Source: Frankia sp. R82
GTDB taxonomy: Bacteria; Actinomycetota; Actinomycetes; Frankiales; Frankiaceae
Length of the DNA stretch: 49,608 nt
Assembly (NCBI RefSeq): GCF_023716925.1
Contig: NZ_JAMQQG010000023.1
Coordinates: forward strand, 1 to 49,608
Reading direction: 5' to 3'
Of this stretch, positions 1-49,608 are shown one piece after another (position 1 is the stretch's first letter; every line of letters begins with the position of its first letter). Under the pieces are notes generated by a model. It saw nothing but the letters and a program-made list of their open reading frames with translations, did no database searches and had not been told where the DNA came from. The translations under genes and the position numbers were made by a program.

Positions 1-2
1 CC

Positions 3-626
3 GCCGGCCTGGCCGGCGCGGGCGTGCTCGCGCTGGGCTCCCGCGCCGCCGCGGCGACGAACGACGTGGCGATCCTGCAGACCGCCGCGTCGATCGAGAA
101 CCTCGCGGTCAGCACCTACAAGACCGCCCTGACGCTGCCGTTCGTCGGCGGCGCCGAGGCGAACGGTGTCCTCCGGGCCTTCTCGATGAAGACGATGACG
201 CAGCACACCGAGCATGCCGCCGCGTTCAACGCCGCGGTGGTCCGCCTCGGCGGCAGGGCCCAGACCGCCCCGGACCCGAAGTACGCGAAGGTCGTCCAGG
301 CGGCCGTGCCAACGATCAAGGGACCGGGCGACGTCGTGTCGCTCGCGATCACCCTGGAGGACGTCGCGGCGCAGACGTACACGAGGAACGTCAGCCAGGT
401 TGCCAGCTCGATGCTGCGGCAGCTGTTCGGCAGCGTCGCCGCGGTGGAGGCGCAGCACCGGGCCATCCTGCTCGCTGTTTCCGCGCTGCTCAGTGGCGGC
501 GCCGCCGACCTGATCGCGTTGCCGCCCGACGCGGCGAAGCTCCCGAGGGCCGCCGGCAGCGTCGGCTTCCCCGTCGCCTTCTACCCGACCTCGATGGCCT
601 CCCCGGCCACTGAAGGAGCCCTGTGA
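3..626 (+). CDS. Ferritin-like domain protein, 5' end outside the window
   Basis: The reading frame is open from the first bases, so the true start lies upstream of the window. The visible N-terminus is a run of small hydrophobic residues followed by SRAAAATN, which looks like the end of a Tat or Sec signal sequence. The rest is helical with ferritin-like motifs: an early ENLAVSTYKTAL helix, a TQHTEHAAAFN segment, LEDVAAQTYTRNV, and a closing VEAQHRAILL helix. Glu and His residues recur as in actinobacterial ferritin-like (DUF4439-type) exported proteins. Its stop codon overlaps the next start (TGATG), and the next product belongs to the same family, so the two are probably translationally coupled and may work together. 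Substrate and metal binding cannot be confirmed from sequence alone. Confidence 0.75.
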   Translation, partial: AGLAGAGVLALGSRAAAATNDVAILQTAASIENLAVSTYKTALTLPFVGGAEANGVLRAFSMKTMTQHTEHAAAFNAAVVRLGGRAQTAPDPKYAKVVQAAVPTIKGPGDVVSLAITLEDVAAQTYTRNVSQVASSMLRQLFGSVAAVEAQHRAILLAVSALLSGGAADLIALPPDAAKLPRAAGSVGFPVAFYPTSMASPATEGAL

Positions 627-1453
627 TGTCCAGACGTGACGAGGTTCGCCGGCGCGTCGTACGGCGCGCCGAGCCGGGCATCGGCGACGCGGAGCTGCGC
701 CTGCTGACAGGTGACCTCGACGCGCTGCACCGGGACACGTTCCCGGCGGCGCTGGAGGAGCTCCGCGACACCACCGGCGGGAGGCGGGCCGACCAGGGGG
801 CGGCCCGCCTCCCCACCAGCCGCCGTGGCGTTCTCCTCGGCGGCCTGGCGGCTGCCGGCGCGGGCCTGCTCGCGGCGTGTGGCAGCGGCTCGGACAGCAG
901 CGGCAGCCAGCACGCCGCCGGCGCGACGCCGCCGGGCAAGGCCAGCCCGTACACCGGTGACCTGCGGGTCGTCGCGCTGGCCGTGGCGTTGGAGAACCTC
1001 GCCGTCGCCGCCTACACGACGGCGCTGGCGAAGGCCAGGGCCGGCGACTACGGCACTGTCCCCGCCGCCGTCGGCGAGTTCGCGACCGTCGCCCGCACCC
1101 AGCACTCCGACCATGCGAAGGCGTGGAACGGGGTGCTGTCCAGCGCGAACCTCCCGACGATCAGCGGCACGCCGCTGACGATCGCCGCGAGCGAGGTCGC
1201 GAAGCTGAAGGCGACGAAGTCCGTCCCCGAACTCGCCGCGTTCGCCCTGAACCTGGAGAACACCGCCGCCCACACCTATCTGTACGCCATGACCAACGTG
1301 ACGGGCAGCGGCGGCATCACGACCGCGGCGACGATCGCCCCGGTCGAGGCGATGCACGCGGCCATCCTGAGCTTCATCGCCGGCGACTACCCGGTGCCCG
1401 ACTCCTTCATCGACACCAGCTCCGCCGTCGGCCCAGCCGCCCTGACGGCCTGA
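626..1453 (+). CDS. Ferritin-like domain lipoprotein with twin-arginine signal
   Basis: The ATG at 626 shares its A with the stop of the previous gene; a GTG three bases earlier is an alternative start. About 275 residues. Around residues 65-90 there is an SRRGVLLGG twin-arginine motif, a hydrophobic stretch and an LLAACGS lipobox, so the product is probably exported by Tat and lipidated. The mature part repeats the pattern of its neighbour (ALENLAVAAYTTAL, TQHSDHAKAWN, LENTAAHTYLYAM, VEAMHAAILSF), so the two are likely paralogues. The N-terminal 60 residues are charged and cytoplasmic, which is unusual ahead of a Tat signal; a later start is possible. A strong hairpin follows 32 bases after the stop. 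Confidence 0.75.
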   Translation: MSRRDEVRRRVVRRAEPGIGDAELRLLTGDLDALHRDTFPAALEELRDTTGGRRADQGAARLPTSRRGVLLGGLAAAGAGLLAACGSGSDSSGSQHAAGATPPGKASPYTGDLRVVALAVALENLAVAAYTTALAKARAGDYGTVPAAVGEFATVARTQHSDHAKAWNGVLSSANLPTISGTPLTIAASEVAKLKATKSVPELAAFALNLENTAAHTYLYAMTNVTGSGGITTAATIAPVEAMHAAILSFIAGDYPVPDSFIDTSSAVGPAALTA

Positions 1454-1484
1454 CCGGCGGGCCCCACCACCACAGCAGGGTGAT

Positions 1485-1520
1485 GTCGCCGATGACCGGC
1501 CGGCCGCGGTCATCGGCGAC
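1485..1520 (+). terminator. Perfect 13-bp hairpin downstream of the ferritin-like pair
   Basis: Arms at 1485-1497 and 1508-1520 are exact reverse complements (GTCGCCGATGACC / GGTCATCGGCGAC) with a 10-base loop. There is no U-tract, as is common in high-GC actinobacteria. The position just after the stop at 1453 fits a terminator. Confidence 0.6.
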
Positions 1521-1563
1521 GAGCGAGCGGAGAAGGAAGACGGACATGCGCCCGGCAGTGTTC

Positions 1564-1598
1564 GGCCGCTGGCCGCTGGCCGCTGGCCGCTGGCCGCC
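1564..1598. repeat. Tandem 7-mer GGCCGCT, five units
   Basis: Four exact GGCCGCT copies and a fifth GGCCGCC copy lie in the gap between the ferritin-like genes and the decayed leuA start. The surrounding stretch 1521-1810 shows no gene that I can recognise. Confidence 0.85.
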
Positions 1599-1810
1599 GG
1601 CCGGCGGTTGCGGCTGCTGTTCGCCGATGGCTCCTTCGCCGGCCAGTTCGTCCGGCGGGGCCGTCCGCATCCTGCGCCTTCCGGTCGGAGGTCGTGCACG
1701 GACCCACAGGCCAGAAGGGCTTTTCGGTGTCCCGGAATCACCTGACCCACGATCTCGAACACGTTCTGACAGGAGCTCTCCGCAGAGCGGGTGATCCCCA
1801 GGTGACTGAT

Positions 1811-1923
1811 CGGATCGGGGTGGGAAAGCTGGCCGCCGTGGCGGAGAAGGCGGCAGTGGCGGGTGCCGGCGACGTGCCGGCGGACGCCGCCGGGGCAGGC
1901 AACCTGGACGGATGTGCGGACAT
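1811..1923 (-). pseudogene. Decayed fragment of the leuA 5' end
   Basis: Read on the minus strand from an ATG at 1923, the sequence resembles the first ~40 codons of the intact leuA at 4614: both start MS.HP and both contain SPAPA followed by an SFPT motif. DNA similarity runs on without a break into the attenuator and GntR upstream region, and is lost near 1811. The frame then continues into unrelated sequence to a stop at 1738. No catalytic part of LeuA is present, so this is a relic created when the leuA/gntR divergent region was duplicated. Confidence 0.6.
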
Positions 1924-2001
1924 GGGAGTGGTCGGCTTTTCCGGCTCGGTCGTACCTGGTGACCGGCAGCACGACGCCCCACCGGCGGGGTGCGGGTCGT
2001 G

Positions 2002-2049
2002 TCAGGACCCGCCGCGGCGGAGAAGAAGCAGTCACATGCCCAGCATCGC
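2002..2049 (-). pseudogene. Inactivated copy of the leu leader peptide
   Basis: It aligns codon for codon with the intact leader at 4486-4533. The run of four Leu codons, two Arg, two Gly and the terminal TGA are kept. The Trp codon before them (TGG) has become TGA at 2032-2034, and the GTG start has become GCG. The downstream pairing arm has also lost its match to the first arm. This copy can no longer sense leucine, and no leuA remains behind it. Confidence 0.6.
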
Positions 2050-2068
2050 GGGCGTGTCATACTCCAGG

Positions 2069-2085
2069 TCTCAGCTTCTCTGAGA
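2069..2085. promoter_or_regulatory. Candidate GntR operator, left copy
   Basis: Perfect dyad TCTCAG-N5-CTGAGA, ending 14 bases before the GntR start codon at 2100. The equivalent site at 4450-4466 has TGTCAG-N5-CTGACA. The two differ by a matched change on both sides of the dyad, so symmetry is conserved. That is what a binding site for a dimeric regulator would show. Autoregulation by the adjacent FadR-type protein is the simplest reading. Confidence 0.5.
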
Positions 2086-2099
2086 ACCTGTGGGGTCTG

Positions 2100-2798
2100 A
2101 TGGCGCTCGGCGCACTGCATCCGACGTCTCTGGTCGACCAGGCGATCCAGCGTCTGCGTGCGCAGATCACCGGCGGCGAGTGGCCGGTGGGTACTCGTCT
2201 GCCCGGGGAAACCTCGCTCGCCGCGACGCTCGGAGTGGGGCGTTCCACCGTGCGGGAGGCGTTGCGCGCGCTGGTCGGCGCGGGGCTGGTGCAGTCCAGG
2301 CAGGGCTCCGGCGTGTTTGTCATTGCCTTGGAACCGGCGCCGGACTGGCGGGAGGAGCTGCGCCGAGCCGCGGTCGTGGACGTCTACGAGGTGCGGATGC
2401 TGATGGAGGTGCAGGCGGTGCGGCTTGCCGCGCAGCGCCGCACCGATGTGGAGATGAGTGCGCTGCGGGCAGCCCTCGAACAGCGGCGGGAGGCGGCTGC
2501 CGGTGGCGATGACAAGGTGTTCGTCGACGCTGACATCCGTCTGCACGCCGCCGTGGTCGCGGCCGCGCGTAACCCCGTGCTCGACGCGCTGTTCACCGAG
2601 TTTCTGCCCACCCTGCGCCGCGGGCTCATCGAACTGGTCGAGCTGCTGGGTCTCCGCGCCGCCGACGTCAACCACGGCGACGCGGCGCATGCCGCCCTCG
2701 TCGACGCCGTGGCCGCCGGCGACGGCGAGCGAGCCAGCGAGATCCTGGGAGCCGAACTCGAGCAGACCCTGGCTCTGCTCCGGGCACCGAGGGCCTGA
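2100..2798 (+). CDS. GntR family transcriptional regulator, FadR subfamily
   Basis: A 232-residue protein with the family's usual layout. The N-terminal winged helix-turn-helix (residues ~10-75) contains [12 protein letters not shown], a [13 protein letters not shown] recognition helix and a QGSGVFV wing. The C-terminal all-helical FCD ligand-binding domain covers ~85-225, with DADIRLHAAVVAAARNPVL carrying the Asp and His typical of metal-binding FCD domains. The ATG at 2100 is chosen because the homologous start at 4435 aligns exactly. A palindromic site lies just upstream. The ligand is unknown. Its duplicated upstream region suggests descent from a regulator divergent from leuA, so a branched-chain amino acid or related acid is a reasonable guess but unproven. 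Confidence 0.85.
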   Translation: MALGALHPTSLVDQAIQRLRAQITGGEWPVGTRLPGETSLAATLGVGRSTVREALRALVGAGLVQSRQGSGVFVIALEPAPDWREELRRAAVVDVYEVRMLMEVQAVRLAAQRRTDVEMSALRAALEQRREAAAGGDDKVFVDADIRLHAAVVAAARNPVLDALFTEFLPTLRRGLIELVELLGLRAADVNHGDAAHAALVDAVAAGDGERASEILGAELEQTLALLRAPRA

Positions 2799-2970
2799 GC
2801 AGGGCCGGGTCACCGCGTGGTATCAGGATCCGTGGTGAACCATCCGCCGGCGATGGGCCTGGCGCGGCTCGCCGGAGACCGTTCACAGCGGGCCATGAGC
2901 GACTGCGGTAGCACTCCTCGGATTGATGGTGCAGTAGCCGGCAGGGCGGCAGGGGAGGTCGGCGGCACAG

Positions 2971-3398
2971 GTGCAGGGAGTCCCGCCAACGGACCAGGCG
3001 GCGCGGTTGCCGCTGAGACGCAGCTTCGTCGTTGCGGCGAGCGAGGCGGCAGCCCTACGGCGTACACCGGCCGAGCTACGCAGGTTACGCCGGGCGCTCG
3101 ATTCTCGCGCGGGGCTGTACGGGGAGCGTCGAGGTGCATCTCGACGCGGACGTGGCCTTCCTGCGGCGGAGTGGTCGCCGCCGCACACAACCCGATCCTG
3201 GCCGAGGTAGGTGACAGCTTCGTTCCTCGAACGCGACGGACCCTGATTTACCTGCTGTGCCTGTGTCTCATACCCGACAGACAGGTCGATCGCGATCTGC
3301 ATCGCGAGCTCGTCGAGGCGATCGCCGGCCACGCTCCCAACGCCGCGGCGCGGCGCGGCAGAACCCACCTGGAACTGTTGACGGAAGGCATGGCATGA
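2971..3398 (+). pseudogene. C-terminal (FCD) half of a second GntR regulator, frameshifted
   Basis: Matches to the FCD domain of the intact GntR occur in order but in three frames. ASEAAALRRTPAELRRLRRAL lies near 3030-3095, EVHLDADVAFL near 3130-3160, and VVAAAHNPILAEVGDSFVP onwards runs to the TGA at 3396-3398. No DNA-binding domain precedes it. The final codons overlap the start of the ABC ATPase gene (ATGA), as in an original gntR-ABC operon. Its missing N-terminal half is probably the minus-strand fragment at 4208-4435, separated by an inversion. The stretch 2799-2970 before it holds nothing that I recognise. Confidence 0.65.
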
Positions 3399-4381
3399 GT
3401 GAGCCGGTTCTGGCCCTGCGGGCGGTGACCTTCCAGCGCGAGGGTGAACGAATCCTGCATGGCATCGACCTGACCGTCCGTGCGGGGGAGCACTGGGCGC
3501 TGTTGGGGCCCAACGGCGCGGGCAAGAGCACGATCCTGGGCTTCTGTGCCGCCCGGACGCACCCGACCTCGGGCGTTGTCGAGGTTCTGGGCCGACGCCT
3601 CGGCCGGGTCGACGTTCAGGAACTCCGCCGCGATATCGGGCACGTCAATCCGCGTCATCCGCTTCGCTCCCCGCTGACAGTCCTGGAGGTCGTACTGACC
3701 GGTGTCACCGGCACCATCGAGACGCCCATGCAGTGGCAACCGACCGCGCTGCAGCGTCGTCACGCGGCCGAGCTCGTCGAGGCGGTCGGACTCGGCGGAA
3801 AGGAACAGGGGCGATGGCCGACGCTCTCGCAAGGTGAACGCGGACGCGCCCTGATCGCCCGGGCACTGATCGCAGCCCCACGGCTTCTCCTGCTGGACGA
3901 GCCGACCAGCGGCCTCGACGTGGCCGCCCGTGAACAGCTGCTCGAGACGCTCGACGCGCTCGCCCGCGACGAGCCGAGCCTGGCCTCGGTGCTGGTGACG
4001 CATCACCTCGAGGAACTGCCGGAGTCGACCACGCACGCCCTGCTGATCGCGCATGGTCGCCCTGTCGCCGCGGGTCCCGTCGCCACGACGGTTACGACAC
4101 AGACCGTCACCGAGGCGTTCGAGCATCCGATCCAGGTTGAATGGGCGGCCGGACGCTGGAGCGCTCGCGCTGTGCGACCCTCTCCGGGAGTGGCCAGCCT
4201 GACCGCCGTCGATGACGAACACGCCGGATCCCTGTCTGGACTGCACCAGTCCCGCTCCGGAGAGTGCGCGCAGCGCCTCGCGTACGGCGGAGCGCCCCAC
4301 GCCAAGAGTCGCCGCAAGGGCGGTCTCCCCGCGCAGTCGAGTACCGACGGGCCACTCGCCGCTGGTGATCTGCTCACGTAG
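3395..4381 (+). CDS. ABC transporter ATP-binding protein with a run-on C-terminus
   Basis: The start ATG at 3395 overlaps the stop of the GntR remnant and has a GGAAGG ribosome-binding site. About residues 1-265 are a standard ABC ATPase: Walker [10 protein letters not shown], a variant signature [15 protein letters not shown], Walker [13 protein letters not shown], and the H-loop His in VTHHLEE. The natural protein probably ended near position 4200. From there the frame reads through DNA that is antisense to the GntR N-terminal fragment, adding about 60 residues of no recognisable family before a stop at 4379. I infer that an inversion breakpoint removed the native stop. No permease gene is adjacent, so the transported substrate is unknown. 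Confidence 0.8.
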
Positions 4382-4435
4382 GCGTCGCGCCACCTGGTCA
4401 ACCAACGACGTTGGACGCAACGCGCCAAGAGCCAT
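4208..4435 (-). pseudogene. N-terminal (winged-helix) half of a GntR regulator
   Basis: From ATG 4435 on the minus strand it encodes [19 protein letters not shown]..., ~75 residues very close to the intact GntR at 2100, including [13 protein letters not shown] and QGSGVFVI. Similarity stops at the Ile of FVI. Beyond that the frame runs on as the complement of the ABC gene with no FCD domain. The gene lies divergent from leuA, with a palindromic site between them, which is probably the ancestral arrangement. A DNA-binding stub could still be made but would lack the dimerisation/ligand domain. Confidence 0.7.
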
Positions 4436-4449
4436 CGAACCCCACAGGT

Positions 4450-4466
4450 TGTCAGAGGAGCTGACA
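4450..4466. promoter_or_regulatory. Candidate GntR operator, right copy
   Basis: Perfect dyad TGTCAG-N5-CTGACA between the divergent gntR fragment (start 4435) and the leu leader (start 4486). It aligns with 2069-2085 and differs by compensating substitutions in both half-sites. A -10-like TACGCT at 4474-4479 would let a protein bound here influence leuA transcription. Confidence 0.5.
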
Positions 4467-4485
4467 TGTGGAGTACGCTACTACC

Positions 4486-4533
4486 GTGACGCTGGGCGTG
4501 TGGCTGCTTCTTCTCCGCCGCGGCGGGGCCTGA
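4486..4533 (+). CDS. leuL: Leucine attenuator leader peptide
   Basis: A 15-residue [18 protein letters not shown], starting with GTG, with four consecutive Leu codons (4504-4515) placed at the 5' edge of a long stem. It ends 80 bases before leuA. This is the standard design of a transcription or translation attenuator: scarcity of charged Leu-tRNA stalls the ribosome on the Leu run. Actinobacterial leuA genes are known to carry such leaders. The peptide itself has no other expected function. Confidence 0.75.
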
Positions 4534-4591
4534 CGCGACCGGCACCCCGCCGCGGCGGAGTGTCGTGCCGCCGGTCGACCACGTACGACCG
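4513..4591 (+). promoter_or_regulatory. leuA attenuator with mutually exclusive hairpins
   Basis: Segment 1 (4513-4528) is a perfect 16-bp match to segment 2 (4545-4560). Segment 2 can instead pair through CGGCGG (4553-4558) with CCGCCG (4568-4573). A 3:4 hairpin, CGGTCG (4572-4577) with CGACCG (4586-4591), competes with the 2:3 pairing. A ribosome stalled on the Leu codons covers segment 1 and favours 2:3; one that reaches the stop at 4531 frees 3:4. No U-tract follows 3:4, so the final step could be Rho-dependent or act on translation. Confidence 0.6.
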
Positions 4592-4613
4592 AGCCCGAAA
4601 GGCCGACCACCCC

Positions 4614-6521
4614 ATGTCCGACCACCCCAGGTCCGACCACCCCAGGTCCGATCACGCGACCACGGCGCATTCCGCGGCGGCACACGCCGACGCTTCACCG
4701 GCACCCGCCTCCCTCGCCACTGTGATCAGCTTTCCCACGCTGATCCACCCCCGGGGCGCGGTGCCGGCACACGCGCCGACGTGGAACCCGCAGCGCCCCA
4801 ACTCCATGCCCAACCAGCGCTACAAGCCCATCCACGAACGAGTGGAGCTGCCAGGAATCGACCCATCCAGCCGGACCTGGCCGATGCGCCGTGTCGACAC
4901 CGCACCGCTGTGGGTTCCGGTGGATCTGCGGGACGGTAACCAGGCCCTGCGCGAGCCGATGGACACACCACGCAAGCGGATGATGTTCGACCTGTTCGTC
5001 GCCATGGGCTTCAAGGAGATCGAGGTTGGCTATCCTTCGGCCAGCCAGACCGATTTCGACTTTGTCCGCCATCTGGTCGAGGACGGCGCCGTGCCACCGG
5101 ATGTCACGGTGGTGGTGTTCACTCCGGCACGACGTGACCTCATCGAACGGACCTTCGAGTCGATCGGCGGGATACCGAAGGCCGGTGGGATGCCCCGTGT
5201 CGTGGTCCACCTCTACGTCGCGACGGCACCGGTATGGCGGCAGGTCGTCCTCGGCCGTGACCGTGCCGACCTGCTGGCGCTCGCACGTGACGCTGCGGGG
5301 CACATGGCCCGGCTCGCCGAGGTTCCAGGCTGCCCGGACGTCCGCTTCCAGTTCTCTCCCGAGGTCTTTAACGCGACCGAGCCCGACTTCGCACTGGAGA
5401 TCTGCAACACTCTGACCGCGCTGTGGGATGCCTGTCCGCAACGACCGGTCATCCACAATCTGCCGGCGACGGTCGAGATCTCCACCCCGAACATCTACGC
5501 GGACCAGATCGAGTACATGCACCGCGGTCTGGACCGCCGGGAGTCGGTGATCCTGTCCGTCCACCCGCACAACGACCGCGGCACCGGTGTCGCGTGCGCG
5601 GAGCTGGCGCTGCTCGCCGGTGCGCAGCGGGTCGAAGGCTGCCTGTTCGGAAACGGCGAGCGCACCGGCAATGTCGACCTGGTCACCCTTGCCCTCAACC
5701 TGTACTCCCAGGGCATCAACCCGATGATCGACTTCTCGGACATCGATGTTGTCCGGGAGACCGTCGAGCATTGCAACCGGATGCCGGTCCACCCACGCCA
5801 TCCCTACGGCGGCGAGCTGGCCTACACCGCTTTCTCCGGAACCCACCAGGACGCGATCAGCAAGGGGCTGGCACATCACGCGGCCCGCGCCGCAGAGCTC
5901 TCGGTGCCGACGGGCCGGGCGCCGTGGGCCGTTCCGTACCTGCCGATCGACCCGGCGGACGTCGGGCGTACCTACGAGGCACTGATCCGCGTGAACAGCC
6001 AGTCCGGCAAAGGTGGCATCGCCCACCTGCTGAACCTGCACTACGGCCTGGACCTTCCCAGGAGCCTGCAGGTCGACTTCGCCCAGGCCGCGCAGCAGAC
6101 CGCCGATCGCGATGGCAGGGAGCTCGCGCCCAAGGAGTTGTGGGAGATGTTCCAGGCTCGCTACCTGGCTCCCGTATACGACGGGCCGGTCGTTCTGTCC
6201 GCCTGGCGGACCATCGAGGCGGCTGCGGGTGAACACGAGTTCGTTGCCGAGCTGTCAGTCTCCGGCAATGAGACGCAGGCCAGAGGGACCGGCAACGGTC
6301 CGCTTGCGGCGCTGACAGCGATGCTCGCCGGGATCGGTATCGAGGCGGAGATCGTCGCCTACAGCGAACATGCCATGGATCGCGGCGGGGCCAGTCTCGC
6401 GACGGCCTATGTCCAGATCGGCCAGGGCGGAACGGATCGCTGGGGCGTTGGGCAGGACACCTCCGTGCTCACCGCCTCGGTCCACGCCGTCATCGCTGCG
6501 GTCAACCGCCTGCCGCGATAG
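4614..6521 (+). CDS. leuA: 2-isopropylmalate synthase
   Basis: First committed step of leucine biosynthesis: condensation of acetyl-CoA with 2-oxoisovalerate. The 635-residue length fits the long actinobacterial form. The TIM-barrel catalytic domain begins around residue 95 with [14 protein letters not shown], followed by [34 protein letters not shown] with the metal-binding His residues, [15 protein letters not shown], and a C-terminal LeuA-dimer regulatory domain ([16 protein letters not shown] onwards). The first ~40 residues are a poorly conserved His/Pro/Asp-rich tail encoded in part by 15-base repeats, so a later start is possible. ATG 4614 has a modest GAAAGG upstream. Control by the attenuator and possibly by a GntR operator is visible upstream. 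Confidence 0.95.
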
Positions 6522-6529
6522 CCGGACCG

Positions 6530-6566
6530 CGATGGGCCGGCCCTGTCTGTGGGGGCCGGCCCATCG
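6530..6566 (+). terminator. leuA terminator hairpin
   Basis: Perfect 14-bp stem (6530-6543 with 6553-6566) and a 9-base loop, beginning 9 bases after the leuA stop. No U-tract. Confidence 0.65.
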
Positions 6567-6586
6567 CCATGTGCAGGACCCGCTGA

Positions 6587-6766
6587 CAGCCCGCGGAAGC
6601 CCTTCACGTCGAGGCTCGGGCGGAACTGGCTGGTCTCCAGGCCCTCGCGGAACAGTACGAGCGCGCGACGGACCACCCGTCGCTGTTCGGGCGTCAGTCG
6701 CGCGTACTCCACCACAAAGCGGGCCACCTGCTCGTACGTCGGTACGCCGTCACGATGACGGCTCAA
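6587..6766 (-). pseudogene. Truncated RelE/ParE-like toxin remnant
   Basis: On the minus strand, the segment with LTPEQRRVVRRALVLFREGL followed by QFRPSLDVKGFRG resembles the N-terminal half of actinobacterial RelE-like toxins (pattern LTPAQRAAF...VRFVEDL..GQFRPGLRVKGVQG). The usual start of the C-terminal half never appears: after the KGFRG motif the frame runs into the leuA terminator. A TTG at 6766 could be the start. No antitoxin gene is adjacent. Confidence 0.45.
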
Positions 6767-6876
6767 GCATGCCGAGCTCGCGAGAGGTTCGCGGCCCGCG
6801 CTCAGCCATCCTTCGGATGCTCCTCGACGGCCGGTTGATCCAGATCGTCCAGGAGGGCTTCGACTACCCTGTCCGG

Positions 6877-7683
6877 ATGCGGGAATCCCCGGCAAGTCCC
6901 GAACATCCGGCACACGGCTTCGAGCTGATCTGTGAGATCGAACCGCCGACCCGGCCGGACCTGACCCACGCCCGCCATCAGATCGGCGTCCTGACCCCCG
7001 TCACCGACGCGTTCCTGATCCCCGACAACCACCTCGGCCGCGCGACCGTGTCGAGCATCGCCGTCGCCCATGAGGTGCAGGCGATGGGGGGACGCAGCAT
7101 CGCCTGCGTGAACTCCCGCGACCGTAACCTGCTGGGCTTCCGCCGCGACCTGCTCACCGCGGCGGCCTACGGCGTCGAGGAGTTCCTGTTCGTCCAGGGC
7201 GACAAACCCACCGTCGGGAACCGGACCAGCGACCTGACCGTGCGCACGATGATCGACGAGGTCCGCGCGGCCGGAGAGGATCCGGCCTTCTCGGACATGC
7301 CGGCGTTCCGGGTCGGAGCCGCGGCCGGCCTACGTCCACTGCCCGCCTGGAAACGAGCCGCCGACTTCCTGTTCGTGCAGGTCAGCTACTCGGTGGACGC
7401 TCTGCTGCGCTGGCGCGACGCCCATCCGGTCGACCTACCGGTCTACGCCGGCGTGATGGTCCTCGCGAGCGCCGGGATGGCCCGCCGCCTCGCCGCGACG
7501 ATCCCCGACATCGACATCCCCGACGACCTCGTCCAAGCGGTCGAACGCGACCGGGCGGCCGGGGTCGACGCAGCCTGCGACCAGGTGCTCAAGCTCCGTG
7601 ACAGCGGCGCCTTCGCCGGCGCGCACCTCGTCCCGGTCAGCCGCTACCGCCAGATCGCCACCCGACTCGAAAATCTTCTCTGA
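6877..7683 (+). CDS. Methylenetetrahydrofolate reductase family protein
   Basis: A 268-residue TIM-barrel protein of the MTHFR/FAD-linked oxidoreductase family, which reduces 5,10-methylene-THF to 5-methyl-THF for methionine synthesis. Visible signatures are the FELICEIEPPTRPDL strand near residue 15, VTDAFLIPDN, VNSRDRNLLGFRRDLL, the VEEFLFVQGDKP segment that corresponds to the FAD/folate region, and VYAGVMVLASAGMARRL. It is shorter than Escherichia coli MetF (~296 residues). ATG 6877 has no good Shine-Dalgarno, but TACCCT at 6865-6870 could be a -10 of a leaderless transcript. The frame is open further upstream, so a longer form is not excluded. metH lies ~30 kb away. Confidence 0.8.
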   Translation: MRESPASPEHPAHGFELICEIEPPTRPDLTHARHQIGVLTPVTDAFLIPDNHLGRATVSSIAVAHEVQAMGGRSIACVNSRDRNLLGFRRDLLTAAAYGVEEFLFVQGDKPTVGNRTSDLTVRTMIDEVRAAGEDPAFSDMPAFRVGAAAGLRPLPAWKRAADFLFVQVSYSVDALLRWRDAHPVDLPVYAGVMVLASAGMARRLAATIPDIDIPDDLVQAVERDRAAGVDAACDQVLKLRDSGAFAGAHLVPVSRYRQIATRLENLL

Positions 7684-7762
7684 CCCCCGGACCTAACGCC
7701 GCCGGCGACAGCGTCACCTTCATCCGCGGCTGGGAAGGATGGCCTGGGTCGCCCCGTCGCGG

Positions 7763-8062
7763 TCAGTCCTGGATGGACTGGAGGAACTCCAGCCGGTTTC
7801 CCAGGACGTCGAATGCGTAGAAGCGACGGTGCCCCGGGAAATTGTCGTCCCAGATGACCGTGATGCCCCTGTCGGTCAGCCGGTTCGCCAGCCCGTCCAG
7901 ATCCTCGACAAGGATGCCGGGATGGGCCTTGCGCGCCGGCCGGAAGTCCTCCTCGACGCCGAGATGGATCTCCAGCCGGTCCGCGCGCAGCCACAGCCCG
8001 CCGCGCGTTGCCAGCACCGGCGGCCTGAGGACCAGGCTCCACTCGGGTCCCTCGGTCATCAC
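7763..8062 (-). CDS. VOC (glyoxalase/bleomycin-resistance) family protein, possibly 5'-truncated
   Basis: 99 residues from a GTG start. The C-terminal part is typical of a small VOC enzyme: ATRGGLWLRAD, EIHLGVEEDFRPARKAHPGILV, then DNFPGHRRFYAFDVLGNRLEFLQ, with His and Glu in metal-ligand positions. Family members are usually ~125 residues, with an N-terminal strand and helix (VHHAQLAMP...ARAFYAGVLGL) that is missing here. The sequence upstream stays in frame without a start codon, so this may be a truncated relic. Function beyond a vicinal oxygen chelate fold is unknown. Confidence 0.6.
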   Translation of the reverse strand: MMTEGPEWSLVLRPPVLATRGGLWLRADRLEIHLGVEEDFRPARKAHPGILVEDLDGLANRLTDRGITVIWDDNFPGHRRFYAFDVLGNRLEFLQSIQD

Positions 8063-8204
8063 GGTACGTGACGCTCCGTCGGTGTCAGTGTCGGCGTCGA
8101 GGGAGATACGGATCGGACGGGCACTCGACCGGTAGGGAGCGCCTCACCCGAGCGCCTTCGTATGATCGATCGGGCACCCTTTGCCACACGGAGACGGGGG
8201 ACCT

Positions 8205-9479
8205 GTGGCCAGTCGTCAAGAGTTGGCCGAAGCAGCCACGTTCCGTAGGAGATTTGTCACTGCTTCTTTTCTGCAGGGCGCGAACGCGGATTTCACTCCG
8301 CTACCCCGCCGCACCGCCATGGCTGTGGTCACCGGCATCGTGGTCGGCCTGCTGGCGCTCGTCGGCGCGGCGGCGCACGGCACCTTCGTCGACCCGCACC
8401 CCTTGGACCAGCCCGCGAACGGCGCGGTGCTCGTTGACCGTGACCAGGGCGGGCGATACCTCGTCGAGAACGGGATTCTGCACGTCATACCGAACTACAC
8501 GAGCCTGTTACTGATGGGAATGGGCGGGCACCCGACGGAACTTGTCTCGCACCACCAGATCGAGGCGGCTCGGCTGGGCGCGCCGATGGGAATCGTGGAC
8601 GCGCCCGAGTCCCCGCCGCGCGTGGCGGCGGCAGCCGCGGAGCCGCTCGCCTGCGCCGGTCCCAGGCCGGCACCGACTGTGTTGATGGCGGCCCGTGGAG
8701 CTGGGCAGGCGGGTTCCGCCCAGGCAGGAATCCTGGTTCGCACTTCCACCGACGGCGGGACCTACCTCGTTACTGCCGGGAAGCGGTTTTCCATCACGGC
8801 ACAGGCCATTCAGGCACTGAACTACGCTGATAAACCAGTACGGACCGTGTCGTCGGCCTGGCTCTCGCTGGCGGAGTCCGGGCCACCGATCAGGGCACTT
8901 CCCGTGCCCGGTCTGGTACCCGGAACGCTGGCCTACACGCTCTACGCGCGGCTGGTCATCGACCGGCAGGACTCGGTGGGCCAGCCGGACGACCGTTATT
9001 ACGTGGTCGACGGGAACGTGTTGCGGCCAGTGCCGAACGCGACCGCACTGCGTCTGGTGACGGGGCTGTTGTACTCGGGCGGGGCGAAGGAAGTCGACCA
9101 CGGCTGGGTGTCCCACCAGACGATCGGCAGCCCGTTCGGCGAGGTGCAGTGGCCCGCGGTACCGCCGACGCTGTCGTCCGCCGGCTCGGCCGGCTATGTC
9201 TGCCTGAGCGGCACCGGCGCTCTGACCGTCACCAAATCACTGCCGAGAACGCTCGGAGCGGGTCTGCTCGCGCCGGCGGGCGCGACCGGGATCGGTGATA
9301 CCGGGCCCGTGTACCTGGTGGCCGGCGAGCGGACCTATCTGGTTACCTCGCTGGCGGCGTTGCGCCGGATGGGCTATGTCGACACGCAGGTCCGAACAGT
9401 TCCGGACGGGTGGTCGGAACTGCTCGCCGCTGGCAGTGGCGAGGCGCTACGCGAGCTGAGTGCGCCGGCCCGGTCGTAG
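8205..9479 (+). CDS. eccB: Type VII secretion protein EccB
   Basis: A core membrane component of ESX/type VII secretion, with a short cytoplasmic N-terminus, one transmembrane helix and a large extracytoplasmic domain built of repeats. The GTG at 8205 is chosen because MASRQELAEAATFRRRF matches the EccB start pattern and a GGGGG run lies just upstream. The TM helix (AMAVVTGIVVGLLALVGAAA) is at residues ~40-62. Repeated Y-LV-G motifs (GGRYLVENG, GGTYLVTAG, ERTYLVTS) are the EccB repeat signature. Of 424 residues, slightly short of mycobacterial EccB. It is the first gene of the secretion locus, followed by WXG100 substrates. Confidence 0.9.
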   Translation: MASRQELAEAATFRRRFVTASFLQGANADFTPLPRRTAMAVVTGIVVGLLALVGAAAHGTFVDPHPLDQPANGAVLVDRDQGGRYLVENGILHVIPNYTSLLLMGMGGHPTELVSHHQIEAARLGAPMGIVDAPESPPRVAAAAAEPLACAGPRPAPTVLMAARGAGQAGSAQAGILVRTSTDGGTYLVTAGKRFSITAQAIQALNYADKPVRTVSSAWLSLAESGPPIRALPVPGLVPGTLAYTLYARLVIDRQDSVGQPDDRYYVVDGNVLRPVPNATALRLVTGLLYSGGAKEVDHGWVSHQTIGSPFGEVQWPAVPPTLSSAGSAGYVCLSGTGALTVTKSLPRTLGAGLLAPAGATGIGDTGPVYLVAGERTYLVTSLAALRRMGYVDTQVRTVPDGWSELLAAGSGEALRELSAPARS

Positions 9480-9624
9480 CCCCCGGCGGCCGGTCACCAG
9501 AACACACCTATTTCTCCCGAATTGCGAGGCGTGCTGTTAGAGTGTCCATGCCGCCCGACTTTCATCGGAAAACGTGTGCGGTAGTGGTCGCGGTGCCTCG
9601 CGGCCGATAGTGGGGAGGTACGGA

Positions 9625-9939
9625 GTGCCGGACGCGGTTGGCGCAGACCTGCCGGTGATGCAGCAGGCGGCGCAGCATGTCTACGACGTCAACACGAACA
9701 TCCAGGCCCAGCTGACCACGCTTATCACCCGCCTTGGTGCGCTGGAGGGCAGCTGGCGGGGCGATGCGGCGACCAGCTTCACCGTCCTGAAACTGCGGTG
9801 GGACGAGGACGCGCGCAAACTCAACGAGGCGCTTCGGACGATTGGTGACGCACTTCGACAAAGTCACATCAACTATTCCACAACGGAGACGACGTCCGCC
9901 ACGGGCTTCACGCGGATCGCCGCCCGTCTCAACGGCTGA
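9625..9939 (+). CDS. WXG100 family type VII secretion substrate
   Basis: 104 residues, the usual size of Esx proteins. GTG 9625 has a strong GGGGAGG site upstream. The central WRG (GSWRGDAATSF) is the WXG turn between two amphipathic helices. The C-terminal part keeps a WDEDARKLNEAL helix. It pairs with the next gene 38 bases downstream, as EsxA/EsxB-type heterodimers usually do. Confidence 0.85.
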   Translation: MPDAVGADLPVMQQAAQHVYDVNTNIQAQLTTLITRLGALEGSWRGDAATSFTVLKLRWDEDARKLNEALRTIGDALRQSHINYSTTETTSATGFTRIAARLNG

Positions 9940-9977
9940 CGCCAGCCACATCCGCACTCGCCCTCTGGAGGACCGCC

Positions 9978-10271
9978 ATGGCCGACGGCGAAATTCTGGT
10001 TACTTTCTCGTCTCTTGCGCAGGCGCAGACGGACACCGGCTCGGCGTTCACCGCGATCCAGCAGGAACTCACCGACCTGCGCACCTACCTCAATCCGCTG
10101 GTATCCAGCTGGACCGGTCAGGCCGCGACGAACTACCAGGCCGCCCAGACGAAGTGGGACAACGCGGTCACCGACCTGAACCAGGTGCTGGGCATCATCT
10201 CCCAGGCGCTTGGTACGGCGCACTCAACCTACCGTGACACGGAGACCATCAACGCCGGTATGTGGGAGTAG
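9978..10271 (+). CDS. WXG100 family type VII secretion substrate
   Basis: 97 residues. SSWTGQAATNYQAAQTKWDNAV contains the WXG turn (WTG) and the second helix. It starts with ATG at 9978 after a GGAGG site. Likely partner of the preceding WXG100 protein in a helical hairpin heterodimer secreted by the EccB/C/D machinery encoded alongside. Confidence 0.9.
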   Translation: MADGEILVTFSSLAQAQTDTGSAFTAIQQELTDLRTYLNPLVSSWTGQAATNYQAAQTKWDNAVTDLNQVLGIISQALGTAHSTYRDTETINAGMWE

Positions 10272-10276
10272 TGCCG

Positions 10277-10588
10277 ATGGCCGACTTCTCGGTCCGCCCC
10301 GCTGACATCAGGACGGCGGCGGGCACGTTCGATGCGGCCGGTGATGAGCTGAACAGGGCGCTGGGCGCATTGTTCAGCGCGCTCGCCGGTTCCGGCGGAA
10401 TGGCTGGGGCAGACAAGCCGGGAGTCCAGTTCTCGACGTCCTATGACGCTGTGGTGCCGCAGGTCGAGCATCTGATCAGGACCTGCGTGACCGGGCTCGG
10501 CTCGATCGGCGACGGTCTGCGGGCGATGGCCGACAACTACGGTGGCTCGGACACCGCGTCCACGCTCCGACCGGGCGACTCGCGATGA
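10277..10588 (+). CDS. Small ESX-associated protein (WXG100-like, no WXG)
   Basis: 103 residues, starting at ATG 10277 with a GGGAG site; GTG 10271 is an alternative. Predicted mostly helical (IRTAAGTFDAAGDELNRALGALFSALAG), with the size and placement of an Esx/EspC-like protein, but the WXG tripeptide is absent. In the second half, a YDAVVPQVEHLIRTCVTGL helix is followed by ADNYGGSD, the kind of ending seen in PE/EspC-type chaperone-like partners of larger substrates. Its stop overlaps the start of the toxin gene (ATGA), so the two are coupled. I infer that it is the secretion partner of that toxin. Confidence 0.7.
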   Translation: MADFSVRPADIRTAAGTFDAAGDELNRALGALFSALAGSGGMAGADKPGVQFSTSYDAVVPQVEHLIRTCVTGLGSIGDGLRAMADNYGGSDTASTLRPGDSR

Positions 10589-12384
10589 GCCAGGCGCCCG
10601 GGGCCACCCCGGCGGCGCCCGGGGCCCCGGCGGTGGGTGAACCGACGACACCGGAGTCGTCCGCGGCGGTTTATCACAAGCACGGGCACTGCTGGTGGCC
10701 GCAGGGCGACGTCGGCAAGCTACGCGCGGTCGCGACGGCATGGTCGACGCTGGCGACGGCCATCGACCGCGTGGCCACCGACGGCGACGGCGCCATTGTG
10801 ACGCTGCGGTCCTCCTCGGGCCCGGCGATCGAAAAGGTCGCGACGTACTGGTCTAGCACCTACAGCAACGGAACCTGTGCGACGGAGGCCGTCGAGGGCG
10901 GCCCGGCGTTGACCAATCTTGCCGCGACCTGCCGGAGCCTGTCCGAGTCCTGCGACACCTATGCCAATGCGATCGAGCGGGCCCGCAAGGAGGTCATCGC
11001 GCTCACTGCCGCCGCGACCGGAGCACTGGTGATCGGTGCGGCGCTGACGTTCGTCACGTTCGGCGCCTCCGATGCGGCTGCCGCCGGGGCCGAAGCGGCG
11101 ATCGTGGCGGAGGCCGCCGCCGCCGAGACGACCCTGGCTTCCACCCTCGCCGGCGCGCTGACCCGGATCGGGATCACCGCGGCGAAGGCCGCCCTGGCCG
11201 GAGCCGCCTACGACGCCCTCATCGTGCAGCCGATCCAGATGCACTTCGAGCCGGGCCGCGAGTTCTCCTGGCGTGACGTCGCCGGGGCGGCCGAGTTCGG
11301 CGCGATCGCCGGGGGTGCGCTGGGCGGCTTCGGGGAGGCCGGTGGGCCGCTCGCGGGCCGGATCGCGCAGGGGCTCGGCGCGGGCAGCGGCCGGATCGGC
11401 CCCGCACTCGGCCAGACGATCAGGCAGTCCGCCGCCGCACTCGACACGCCGATCGGCCGGGCGCTGTCCGGCGGGGCTGTCGCGGCGGGCATGGACAAGG
11501 CGACCACGGGTGAGGTCAACCCCATCGACGTGGCTCTTGGCCTCGTCGGCGGCCTGGCCACCAGTCGCGGTACCTCGTCGGTCGGTGGCGGGCGCGGGCA
11601 CGCTCCGGTCGAGACGGAGATGCCGGGAACGCTGCGGGAACCGGCGGCCGACGGGAGCACGGCTCCGGCCGTCGCGGGCGGGCGCCCCACGCTCGGGGAG
11701 ATCCCTGAGGACCGTGCCCCTGCGGCAGGTTCCACACCGGCGGAAAACTCCACCGAGCATTCCTCCGAAGTGGATCCCACCGCGGAGCGCGGAGACGAGA
11801 CTCCCGGTGCCACGGCCGCGGAACAACAGGCGGATGCCGGCACCCAGAATTCCGCGCAGCCCCTTGAGTCGGAATATGCCACCTATGAAAAGCTTGGCGA
11901 TGTTCCCTGGAAGGTCGACTTCGATCAAAACGACCAGCTGTATGGCACCGGCGGCGCGCACACCCTCGAGCGTCACGGATCCGATGTTCCTCTCTATCAG
12001 CACGAAAATCCAGGCGGCCGGACGCTTGAAGGCCGTATCTACGGTGACCCGCCGTGGCAGCAGTCGGCGAACTTCTCCTACCGGTGGGTCAGTAATCGAA
12101 CAATGCGGGACACGGTCAACCAGTACGTGCAGGCGAACTGGGAGAAGATCCGTTCGGACCTGGCACTCGACGGCTACCACGCGCACGCCTTCGATGCCGG
12201 GCATCTGACCGGCGAGGGTTTCTTCAACAGGACCTACGGAGCTCCCGGGGCTCCGGACGCCGCCTACGGGCAGACCAGCTATGTGGAAATACGCATCAAG
12301 CTGGTGCCCGGTGCCGACCCGCCGCAGCCCTATATTGTGACCGCCTACCCGCGCGCTCTGCCCCCTGGCTTTCGGCTACAGTGA
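10585..12384 (+). CDS. Polymorphic toxin delivered by type VII secretion, RNase A-like C-terminus
   Basis: 599 residues. Residues ~25-140 form a helical WXG100_2-like N-terminal domain (HGHCWWPQGDVGKLRAVATAW), followed by an Ala-rich hydrophobic stretch (~140-215), a Gly/Ala region, a Pro/Thr/Glu-rich linker (~330-430) and a compact C-terminal domain from ~455. That domain opens with GGAHTLERHG and ends with YIVTAYPRALPPG. Both resemble the bacterial RNase A-like toxin domain found in CdiA-CT toxins (early catalytic His, terminal VTAYP strand). The G+C content drops slightly over this module, as is common for exchangeable toxin tips. The next gene is a plausible immunity protein. Nuclease activity is inferred. 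Confidence 0.7.
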   Translation: MSQAPGATPAAPGAPAVGEPTTPESSAAVYHKHGHCWWPQGDVGKLRAVATAWSTLATAIDRVATDGDGAIVTLRSSSGPAIEKVATYWSSTYSNGTCATEAVEGGPALTNLAATCRSLSESCDTYANAIERARKEVIALTAAATGALVIGAALTFVTFGASDAAAAGAEAAIVAEAAAAETTLASTLAGALTRIGITAAKAALAGAAYDALIVQPIQMHFEPGREFSWRDVAGAAEFGAIAGGALGGFGEAGGPLAGRIAQGLGAGSGRIGPALGQTIRQSAAALDTPIGRALSGGAVAAGMDKATTGEVNPIDVALGLVGGLATSRGTSSVGGGRGHAPVETEMPGTLREPAADGSTAPAVAGGRPTLGEIPEDRAPAAGSTPAENSTEHSSEVDPTAERGDETPGATAAEQQADAGTQNSAQPLESEYATYEKLGDVPWKVDFDQNDQLYGTGGAHTLERHGSDVPLYQHENPGGRTLEGRIYGDPPWQQSANFSYRWVSNRTMRDTVNQYVQANWEKIRSDLALDGYHAHAFDAGHLTGEGFFNRTYGAPGAPDAAYGQTSYVEIRIKLVPGADPPQPYIVTAYPRALPPGFRLQ

Positions 12385-12388
12385 GAGC

Positions 12389-12727
12389 ATGAGTATTCCG
12401 GACCATTTCAGAGCGCGGGCCAGTGAGTCCCGTCCGCCGTTGGAGGAGGCCCGCTCGTTTCTGGTCGCGGTGACGGAAGACGCTGTCGGGCCGGATGAGA
12501 TCCGGGCCCAGGTGCGTGCGCTGGTCGCCTCCCATCCGGCGTCCGTGCGCCGCAAACTGATGGCGATCGAGACGGTGCTCGGGCAGGAGCATCCAGAGGG
12601 CGAGCTCACGAGGTTCGTCGGTTGGGATCTCAACCGGGCGCTGGACGACCCCACGGACGCCGCCTCGGCACAGTGGATCGCCGACGTGGCCGATATCGTC
12701 CGCGAGGAACTCGAGTCTGCCGACTGA
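12389..12727 (+). CDS. Probable immunity protein for the upstream toxin
   Basis: 112 residues, acidic and helical, starting 4 bases after the toxin stop. The pattern (RRKLMAIETVLGQE, then LTRFVGWDLNRALDDPTD and WIADVADIVREELE) is similar to CdiI-type immunity proteins that accompany RNase A-like toxins in actinobacteria. Size, spacing and gene order fit a toxin-immunity pair, so its role would be to bind and block the toxin in the producing cell. Confidence 0.6.
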   Translation: MSIPDHFRARASESRPPLEEARSFLVAVTEDAVGPDEIRAQVRALVASHPASVRRKLMAIETVLGQEHPEGELTRFVGWDLNRALDDPTDAASAQWIADVADIVREELESAD

Positions 12728-12742
12728 CGGCCCGTCCGTCAG
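12724..12742. terminator. Short hairpin spanning both convergent stop codons
   Basis: CTGACGG (12724-12730) pairs with CCGTCAG (12736-12742) across 5 bases. The TGA of the immunity gene and the TGA of eccC on the other strand both lie inside the stem, so it can act in both directions. Confidence 0.45.
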
Positions 12743-15700
12743 CGGCCGGTGTCGGGTGGGTCCCACGCGGTCTGGACCAGGACGGGGCGGGTCCCGCGGC
12801 GGACCATCAGGCCGCGGCCCGGTGGCTGGTGTGTGGCCCGCACCGGGCCCAGCACGGGGCCTTCGCCCGGGTCTCCGGACAGGATCAGCCCGGGGGTCGC
12901 CAGATCCCGCAGCATCGCGATCACCGGCTCGAAGCCGGTTCGGGCCATGCCACCCACCCGGCGGGAGAGCACCATATGCAGGCCCACATCCGACGCCAGC
13001 GGTAGATACGGCAGCAGCGGCGCCAACGGGCTGCCCGCGCTGGATGCCACCACGTCGTAGTCGTCGACCACGACATAGACGTCGGATCCCGTCCACCAGC
13101 TGCGGTCGGCCATCTGCTCGGGCGTGACATCCGGGCCGGGTATCCGACTCTCCAGCACCGCCGCGACCTGCCCGACGTACTCGACCGTGGCCGGCGCGGA
13201 CCCGGCGTACTCCAGCAGGTGCTCGCCGTGGACGGCGCCGAGCAGACTCCGCCGGTAGTCCACCACCAGGATCTTGGCGCTCGTTGCCGGGCAGGTCTGC
13301 TGGAATCCGGTCAGCCAGCTGCGCAGGAAGGTCGTCTTCCCGGACCCGCCGTCCCCGAGGATGAGGAAGTGCGGGTCTCGGCCGGTCAGGTCGAGTCGGA
13401 CCGTGCCGAGATCCGTCTCGGCGACGGCGATTGGTACCCCGCCAGCGCCGGACGTGGCGTCAGCGCCCTCGGGGGTGCGTGGGACGGGCAGGTCCGAGCG
13501 GCGCAGGCTGGTCGGCAGCACCCGGACCGGGCGAGCTCCGCCAACCGGCCAGCGGACCCGCTCCGCCTTGACCAGGGCATCCAGAGCCTCGGCGAGACCA
13601 TCGGTGGTGGGCCGCCCGTCCACCCGCGGCAATGCCACCTGGAAGTGGTACTTGTCCGTGGTCAGCCCGCGACCGGGAACGTCGGTGGGAATCCGGGCCG
13701 CCTGCCGCCGGTCGATCTCGCTGTCGCTCGGCGTACCGAGGCGCAGTTCGAACCGAGTGCCCATGGCGTCCCGCAGTGACGGGCGCATGTCGAGCCATCG
13801 GTTCGCGGAGATCACCAGATGGACGCCGACGTTGAGGCCGCCTGTCGCGATGCGCTGGACGGATGGCACGAGATCTTCGTGGTCGAGGGCGAAGGCCGCC
13901 CAGTTGTCGATGACGAGGAACGCATCGCCGAACTCGTCATCGGGGTGCTCGGCCGGGGCCTTGGCGCGGCGGCGGGCACGGAAGACCGCGATCGAATCGA
14001 CGCCGGTGGCGGGAAACGACTCCTGTCGGAAGGCCATCAACGCGTGCATCTCGGCGACGACCCGGCGGACCCGTTCCGGGTCGCCGCGGCCCGCAACCGT
14101 GCCCACCTGCGGCAATCCGGCAAGCGGAGCGAGTAGACCGCCTCCGGAGTCCACACAGTAGAACTGGACGTCGCGGGGCCCGTAGGCCCGGGCCAGCGCG
14201 CACACCAGGGTGCGCAGCAGAGTGCTCTTGCCGCTCTGCGGGCCGCCGACGACGGCGACGTTGCCGGCGCCCCCCGCCAGGTCCACGACGAGTGGCTCCT
14301 GATGCTGCTCGGCGGGCCGGTCGACCAGGCCGATCGCGGTGGCGAGTCCGACCGGCTGCCGGCCGGCAGCGTCGAGTGGAACAACGGTGCTGGGTGGAAC
14401 AATGGTGCTGGGTGGAACAACGGTGCTGAGCGGGACGGCCGTGCCGAGCGGCGGCAGCCAGACCTGACGCACCGGTGGCGCGGCGGCGCGCAGGCGATCG
14501 ACGACGACGTCCGCGACGGACTGACGGGACGGGTCGTCGTCGAAACCGAAGGATCCCATCACCGTGACCGCTTCGCGGCCCAGCTGGCCGTCCTGACCGC
14601 TCGGGTGGGCCCGGTCGGCGTCGCCTGATGTGGCTGCCGCGCCCGGGTCGGTTGCCGGGCCCGCCGCGATGGCGACGAACCGGGTCACGACCGGGTGCGG
14701 CGTGGCGGCCACCGGTTCGGGCCCACGGTAGGTCGACGAGACCCGAGCCGTCCGGAACGGCTCGGACAGGACCGGGCCGACCTTCAGGTACGCCGATCCG
14801 GGAAGGGTGCCGGGCAGCCGGTAGGCGTCGGGCACACCGATCGCGGAACGGCTGTCCTGCTCACTGAACGTGCGAAGCGCGATGCGGTAGTTGAGATGGT
14901 TCTCCAGGCCCCGCAGCCGCCCCTCCTCCAACCGCTGGGAGGCGAGCAGCAGATGCACGCCCAGGCTGCGGCCGAGCCGACCGATGCGCCCGAACAGGTC
15001 GACGAACTCGGGTTTCGCGACGAGGAGCTCACCGAACTCGTCGACGACGACGAACAGTGACGGCAGGGGTTCCCCGTCGTTTCTGGTGGCACGTAGTCGG
15101 CGGTACTCGTCGGCCGAGTCGAGCTCCCCGGCCGCCTTCAGCACCCGCTGTCGACGGTCCAGCTCGCCGTCCAGGGCGGTGAGCATGCGGTCGGCCAGCG
15201 TGGGATCCTGCTCGAGGTTGGTGATCGCTCCGGCGACGTGCGGAAGCCGGCCCAGTCGGGAGAACGTTGCTCCGCCCTTGAAGTCCACCAGAACGAAGGC
15301 GAGCTCGTCGGGTGCGTGCCGCGCCGCGAGTCCCACGACCAGGGTGCGCAACAGCTCGCTCTTTCCCGAGCCGGTCGCACCGACGAGCAGGCCGTGGGAG
15401 CCCATGCCGCCCACCGACCAGTCCTTCAGATCGAGGCTCACCGTCTCGCCGCCGGCGGCCAGGCCGATCGGCGCCCGCAGCCGGTCGGCCTCGGGGCGGG
15501 GCCGCCAGCCCTGGCGGACGTCCAGCTGGGCCGGGTCGGGGACGTCCAACAACTCGGTGAGGGTGAACCGGCCGGCGAGCGTGCGTCCCGATGGCTGCGC
15601 GGAGAGCCGGTACGGGGCGAGCGTGCGAGCCAGTGCCTCGGCGTCCGTCACGGTCACCAGGTCGGCGACACCCTCGTCGAGCAACTCGCCGCCGCCGGTC

Positions 15701-16851
15701 TCGATCCGCAGCCCGTCGTCGGCCAGCCGCAGCCGGCAGTCCACCCGGGTGGGCTCGGCCGCGGACTCCGGGACGCAGACGACGACGGTGACCCCGCACC
15801 CGGGCGGCAGGGCGAGCAGGTCGCCCATGGCCTCGGGCGCTGGCGTCCGGCCGAGGTCGACCACCATGACCAGATGTGGGCCGCCGCCGTCCGGGTGGCG
15901 TCGGGCGCCGCCGCCGGACGCGTGCGGTGTCGCCGGCGCTCGGGCCGCTGTGCGTCGTACCGTGAGCTCGCTACCCACCAGGGCGGCGAGCCCGGGCAGA
16001 TCGGAGCACACCAGCCGCACCGGTCCGTCCGCCGCGAGCGCCTCGGGATGCTCGATGTGGGGCAGCCACTTCACCCACTCCCACCACTTGGCCGACTCCG
16101 GGGTACGACAGACGGCCAGCCGCAGGTCGTCGGGGGCGTGGAAGGTGACGAGCTGCGCGAGCAGGGCGCGCACCACGCCACGGCAACGTTGGGCGGGGCC
16201 GACCACCGCGAGCGTCGCGATCTCGTCCAACCGGACGGTCAGCGGTAGCGCGGGCAGAACCGCGAAGGCACTGGTCAGTCCGGCGAGCGCCGCCTCGCAG
16301 ACAGGATCGCGGCGATCCATGGAATGGCCGGCGCTGGCTGACGCGGGCAGGCAGTCGAACGGGCGGGCCCCGACGCCCACCCGGGCCTGCAGGAAATCCG
16401 GCGAATCCGAACGGCGTTCCCAGCATCGGGCCGGGTTGCCGGCGGCGGACCACAGCGCCAGGGGATCCGGATGAGCCCACTGCTCGGCGTCACGCCGCCA
16501 CGCGGCGGCGATGGACAGTCGTTCGCGGGCGACCGCGAGGGCGGCGAGATAGTGCCGACGCTGCTCGCCGAAGGTGTTGCGCCCGGCAGAGCGCTGCTGA
16601 AAGTACATCCCCACGCCCATGCCGACGGAGGCGAACATGAACACGACGCTGACCAGGATGTAGCGTGGCCGCGGATTGGCCAGGCTGAAAGCAAGCATCC
16701 CGATGCCGCCGAGGAGAGGGAACAGACAGGCAAGCATCCCGGCGGTGCGCGTTGCCGTCGGGGGTGGCGGCTGCGGGAGCTGGATGGGCTCCTCGTCCGG
16801 AGGAGCCGGAAAATCGACCCGCTGCGGACGCGTGAGGACAAGCGTGCCCAT
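12739..16851 (-). CDS. eccC: Type VII secretion ATPase EccC (three FtsK/SpoIIIE domains)
   Basis: The motor of the ESX system, which recognises substrate C-termini and powers export at the inner membrane. 1370 residues. ATG 16851 is preferred over upstream in-frame codons because of a GAGGT site and because MGTLVLTRPQRV is a typical EccC start. Two TM helices lie at ~38-80 (ACLFPLLGGIGMLAFSLA; YILVSVVFMFASVG). Three ATPase domains follow with Walker A motifs GATGSGKSE (~492), GGPQSGKST (~870) and GDGGSGKTT (~1169). Walker B-like LFVVVDEFGELL is clear in the first domain. It is transcribed against eccB and the esx genes and divergently from eccD, which is unusual for ESX loci. EccCa and EccCb are fused. 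Confidence 0.93.
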   Translation of the reverse strand: MGTLVLTRPQRVDFPAPPDEEPIQLPQPPPPTATRTAGMLACLFPLLGGIGMLAFSLANPRPRYILVSVVFMFASVGMGVGMYFQQRSAGRNTFGEQRRHYLAALAVARERLSIAAAWRRDAEQWAHPDPLALWSAAGNPARCWERRSDSPDFLQARVGVGARPFDCLPASASAGHSMDRRDPVCEAALAGLTSAFAVLPALPLTVRLDEIATLAVVGPAQRCRGVVRALLAQLVTFHAPDDLRLAVCRTPESAKWWEWVKWLPHIEHPEALAADGPVRLVCSDLPGLAALVGSELTVRRTAARAPATPHASGGGARRHPDGGGPHLVMVVDLGRTPAPEAMGDLLALPPGCGVTVVVCVPESAAEPTRVDCRLRLADDGLRIETGGGELLDEGVADLVTVTDAEALARTLAPYRLSAQPSGRTLAGRFTLTELLDVPDPAQLDVRQGWRPRPEADRLRAPIGLAAGGETVSLDLKDWSVGGMGSHGLLVGATGSGKSELLRTLVVGLAARHAPDELAFVLVDFKGGATFSRLGRLPHVAGAITNLEQDPTLADRMLTALDGELDRRQRVLKAAGELDSADEYRRLRATRNDGEPLPSLFVVVDEFGELLVAKPEFVDLFGRIGRLGRSLGVHLLLASQRLEEGRLRGLENHLNYRIALRTFSEQDSRSAIGVPDAYRLPGTLPGSAYLKVGPVLSEPFRTARVSSTYRGPEPVAATPHPVVTRFVAIAAGPATDPGAAATSGDADRAHPSGQDGQLGREAVTVMGSFGFDDDPSRQSVADVVVDRLRAAAPPVRQVWLPPLGTAVPLSTVVPPSTIVPPSTVVPLDAAGRQPVGLATAIGLVDRPAEQHQEPLVVDLAGGAGNVAVVGGPQSGKSTLLRTLVCALARAYGPRDVQFYCVDSGGGLLAPLAGLPQVGTVAGRGDPERVRRVVAEMHALMAFRQESFPATGVDSIAVFRARRRAKAPAEHPDDEFGDAFLVIDNWAAFALDHEDLVPSVQRIATGGLNVGVHLVISANRWLDMRPSLRDAMGTRFELRLGTPSDSEIDRRQAARIPTDVPGRGLTTDKYHFQVALPRVDGRPTTDGLAEALDALVKAERVRWPVGGARPVRVLPTSLRRSDLPVPRTPEGADATSGAGGVPIAVAETDLGTVRLDLTGRDPHFLILGDGGSGKTTFLRSWLTGFQQTCPATSAKILVVDYRRSLLGAVHGEHLLEYAGSAPATVEYVGQVAAVLESRIPGPDVTPEQMADRSWWTGSDVYVVVDDYDVVASSAGSPLAPLLPYLPLASDVGLHMVLSRRVGGMARTGFEPVIAMLRDLATPGLILSGDPGEGPVLGPVRATHQPPGRGLMVRRGTRPVLVQTAWDPPDTGR
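14376..14429. repeat. Three 18-bp tandem units inside eccC
   Basis: In-frame repeats encode (S/P)ST(V/I)VP units in the linker between ATPase domains 1 and 2. Copy-number change here would leave the frame intact. Confidence 0.8.
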
Positions 16852-17063
16852 CAATGTTACCTCTTCCCCGATTCCCCCGCGTGCGGCCTCCAGCACCCGG
16901 GCCGGCCACATCCGGGGCTCACTTACCCGGGACCGACCCAACCGTATCCTTGGACCAAGGCTCCGTTCGGCCCGCACCGCGTTCTTTGCTGCCGACGTGG
17001 AACGAGCTGGGATCGGCTCCGCGTCCGGGGAGCGTGTCGATTCGTCGCTGGAGGCTGGCGTTC

Positions 17064-18506
17064 TTGACCACCGATAAACCGTCCGCCGCGCCTTATGTTT
17101 TTTCCGGCGCAGCCGCCATGTGCCGGATCAGCGTGGTCGCCACCGGCCGCCGCATGGACGTGTCGTTGCCCGTGAACGTGCCGGTCGCGGTTCTGCTGCC
17201 GGCACTCGCCCGGCTCGCCCGGCTTCCCGTCGGCCCCGCCGGCGATTCGAGACTGACCGGCTGGGGGCTGGCGCCGCTCGGCGGCGCCCCACTGGCCAGT
17301 ACGACGACCCTCGGCCAGGCCGGCGTGCTCACCGGCGACGTTTTGGTCATGGCGCGAAACGACGTGGCGACCGCGCCACCTGTGATCACCGACCTGGTCG
17401 AGGTGGCCCAGGCGGACGTGGACGAGAGTACGGACCGGTTGGATGCCAGGACCGCAGGTCGCCTGCTGCGATGGGGAGCCAGCGGCTTCGCCCTGCTCGC
17501 GGCCCCCCTGCTCGCCGCCGGCCGGCCGGTCTCCGGCCTGGCGGTAGCCCTGTGCTGCACCACGGCTCTGGTACTGCTCGGGTCGGTCAGGTTGGTCCCG
17601 CGCGCCTCGCCGGCCCGGCTGATCTGCGCCCACCTGGGTATCGAGTACGTGGGCGTGGGGGCGGTGGGATGCGCGTCGATGGGCGCGATCGAGGTGCCGG
17701 GGCAGATCCTGGCGGGTGCGTTGGCCGTGGTGGCCGCCGCGGTGCTCAGCGTGCCGCTCGTCGGCCTCGAGCGCCCGCACCCGGCGACGGTGGCACTGGG
17801 CACCGCCGCGTTGGCGACGGCGGTGCCCGCGGCCGTCGTCATCGCGGCTCACGTACGCACCGCGTCGGGCACGGCGGCCACGCTGGCCGCCGCGGTGTTC
17901 GTCCTGATAATGCTGACGGCCGTGCTTCCCGACCTGGTGCTGCGCGGGACGGGGTTCACATCCGCGCTGGTCGGCCCAGGTGCTGGCCCCGGGCATCGTG
18001 GCGGTGCCGCCCATCCCGGACCCGGGGAGGTCGCCGCGGCCCGGGAGATGCTGAGTCTCGCCCACCGGACGCTTGCGTCGCTGCTTGCCGGGATCGCGGC
18101 GGCGGTCGCCATCGGTCTCATCGCCGTCGTGGTGTGCAACCCGGGCCTGCTCGGCGAGCTGTTCGTGGCGGCGGCGTCGGTGGCTCTGCTGCTGCGCTCC
18201 CGGACCGCGCGGCTGCGCTCGGAGGTACTCCCGCTCGTGCTCGCGGCCACCGTTGGGCTGGTCGCCTTCGAGGTCACCGTGGTGTCCGGTATCGGCAACG
18301 AGGTGCTGCGCTTCGCGGTGTTCGCCGTGACCGGACTGTTCCTGCTCGGTCTGGCCCAGACCGCGACCGGCTCCGGGTATCGCTGGGACCAGGCGCTCGG
18401 GGTCACCGAGATCGTCGTGTTGGCCGCGATGGTGCCGCTGGTGCTCGGGCTGCTGGGGCTGTTCGGCACGGTCGAGGATTTCACGGCGCGGGTGGGTTCG
18501 GGCTGA
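17064..18506 (+). CDS. eccD: Type VII secretion integral membrane protein EccD
   Basis: The channel-forming subunit of the ESX core. 480 residues from TTG 17064, chosen for its GGAGG site and because the cytosolic ubiquitin-like domain (CRISVVATGRRMDVSLPVNVPV...) begins about 25 residues later. Starts further upstream are possible but have no protein-like sequence. After the ubiquitin-like domain (~20-105) come about 11 hydrophobic helices (for example FALLAAPLLAAG, VLLVLIMLTAVLP-type stretches), ending with VVLAAMVPLVLGLLGLFG. It is divergent from eccC across a 212-base gap that must hold both promoters. No mycosin or eccE gene follows. Confidence 0.9.
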   Translation: MTTDKPSAAPYVFSGAAAMCRISVVATGRRMDVSLPVNVPVAVLLPALARLARLPVGPAGDSRLTGWGLAPLGGAPLASTTTLGQAGVLTGDVLVMARNDVATAPPVITDLVEVAQADVDESTDRLDARTAGRLLRWGASGFALLAAPLLAAGRPVSGLAVALCCTTALVLLGSVRLVPRASPARLICAHLGIEYVGVGAVGCASMGAIEVPGQILAGALAVVAAAVLSVPLVGLERPHPATVALGTAALATAVPAAVVIAAHVRTASGTAATLAAAVFVLIMLTAVLPDLVLRGTGFTSALVGPGAGPGHRGGAAHPGPGEVAAAREMLSLAHRTLASLLAGIAAAVAIGLIAVVVCNPGLLGELFVAAASVALLLRSRTARLRSEVLPLVLAATVGLVAFEVTVVSGIGNEVLRFAVFAVTGLFLLGLAQTATGSGYRWDQALGVTEIVVLAAMVPLVLGLLGLFGTVEDFTARVGSG

Positions 18507-18626
18507 CGATGTTTCGGACGTCAGGTGTCCGGGCGCCTTTCCGTGGCCCGCGGGTCACACCCGGGTCCCGCGGCGGCAACCAGGGAAACTCGGCCATTGT
18601 TCGGGGCCGGTGATGGTGACCGTTGC

Positions 18627-18650
18627 GCCGGGCCGGGCCGGGCCGGGCCG
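18627..18650. repeat. GGGCC-type tandem repeat between eccD and groEL
   Basis: Four to five GCCGG units in the convergent gap 18507-18734. No clear terminator hairpin or gene was seen in the rest of the gap. Confidence 0.7.
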
Positions 18651-18734
18651 CTGGCTGGCCACGGAGTGTGGCTGTCGGCGGTCCGGCCCGATCGGGATTC
18701 GGCCAGGGGCCTGACGGGTTCTGGTGCGGTCGGC

Positions 18735-20600
<1,866 letters not shown>

Positions 20601-22187
20601 TCAGCCGATCTGGCGGTCGGAGCCGGACCAGTACCGGGCCCGCAGGGCCACCTTGTCGGGCTTGCCGACGGCGGTCAGCGGCACGGCGTCGGCGAACTCG
20701 ATGTTCTTGGGTGAGTGGTGCGGGCCCTTGCGCTCCTTGACCAGCGCCCGCAGCTCCTCGACGGTGACGTCGACGCCGGGGCGGCGCACGACGACGGCGG
20801 TGACCGCCTCGCCCCATTTCGGGTCCGGGACACCGATCACCGCGGACGCGGCGACCCCGGGATGCTCGGACAGGACGTCCTCGATCTCGCGGGGGAACAC
20901 GTTGAATCCACCGCTGACAATCATGTCCTTGCGGCGGTCGACGATCGTGTAGAAACCATCCGGGTCCTGCCGGGCGATGTCACCGGTGTGCAACCAGCCG
21001 CCCGCGAACGCCTCGGCGGTCGCCTCCGGCTTGTTCCAGTAGCCCTTCATCAGCAGCGGGCCACGGGCGCAGATCTCGCCCGGCTCACCCGGTGGGACGG
21101 GATTGCCGGCCTCGTCGAGCAGGGCGACGTGCACCCACGGCACCGGCCGCCCGCAGCTGGCCAGGCGGGCCGGACTGTCCGGGTCGTGCTCCTCCTTGCG
21201 CAGCACGAACAGGGTCTGTGGCGCCTCGGTCTGGCCGTAGAACTGGAAGAAGATCGGGCCCAGCTTTCCGATGGCCTCACGCAGCCGGGTCGGCGACATC
21301 GCCGATGCGCCGTAGAACACCGTTTCCAGGCTGGACAGGTCCGTCTCGGCGAATGCCGGGTGGTCAAGAATCGCGTAGATCATCGACGGGACGAGGAACA
21401 GCGACGTGATGCGGTACTGCTCGATCGCGGCCAGCACCGCGCCGGCATCGAACTTCGGCAGCACCACGATCGAACCGCCGCGGTGGAGCACCGGAATGAT
21501 GAAGCTGGAGCCGGCGTGGCTGAGCGGGGTGCAGACCAGATGGCGAAGCTCCGCCGGCCACTGCCACTCGGAGATGAGAATATGCGCCATCGCCGCGCTG
21601 CCCCGGTAGGTGGCCATCACGCCCTTGGGCTTGCCGGTGGTTCCACCGGTGTAGGCCAGCGCCGAGATCGACTCGGGGTCCACGGCCGGGGCGACCAGTT
21701 CGGCGGGCTCGAACGTCGCGGCCAGGGCCAGCAGGTCCTCGCCGACCTCGGACGGGCCGAACGACAGCAGCCGCTTCAGGCCGGGCACCCGGTCGCGCAG
21801 CGCGGCGGCCCGCGACGCGAAACCCGGGTCGAACACCAGGGTCTCGATCTCGGCATCCTGCAGGACGTACGCGTGGTCGTCGAGCGAGCCCAGCGGGTGC
21901 AGCGGGGTGTTGCGGGCACCGTTCATCAGATAGGCGCCGATGGCGTAGAGCACCTCGGGCCGGTTGGTGGACAGCACCGCCACGCCGCTGCCCGGGCCCA
22001 CCCCGCGCGCCGCGTACGCCTGGGTGTACTGGCTGATCCGCTCGGCGAGCTGGCCGAGGGTGAGGATTTCCTCGCCCAGGTAGATCGCGGGCAGGGCGGG
22101 GTCGCGACGCAAGGCGGCGAGCAGGAGGTCGGGGAAGTAAGAACCGCGGTAGAGGTCGGCAAGCTCTGTGTGCGGATTGTCGGTCAC
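20601..22187 (-). CDS. AMP-binding acyl-CoA synthetase (FadD family)
   Basis: Activates a carboxylic acid to its CoA thioester through an acyl-adenylate. 528 residues from GTG 22187 with an AGGAGGT site. Motifs: YTGGTTGKPKGV (phosphate-binding, ~180), FYGQTEAPQ (~310), GGWLHTGDIARQDPDGFYTIVDRRKDMIVSGG cut by the usual hinge (~395-425), and the catalytic Lys near the end in LTAVGKPDKVALR. It is the last gene of a minus-strand run with thioesterase, SnoaL-like and SDR genes, so the substrate is likely a lipid, steroid side-chain or aromatic acid. The specific acid cannot be told from sequence. Confidence 0.88.
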   Translation of the reverse strand: MTDNPHTELADLYRGSYFPDLLLAALRRDPALPAIYLGEEILTLGQLAERISQYTQAYAARGVGPGSGVAVLSTNRPEVLYAIGAYLMNGARNTPLHPLGSLDDHAYVLQDAEIETLVFDPGFASRAAALRDRVPGLKRLLSFGPSEVGEDLLALAATFEPAELVAPAVDPESISALAYTGGTTGKPKGVMATYRGSAAMAHILISEWQWPAELRHLVCTPLSHAGSSFIIPVLHRGGSIVVLPKFDAGAVLAAIEQYRITSLFLVPSMIYAILDHPAFAETDLSSLETVFYGASAMSPTRLREAIGKLGPIFFQFYGQTEAPQTLFVLRKEEHDPDSPARLASCGRPVPWVHVALLDEAGNPVPPGEPGEICARGPLLMKGYWNKPEATAEAFAGGWLHTGDIARQDPDGFYTIVDRRKDMIVSGGFNVFPREIEDVLSEHPGVAASAVIGVPDPKWGEAVTAVVVRRPGVDVTVEELRALVKERKGPHHSPKNIEFADAVPLTAVGKPDKVALRARYWSGSDRQIG

Positions 22188-22245
22188 CGGGAAACCTCCT
22201 GCTTAGTGTCGCATGGCATGCGCGGCTGGGGTTGCGAGAGCCGGT

Positions 22246-23016
22246 CTACTTGGCCGGGAGGCGCTGGGCGGCGTCGAGGCGGATGTTCTCGCCGTTGAGG
22301 TAGGGATTGCGCACGATCGCCTCGACCAGCAGCGCGAACTCCTCCGGCCGGCCCATGCGGTGCGGAAAGATGATGCTGCTGGTGAGTTTGTCCTGTAGCT
22401 CCTGGCGGGCGTTCAGCATCAGCTCGGTCCCGATCGTGCCGGGTGCGATGGCGCACACCCGGATGCCCACCGGGGCGAGGTCGCGGGCGAGCGGCAGCGT
22501 CATGCCGAGGATGCCCGCCTTCGCCGCGGCATAGGCGATCTGCCCGGCCTGTCCCTCGAGCCCCGCGAGCGAGCCGGTGTTGATCACGACACCGCGCTGG
22601 CCGTCCTCGTCGGGTTCGTTGGTGGCCATCGCGGCGGCGGCCAGGCGGGTGACGTTGAAGGTGCCGACGGTGTTGATGGCGATGATGCGCTGGAAGGTCT
22701 CCAGATCGTGCGGCGTTCCGTCCCGGCCGACCGTGCGGGTCGGCCGGTTGCCACCCCCGGCCACGTTGGCCACGATCGACAGGGTGCCGGCGGCGCGGGC
22801 CGCGTCGACGGCCGCCTGGACATCGTTCGCGTCGGTGACATCACCGGCGACGGCGGTAGCGGCCGGCCCGAGGTCGGACGCCGTGGCCTTCGCCCGTTCG
22901 GCGTCGCGATCGAAGATGACGACCGCGACGCCGAGCCCGATGAGATGGCGGGCGGTGGCGCCGCCCAGTCCGCCGGCCGCGCCGGTCACGACTGCCGATG
23001 CTCCAGTGAGATCCAC
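22246..23016 (-). CDS. Short-chain dehydrogenase/reductase, 3-hydroxyacyl-CoA dehydrogenase type II-like
   Basis: 256 residues, the standard SDR size. Rossmann motif TGAAGGLGGAT at ~10-20, Asp (IFDRDAE) after beta-2 indicating NAD(H) preference, NVAGGG, and the catalytic Ser in INTGSLAG with Tyr/Lys in IAYAAAKAG. The overall pattern, including RDLAPVGIRVCAIAPGTIGTELM and the closing NGENIRLDAAQRL, is close to 17-beta-HSD10/3-hydroxyacyl-CoA dehydrogenases. Lies 58 bases upstream of the acyl-CoA synthetase in the same direction, so an operon acting on acyl-CoA beta-oxidation is likely. Confidence 0.85.
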   Translation of the reverse strand: MDLTGASAVVTGAAGGLGGATARHLIGLGVAVVIFDRDAERAKATASDLGPAATAVAGDVTDANDVQAAVDAARAAGTLSIVANVAGGGNRPTRTVGRDGTPHDLETFQRIIAINTVGTFNVTRLAAAAMATNEPDEDGQRGVVINTGSLAGLEGQAGQIAYAAAKAGILGMTLPLARDLAPVGIRVCAIAPGTIGTELMLNARQELQDKLTSSIIFPHRMGRPEEFALLVEAIVRNPYLNGENIRLDAAQRLPAK

Positions 23017-23067
23017 GTCTTGTCGTCCCTGGTCTGTGAGGGTGAGCGGGGCGGGTGGGTGGCCAGA

Positions 23068-23610
23068 TCAGCCGTTGGGCTGGGGCGGGCCGCCGACGAG
23101 GTCGAGGCAGCGCTGCCGGTCCAGCAGGGTGGCGTCGGCCATAACGGACGTCTCGTCCGCCTGCGGGTCCAGGTAGATCGATTCCGAGGTGATCAGGGGC
23201 CCGTCGCCGGTGACGAAGAAGGCGAGCGGCCCCACGGTGCGGCGCAGGCCACCGGAGGGCACCGCGGTCAGCGTGACCAGCGAGCCGTGGCCGGCGATGG
23301 TGGTGCGATCGGCCACCAGACCGTCGAGCCGCAGCCACATGAGTGCGCCGCCGGGAGCGGCCCCGAGCCGTTGGATGCTGGCGACCAACTGGTCGCGCCC
23401 GCTGGTCAGGGTCTTCCCGCCGACCTGGGTGACGAGGGAGAAGCCGGGCGCCAACGTCGCGGCGACCCGGTCGGCGTCCCCGACGAGCTCGGCGAGCATA
23501 CGTTCACGGAAAGCAACAAGATTCTCCGCCCCTGGAGCCGTGGCCAGCTGCTCGTCGATCAGGCGGAACGCCGACAGAAGATCGCTTTCCTCGGGCTCCA
23601 CAGTGGTCAT
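23068..23610 (-). CDS. SnoaL/NTF2-like protein
   Basis: 180 residues from ATG 23610, which has a GAAAGAGG site; longer upstream frames read repetitive DNA and are not credible. The pattern (ENLVAFRERMLAELVGDADRVAATLAPGF, GRDQLVASIQRLG, then several beta strands ending with PLITSESIYLD) fits the cone-shaped NTF2 fold used by small isomerases, hydratases and ligand-binding proteins. No catalytic residues can be assigned. It sits in the lipid/CoA cluster between thioesterase and SDR genes. Confidence 0.6.
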   Translation of the reverse strand: MTTVEPEESDLLSAFRLIDEQLATAPGAENLVAFRERMLAELVGDADRVAATLAPGFSLVTQVGGKTLTSGRDQLVASIQRLGAAPGGALMWLRLDGLVADRTTIAGHGSLVTLTAVPSGGLRRTVGPLAFFVTGDGPLITSESIYLDPQADETSVMADATLLDRQRCLDLVGGPPQPNG

Positions 23611-23652
23611 CGTGCCTCTTTCGGCTCGCGCGCGCGTCTCAAATGGATACCG

Positions 23653-23710
23653 TGAGTCACCGATTCGCCGATTCGCCGATTCGTCGAGTCGCCGATTCGC
23701 TGAGTCACCG
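23653..23710. repeat. Degenerate CGATTCGC-type tandem repeat
   Basis: Several copies of CGATTCGC/CGAGTCGC, bounded by a direct repeat TGAGTCACCG at 23653-23662 and 23701-23710. Lies in the 239-base gap upstream of the SnoaL-like gene; nothing else is recognisable in that gap. Confidence 0.75.
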
Positions 23711-23849
23711 GGCTGTCGGAGACGTCCGTTCCGCAGGTGTCGAGACGAACATGCCACAGTGTGTCGCGGTAGGACAGACTTGCATTTTTGTCCGCTCCAC
23801 AGGAGCGTCCGCGGGTTCGGCGTCGGTGCTGTGAACCACGAGGGACTGG

Positions 23850-24869
23850 CTAGCCCAGGTCGGTCGAGGTCCGCTGCAGGGTGACCGTGGCCAGGGTGAG
23901 GACCAGGTCGTCGGCACCGGCGTCGACCACCGTCACCGTCACCACGCAGTGTTCGCCGGTGTCACGCAGGACCCGTCCAACCGTGCGGGCCGGCCCGGAC
24001 CGCAGCTGCGCCAGGAAGTGCATCTGCAGGTCGATCGTCACGGCTGTGGGGCACATCGCCTCGGCGGCGGCTTCGACCAGTGCGGCCTGTGCCCCGCCGA
24101 GGATCGTCCCGATGCTGTTGGTGACGTACGGGGTGCGGTGCAGCTCGAACTGCCCGGTGGCGGCGTCCAGCAGCTGTGCGCCCAGGGTGTCCTGGAGGTG
24201 GCTCGCCGACCGCTCGACGACGCCGGCGGAGCTGCGGATCTGGCCGATCCATCGGCTGGGGTCGTAGTCGTCCATCCCGGGAGCGGCGACCCGCGGGAGG
24301 CGGGCGAACGTCACCAGCGCCCGCCCAGCCCTGGTCAGGCCTTCGACGTCGGCGCCAGGCCGGCCCGCCGGGGTGGCATCGCCGAGCATCCGGTGCAGTT
24401 CGCGCAGGTCGTCCACCCCGTGTGCGTCATAGATGTCGGACTCCACGATGGCGACCTTCTTGCCCGCCCGGACGAGTCGATTGTCCACGACGACCGGGCC
24501 GTCCATGATCCGACTCGCGCCGTGCACCGAGATGTCCTGCGTGGCGGTCCAGTCCGGCCGGACGGCGATCATCGCGGGGTGCGAGGTGCTGAAGTCGACC
24601 AGGTGCAGGATGGCCGCGGTCGAGGCGAAGCCGGCCCGGGAGCGGATCGCGCCGGTCAGCGGCGCGATCGCCAGGCAGCGGCGCGCGGAGACCAGCAGAT
24701 CGCTGGACGCGAGACCAGTGGCGAAGCTGCCCGTCGGTATCCACGGCTCGTCCCCGCCTGCCCGGCCCGCTCCCGTCGCTTCGCCGACGACGGCATCGGG
24801 GGGCACCGTGGGCTCCGGGATCCGGCTGGTCACGGTGCGATCGGCGGGCAGGGAAGCCTCGGCGGGCAT
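23850..24869 (-). CDS. Tandem hotdog-fold (PaaI-like) acyl-CoA thioesterase
   Basis: 339 residues from ATG 24869 with a GGAGG site. Two hotdog units are visible: one around ~30-150 (VDFSTSHPAMIAVRPDWTATQDISVHG, then VDNRLVRAGKKVAIVESDIYD) and one at ~200-335 (FELHRTPYVTNSIGTILGGAQAALVEAAAEAM, VTIDLQMHFLAQ, GEHCVVTVTVVDAG). GTILGGAQAALVE is the PaaI-type active-site helix. The likely reaction is hydrolysis of an acyl- or aryl-CoA. First gene of the minus-strand lipid/CoA cluster, with its own promoter near 25040. Confidence 0.75.
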   Translation of the reverse strand: MPAEASLPADRTVTSRIPEPTVPPDAVVGEATGAGRAGGDEPWIPTGSFATGLASSDLLVSARRCLAIAPLTGAIRSRAGFASTAAILHLVDFSTSHPAMIAVRPDWTATQDISVHGASRIMDGPVVVDNRLVRAGKKVAIVESDIYDAHGVDDLRELHRMLGDATPAGRPGADVEGLTRAGRALVTFARLPRVAAPGMDDYDPSRWIGQIRSSAGVVERSASHLQDTLGAQLLDAATGQFELHRTPYVTNSIGTILGGAQAALVEAAAEAMCPTAVTIDLQMHFLAQLRSGPARTVGRVLRDTGEHCVVTVTVVDAGADDLVLTLATVTLQRTSTDLG

Positions 24870-25034
24870 GGTCAGACCTCCACTGCGCCACCGACGGGCG
24901 CTGGGTTGCGGGTTCACCTGACGCTACCGAGGTTCGGTGCCAGATTCCCGCGACCTGTCGTCGATGTCCCGGTGGGGCATCTCACGCGCGGTGCTCCGGC
25001 CTGCGCGCGGGCCCACCGGCAATTCCTGCTGATG

Positions 25035-25064
25035 TATATAACAGACATTTAGCCCAGATGGCAA
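25035..25064 (-). promoter_or_regulatory. Sigma-70-type promoter for the CoA/lipid cluster
   Basis: On the minus strand TTGCCA (25064-25059) is followed after 18 bases by TATATA (25040-25035). This is a rare AT-rich patch in the window and lies ~165 bases upstream of the thioesterase start. A small ATGT...ACAT dyad overlaps the -10 and might be a repressor site. The rest of the gap 24870-25180 shows nothing else. Confidence 0.45.
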
Positions 25065-25180
25065 CGCAAACGAGTCGAAGGTTGGGTCATCCACCGGAAG
25101 GCCGACATCGGTGGACGATGTTCGTCCTACTGTGGGCCACGCCACGTGGCTGTGCGGTCGCGGGCGGGGGGAGCCGGTTC

Positions 25181-26512
25181 TTGTTCGGGTTCGAGCTGCA
25201 GACCCAGAACGTCTTCGTGCCGAGGTCGGGCGTCGCCGACATCGGCGAGCGGGAGGTCGTCTACCGCCATCCGGTCGGCCTGACCCTGGAGGGCGACGAG
25301 ACGCACCTGCTCGGTGCCACCTCGGAGCTGGAGTTCGTGACGAAACCGTTCGCGGACGAGGCGTCGGCGCGCGCCGCGCTCACCGTCGCGGCCCGGATCG
25401 CCGCGAAGCTCGCCGAGGGCGGTCCGCGGGACATCGCCTTCGACCAGAACACGGCGTTCGAGGGCGGCACGTGGCTGCGTAGCGGCACCCTGCGCATCAC
25501 CGACCCGACCTTCGGCGCCCAGGCGCAGGCCACCGTCGGTATCCCGCTCGCGAAGCTGCCGACGTTCTTCCGGGCCGTGCTGACCCGCACCGGCCATGCC
25601 GGCCACCTCGACGACCTCGAGACCTGGTCGAAGCTGCTGGAGTGGCCGTCCGGGCCGTCCCCGAAGGCACTCGGCTTCCGGTGGGCCTGCCAGCTGTTCC
25701 TGTTCGCCGCGACCGCCGTACCGCTGTCGCGGCTGGTCGACCCGGCGAAGCCGACGATGCCCGATGTCACCAACAAGATCTTCGATTTCACCGACGCCGC
25801 GTTCACCCAGGACGTCCACGCCGTGACCCTGAAGCTGCCGGCCGACGAGGTACCGGCGCAGACCCTCGTCCTGGTCAACGCCGACTCGCCGAAGTCGGCG
25901 TTCCTGGCGCTGCACCGCACCGACTTCCACGCCATGTACCAGGCCCTGCCGCGGTTTGACCGCGATCTGCTGGCCGCCCTGGACATCACCGCGGCGATCT
26001 GGCCGCCGGAGTACGGCGGGCCCGACCACCGGTTCGTCTTCCCGCTGCCCTACCGGGCGGATCCGCTGGCCACCGACGTGGTGGCGCGGACCGGCTCGCC
26101 GCTGGTGGAGAAGACGGAATGGCTGCCGCGTGGGGTCACCGCCGACCATCCGGCGCGGTGGAGCCTGGTCACGCACGGTCCTTCCGTCCGGGCGTGGTGG
26201 ACCTCGGTCCTGCACGGCGACGAGGCGCGGCACAACCTCGCCAAGGACGCCGCCTCCCCGCCGCCCGGCCACCGTGGTCGCGACCGGCGCCACCTCGCGG
26301 ACTTTCCCGATCCGAAGGTCGAGAACAAGGCGGACTACTACGGCATGGGTGCGTTCCCGACGGACGCCGGGCCCACCGCTGACGACCGGCTCGCCGTCTA
26401 CGAGATCCGGGCGTTCATGAACGACATCGCCATGCCAGCCAAGGCGGAACTCACCAGCGCCCGATGGGCTACGGTCGCCGACGTCTTCTTCACCCACTAT
26501 TTTCCCGGTTGA
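25181..26512 (+). CDS. Conserved-looking protein of unknown function
   Basis: About 443 residues from TTG 25181, chosen for the GGGGGGAG site 8 bases upstream; ATG 25058 or 25118 would add up to 41 unlikely residues. It opens with FGFELQTQNVF and later has LGATSELEFVTKPF. These two Glu-bearing motifs recall the start of amidoligase/glutamate-cysteine-ligase-like folds, but the resemblance is faint. VGIPLAKLPTFFRAVL and a long helix-rich centre follow, then two segments with charged clusters, and it ends with a helical ADVFFTHYFPG. No signal peptide; one hydrophobic stretch (ACQLFLFAATAVPLSRL). No operon partner: divergent from the thioesterase and followed by lysS. I do not recognise the family. 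Confidence 0.7.
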   Translation: MFGFELQTQNVFVPRSGVADIGEREVVYRHPVGLTLEGDETHLLGATSELEFVTKPFADEASARAALTVAARIAAKLAEGGPRDIAFDQNTAFEGGTWLRSGTLRITDPTFGAQAQATVGIPLAKLPTFFRAVLTRTGHAGHLDDLETWSKLLEWPSGPSPKALGFRWACQLFLFAATAVPLSRLVDPAKPTMPDVTNKIFDFTDAAFTQDVHAVTLKLPADEVPAQTLVLVNADSPKSAFLALHRTDFHAMYQALPRFDRDLLAALDITAAIWPPEYGGPDHRFVFPLPYRADPLATDVVARTGSPLVEKTEWLPRGVTADHPARWSLVTHGPSVRAWWTSVLHGDEARHNLAKDAASPPPGHRGRDRRHLADFPDPKVENKADYYGMGAFPTDAGPTADDRLAVYEIRAFMNDIAMPAKAELTSARWATVADVFFTHYFPG

Positions 26513-26692
26513 GAGTTCCCGGGTGAGAGTTCCCCGGTGAGGACGGCCCCGGCGCAGGCCGCTGTCGACGCGGTCGGTTCGGCCGGGCCTCGGCCGGGCC
26601 ACGTCGGTTCGGCCCGCCGGTCAGGCCGGCCGTACTGTCGGCGGCAGCCGATACGCTGAGGTGGTCACGGATGCGGCCATGAGGGTGAGTTG

Positions 26693-28207
26693 ATGGTGAG
26701 CGAGCAGCCACAGGCGCGAGATCTGTCCGGGCCACGGGCCGGGTACCGCGTCGACACGGTGGCGGTCGACGCGGCGGCGGCGCCCGACGGAACGCCGGTG
26801 CGCCTGGCCGGCCGGGTCGTGCTGTGGCGGCGGATGGGTGGGCTCATCTTCGGGCACATCCAGGACCGCAGCGGCCGGGTCCAGGTCTCGTTGTCCAAGA
26901 CCGATCTGGGCGCCGAACTCATCAAGGAGTGGTCCCGGTCCGTCAAGATCGGCGATTTCATCGGGGTCGCCGGCGCCATGTACACCACGCGCCGCGGCGA
27001 GCGGACCGTCGGCATCGCCGAGCTGGAGGTGCTCAACCGCACTGTCCGGGCATTGCCCGACAAGTGGCAGGGCCTGTCCAACGTCGAGGCCCGCTACCGC
27101 CGCCGCTACCTCGACCTGCTCGTCAACCCCGAGTCCCGGGCACGGTTCCAGACCCGGACCAGGATCATCAGTCGCATCCGCCGTTTCCTCGACGACTCGA
27201 GCTTCCTCGAGGTCGAGACGCCGATGCTGCAGGAAGCGGCGTCGGGCGCGGCCGCGCGGCCGTTCATCACCCGGCACAACGCCCTCGGTGAGGACTTCTA
27301 CCTGCGGATCTCGCCGGAGACGTTCCTCAAGCGCGTGGTCGTCGGTGCCTATGACCGGGTCTACGAGCTCGGCCGCAACTTCCGCAACGAAGGCATGGAC
27401 TCCTCGCACCTGCAGGAGTTCACGATGCTGGAGTGGTACGCCGCCTACTGGGACTATCGCGACAACATGGCCTTCGTCCGGGAGCTGATCCTCGCCGTTC
27501 TCGACGACGTGCTGGGTACCCGGTCGGTCACCTACGAGGGCACCAAGATCGACTTTGGCGCCGACTGGCCCGAGCTCGACTACCGCGCCGAGGTCGCCCG
27601 CCGCACCGGGATCGACCTCACCGTCGTGCGCGACCTGCCGACCCTGCGCGCCCGCGTGGCCGAGCTCGGTCTGGATGTCGGTGACTCCCCGTCGTACGCC
27701 GGCCTCGTCGACCTGCTTTACAAAAAGACCGTCCGGCCGCATCTCATCCAGCCGTGCTTCCTGCTGCACCATCCCGCGGAGCTCGTCCCGCTGGCCCGGC
27801 GCAGCGATGACGACCCCACCGTGCTCGACATGTTCCAGGTTGTCGTCAACGGTCTGGAGGTCGTCAAGGCCTACTCCGAGCTCATCGACCCCGCCGAACA
27901 GCGGCTGCGCCTCGAAGAACAGGCGGAGCTGCGCGAGGCCGGCGACGACGAGACGATGATGCTCGAGGAGGACTTCATCGAGGCGATGGAATACGGCATG
28001 CCGCCGATGTCCGGCCTCGGTCTCGGCATCGACCGGTTCGTCGCCCTGCTCACTGACGCTCCGACCCTGCGCGACGTGGTTCTGTTCCCCACCATGCGCG
28101 GCGCGCACAAGGACAACCAGAACGAGGACGTGCAGGGCGACGTCAGCCTGAGCGGTGCCGAGGATCAGCCCGCCGCTGACGTCGACTCCGCTGCTCCGAC
28201 GGCCTAG
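26693..28207 (+). CDS. lysS: Lysyl-tRNA synthetase, class II
   Basis: Charges tRNA-Lys with lysine. 504 residues. The N-terminal OB-fold anticodon-binding domain (~30-130) contains GGLIFGHIQDRSGRVQVS; the catalytic core follows with class II motif 1 (FLEVETPML), motif 2 (GRNFRNEGMDSSHLQEFTMLEW) and motif 3 (GLGLGIDRFVALLT). ATG 26693 has GAGGG 7 bases upstream. A ~35-residue acidic, Ala/Asp-rich tail follows the catalytic domain. It differs from typical LysS in a few positions (for example FLLHHPAELVPLARR where most have a DHP.E.SPLA motif), so it may be a second, LysS-like paralogue. Confidence 0.85.
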   Translation: MVSEQPQARDLSGPRAGYRVDTVAVDAAAAPDGTPVRLAGRVVLWRRMGGLIFGHIQDRSGRVQVSLSKTDLGAELIKEWSRSVKIGDFIGVAGAMYTTRRGERTVGIAELEVLNRTVRALPDKWQGLSNVEARYRRRYLDLLVNPESRARFQTRTRIISRIRRFLDDSSFLEVETPMLQEAASGAAARPFITRHNALGEDFYLRISPETFLKRVVVGAYDRVYELGRNFRNEGMDSSHLQEFTMLEWYAAYWDYRDNMAFVRELILAVLDDVLGTRSVTYEGTKIDFGADWPELDYRAEVARRTGIDLTVVRDLPTLRARVAELGLDVGDSPSYAGLVDLLYKKTVRPHLIQPCFLLHHPAELVPLARRSDDDPTVLDMFQVVVNGLEVVKAYSELIDPAEQRLRLEEQAELREAGDDETMMLEEDFIEAMEYGMPPMSGLGLGIDRFVALLTDAPTLRDVVLFPTMRGAHKDNQNEDVQGDVSLSGAEDQPAADVDSAAPTA

Positions 28208-28240
28208 CGCGCCCCCCCACAGCCGTAGGGCGGGGGTCAA

Positions 28241-28265
28241 CCCTCCACGGCCGGCCGGTGGGGGG
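28241..28265. terminator. Hairpin between convergent lysS and reductase gene
   Basis: CCCTCCAC (28241-28248) pairs with GTGGGGGG (28258-28265), one T-G pair, 9-base loop, in the 90-base convergent gap. Confidence 0.4.
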
Positions 28266-28297
28266 CTTACCCGTCGGCTCTGGTCAAACGGTGCTGG

Positions 28298-28993
28298 TCA
28301 GGCGGTGGTGTCGGCGTAGCGGCGGGCGGCGGCGAGCTTCGGGCGGATGTCGTCGGGGCCGACGCCGGTGCGCGGCGGGCCGGTGAAGCCGTCGGGGCCG
28401 ATGTACAGGCCGGCGTAGGCGGCGGTGTCTCGCTGGAAGCGCCAGCCTTCGGCGAGCGGGCCGGCGTCGAAGGCGTCGTAGCCGATGTCGTCGAGGAACC
28501 CGGTGGCCGTCTTCTTGGCGTCCGTGTCGTCGCCGGCGATCAGCAGCGTGGTGCGGTCCGGCGTGCCGGTGGGGCGGGCCAGTTCCAGCAGGTGCTTGAA
28601 GTAGATGTTGTTGAACGCCTTGACCACCTTGGACGTGGGCAGATGCGCGGCGAGCAGTTCGCTGGTCGTCGTCGACTCGTCCTCGAGCTCGGCGATCTTT
28701 CCGTCCCGCTCCGGGTAGTAGTTGTTGGTGTCGATGACCACCTTGCCGGCCAGCGGCTCGACCGGAACAGCCTGGTAGGCGTGCAGGGGGACGGTCACGA
28801 CCGCCAGGTCGCCCGCGGCGGCGGCCTCGGCGGACGTGGCGGCGCGGGCACGTGGCCCCAGCTCCGCGACCAGATCCGCAAGGGTGTCCGGCCCGCGGGA
28901 GTTGGACAGAACCACGTCATAACCGGCCTGGACGGCCAGTCGAGCCAGGGTTCCACCGATGTTGCCGCTGCCGATGAGGCCGAGTGTTGTCAT
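28298..28993 (-). CDS. NADPH-dependent F420 reductase-like NAD(P)-binding protein
   Basis: 231 residues from ATG 28993. Rossmann start TTLGLIGSGNIGGTLARLAVQAGYDVVLSNSRGP with the Ser/Arg after beta-2 typical of NADP binding. TVPLHAYQAVPVEPLAGKVVIDTNNYYPERDG and VKAFNNIYFKHL match the NpdG/F420:NADP oxidoreductase family. Such proteins transfer hydride between NADP and F420 or other acceptors, but the subfamily also contains enzymes that do not use F420. Convergent with lysS. Confidence 0.75.
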   Translation of the reverse strand: MTTLGLIGSGNIGGTLARLAVQAGYDVVLSNSRGPDTLADLVAELGPRARAATSAEAAAAGDLAVVTVPLHAYQAVPVEPLAGKVVIDTNNYYPERDGKIAELEDESTTTSELLAAHLPTSKVVKAFNNIYFKHLLELARPTGTPDRTTLLIAGDDTDAKKTATGFLDDIGYDAFDAGPLAEGWRFQRDTAAYAGLYIGPDGFTGPPRTGVGPDDIRPKLAAARRYADTTA

Positions 28994-29258
28994 GTCTTCG
29001 GTAACTTCCGGTAGCCCGGACGACATTCCGAGGTCGACGAAGATCCCGGCGAGACGGTGCCGACAGTGGCGTCGGCGGATGCCGCCGCCGGGGATGGCTG
29101 GGCGAGGCCCGCGGGTGCAGGGCGGGAACGCGTCACCGGGTGCGCCACCACGGGCCGGGGCGGCTGACGGTCGACCGGCGATCGGCCGGCGCAGGAACGA
29201 TCAGCCTGCGGCCCGGGGGTGGGCGCCCGGGTGAGACGGTGGCCGGTGCCACGGACTC

Positions 29259-29804
29259 CTATGCAACGCCGAAGTAACGGGCGCCGGGGGTGTCCCAGTC
29301 GGCGGCGTAGAAGAACTCCCGCCACGAGCGAACAAACTCGTGTCGGCTGATCACGCCGTCACCATCGGAATCCAGCCGGTCGAAGATCTCGTAGCCGTTC
29401 TTCGGGTCGATCTCCCAGACCTTGAGATAGCGACCGAACTCGTCCTTGCTGATGGCGCCGTCGCCATCGCGGTCAAGCGCGTCGAAGATGGTGTGCGCGA
29501 GGCCCTCGACCAGGTTGAAACGGCTCGTGTCCAGGGTCAGCAGGCGGACGGCCTGAATGAAGTCGTCCTTGTTCAGCCGGTCACCCCCGTCCGAGTGGCG
29601 CAGGAGCTCGAGCCAGTAGTGCTGGTGGGTGACCCGCAGGCCCTGGGCTTCACGCGAGTTCCTGTCGAGTCCGAAGCCGGACTCGTACTTGTCGAGAAGG
29701 CGTTCGTAGTCGCTCCAGTCGATGACACCGTCGTTATTGGTGTCGACTGCCTCGAAAAGCTTCTGGTATCGCACGTCCTGCGGCTTGGTTCCGGTGGTCG
29801 CCAT
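29259..29804 (-). CDS. EF-hand calcium-binding protein (calerythrin-like)
   Basis: 181 residues, close to the size of calerythrin from Saccharopolyspora. Four EF-hand positions: loop 1 DTNNDGVIDWSD (~21-32), a degenerate second site (HSDGGDRLNKDDF) lacking the full ligand set, loop 3 DRDGDGAISKDE (~111-122) and loop 4 DSDGDGVISRHE (~145-156). Three canonical loops with one degenerate matches the calerythrin/sarcoplasmic calcium-binding protein pattern. Cytosolic; likely a calcium buffer or sensor. ATG 29804 follows a GAAAGGGG site. Transcribed alone, with 283 bases of non-coding DNA upstream and 265 downstream. Confidence 0.88.
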   Translation of the reverse strand: MATTGTKPQDVRYQKLFEAVDTNNDGVIDWSDYERLLDKYESGFGLDRNSREAQGLRVTHQHYWLELLRHSDGGDRLNKDDFIQAVRLLTLDTSRFNLVEGLAHTIFDALDRDGDGAISKDEFGRYLKVWEIDPKNGYEIFDRLDSDGDGVISRHEFVRSWREFFYAADWDTPGARYFGVA

Positions 29805-30088
29805 GACAAACCCCTTTCGCGTGGAAAACGGGTGGCGCGAAGCCGCGGATCACATCTTGTGAATGCTCTTCCGGCGGCTCCGTAATGGCAGTCTAGCCAC
29901 ACCGATGGGCGCTGCAAGTCGACCCGGACGCTTATCTCGCCACCCGTCGAATATTCGACGTTAAACGTCGGCCGCAGGTGGGAACCCGGTGCTGGGAGGA
30001 TGTCGTCCGGATAGCGGCCGATATGGTCGAGATGCCATGGCGGCCGGGTGCGGACGACGCGGTGTGCGGAGTGCGGTCGTGCGGGCCG

Positions 30089-31639
30089 TCACCGCTGGTC
30101 GCGCAGGCGGACCTGGCGGTGCAGCTGGTAGAGCCACGGCGGGATGGTCGCCCAGTACACGATGATGTTGCCGATCACCACGCCCCGGGCCCCGCCGACG
30201 AGCAGGCCGGTCACCGGGCAGGCGAGCAGGAACGGCACGAACACCAGATTGATCCAGAAGGTCAGCCTGGTCCGGCCGAACGCGTACAGCACCGCCGCCG
30301 GACCCACCGCGAGCCCCGGACCGGCCTGGGCGATGATGGCGAGCAACAGCAGCTGGTGGGTCTCCGCCCAGGTGTCACCGAGCAGCGCGGCACCGAAGTC
30401 GGGCGGCAGCACGACGAACGCGAGCCCCCACAGCGTGCTGGAAACGACCACCAGCCCGCTGACCAGGTACGCGCCCCGCAACACGGCCTGAGCGGGCATG
30501 TGTTTGCGCCGGGCGAACTCCGGGATCGCGAAACTCATCAGGGCAACGGCGAGGTTCGTGGTGGGCGCGAGCAGCGTCTGCAGCCCCCGTAGGGCGCCGA
30601 CCAGAGAGGTGGAGCCGACCGCGGCGATGACCAGGGTGGAGGTCTGCTGCGCGCCCTGCAGGGAGATGAACTCGGCGGTCATGAACCCGGTGGTCTCGCG
30701 GTGACCGGTGAACCAGGCCCAAGCCCGGCTCGGCTGCGGCCAGGAGTGGTGCTGCCCGCCGCCGAACAGCGCAGCGACCGCCGCGGCCAGCCCCCAGATC
30801 AGCACCATCGCGGCGGCCCCGCCGGAGCCGCCCGGGGTGACCGTCACCCACAGCCACAACCCACCGCCCAGCACCGCCGCCCACACCAGGTCGTTCGTCA
30901 CGGCGAGCAGAGGTCGTCCCTGGGCGAACGACGCATAGCGCCACGCATCCTGCACCAGTAGTGCCGGCATGATCACGCCCATCGCGGCGAGGTTCACCCC
31001 GACCGTCCCGCCCAGCCCGGCGCCGACCAGCAGCAGCACCACCCCGACGGCGGCCCCCAGCCCGAGCGCCGTGCCGGCCGCCTGCCGCACCGCCGAGCGG
31101 AACGCGCACAGCGGAACGTCCGCGTAGCTGATCCCCAACGGGGCGGTCGCCGCGGCCCGGGACAGGCCGACCAGCATGGCGAAAATCGTGTAGGCGATGG
31201 CGAACGCGCCGAACTCGGTCGAGTCCACCCGGCGGGCGATGACGAAGTTGATCGCCGCGTTGGTCCCACTGGACACCACCTGGTCGAACACCGTCCACAG
31301 CGCATTGGCCCGGCTGCCTCCACGCCCGCGTCGCCGCTGTGGCTGGTCCGAGCCCCCGGGTTCGTCCGCGGGGCCGGGTCCGCCCGCGGGGCCGGGCTCG
31401 GGTGGTGGTGGTCCGGTCGCGAGGTCGGACGGATCCGGCGGGCTCGCCGGATGGCCGATGGGCGGCGAACCGACCGGATCGACGATCTCCAGGATGTCCG
31501 TGGGGAGGGGCCGAGGGCGACCGGGCCGGGAGTGCGGGGCGTGGCCGGCACCGGGGCGCTCCCGGGGAATGATCGACAGCGGCATGGTGACCGGTTCGAC
31601 CAGCAGGGGATCCGGGTCGAGCCGCACGTCGTCAGTCAC
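30089..31639 (-). CDS. Polysaccharide/lipid flippase-like membrane protein
   Basis: 516 residues. A ~110-residue Pro-rich cytoplasmic N-terminus precedes roughly 12 hydrophobic helices starting with TNAAINFVIARRVDSTEFGAFAIAYTIF, a motif typical of Wzx/MurJ-like (MOP superfamily) oligosaccharide flippases. Later helices contain VLIWGLAAAVAALF and LLLLAIIAQAGPGLAVGPAAVLY. It would move a lipid-linked sugar across the membrane. No glycosyltransferase is adjacent, so the cargo is unknown. Confidence 0.7.
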   Translation of the reverse strand: MTDDVRLDPDPLLVEPVTMPLSIIPRERPGAGHAPHSRPGRPRPLPTDILEIVDPVGSPPIGHPASPPDPSDLATGPPPPEPGPAGGPGPADEPGGSDQPQRRRGRGGSRANALWTVFDQVVSSGTNAAINFVIARRVDSTEFGAFAIAYTIFAMLVGLSRAAATAPLGISYADVPLCAFRSAVRQAAGTALGLGAAVGVVLLLVGAGLGGTVGVNLAAMGVIMPALLVQDAWRYASFAQGRPLLAVTNDLVWAAVLGGGLWLWVTVTPGGSGGAAAMVLIWGLAAAVAALFGGGQHHSWPQPSRAWAWFTGHRETTGFMTAEFISLQGAQQTSTLVIAAVGSTSLVGALRGLQTLLAPTTNLAVALMSFAIPEFARRKHMPAQAVLRGAYLVSGLVVVSSTLWGLAFVVLPPDFGAALLGDTWAETHQLLLLAIIAQAGPGLAVGPAAVLYAFGRTRLTFWINLVFVPFLLACPVTGLLVGGARGVVIGNIIVYWATIPPWLYQLHRQVRLRDQR

Positions 31640-31785
31640 GTCAATACCTCGAGCCGGGTCGGATCGTCCGGCGGTGACGCGGCCCTGCGCGGCTGTGCGC
31701 GGCGCTGCGCGCCTCCGCCCATGCCGCCACTGACTCTACTGTGACGTAAGTGTTAAGTTTGGGAGAGTGACTCGCGTGTCGTCAC

Positions 31786-32790
31786 TCAACGAAGTGCGGC
31801 GACTATCGTATGTGTGTTGTGCTCCTCCATCCGCAGGTAGGTGTCACCGTCCGATCCGGTGGGTCCGAGAGAGTCGCCGAACAGGGAGCTTTCGCCGGCC
31901 TCCACGTGTACCCCCGCCTCGTCCGCGATGGTCCGCGCGGTGCGCGGCGGCAGGGACGACTCGGAGAAGACCGCCTTCGTTCCCGTCTGGCGGATCCGGG
32001 CGACGAGCTTCCTGATGTTGCTGCCGGACAGCTCCGCGGACGTGTCGAAGCTCGGAATGATCGATCCGACGAAGGTCAGCCCGTAGCGGTCGACGTAGTA
32101 GCCGAACGCGTCGTGGTTGGTGACCAGCTCGCGGTTGGCCGGCGGGATCGTGGCGATCTGGCGACGGATGTCCGCGTCCAGGGCGTCGAGCCTGGCGTCG
32201 TAGGCGACCCGGTTCGCATGGAACCGCGCCGCCGCGGCCGGCTCCGCCGCGGTGAGCCCGCGTTCGATGTCCGCCACCATGATCTTGGCGTTGAGCGGGT
32301 TGTGCCAGATGTGCGGGTCGCCGGCCTTCTCCTCGTCGCCCTGGCCGACCCGGATCGTCACGCCCTTGCTTGCGTCGACCCGCACCCCGTCGAACCCGGC
32401 GGCGTCGATCGTGTCGTCGAGCCAGCTCTCCAGGCCCACGCCGTTCTGGACGAGCACCTTCGCGTCCCCGATCGCGGCCAGATCCGCCGGGGCCGGCTCG
32501 TAGTCGTGCGGGTCGACCCCCGGCCGCACGATCTGCGTGACCCGAACGAGGTCGCCGCCGACCGCCCGGGTGAAGTCGGCCACCTGGCTCGTCGTCGCGA
32601 CCACCGGCATCCGTCCATCGGACACCCCGCCGCCGGCGCCGTCGGAGCCGCAGCCGACGAGGGCGGCGACCAGCGGGGTCAGCGCGAGCAGGACCGTGCC
32701 CGTCCGGCCCGTCCGGCCCGTCCGGCCTGTTCGCCGGTGGGGGCGGCGGCGGACGCGATGGGCGATCGCGGGGTCTGGGGAGTCGGGCAC
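31786..32790 (-). CDS. Zinc/manganese ABC transporter substrate-binding lipoprotein
   Basis: ZnuA/AztC-type metal-binding protein that delivers Zn (or Mn) to an ABC permease. GTG 32790 is chosen because of a GAGG site; GTG 32838 is possible but abuts the Zur-like box. The N-terminus has Arg/Thr-Gly repeats (9-bp DNA repeat), a hydrophobic stretch and an LVGCGSD lipobox. Metal ligands are recognisable: His in GVDPHDYEPAP, His in GDPHIWHNPLNA and His in ELVTNHDAFGYYVDRYGL; the last ligand is probably the Glu/Asp near FSESSLPPRT. No permease or ATPase gene lies next to it, so it must use components encoded elsewhere. 334 residues. Confidence 0.85.
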   Translation of the reverse strand: MPDSPDPAIAHRVRRRPHRRTGRTGRTGRTGTVLLALTPLVAALVGCGSDGAGGGVSDGRMPVVATTSQVADFTRAVGGDLVRVTQIVRPGVDPHDYEPAPADLAAIGDAKVLVQNGVGLESWLDDTIDAAGFDGVRVDASKGVTIRVGQGDEEKAGDPHIWHNPLNAKIMVADIERGLTAAEPAAAARFHANRVAYDARLDALDADIRRQIATIPPANRELVTNHDAFGYYVDRYGLTFVGSIIPSFDTSAELSGSNIRKLVARIRQTGTKAVFSESSLPPRTARTIADEAGVHVEAGESSLFGDSLGPTGSDGDTYLRMEEHNTHTIVAALR

Positions 32791-32844
32791 GGCATCCTCG
32801 TCAGCGCGGGTCGGATCGACACAGGTCGGATCGGGCACCGCTAA

Positions 32845-32859
32845 TGAAAAAGATTTCCG
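32845..32859 (-). promoter_or_regulatory. Zur-box-like site upstream of the zinc-binding lipoprotein
   Basis: TGAAAAAGATTTCCG, differing at three positions from the actinobacterial Zur consensus of type TGAAAATGATTTTCA. The left half-site is perfect and the right is weaker. It sits directly before the gene in a rare AT-rich patch, also close to the 3' end of aguA. Confidence 0.5.
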
Positions 32860-32868
32860 ATACGAGTG

Positions 32869-34140
32869 TCAACAGGACGGTTGCTGCTGGGTGATGCAGT
32901 GCACCCCGCCGCCGTGCGCGAAGATCACCCGGGCGTCCACCGGTTCGATCCGGCGGGACGGGTAGAGGCGGCCGAGCAGGTCGAGCGCATCGCTGTCGTG
33001 CGGGTCGGCGAAGACGCCGGCCACCACGACTCCGTTCGCGACGTAGTAGTTCAGATACGAGTAGCCGGCCGGCCCGCCGTCGACCTCCGTGACGCTCGGC
33101 GCCATGATCTCGACCACCTCGAACGGACGGCCGGCCGCATCCCGGCTGGCGCGCAGCAGCGCGGCGAGTTCCCGGCTCGTCGCATGGTCGGGATGCGCCG
33201 GATCGGGCTGGCGGTGCACGGCGACGAGCCCGGGGCGCACGAACGCGGCCACCACGTCCACATGCCCGCGGGTACCGAACCGGTCATAGTCGCGGGCCAG
33301 CCCCCGCGGCAGCCACACCGCACGGGAGGTGCCGAGCTGGGCGTGCAGCTCCGTCTCGATGCGGGCCCGGTCCCAGCCGGGATTGCGCTGCGGGTCGCGC
33401 TGCACCGTCTCGGTGAGCAGCACCGTACCCGCCCCGTCCACGGCGATGCCGCCGCCCTCGTTCGTCAGCGCCGACGACCGCACCGCCGCACCGGCGAGCT
33501 CGGCGATCGCCGTCGCCAGCCGGCTGTCCGCCGTCCACGACGCCCATTCCTGCGCCCCCCAGCCGTTGAACGTCCAGTCGACCGCCCCGAGGGTGCCGCT
33601 GCTGGTGCGGCGGTCGCCTTCGGACGGCCGGATGTCCTCGGACGGCCGGATGTCCTCGGATGGAGCGGCGCCGCGGGACGGCCGGGCATCCGCTGGCGCA
33701 GGGCTGAGGTCGACGGTGAAGGTGGGTCCCGTGTCCCGGACCCAGGCGTCGTCCAGTGGATGTTCGACCACCGTCACAGCGCCGGGGCCTGCGTGCCCGC
33801 GGGCGTCCCCGTCCCTGCTCCTGCTTCCGTTCGCGCTCCGGCTCGTGGGCGCGACGAGGCGCCGCGCGGCGTCCGCGTCCGCACCGGGCCTGGCGATCAG
33901 GATGACCGGCTCGTAACGGCTGATCGTCGTCGCCACCGTCGCCCAGACCGCTCGGGCCTCGGCGAGACCGGGGGAGTCCGCCGGGCCGAACGTGGCGTTC
34001 GGCGGTGGGAAGGCCATCCAGGTCCGCCGATGCGGCTCCCACTCCGCCGGCATCCGACGCCGGACCGGCCCACCGCCCGTCGTGCCACCGCCCGTCGTGT
34101 CACCGTCCACGTTGCCGGGGGTCTCGATCACGCTCCGCAT
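32869..34140 (-). CDS. aguA: Agmatine deiminase
   Basis: Converts agmatine to N-carbamoylputrescine and ammonia in the arginine-decarboxylase polyamine route. 423 residues from ATG 34140; upstream in-frame sequence belongs to the divergent aguB. Peptidyl-arginine-deiminase family motifs: MPAEWEPHRRTWMAFP (~31-46), DAWVRDTGPTF, NEGGGIAVDGAGTVLLTE, GTRGHVDVVAAFV with the catalytic His, and the terminal HGGGVHCITQQQPSC carrying the nucleophile Cys. An insert before ~200 contains repeated RPSEDI units. The partner amidase gene is divergent 82 bases away. Confidence 0.92.
   Translation of the reverse strand: MRSVIETPGNVDGDTTGGGTTGGGPVRRRMPAEWEPHRRTWMAFPPPNATFGPADSPGLAEARAVWATVATTISRYEPVILIARPGADADAARRLVAPTSRSANGSRSRDGDARGHAGPGAVTVVEHPLDDAWVRDTGPTFTVDLSPAPADARPSRGAAPSEDIRPSEDIRPSEGDRRTSSGTLGAVDWTFNGWGAQEWASWTADSRLATAIAELAGAAVRSSALTNEGGGIAVDGAGTVLLTETVQRDPQRNPGWDRARIETELHAQLGTSRAVWLPRGLARDYDRFGTRGHVDVVAAFVRPGLVAVHRQPDPAHPDHATSRELAALLRASRDAAGRPFEVVEIMAPSVTEVDGGPAGYSYLNYYVANGVVVAGVFADPHDSDALDLLGRLYPSRRIEPVDARVIFAHGGGVHCITQQQPSC
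33619..33654. repeat. Two 18-bp tandem units in aguA
   Basis: Encodes consecutive PSEDIR units in a non-conserved, Pro/Ser-rich insert of the deiminase. A third partial copy follows. Confidence 0.75.
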
Positions 34141-34160
34141 TCTGGCAGTCCACGCCACCC

Positions 34161-34185
34161 GTGCCACGCCCGGCACGCGTGGCAC
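34161..34185. promoter_or_regulatory. Palindrome between divergent aguA and aguB
   Basis: GTGCCACG (34161-34168) and CGTGGCAC (34178-34185) are perfect inverted arms with a 9-base spacer. They lie centrally in the 82-base divergent intergenic region. A shared operator is the simplest reading; the regulator is not encoded nearby. Confidence 0.45.
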
Positions 34186-34222
34186 CGAATCGGCCGGCCG
34201 GCCGGCATGGGACGATGCGCCG

Positions 34223-35245
34223 ATGCTGACGATCACCAGCATCGGCGTGCCCGATTCACCCGCCCGGGTCAGCGCTCCCGAGCGGGCACCGCTGCGGATC
34301 GCGGCCGTGCAGCACCGCTGGCATCCGGACCCGGCCGAGCATGCCGCGGCGCTGCGAGCCGGCGCCGTCACCGCCGCGAACCTCGGCGCCCGGCTGGTCT
34401 GCTTCCAGGAACTGACGCTGTCCCGCTACTTCGCCGACACACCACCGTCCGAGGGCGGCGGCACCGGCGGCAGCAGCGATGTTGGTGCTGGCCGGCCGGC
34501 GGCCCTGGCGGAGCGGCTGGCGGACGGTCCCACCCGGGCCTTCGCCACCCAGCTCGCCACCGAGCTGGGTATCACGGTGCACATGTCGCTGTACGAGCAG
34601 GCCACCGGCGAGACAGACGATGACGGCGATGACGGGCTCGGGTTCAACACGGCGATCGTCGTCGGCCCGGACGGCGCGCTGCTCGCCCGCACCCGCAAGA
34701 TGCACATTCCCGTGACCGCCGGTTATCACGAGGACCGCTACTTCCGTCCCGGCCCGGTGGCCGGTGCGGACAGCTTTCCCGTGCTCACCCTGGACGCGGC
34801 CCGTCTCGGCTTTCCCACCTGTTGGGACCAGTGGTTTCCCGAACTCGCCCGGGCCTACGGACTGGCCGGCGCGGACATTCTCGTCTACCCGACGGCAATC
34901 GGTTCCGAGCCGGACCATCCTGGATTCGACACCGAACCGCTGTGGCGCACCGTCATCCTCGGCAACGGCATCGCCAACGGGACGTTCATGGTGGCCATCA
35001 ATCGGATCGGCGGTGAGGGCAGCCTGACGTTCTACGGCAGCTCGTTCATCAGCGATCCGTACGGCCGGATTCTGGTGCGTGCCCCGCGGGACACCCCGGC
35101 CGTTCTGGTCGCCGACCTGGACCTCGACCAGCGCCGCGACTGGCTCACCCTGTTCCCCTTCCTCACCACCCGCCGTCCCGACGCCTACACCCCCCTGACC
35201 GCCGCCCTCCGCTCCCCGTCGGTGAGCTGGATGGCAGGACCGTGA
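34223..35245 (+). CDS. aguB: N-carbamoylputrescine amidase
   Basis: Nitrilase-superfamily carbon-nitrogen hydrolase that turns N-carbamoylputrescine into putrescine, CO2 and ammonia. 340 residues from ATG 34223. The Glu-Lys-Cys triad is visible: FQELTLSRYF (~70), TRKMHIPVTAGYHEDRYFRPG (~165), and GFPTCWDQWFPELARAYGLAGADILVYPTAIG (Cys ~203; quoted in family order, seen as GFPTCWDQWFPE). The first ~25 residues (TITSIGVPDSPARVS) are an extra tail. Divergent from aguA, which makes its substrate. The two together form the complete two-step pathway. Confidence 0.92.
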   Translation: MLTITSIGVPDSPARVSAPERAPLRIAAVQHRWHPDPAEHAAALRAGAVTAANLGARLVCFQELTLSRYFADTPPSEGGGTGGSSDVGAGRPAALAERLADGPTRAFATQLATELGITVHMSLYEQATGETDDDGDDGLGFNTAIVVGPDGALLARTRKMHIPVTAGYHEDRYFRPGPVAGADSFPVLTLDAARLGFPTCWDQWFPELARAYGLAGADILVYPTAIGSEPDHPGFDTEPLWRTVILGNGIANGTFMVAINRIGGEGSLTFYGSSFISDPYGRILVRAPRDTPAVLVADLDLDQRRDWLTLFPFLTTRRPDAYTPLTAALRSPSVSWMAGP

Positions 35246-35346
35246 CCGGCGGGTTCCCTGCGCGCCGAGCTTCAGCCCGGGCCCGGTGAACGTCGTCTTC
35301 GAGGTCGACGACCGATGTGGTTGGGCGCGATGATCGTCGGCCGAGG

Positions 35347-36132
35347 TCAGGTCCTGTCGGGATGATGGGCGAGGTCGGCCAGGGCCCGGGCGTAGCGGGC
35401 GGCGCAGTACGGCGTCGGATGGACGAAGTCGATGATGCAGGGGTGGCCGTCCAGGGTCGTGTTGAACGTCATCGACGGATGGATCGCCCGCGCCGCCCGC
35501 TCGGAATAGCGCACCGCGCTGTCCCCGAAAGTACCGGCGAGCTGGCGGTACATCGCGTTCAGGCGACTGCTGCCGAGCATCTCGCCGGGTCGGGCCGAGT
35601 CGGGGGAGGTCCAGTCCACCTGCCGGTCGGAGTCGTTCAGCAGGGACGGCACCGCCGCCGCGAGCACCACCCTGGTCACCCCATGGCCCAGGTACCAGCG
35701 GATCTGGCCGGTGAGCTCGGCGCGGTAGTCGGCGACGAGAGCGGTCCCGAGCAGCTGCCGCGGATTGTTGCCGTTCCAGTTCAGCACCACCGTGCGTGGC
35801 CGGCCCGCAGCGGCGAGGTCCTGGGCGAGCAACGACGAGGACGTCCCACCGAACACGTCCGGAGTGAGGCCCGGATAGCCGATCAGCCGCACCGGCCCGG
35901 CCACCCCCGCCGTCCTGGCCGCGAGGGCGACGACCGAATCACCGACGACGAGCGCCCGGCCGGACGAGCTGGCGCCGTCCGGCCCGTCTGCGCCGTCTCC
36001 GCGGTGCGGACGGCTGACGAGCACCGCGACGATCAGCAGGACGACGACCACCAGCAGCGTCACCCACGAGCCGCGATCACGTCCGGCGGCGCGACCGTTC
36101 CTGGGTGCGCTGCGCGACACGGGCGGATGCAC
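35347..36132 (-). CDS. Membrane-anchored SGNH/GDSL hydrolase-like protein
   Basis: 261 residues from GTG 36132. One N-terminal TM anchor (WVTLLVVVVLLIVAVLVS, ~23-40) places the domain outside the membrane. SGNH blocks: ALVVGDSVVALAA (block I Ser), Gly at IGYPGLTPD, VVLNWNGNNPRQLL (block III Asn), and IDFVHPTPYCAARYARAL (block V Asp-x-x-His). This is the pattern of acyl esterases acting on cell-wall or exported glycans. Substrate unknown; convergent with aguB, same strand as metH downstream. Confidence 0.75.
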   Translation of the reverse strand: MHPPVSRSAPRNGRAAGRDRGSWVTLLVVVVLLIVAVLVSRPHRGDGADGPDGASSSGRALVVGDSVVALAARTAGVAGPVRLIGYPGLTPDVFGGTSSSLLAQDLAAAGRPRTVVLNWNGNNPRQLLGTALVADYRAELTGQIRWYLGHGVTRVVLAAAVPSLLNDSDRQVDWTSPDSARPGEMLGSSRLNAMYRQLAGTFGDSAVRYSERAARAIHPSMTFNTTLDGHPCIIDFVHPTPYCAARYARALADLAHHPDRT

Positions 36133-36210
36133 AGGATTCGGAATACCCGCGACCGTACGTGATCAATCGGATCGCCCGGGTTCCTGCCGGGCGATCCGGG
36201 ACGTCGCAGG

Positions 36211-40065
<3,855 letters not shown>

Positions 40066-40071
40066 GCGACA

Positions 40072-40152
40072 CCTCCCTGTGGTGGGAGGCGCCCTTACGA
40101 CTGGTTCGGGCCGAGCGTGGCGGACCTGGGCCCGTTGCAGCGCCTCTCGACC
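40072..40152 (-). promoter_or_regulatory. Candidate S-adenosylhomocysteine (SAH) riboswitch for metH
   Basis: Minus-strand leader of metH. It has GAGGCGC with the exact complement GCGCCTC 50 bases later (P1: 40140-40146 with 40086-40092), the conserved GCTGCAAC directly after P1, GCCCAGG, and a CGAG / CTCG pseudoknot pair (40146-40149 with ~40111-40116). That is the order seen in SAH riboswitches. CCTCCC of the 3' P1 strand (40084-40089) can instead pair with the GGGAGG ribosome site (40072-40077), giving an OFF hairpin that is exclusive with P1. A SAM-type class is less likely. Confidence 0.65.
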
Positions 40153-40334
40153 TGAGCGTAACGATACCGTGCTGGGATGATCATCCCGGGCCCGCTCGCG
40201 TCGACGGTCTCGCAACCTCGCCGTGGTCTGGGTCGCATCCCCGTCGCCGCCGGAGCCGCCGACCGAGACGTGCCTGCCGTTCCCGCCGCCCGACGCTGTC
40301 CATCGTGGTGTTCCGCGGAGCCGTCGCGGGCGCC

Positions 40335-41060
40335 TCAGCGTGGATGGCCGGCGCGGACACCGGACAGGTGGGTGACGGTGTTGAACTCGGCGAGGGCAAG
40401 CCGTCCGTCCCGGTGGGTGAAGCGGGTGATGCCGGCGTTGCGGATGCCGCCGGTGGCGCTGATCTGTTCCAGGTCGTCGTAGGACAGATCCTCGATGATC
40501 TGGCGCAGCACGACGACCACCGCGTCATGGGCGACGACCAGGACGCGCTGGCGGGGATGGCGGGCGTGTAGATCCGCGAGCAGAGAGCTCAGCCGGGCCG
40601 CGATGTCAGGAAAGTTCTCCCCGCCGCCGGGCGCGCGAAACAGCCAGGTGCCCTCGGCCCGCCACTGGGCGGACTGCACCGGAAACCTTGCCTCGATCGC
40701 GAGCCGGGTCGTCATCTCCCAGTCGCCCATCAGCCGGTCGACCAGGCGGTCGTCGATCTTCGGCGTGGGCAGCAGCAGCCCGTTCCGTTCCGCGGCCTCG
40801 GCGGCGATCTCGTAGGTGCGCCGGGCTCGCAGGTAGGGGGAGCAGACGACCACGTCGGGCGGACGGATGACGGGAGGCTCCGCGGCGAGCGCACGACCGA
40901 GGGCCGTGGCCTGCGCCCGGCCGAGCGCGGTGAGCGGGACGTCGGCATCCCGGCTGGTGATGCCCGTCTCCAGCCGGCCCGCCGCACGCGCCGCCGGGAA
41001 GGCGACGTTGGCCAGGCTCTGCCCGTGCCGTACCGCTGTCAGCTCCGCGATCAGGACCAT
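40335..41060 (-). CDS. Histidine phosphatase family protein (phosphoglycerate mutase-like)
   Basis: 241 residues from ATG 41060; a GTG at 41063 is equivalent. [12 protein letters not shown] (~8-19) contains the catalytic RHG His, [21 protein letters not shown] (~77) the second conserved Arg, LMGDWE the Glu, and [17 protein letters not shown] the second His. Phosphohydrolase acting on an unknown small phosphorylated substrate. The frame continues upstream to 41471 without a stop but reads repeats and AT-poor, unconserved sequence. Not obviously linked to metH, despite the same direction. Confidence 0.85.
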
Positions 41061-41120
41061 CACCCCACTGCGTCCCGTGCCACGTCCTCGTTGCCGTGCC
41101 TGCCGGTGGGCCCTGATGTC

Positions 41121-41180
41121 GACCCGATGACTCCAGTGCCGACCCGATGACTCCAGTGCCGACCCGACGACTCCAGCACC
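41121..41180. repeat. Three 20-bp tandem units
   Basis: GACCCGATGACTCCAGTGCC twice, then a third copy with three changes. They lie in the 445-base gap 41061-41505 upstream of the histidine phosphatase gene. The rest of the gap shows no gene that I recognise; its last ~45 bases before tRNA-Asp are AT-rich and may hold the tRNA promoter. Confidence 0.8.
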
Positions 41181-41505
41181 TGCCCGGGATCGCCTGGTGG
41201 CCACCCGCGGGATGTCCCGTTGGCTCCGACGGAAGGATGCCATGGATGGCGACGTAGTGCGGCCAGATCGCGACAGAAAGGCACCAGTTGGCCTTGCGTG
41301 ATCGCATCCGGCGCGTCGTGGCCTGGTAGCGGGTTGTGGGTGTTTGGCCACGGCAAGCGTTGGGCAAGATTCCGTCGCCGCCATCGGCTCCGCCTGTGCC
41401 AGCGTCGTGTAGCATGACCTCCAGATCCTGGCGGGGTGCACCACGCGGCCCGGCTCAGGGTTCACATGCAAATGATATGATCAAGTAAATAATGCGATCA
41501 AGCTT

Positions 41506-41580
41506 GGTCCCGTGGTGAAGTCTGGAGTTCACGCCGCCCTGTCAAGGCGGAGGTCGCGGGTTCGAATCCCGTCGGGACCG
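41506..41580 (+). tRNA. tRNA-Asp (GTC)
   Basis: 75 bases. Acceptor GGTCCCG pairs with CGGGACC, D-arm GTGAA/TTCAC, anticodon arm CCGCC-CTGTCAA-GGCGG with GTC, T-arm GCGGG-TTCGAAT-CCCGT. CCA is not encoded. Cloverleaf drawn by hand. Confidence 0.93.
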
Positions 41581-41631
41581 CGTTCGTATGGTCGGAGCAG
41601 GATGTCCGGTCTTATGACGCACGGCAAGTTG

Positions 41632-41705
41632 GGGCAGGTAGCTCAGTCGGTACGAGCGTCCGCCTGAAAAGTGGAAGGTCGGCGGTTCGACCCCGCCCCT
41701 GCCCA
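41632..41705 (+). tRNA. tRNA-Phe (GAA)
   Basis: 74 bases. Acceptor GGGCAGG pairs with CCTGCCC; GCTCAG D-arm; anticodon loop CTGAAAA gives GAA. The anticodon stem contains one G-T pair (TCCGC/GTGGA). Standard TTCGACC T-loop. CCA not encoded. 51 bases after tRNA-Asp, so probably one transcript. Confidence 0.92.
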
Positions 41706-41723
41706 CCCACACAAGCAGGCAAG

Positions 41724-41756
41724 AAAGAAGCCACCGGCAGAGCCGGTGGCTTCTTT
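41724..41756 (+). terminator. Intrinsic terminator after the tRNA pair
   Basis: Perfect 15-bp stem (41724-41738 with 41742-41756), AGA loop, descending arm ending in TTCTTT. On the minus strand it also ends in TTCTTT, so it can stop transcripts from the IS side. Confidence 0.8.
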
Positions 41757-41774
41757 GGTCTCAATCCTGGCCTC

Positions 41775-43364
41775 AGCTTGATTTTTAACTTCGCTGGTGG
41801 TGGGCGGTGACGGTCAGGTCCCGCTTGATGGTCTTCCCGACGTCGTGGTGGGGTGCGGGTCTGCGGTTGCGTGAGCCGGGTGGGCGGCCGGGTCCGGGTT
41901 TGGTGGGTTTCGGTGCGCTGACGGGCAGGGGCATGGTCGCGCGGATGTTCCGGAACCCGCGTCGGACCCGGGCGGGTGTGAGTCGCTCTGGTGGTGCTGG
42001 TTTCTCCCAGGGTCGGCGAAGGTCGTGGGCCAGGGTTCGGGCGAGGCGGAGCTGGGTGTGGGCGGCGACGAGCAGCCAGGTCCAGCGGTCGGCGGCCTGC
42101 GGAGAGCGGATCTTCGGGCGGGTCCAGCCGAGGGTCTGTTTGAACAGGCGGAAGGTGTGTTCGAGGTCGAAGCGGCGCAGGAATGCCTGCCATGCCTGGT
42201 CGATGGCGGTAGCGCTGACGCCGACAGCGGAGAACCAGAGCCACACGGGCTTGGGGTCGCGGTCGCCGGGCAGGTGGTCGACCTGCAGGCGGATGAGGGT
42301 GCCTTCGATGAGGGGCAGGTCGCCGGTGTGGTCGATCCAGCTGGTGCGGTGGGTGAGCCGGGGGTGCAGCCGGTTCCAGCTGCGGGCGGTGGCGGTTCCG
42401 TAGCGGGTGGTCTGGGTGATCGTGGTGTGCTGGGGTTCGGGCCAGGTCTGTGGTGTGTTGAGGGCGAACTCGGGGCCGTGTTTCGGTGGGCGGCCGCTGG
42501 TGCCGGGGCGTCGGGGTGGTGTCGGGAACCTGAGCACCCTGTCGGAGCGGATCCGGCCGAGCAGCTCGACGGGCAGGTCGGCCAGGACGAACGCCAGCCG
42601 GGTGACGTCGTAGCCGGCATCCATGACGACCAGGATGTTCGGGTCACCGTCGCGCCAGTGCCCGGCGGCGGCCAGCCTGCTGACGACCGCGCGGAGCTGG
42701 TCGGCGGTCACCGCGGTGGCGTCATCGGCGGGGCCGAGGCGGACCGCGTCCAGGACTGCGGTCCACGACGTGCGACCGGGTTCGAGGGCGGCGACGAACG
42801 AGTAGGGCCAGCCCGGGATCAACTGGGCCTGGTCCTTCGCCCTGCCGTACACGTGGCAGAACAGCCGGTCCGCGCTGGTGGGCGCGTCCGGGCGCAGCCA
42901 CGGGCTGACGTCGACGGCCAGCACGAGCCGGCCGTCGGCGGCTCGTGGCAACGGCAGGCCGGACAGCGCCCGGCGCAGCCGGCCGATGTCGAGCCGGCCG
43001 TGGCTGACCGCGTCGTAGAGGGCGCCGTGGCCGCGGCGGTGTTCCGGCGCCAGTGACAGCCCTACCAGTGACCGCACCGGACCGTCGGCGCACAGCACCG
43101 CGTCGGTCAGCTCGAACAGCACGTCGCTGCGTGCGGTCAGGCAGGTGTGGAACTCCCGGCGGAACGCCGACAGCGTCGCGGCGTCCGCGACTTCGGACGC
43201 GTGGTCCGGCAAGCTCTCCTCCACGGCCATCTGGGGATCATGGCGTCTTTGGCGAGAAACCACGATCAGCAGGAGGCCGTGCCACGTCACGGCGACACAC
43301 CGAACTACCCCATGCCACCAGCACCTATCGCAGGCAGTGAGCAGCAGAGGTTAAACGACAAGCT
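41775..43364 (-). mobile_element. Insertion sequence 1, NF041680-type transposase, ~1.59 kb
   Basis: Terminal inverted repeats AGCTTGATTTTTAAC (41775-41789) and GTTAAACGACAAGCT (43350-43364), 12 of 15 positions matching. The transposase gene is intact. Its TAA stop lies inside the left repeat. Inserted about 20 bases past the tRNA terminator. The right end abuts IS 2. Confidence 0.8.
41785..43230 (-). CDS. DDE transposase, NF041680 family
   Basis: 481 residues from ATG 43230. Typical family landmarks: FHTCLTARSDVLFELTDAVLCADGPV at the start, LAPEHRRGHGALYDAV, VLAVDVSPWLRP (first Asp), ILVVMDAGYDVTRLAF (second Asp), WFSAVGV, and RRFDLEHTFRLFKQTLGWTRPKIRS carrying the Glu. The C-terminus is Pro/Arg-rich. 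No lesion seen, so possibly active. Related to but clearly distinct from the broken transposase next door. Confidence 0.9.
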   Translation of the reverse strand: MAVEESLPDHASEVADAATLSAFRREFHTCLTARSDVLFELTDAVLCADGPVRSLVGLSLAPEHRRGHGALYDAVSHGRLDIGRLRRALSGLPLPRAADGRLVLAVDVSPWLRPDAPTSADRLFCHVYGRAKDQAQLIPGWPYSFVAALEPGRTSWTAVLDAVRLGPADDATAVTADQLRAVVSRLAAAGHWRDGDPNILVVMDAGYDVTRLAFVLADLPVELLGRIRSDRVLRFPTPPRRPGTSGRPPKHGPEFALNTPQTWPEPQHTTITQTTRYGTATARSWNRLHPRLTHRTSWIDHTGDLPLIEGTLIRLQVDHLPGDRDPKPVWLWFSAVGVSATAIDQAWQAFLRRFDLEHTFRLFKQTLGWTRPKIRSPQAADRWTWLLVAAHTQLRLARTLAHDLRRPWEKPAPPERLTPARVRRGFRNIRATMPLPVSAPKPTKPGPGRPPGSRNRRPAPHHDVGKTIKRDLTVTAHHQRS

Positions 43365-43365
43365 A

Positions 43366-44917
43366 AGCTTGAGATTTAACCTTTCTTCTTGCGTCTCGAC
43401 TTCGCGGGTATGTCTGTTTTGCGGATTTCTGAGCTGAGTCGGTGGCGTGGGGCGGGGGTGTTGTGGCCTCCGGGTGGGCGTCCGGGGCCGGGGTGGCTGG
43501 TTTTCGGTAGATGGGCCGGGGTGCCGACGCGATCACGCAGGTGTCGAAATGCGCGGCGGACCCGGTAGGGCGTGAGGGGCTTGCCGGGGCGGGGTCGTCG
43601 TTCCCAGGGCCGGCGCAGGTCGGTGGCCAGGTCGCGGGCGAGGTGGAGCTGGGTGTAGGCGGCGATGAGGAGCCAGGTCCAGCGGATGGCCTGCTCGGGG
43701 TGGCGTAGCCGTGCCGCGGTCCAGCCGAACTGGGACTTCATCAGTTTGAAGGTGTGTTCCATGTCGAAGCGGCGCGGGTAGGCCCGCCAGCACACGTCCA
43801 GGTCAGGGGTATCAGGGCCGGAGTGCCACAGCCACATGGTCCGGTGCGGACTGCGACCGTCGGGGAGCCGTTCCACCCGTACCTCGATCACGGTGCCCTC
43901 GATGATCGGGAGGCGGGTGAACAGCTCGTCTCCGAGGCGGGCGAAGTAGCCCGAGCGTGCGACTCTCTGGTGCATACGGTGCCAGGCCCGGACCTCGACC
44001 CGTCCGTAGTTGGCGGTGTCGGGCACGATCAGTAGCTGGTCGGGGCGGCCGCGGTGGCGAGGGCGAACCGCTGGCCGTGGATGCCGTTGCGGCCGGGGCC
44101 GGGTTTGCGGGGGCCGGGGCGGCCGTCGTAGAAGACACGGTCGCCGGCGATGCGCACGAGGATCTGGACGGGCAGGTCGCCCAGAGCGTGGGTCAGTGCG
44201 GCGGCGGCGTATCCCTGGTCCAGCACGAACAGCGGAGCAGGTCGCTCTACCGACGAGCGTGCGCCGAGCCGTGAGGCCAGGTCGCGGATCTGCTCGGCGG
44301 TCACCGTCACCGGGCAGGGGCCCTGCGCGATGCGGCGGGCGTCGACCGGCAGCGTCCAGGAAGAACGTCCCCATTCCAGAGCGGTGATCTACTGGAACTC
44401 CCAGCCCGGCACGACCTTACGGTCGCCGTCGCATCGGCACGGCGCATAGTGCAGGCCACGGTCGGGTGAGCATTCGGCGTTCGGCCGGGGGAAGGTAGTC
44501 GCGTCCACCCCGAAGATCATGGGGCTGTCGGGTGGAAGCTGTTCGGCCAGCAGGTCCCGCAGCCGTTCTTCATCGATCCCACCCTGGGCCAGCGCGTCGT
44601 AAAGGGCTCCATGGCCACGGCGGAACACCGGCGACAGCGACAGCTCGACCAGCGACGTCACCGGAGCTTCCGTGCACAGCACCGCATCCGCCAGCTCGAA
44701 CAGCGTGTCCGCCCGACTGTCCAGGCAGGAATAAACCCATCCCGGAACCGAGTCAATCCACCCAACGATTCAATACCGCCACTCTCGCCCAGTACACTCA
44801 CCCTTTACAGACATCGATACCGCACTCGCTGAGCAGAGTACGAACACCCTCTTCATGTAGAGGATTCGACGTATTTGAGCAGTCGTCAACGATCATGAGA
44901 TGGTTAAATTTCAAGCT
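43366..44917 (-). mobile_element. Insertion sequence 2, related family, inactivated, ~1.55 kb
   Basis: Ends AGCTTGAGATTTAAC (43366-43380) and GTTAAATTTCAAGCT (44903-44917) are inverted repeats with one mismatch, extendable to CTAAG...CTTAG outside (43363-44920). TA on each flank may be a 2-bp target duplication. Its left end touches the right end of IS 1. Confidence 0.8.
43376..44770 (-). pseudogene. Broken NF041680-type transposase of IS 2
   Basis: The protein starts in frame with SCLDSRADTLFELADAVLCTEAPV, continues to KVVPGWEFQ where an in-frame TAG (~44386) interrupts it, resumes as VTVTAEQIRDLASRLGARS in the same frame, then shifts frame near 44030 to finish as PDTANYGRVEVRAW...HTFKLMKSQFGW to the TAA at 43376. 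No clear start codon upstream of 44770. One nonsense and one frameshift mutation make it non-functional unless recoding occurs. As in IS 1, the stop lies within the terminal repeat. Confidence 0.85.
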
Positions 44918-44936
44918 TAGATGTCTCGCGATAGAG

Positions 44937-45131
44937 ATGAGGTTCGTGGTGGCGACTCCACAGGACGGAAAAGACGACCCGGTAGACCCCGAGTCGTCGG
45001 ACAACGGCAGTGACGAGACCGCCGACGTTTCACCAGTCGGCCCGGCCGATGAGGATGAACTTTGGCAACCGACAAGGAGAAGAAAGCGCAGCATCCGCCG
45101 GCCAAAGCGCGATCGGCATGCGGGCAACTAG
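44937..45131 (+). CDS. Small acidic/basic hypothetical protein
   Basis: 64 residues: an acidic Asp/Glu/Ser-rich first half (DPVDPESSDNGSDET) and a strongly basic end (RRRKRSIRRPKRDRH). No family recognised. It starts 20 bases after the IS 2 end, so it could be a surviving fragment of a gene interrupted by the IS. The opposite strand also has an open frame here. 25 bases upstream of the membrane protein gene. Real coding status is uncertain. Confidence 0.35.
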   Translation: MRFVVATPQDGKDDPVDPESSDNGSDETADVSPVGPADEDELWQPTRRRKRSIRRPKRDRHAGN

Positions 45132-45155
45132 ACCACTGGCGAGGATGACAGTCTG

Positions 45156-45656
45156 ATGGAACCGGATAGCGGATCTGGTCACATTTTCACCCAATATGCG
45201 ATTGAGCAGCTAGCATCAGAAGAGAACAGAAGAAACTCGCTCACGAGTCGAGCAAGCGCCACCATTACCGCCTCGGCCGCACTAGTTACGCTTCTCTTTG
45301 GCTTCGTCGCGTTGTCGAGTAAGACGACTAATTACCATCTTCCGGTGTCCGCTCGACCCTGGCTCGTGGCCTCTTTGACGTCGTTCACCGTGTCGGCGGT
45401 TGCCGCTGCTCTTAGCCTGCTGCCTTTCAGCGTCTGGACTCCTGAAGTGGACGATCTGCAGGCCGTCTTTCGGACGCGGTGGGATTCGACACCAGACAAC
45501 GGGCGGAAGACCCTCCTCGCCAATCGACTTTCCGAACTCGCAAGTCTCCAGCACTCAAACAATCTGAGGGCCTGGCTTGTCCTTACCGCCATCGCCCTTC
45601 AAGTCATTGCAGCAGCACTGCTGTCTGTCGCAATGATCAACGTGATCGCACACTAG
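45156..45656 (+). CDS. Three-TM membrane protein upstream of the CHAT protease
   Basis: 166 residues. A charged amphipathic N-terminus (QYAIEQLASEENRRNSLTSRAS) runs into TM1 (TASAALVTLLFGFVAL, ~35-52), TM2 (WLVASLTSFTVSAVAAALSLLP, ~70-92) and TM3 (WLVLTAIALQVIAAALLSVAMINVI, ~138-163), with a ~45-residue cytoplasmic loop between TM2 and TM3. The start of the family (ENRRNSL.SRA...TASAALVTLLF) resembles small membrane proteins often found next to actinobacterial conflict and defence genes. It is followed 44 bases later by the CHAT gene in the same direction, so they are probably co-expressed. It could be a membrane effector or a receptor/anchor. Third positions are less GC-biased than in the flanking chromosome. 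Confidence 0.7.
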   Translation: MEPDSGSGHIFTQYAIEQLASEENRRNSLTSRASATITASAALVTLLFGFVALSSKTTNYHLPVSARPWLVASLTSFTVSAVAAALSLLPFSVWTPEVDDLQAVFRTRWDSTPDNGRKTLLANRLSELASLQHSNNLRAWLVLTAIALQVIAAALLSVAMINVIAH

Positions 45657-45700
45657 TTTACCCGGCGCGTTTGGCAACCTCTCGATCAAAAGGCGGAGCG

Positions 45701-48700
45701 ATGGCCGATTCCTTCAAAGCTCGTACCTCCATCATTTGCGAGAACTGCGGCACTCACACCTCAGTGTGGGCATGGTCGGTTCTTGATCGGAACGAACATC
45801 CCGCAGCTTTCGAGCAGGGGAATCCGTTCCAATTCTCGTGTCAAAAATGCGGACATGCCATAGCTGGCGGCCATGTAACCGTTCTGCTGAATGCGTGGGA
45901 GTCGGCGCCGGCAATCACAGTACTGCCGATCCTCGGCTACGCGAACCCGCCATTTGAAGTCTTTGAAGGCCGGCTCGAAGATGCGCATCGTAGGGTCTTT
46001 TCCTCAGGAATCAAGGTTCGACCTCCCTTCGTATCAGTCTCATCTGGGCTCGTCTCGGTCGCGATCTCTCGTCGTCTTGATCTGAGACTTGAGAGCGATC
46101 TCGCAGATCTAGCCGACCTACCAGAAGAGGCGATACACGCCTATAGGCATTTCATAGAGGGTGTGTCTCGAACTAGTTTCATCCGCTCGATCGTCGATGC
46201 CCTTACGGAACTGATTTCTATCACTTCCCTAGCCGAATTTGAGCGTTTTCTCAAAACTCATCCGTATATTACTTCTCCTGAGGCTCTAGCCCTGGAGGAA
46301 GACATTTTCCAGGGCCAACCACACCCTCCTGAGGATGACGCGATATTCATAGCTAGGCGGCGACTACTACAGCGGTGCGGTTCAGGCGCCGTTGCGGACG
46401 CCTGGAACGAATATGCTACTGCGGCAGCAGACTTCGGCCAAGGTCTAGGTGCGCGCCTCGAGTCGCACCTCCGAGAAGTGGATTCGTTGCGCGAGTCCCA
46501 CGGGGAATCCGACCTGGTCGCGAGCAACCTAAAAGCAGCGGCGGAGTTGGCGGCCGCACTTCGGCTCGATCAAGTCGAAGCCCATGTGAGAGCAGAACTT
46601 GGAAATTTCCTCAGTCAGAGCGATGACCCAGATTGTATTTTGGAGGCCTTTGTAAACCTCGAACGGTCGGCCACTCTACTAGATAAGCGTGGCGAGCCCG
46701 CCAAATTTGCAAGGATCCAGGTCAGCATGGGCCTAGCGAAATTTCGATACCCCCGTGGCGATCGTCAAGATAACCTTCGTAGGGCTCGAAACGCGTTCGA
46801 GAAGGCACTGGAGTACTTCAGTCTTGATAGAGAGCCGGAGATCTGGTGCCTATGCCTGATGAATCTGGCGCTCGTCTATCTTGGCTACCAAGAGGGGGAT
46901 CCAGACGAGAATGCCATGAAGGCGCAGTCTCTTTGTGAAGAGACACTTCAGTTTAGGCGCCCCGAGCGTAACGAGCTAGATTGGGCGCTTAGTCAATTCA
47001 ACCTTGGCGTAGCCCTAGCCCGAATCAAAAATACTCGGGCGAGCAGTCGACGAGCGACATTGGCACGCGCGATCGAGTCATACGAGCTCAGCATGCAGGT
47101 ATTCACTCGAGAGGAGTATCCGAATCATTGGAGTTCGGCTCACCACAATATCGCCGATGCGCTCCACGTGCTCGAAAGAATGAGCCATAGAAAACATAAA
47201 TTGCAAATCCTCCAGCGATATGGAATCGTGGAAGCGGGCAACGTCGACGAGTTTCCTTCGGAGTACCTAGATGAACATCTCCAATGGGCCGAGCTCGCCA
47301 TCAAAAACCCAGCCGCCTTCGGCGAAAGTGCCCCACCATGGACGGAAGACTTTGCTACAGCTGTGCCCAGTTCCGCCGATATGGATCTCATCCAGCGGGC
47401 CTTTGACCACGTCGATCAAGCGCTCACGGTAAGATCGGCGGAGGATTTCCCACTCGACTGGGGGCGCACGCAGGTTTTGGCTGGCGATCTTTGCGCGGTA
47501 TCGTCTATCGGCGGACACAAGACCCAAGTATCGGAGCACTATACGCTAGCGTTGACGACGCTGACCGTAGAACGCGCGCCAGTGGACTGCATGCAATGTG
47601 GCAGTAAACTTGGCGGGTTCGCCGCCGAGCGGGGCGAGTGGAAACTTGCTGCGGAGGCCTTCGACAAGGCAGTTGTCGCGCAGAGCGTGATGCTCCAAGA
47701 GGCCACGTTGCGGTCGACAAGAGAAGGCGTATTCGAAGAGAATCCAAACCTCTCCAGGTGGGCTGCGTATGCGATCGCCAAATCCGGGAATGCACAACGC
47801 GCGGTAGAAGTTCTCGAACAGAGCAGGGCGCGCTCACTTAAAAATCTCCTCACGCTCGAACATGGAAGACTTGGCGATCTCGGAAGATCCTCTCCGTATC
47901 TCGCCAGCGAGTTCCTCAGAGCGCGCGAAGCGCTTAATGAAGTAATAGCCTCAACGACCGGTAATGTGAGCTCAGACTCTCTAGTCGAGATAAGATCTCA
48001 CTACGATGACGTGCTGGAAAAGATAAGGAGCCTGCCAGAGTTCGAACTTTTTCTAAAAGAACCAGAGTTCTCGGATATTGCTAGATCAGCCCTAGTTGAT
48101 CAAGTATTGGCATATGTTGCTCCGACGCCCTCGGGAACGGTCACACTTCTCGTCGAGGCTGTGGATAAAACGACCGACGGCGACGCTGAAGTCTCGGCGC
48201 GCGCAATATTTAGCCCTGCTACTAGCGCCGAGATCGTTGCCATGCTACTTAGGGCAGATCCGGAAGCGCCGGGAATCCTATATGGTCAATTGAGAGAGCA
48301 GGACGTCTCCCCATCTATCGCTGAATCGCTAAGACTTCTAGGGGAGCGTCTAGTTCGCCCAGTCGCAGAGGATCTGATTCGAGTAGGTCACAACTCGGTA
48401 ACGGTCGTCCCGTGCGGTCCGACGGGCTTTCTACCAATTGCGGCGGCCAAAATTGGTAGTTCGGCCAGCCTCCTGGACTCGGTTGCTGTCGCCTTCTCTC
48501 CCTCTGGCGCGACCACCGAAGTCTGCCGAGCCCGTGTCGCAGCGGCCGATAGTTCCAACCGGCGGATTTTCGCGGTCGGAAACCCGTCGCGCGACGGGAT
48601 GATTGAGTTGCCTGGAGCCGGCGCCGAGGTGCTCGCGATAGAAGCGACCTATGGAGCGGCTCGGACGCTCGTACTATCCGATCACGCTGCGTTGAAAAAT

Positions 48701-49279
48701 CGCGTTCTGCCCGAGCTGAGAACAGCTGCCTACATCCATTTTGCCTGCCACGCTACGACCGATATCGATGACATTCGTAACAGTCGGCTACATCTCGCCG
48801 ATTCGGATCTGACGCTCGCCGAAATCAGTAGCATGGGCGCCCTGCCCGCCCGTCTGGTGACTCTCAGCGCGTGCCAGTCTGCCCACTTTGGACTGTCAGG
48901 TGACATCGAGGAGGCGGAGGGGTTGCCGACCGGATTCTTGGCGGTCGGCGCCGCCAGCGTCATAGCGACCCTCTGGCAGGTTGATGACCGTGCCTCTGCG
49001 CTGTTGATGAGCCGATTCTACGAGGAACTTCATCGTTCCGAGGCGGATGGCGCCGTGACAAACGCTCCAGCACGTGCGCTGAGGTCGGCCCAAATATGGT
49101 TGCGAGACCTTACTCTTGAGTCCGAAGAAGGATATCTCGCCGCTCGGCCCAGGCTCCGGGATAGCCTCCCGCCGATCAGCTACGAAGAAGACAGTTCGGA
49201 ACCGTATCCTTCTAACCCGTCGGAACGGCCTTACTCCGACCCGATGGACTGGGCGGCCTTCGTAGCCTTCGGCCAATAG
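45701..49279 (+). CDS. CpXC - TPR - CHAT protein (caspase-like protease candidate)
   Basis: 1192 residues from ATG 45701 (GGAG site; upstream frame overlaps the previous gene). Residues 10-60 form a CpXC-like zinc site: C13-x2-C16 and C47-x2-C50 (CENCG...FSCQKCG). A linker region to ~290 has no clear assignment. From ~310 to ~790 helical TPR-type repeats follow (FVNLERSATLLDKRGEPAKFARIQVSMGLA, ALSQFNLGVALARI, GEWKLAAEAFDKAV). The CHAT domain is at ~840-1190 with His1017 in IHFACHAT and Cys1058 in LVTLSACQSA, the caspase-type dyad, then GFLAVGAASVIATLWQVDD. Both catalytic residues are present, so it is likely active. TPR-CHAT proteins act in bacterial programmed proteolysis and defence; its target is unknown. 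Codon use is markedly less GC-rich than the rest of the window. Confidence 0.88.
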   Translation: MADSFKARTSIICENCGTHTSVWAWSVLDRNEHPAAFEQGNPFQFSCQKCGHAIAGGHVTVLLNAWESAPAITVLPILGYANPPFEVFEGRLEDAHRRVFSSGIKVRPPFVSVSSGLVSVAISRRLDLRLESDLADLADLPEEAIHAYRHFIEGVSRTSFIRSIVDALTELISITSLAEFERFLKTHPYITSPEALALEEDIFQGQPHPPEDDAIFIARRRLLQRCGSGAVADAWNEYATAAADFGQGLGARLESHLREVDSLRESHGESDLVASNLKAAAELAAALRLDQVEAHVRAELGNFLSQSDDPDCILEAFVNLERSATLLDKRGEPAKFARIQVSMGLAKFRYPRGDRQDNLRRARNAFEKALEYFSLDREPEIWCLCLMNLALVYLGYQEGDPDENAMKAQSLCEETLQFRRPERNELDWALSQFNLGVALARIKNTRASSRRATLARAIESYELSMQVFTREEYPNHWSSAHHNIADALHVLERMSHRKHKLQILQRYGIVEAGNVDEFPSEYLDEHLQWAELAIKNPAAFGESAPPWTEDFATAVPSSADMDLIQRAFDHVDQALTVRSAEDFPLDWGRTQVLAGDLCAVSSIGGHKTQVSEHYTLALTTLTVERAPVDCMQCGSKLGGFAAERGEWKLAAEAFDKAVVAQSVMLQEATLRSTREGVFEENPNLSRWAAYAIAKSGNAQRAVEVLEQSRARSLKNLLTLEHGRLGDLGRSSPYLASEFLRAREALNEVIASTTGNVSSDSLVEIRSHYDDVLEKIRSLPEFELFLKEPEFSDIARSALVDQVLAYVAPTPSGTVTLLVEAVDKTTDGDAEVSARAIFSPATSAEIVAMLLRADPEAPGILYGQLREQDVSPSIAESLRLLGERLVRPVAEDLIRVGHNSVTVVPCGPTGFLPIAAAKIGSSASLLDSVAVAFSPSGATTEVCRARVAAADSSNRRIFAVGNPSRDGMIELPGAGAEVLAIEATYGAARTLVLSDHAALKNRVLPELRTAAYIHFACHATTDIDDIRNSRLHLADSDLTLAEISSMGALPARLVTLSACQSAHFGLSGDIEEAEGLPTGFLAVGAASVIATLWQVDDRASALLMSRFYEELHRSEADGAVTNAPARALRSAQIWLRDLTLESEEGYLAARPRLRDSLPPISYEEDSSEPYPSNPSERPYSDPMDWAAFVAFGQ

Positions 49280-49415
49280 AAGGCCCGCTATTCGGCTCTG
49301 CCAAAAGACTTGCGTCCAGAATAGCCACGTCGGACGTCGGGTCACGGACTGCGGCTGCGGGCAGGTCGTCTCACCCACGCTACCTTGCGCCGGTCGTGCG
49401 GACGCCGAGCTCCTA

Positions 49416-49608
49416 TCAAGGGGTTCCGCATGCAGCCGACCGCGAGTCCTCATGCGCCGAAGGCCACCCATCGGGAGTGGAGTCCACGCATGTGGTGTAC
49501 GGATCGTGATCGTCTAGCGACTCGCCGGAGTGGCGGTCCGTGACGTAGAGCGACCACCGCGTGATCCTTTTCGAGGACCGCCAAGAACTCGATGAGGAGA
49601 TACGCGAT
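49416..49608 (-). other. Possible 3' end of a minus-strand gene cut by the window edge
   Basis: Frame open to the window end, finishing in ...HDPYTTCVDSTPDGWPS...ACGTP and a TGA at 49416-49418. Composition looks protein-like but no family was recognised, and another frame is equally open at the edge. The gap 49280-49415 after the CHAT gene shows nothing. Confidence 0.25.

Follow-up and report, generated by a model that had tools for sequence, protein, structure and literature searches.

A SAH riboswitch of the RF01057 family precedes metH in Frankia sp. R82 and probably governs access to its ribosome site

Comparison of leader sequences identifies the metH leader of Frankia sp. R82 as a real and conserved SAH riboswitch of the RF01057 family, in which SAH would open a hairpin over the Shine-Dalgarno (SD) sequence by way of the pseudoknot P4 and allow metH to be translated, a reading to which we give a probability of about 0.9. 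The parts of this reading that were observed are the family match, the gene, a conserved structure and two mutually exclusive helices that covary. The element lies on the minus strand of the window, the whole stretch of 49,608 nucleotides that was analysed. The riboswitch family is known, and the Frankia element is a further member of it with lineage features, namely a swap at Rfam positions 41 and 64 and wide under-detection by the Rfam model; our literature search found no paper tying a SAH riboswitch to Frankia.

The Rfam covariance-model search matched RF01057 over its full length (model positions 1 to 78) at 40154-40080, with 39.2 bits against a curated gathering cut-off of 37 bits and E values of 0.00072 (whole window) and 7.3e-6 (a 501-base stretch), and in the 6.9-Mb genome the metH leader holds the only match. 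This search had been proposed as a check by an earlier note, made from the letters alone, which took the leader for a SAH riboswitch controlling metH. Its score above the threshold, together with conservation, covariation and folding, bears out the class, and the target stands as well, since the ATG at 40065 follows the leader and the product was identified by profile matches to MetH (TIGR02082, 1542 bits, cut-off 1011; NF007024, 1858 bits). The P1 and P2 helices with the conserved junction are found in front of a gene of the SAM/SAH cycle. The window gave no match to RF01727, the SAM/SAH riboswitch, and a match to isrD at 40012-40030 (20.1 against a cut-off of 37) was ignored as below threshold.

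All the sequence pieces that the earlier note had named, GCTGCAAC, CCCAGG, CGAG/CTCG, GAGGCGC/GCGCCTC, CCTCCC and GGGAGG, were located on the minus strand within 40153-40072; the Rfam alignment gives several of them other roles. GAGGCGC/GCGCCTC, proposed as P1, is the pseudoknot P4, which is established for the SAH riboswitch family and absent from the Rfam structure line, and CGAG/CTCG, proposed as the pseudoknot, is a part of P1. CCCAGG, thought to be the core motif, falls in P2 and its loop, which the structure line gives as two bases; because the true core counterpart is CCACG (40120-40116) and directly abuts CUCG, the insertion supposed to lie between CCCAGG and CTCG does not exist. The idea that one aptamer strand also pairs with the ribosome site is supported by covariation and folding, with the correction that this is the 3' strand of P4 and not that of P1. 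The order 3' of P4 is CCC, a six-base loop and then GGGAGGUGUC, and in the minimum free energy (MFE) fold GGCGCCUCCC and GGGAGGUGUC form a 10-bp hairpin with the ribosome site hidden within. P4 and this hairpin cannot coexist because they share a strand (Table 1).

Table 1. Features of the metH leader and gene, in positions of the window
Feature	Position	Strand	Basis or remark
Probable -10 box TATCGT	40161..40166	-	position of TANNNT box across leaders
SAH riboswitch aptamer	40080..40154	-	full-length RF01057, 39.2 bits against gathering 37
P1, 5' strand GGUCGAG	40146..40152	-	Rfam structure line; covariation
P4 pseudoknot, 5' strand AGGCGC	40140..40145	-	pairs with 40092-40087
P2, 5' strand CGGGCC	40129..40134	-	Rfam alignment; covariation
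P2, 3' strand GGUCCG	40121..40126	-	Rfam alignment; covariation
Core junction CCACG (family consensus CCAGG)	40116..40120	-	C at 40117 is Rfam position 41
P1, 3' strand CUCGGCC	40109..40115	-	Rfam structure line; covariation
G at Rfam position 64 (family consensus C)	40094	-	swapped jointly with position 41
Anti-SD strand GGCGCCUCCC	40084..40093	-	10-bp hairpin in MFE fold; covariation
P4 pseudoknot, 3' strand GCGCCU, also within anti-SD strand	40087..40092	-	covariation
CCTCCC	40089-40084	-	sequence
SD strand GGGAGGUGUC, ribosome site GGGAGG at 40077-40072	40068..40077	-	sequence, fold, covariation
metH, cobalamin-dependent methionine synthase, 1284 aa	36211..40065	-	start ATG 40065-40063

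Frankiaceae, mycobacteria and many further actinobacteria (Amycolatopsis, Actinophytocola, Actinocorallia, Micromonospora, Paractinoplanes, Actinoallomurus, Planobispora and Sinosporangium among them) share the element in front of metH, with compensatory changes in P1, P2, P4 and the anti-SD hairpin. At the parsed loci metH follows wherever the gene could be read; among the first-round matches it lay downstream in 19 of 20, the twentieth (L017) being without a readable metH. In Frankiaceae, RF01057 gave matches in 27 of 35 genomes at E <= 0.1, at least one of which (L113) was judged to be chance, and exceeded the curated cut-off in 11, versus 28 of 35 for a covariance model built from 27 actinobacterial leaders, members of this family being included by construction. 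Across the class the actinobacterial model found the element in 73 of 394 genomes, a figure only roughly comparable with the 6 of 396 of an RF01057 survey of the phylum, which used a different sample and strict filters. In the named genera listed above, the gathering cut-off reports 3 of 12 loci scanned, all 12 of which bear the element by pattern. The arrangement can be regarded, on sequence comparison, as widespread in actinobacteria and often scoring below the standard Rfam threshold, and the difference between 11 and 28 genomes suggests that current annotation probably overlooks much of the SAH riboswitch class in this phylum. Weak RF01057 matches in L105 and L113 did not parse as the element and were set aside as chance, as were several equally unparsed matches at 23-26 bits in Mycobacteriaceae genomes (e.g., L124-L127, L129, L130, L132 and L133).

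Covariation was assessed in 44 distinct leaders, aligned after reduction to the paired parts and the core, with the variable loops cut out. In the aptamer helices 93.2% of cells are paired, and eight pairs show two-sided changes in a total of 51 cells (cells, not events, related sequences being counted separately), compared with 19.7 +/- 4.4 in shuffles, none of 500 of which reached 51; sliding the partner strands cuts the pairing to 25.7-42.3%. P4 is paired at six of six positions in all 44 sequences (100%), with a compensatory change from CG to UA in 10 of them, in the mycobacterial group. The anti-SD hairpin is 84.8% paired and has 15 two-sided cells against 2.9 +/- 1.3 in shuffles, the SD register having been set at the AGG position of best complementarity, which leans towards a hairpin. 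Its six inner pairs are nearly always kept; in ten sequences pair 55/60, just past the shared strand, has UA in place of CG, and CG, GC and UA all occur at the closing pair 57/58. L202 combines the UUCC/GGAA change with a GCGC background, which suggests a possible origin independent of the mycobacterial change.

Of 67 actinobacterial leaders, 66 carry a TANNNT box at a distance of 4-11 nt before P1, compared with an expectation of 6% from shuffled flanks. A -10 box at this distance means that the RNA most likely starts at P1, and the predicted start in Frankia, at about 40155-40153, probably coincides with the first bases of that helix; such a start would fix the strand and make the aptamer nearly the whole leader. 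Just upstream of the box, at 40187-40174, is a perfect palindrome, GGGATGATCATCCC, that may be the operator of another regulator acting on metH; the GATCA core at this site occurs in most leaders of the genus and hardly outside it.

The proposed control of metH can be set out in five steps: (i) the transcript would start at or beside P1; (ii) at low SAH, GGCGCCUCCC would fold onto GGGAGGUGUC, blocking the ribosome site and leaving metH untranslated; (iii) accumulating SAH would bind at the P1/P2/P4 junction and stabilize P4, in which AGGCGC pairs with GCGCCU; (iv) P4 would thereby take up the same strand, so that the hairpin opens, uncovering the AGG of the ribosome site and allowing metH translation; and (v) the homocysteine made from SAH by AhcY would then be remethylated. 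The identity and the binding of the ligand, like the direction and the size of the effect, are what we infer here. Folding alone gives an SD unpaired probability below 0.2 in 66 of 68 leaders; with the P4 strands reserved, the median rises to 0.41, and with two control strands reserved it stays near zero. In 24 of 68 leaders the model gives a gain in accessibility of at most 0.3, and CCC can still pair with three G of the SD when the ON state is modelled, which suggests that release may be partial. For the window, the hairpin state comes to -51.7 kcal/mol and the aptamer state to -33.2 kcal/mol, with P4 adding about -10 to -13 and tertiary and ligand energy not counted, so that ligand binding could plausibly tip the balance. 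Against our main reading, the MFE alone is not unusually stable (z -0.99). The leader sequence has no T-run after the hairpin, which makes translational control likelier than termination. SAH binding probably makes the ribosome site accessible and so switches metH on, the translational ON switch that the earlier note had proposed and with which the Rfam match, conservation, covariation and folding are consistent. This direction agrees with the upregulation of ahcY ascribed to the class (Wang et al. 2008, as cited in PMC7057144).

Such a direction can be set beside the gene content of Frankia. ahcY is present in the genome, and a search for metE (TIGR01371) gave no match in the assembly, which is 95% complete, so homocysteine remethylation depends, as far as seen, on MetH; judged from gene content, homocysteine from SAH should pass through this enzyme. 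The arrangement offers a clear model, open to testing, of how Frankia and many other actinobacteria tie methionine synthase to the amount of methylation by-product.

A G+C-rich leader could in principle match the model by chance, and both the high G+C content and a score only some 2 bits over the cut-off, which also counts against our main reading, speak in that direction; the orthologous elements kept in front of metH in many families, their covariation and the constant spacing of the promoter leave this idea with practically no probability, and by the comparison of leaders it can be taken as already refuted. The SD hairpin might instead be controlled otherwise, by a protein or by translation itself, with an inherited aptamer that no longer binds ligand. 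Nearly all leaders have a very stable hairpin, which could act alone, yet between distant families the TGCRA, CCACG and AAGG junctions and the P4 pairing either stay the same or change in a compensated way, and we regard such control as very improbable.

The remaining alternative concerns the ligand, and its evidence lies in the core. RF01057 has consensus letters G41 and C64, in place of which the Frankia element carries C and G; as the full model still passes, these letters are a consensus preference and not a defining rule. The two positions are C and G in all 41 parsed actinobacterial members, as in every further actinobacterial member read, versus G and C in L101 and in each of the 32 proteobacterial members parsed, and the swap is best seen, from its distribution over the sequences, as one coordinated change between lineages and not as many events. 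We take C46 of the crystal construct to correspond to Rfam position 64. In the solved SAH aptamer, C46 is found at the amino-acid tail of the ligand, and C16, A29 and G15 hold the adenine (PMC7057144). With a putative pair at the ligand site swapped, a genuine RF01057 descendant might have changed its preference, towards another adenosine compound or the SAM/SAH balance. We consider this unlikely, as the swap preserves Watson-Crick complementarity, the equivalents of G15, C16 and A29 (Rfam 17, 18 and 40) are unchanged and the genes downstream belong to the SAH cycle. SAH as the ligand remains our preferred reading, and under it the swap provides a natural double mutant for probing how the aptamer holds SAH. 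Tentatively, and at somewhat less than even odds, the actinobacterial members may constitute a subtype of their own, widespread and mostly uncalled, with a swapped ligand-site pair and one strand serving both pseudoknot and anti-SD pairing, which controls metH and in some genera adenosine deaminase and which may have another affinity or selectivity than the proteobacterial type.

With RF01057 as described, the Frankia element shares P1, P2, the P4 pseudoknot, the UGCRA and AA-G core and metH as a target, a SAH riboswitch before metH being known in Comamonadaceae (PMC4239095). Apart from the C-G pair at 41/64, it differs in P4, which is AGGCGC/GCGCCU instead of GAGCGC/GCGCUC (a compensated change), and in an SD hairpin that shares the 3' strand of P4, a feature that inspection by eye did not reveal in the 32 proteobacterial leaders. 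For Mycobacteriaceae, of the same phylum, the occurrence of a SAH riboswitch is reported (PMC3766115); the members found here precede metH, carry C41-G64 and have an SD hairpin of the form CCUUCC/GGAAGG, whereas that of Frankia is CCUCCC/GGGAGG and its linker between P1 and P4 is longer. RF01727 resembles the element in its pseudoknot and translational control but has another fold and stands before metK in Rhodobacterales (PMC2864571).

The same type of leader was also seen before other genes: adenosine deaminase in two families of the class (L115, where the product matches PF00962, and L207, assigned by sequence resemblance to L115) and a class I SAM-dependent methyltransferase (PF08241) in L104. 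SAH as the signal is supported by the role of adenosine deaminase, which would clear the other product formed when SAH is hydrolysed, and both targets fit that signal; adenosine deaminase was not found as a SAH riboswitch target in the literature searched.

As for the surroundings of metH, a co-directional gene of the histidine phosphatase superfamily (PF00300) lies directly upstream (40335-41057, minus strand). Farther on are two tRNA genes (41506-41705) beside two adjoining open reading frames that resemble transposases of one family (41785-44374, minus strand). A search against plasmid DNA gave short unrelated matches only. Neighbouring the tRNA genes and the transposase-like frames, an open reading frame of 1266 aa (45479-49279, plus strand), with a C-terminus resembling a CHAT protease-type domain, is possible island cargo.
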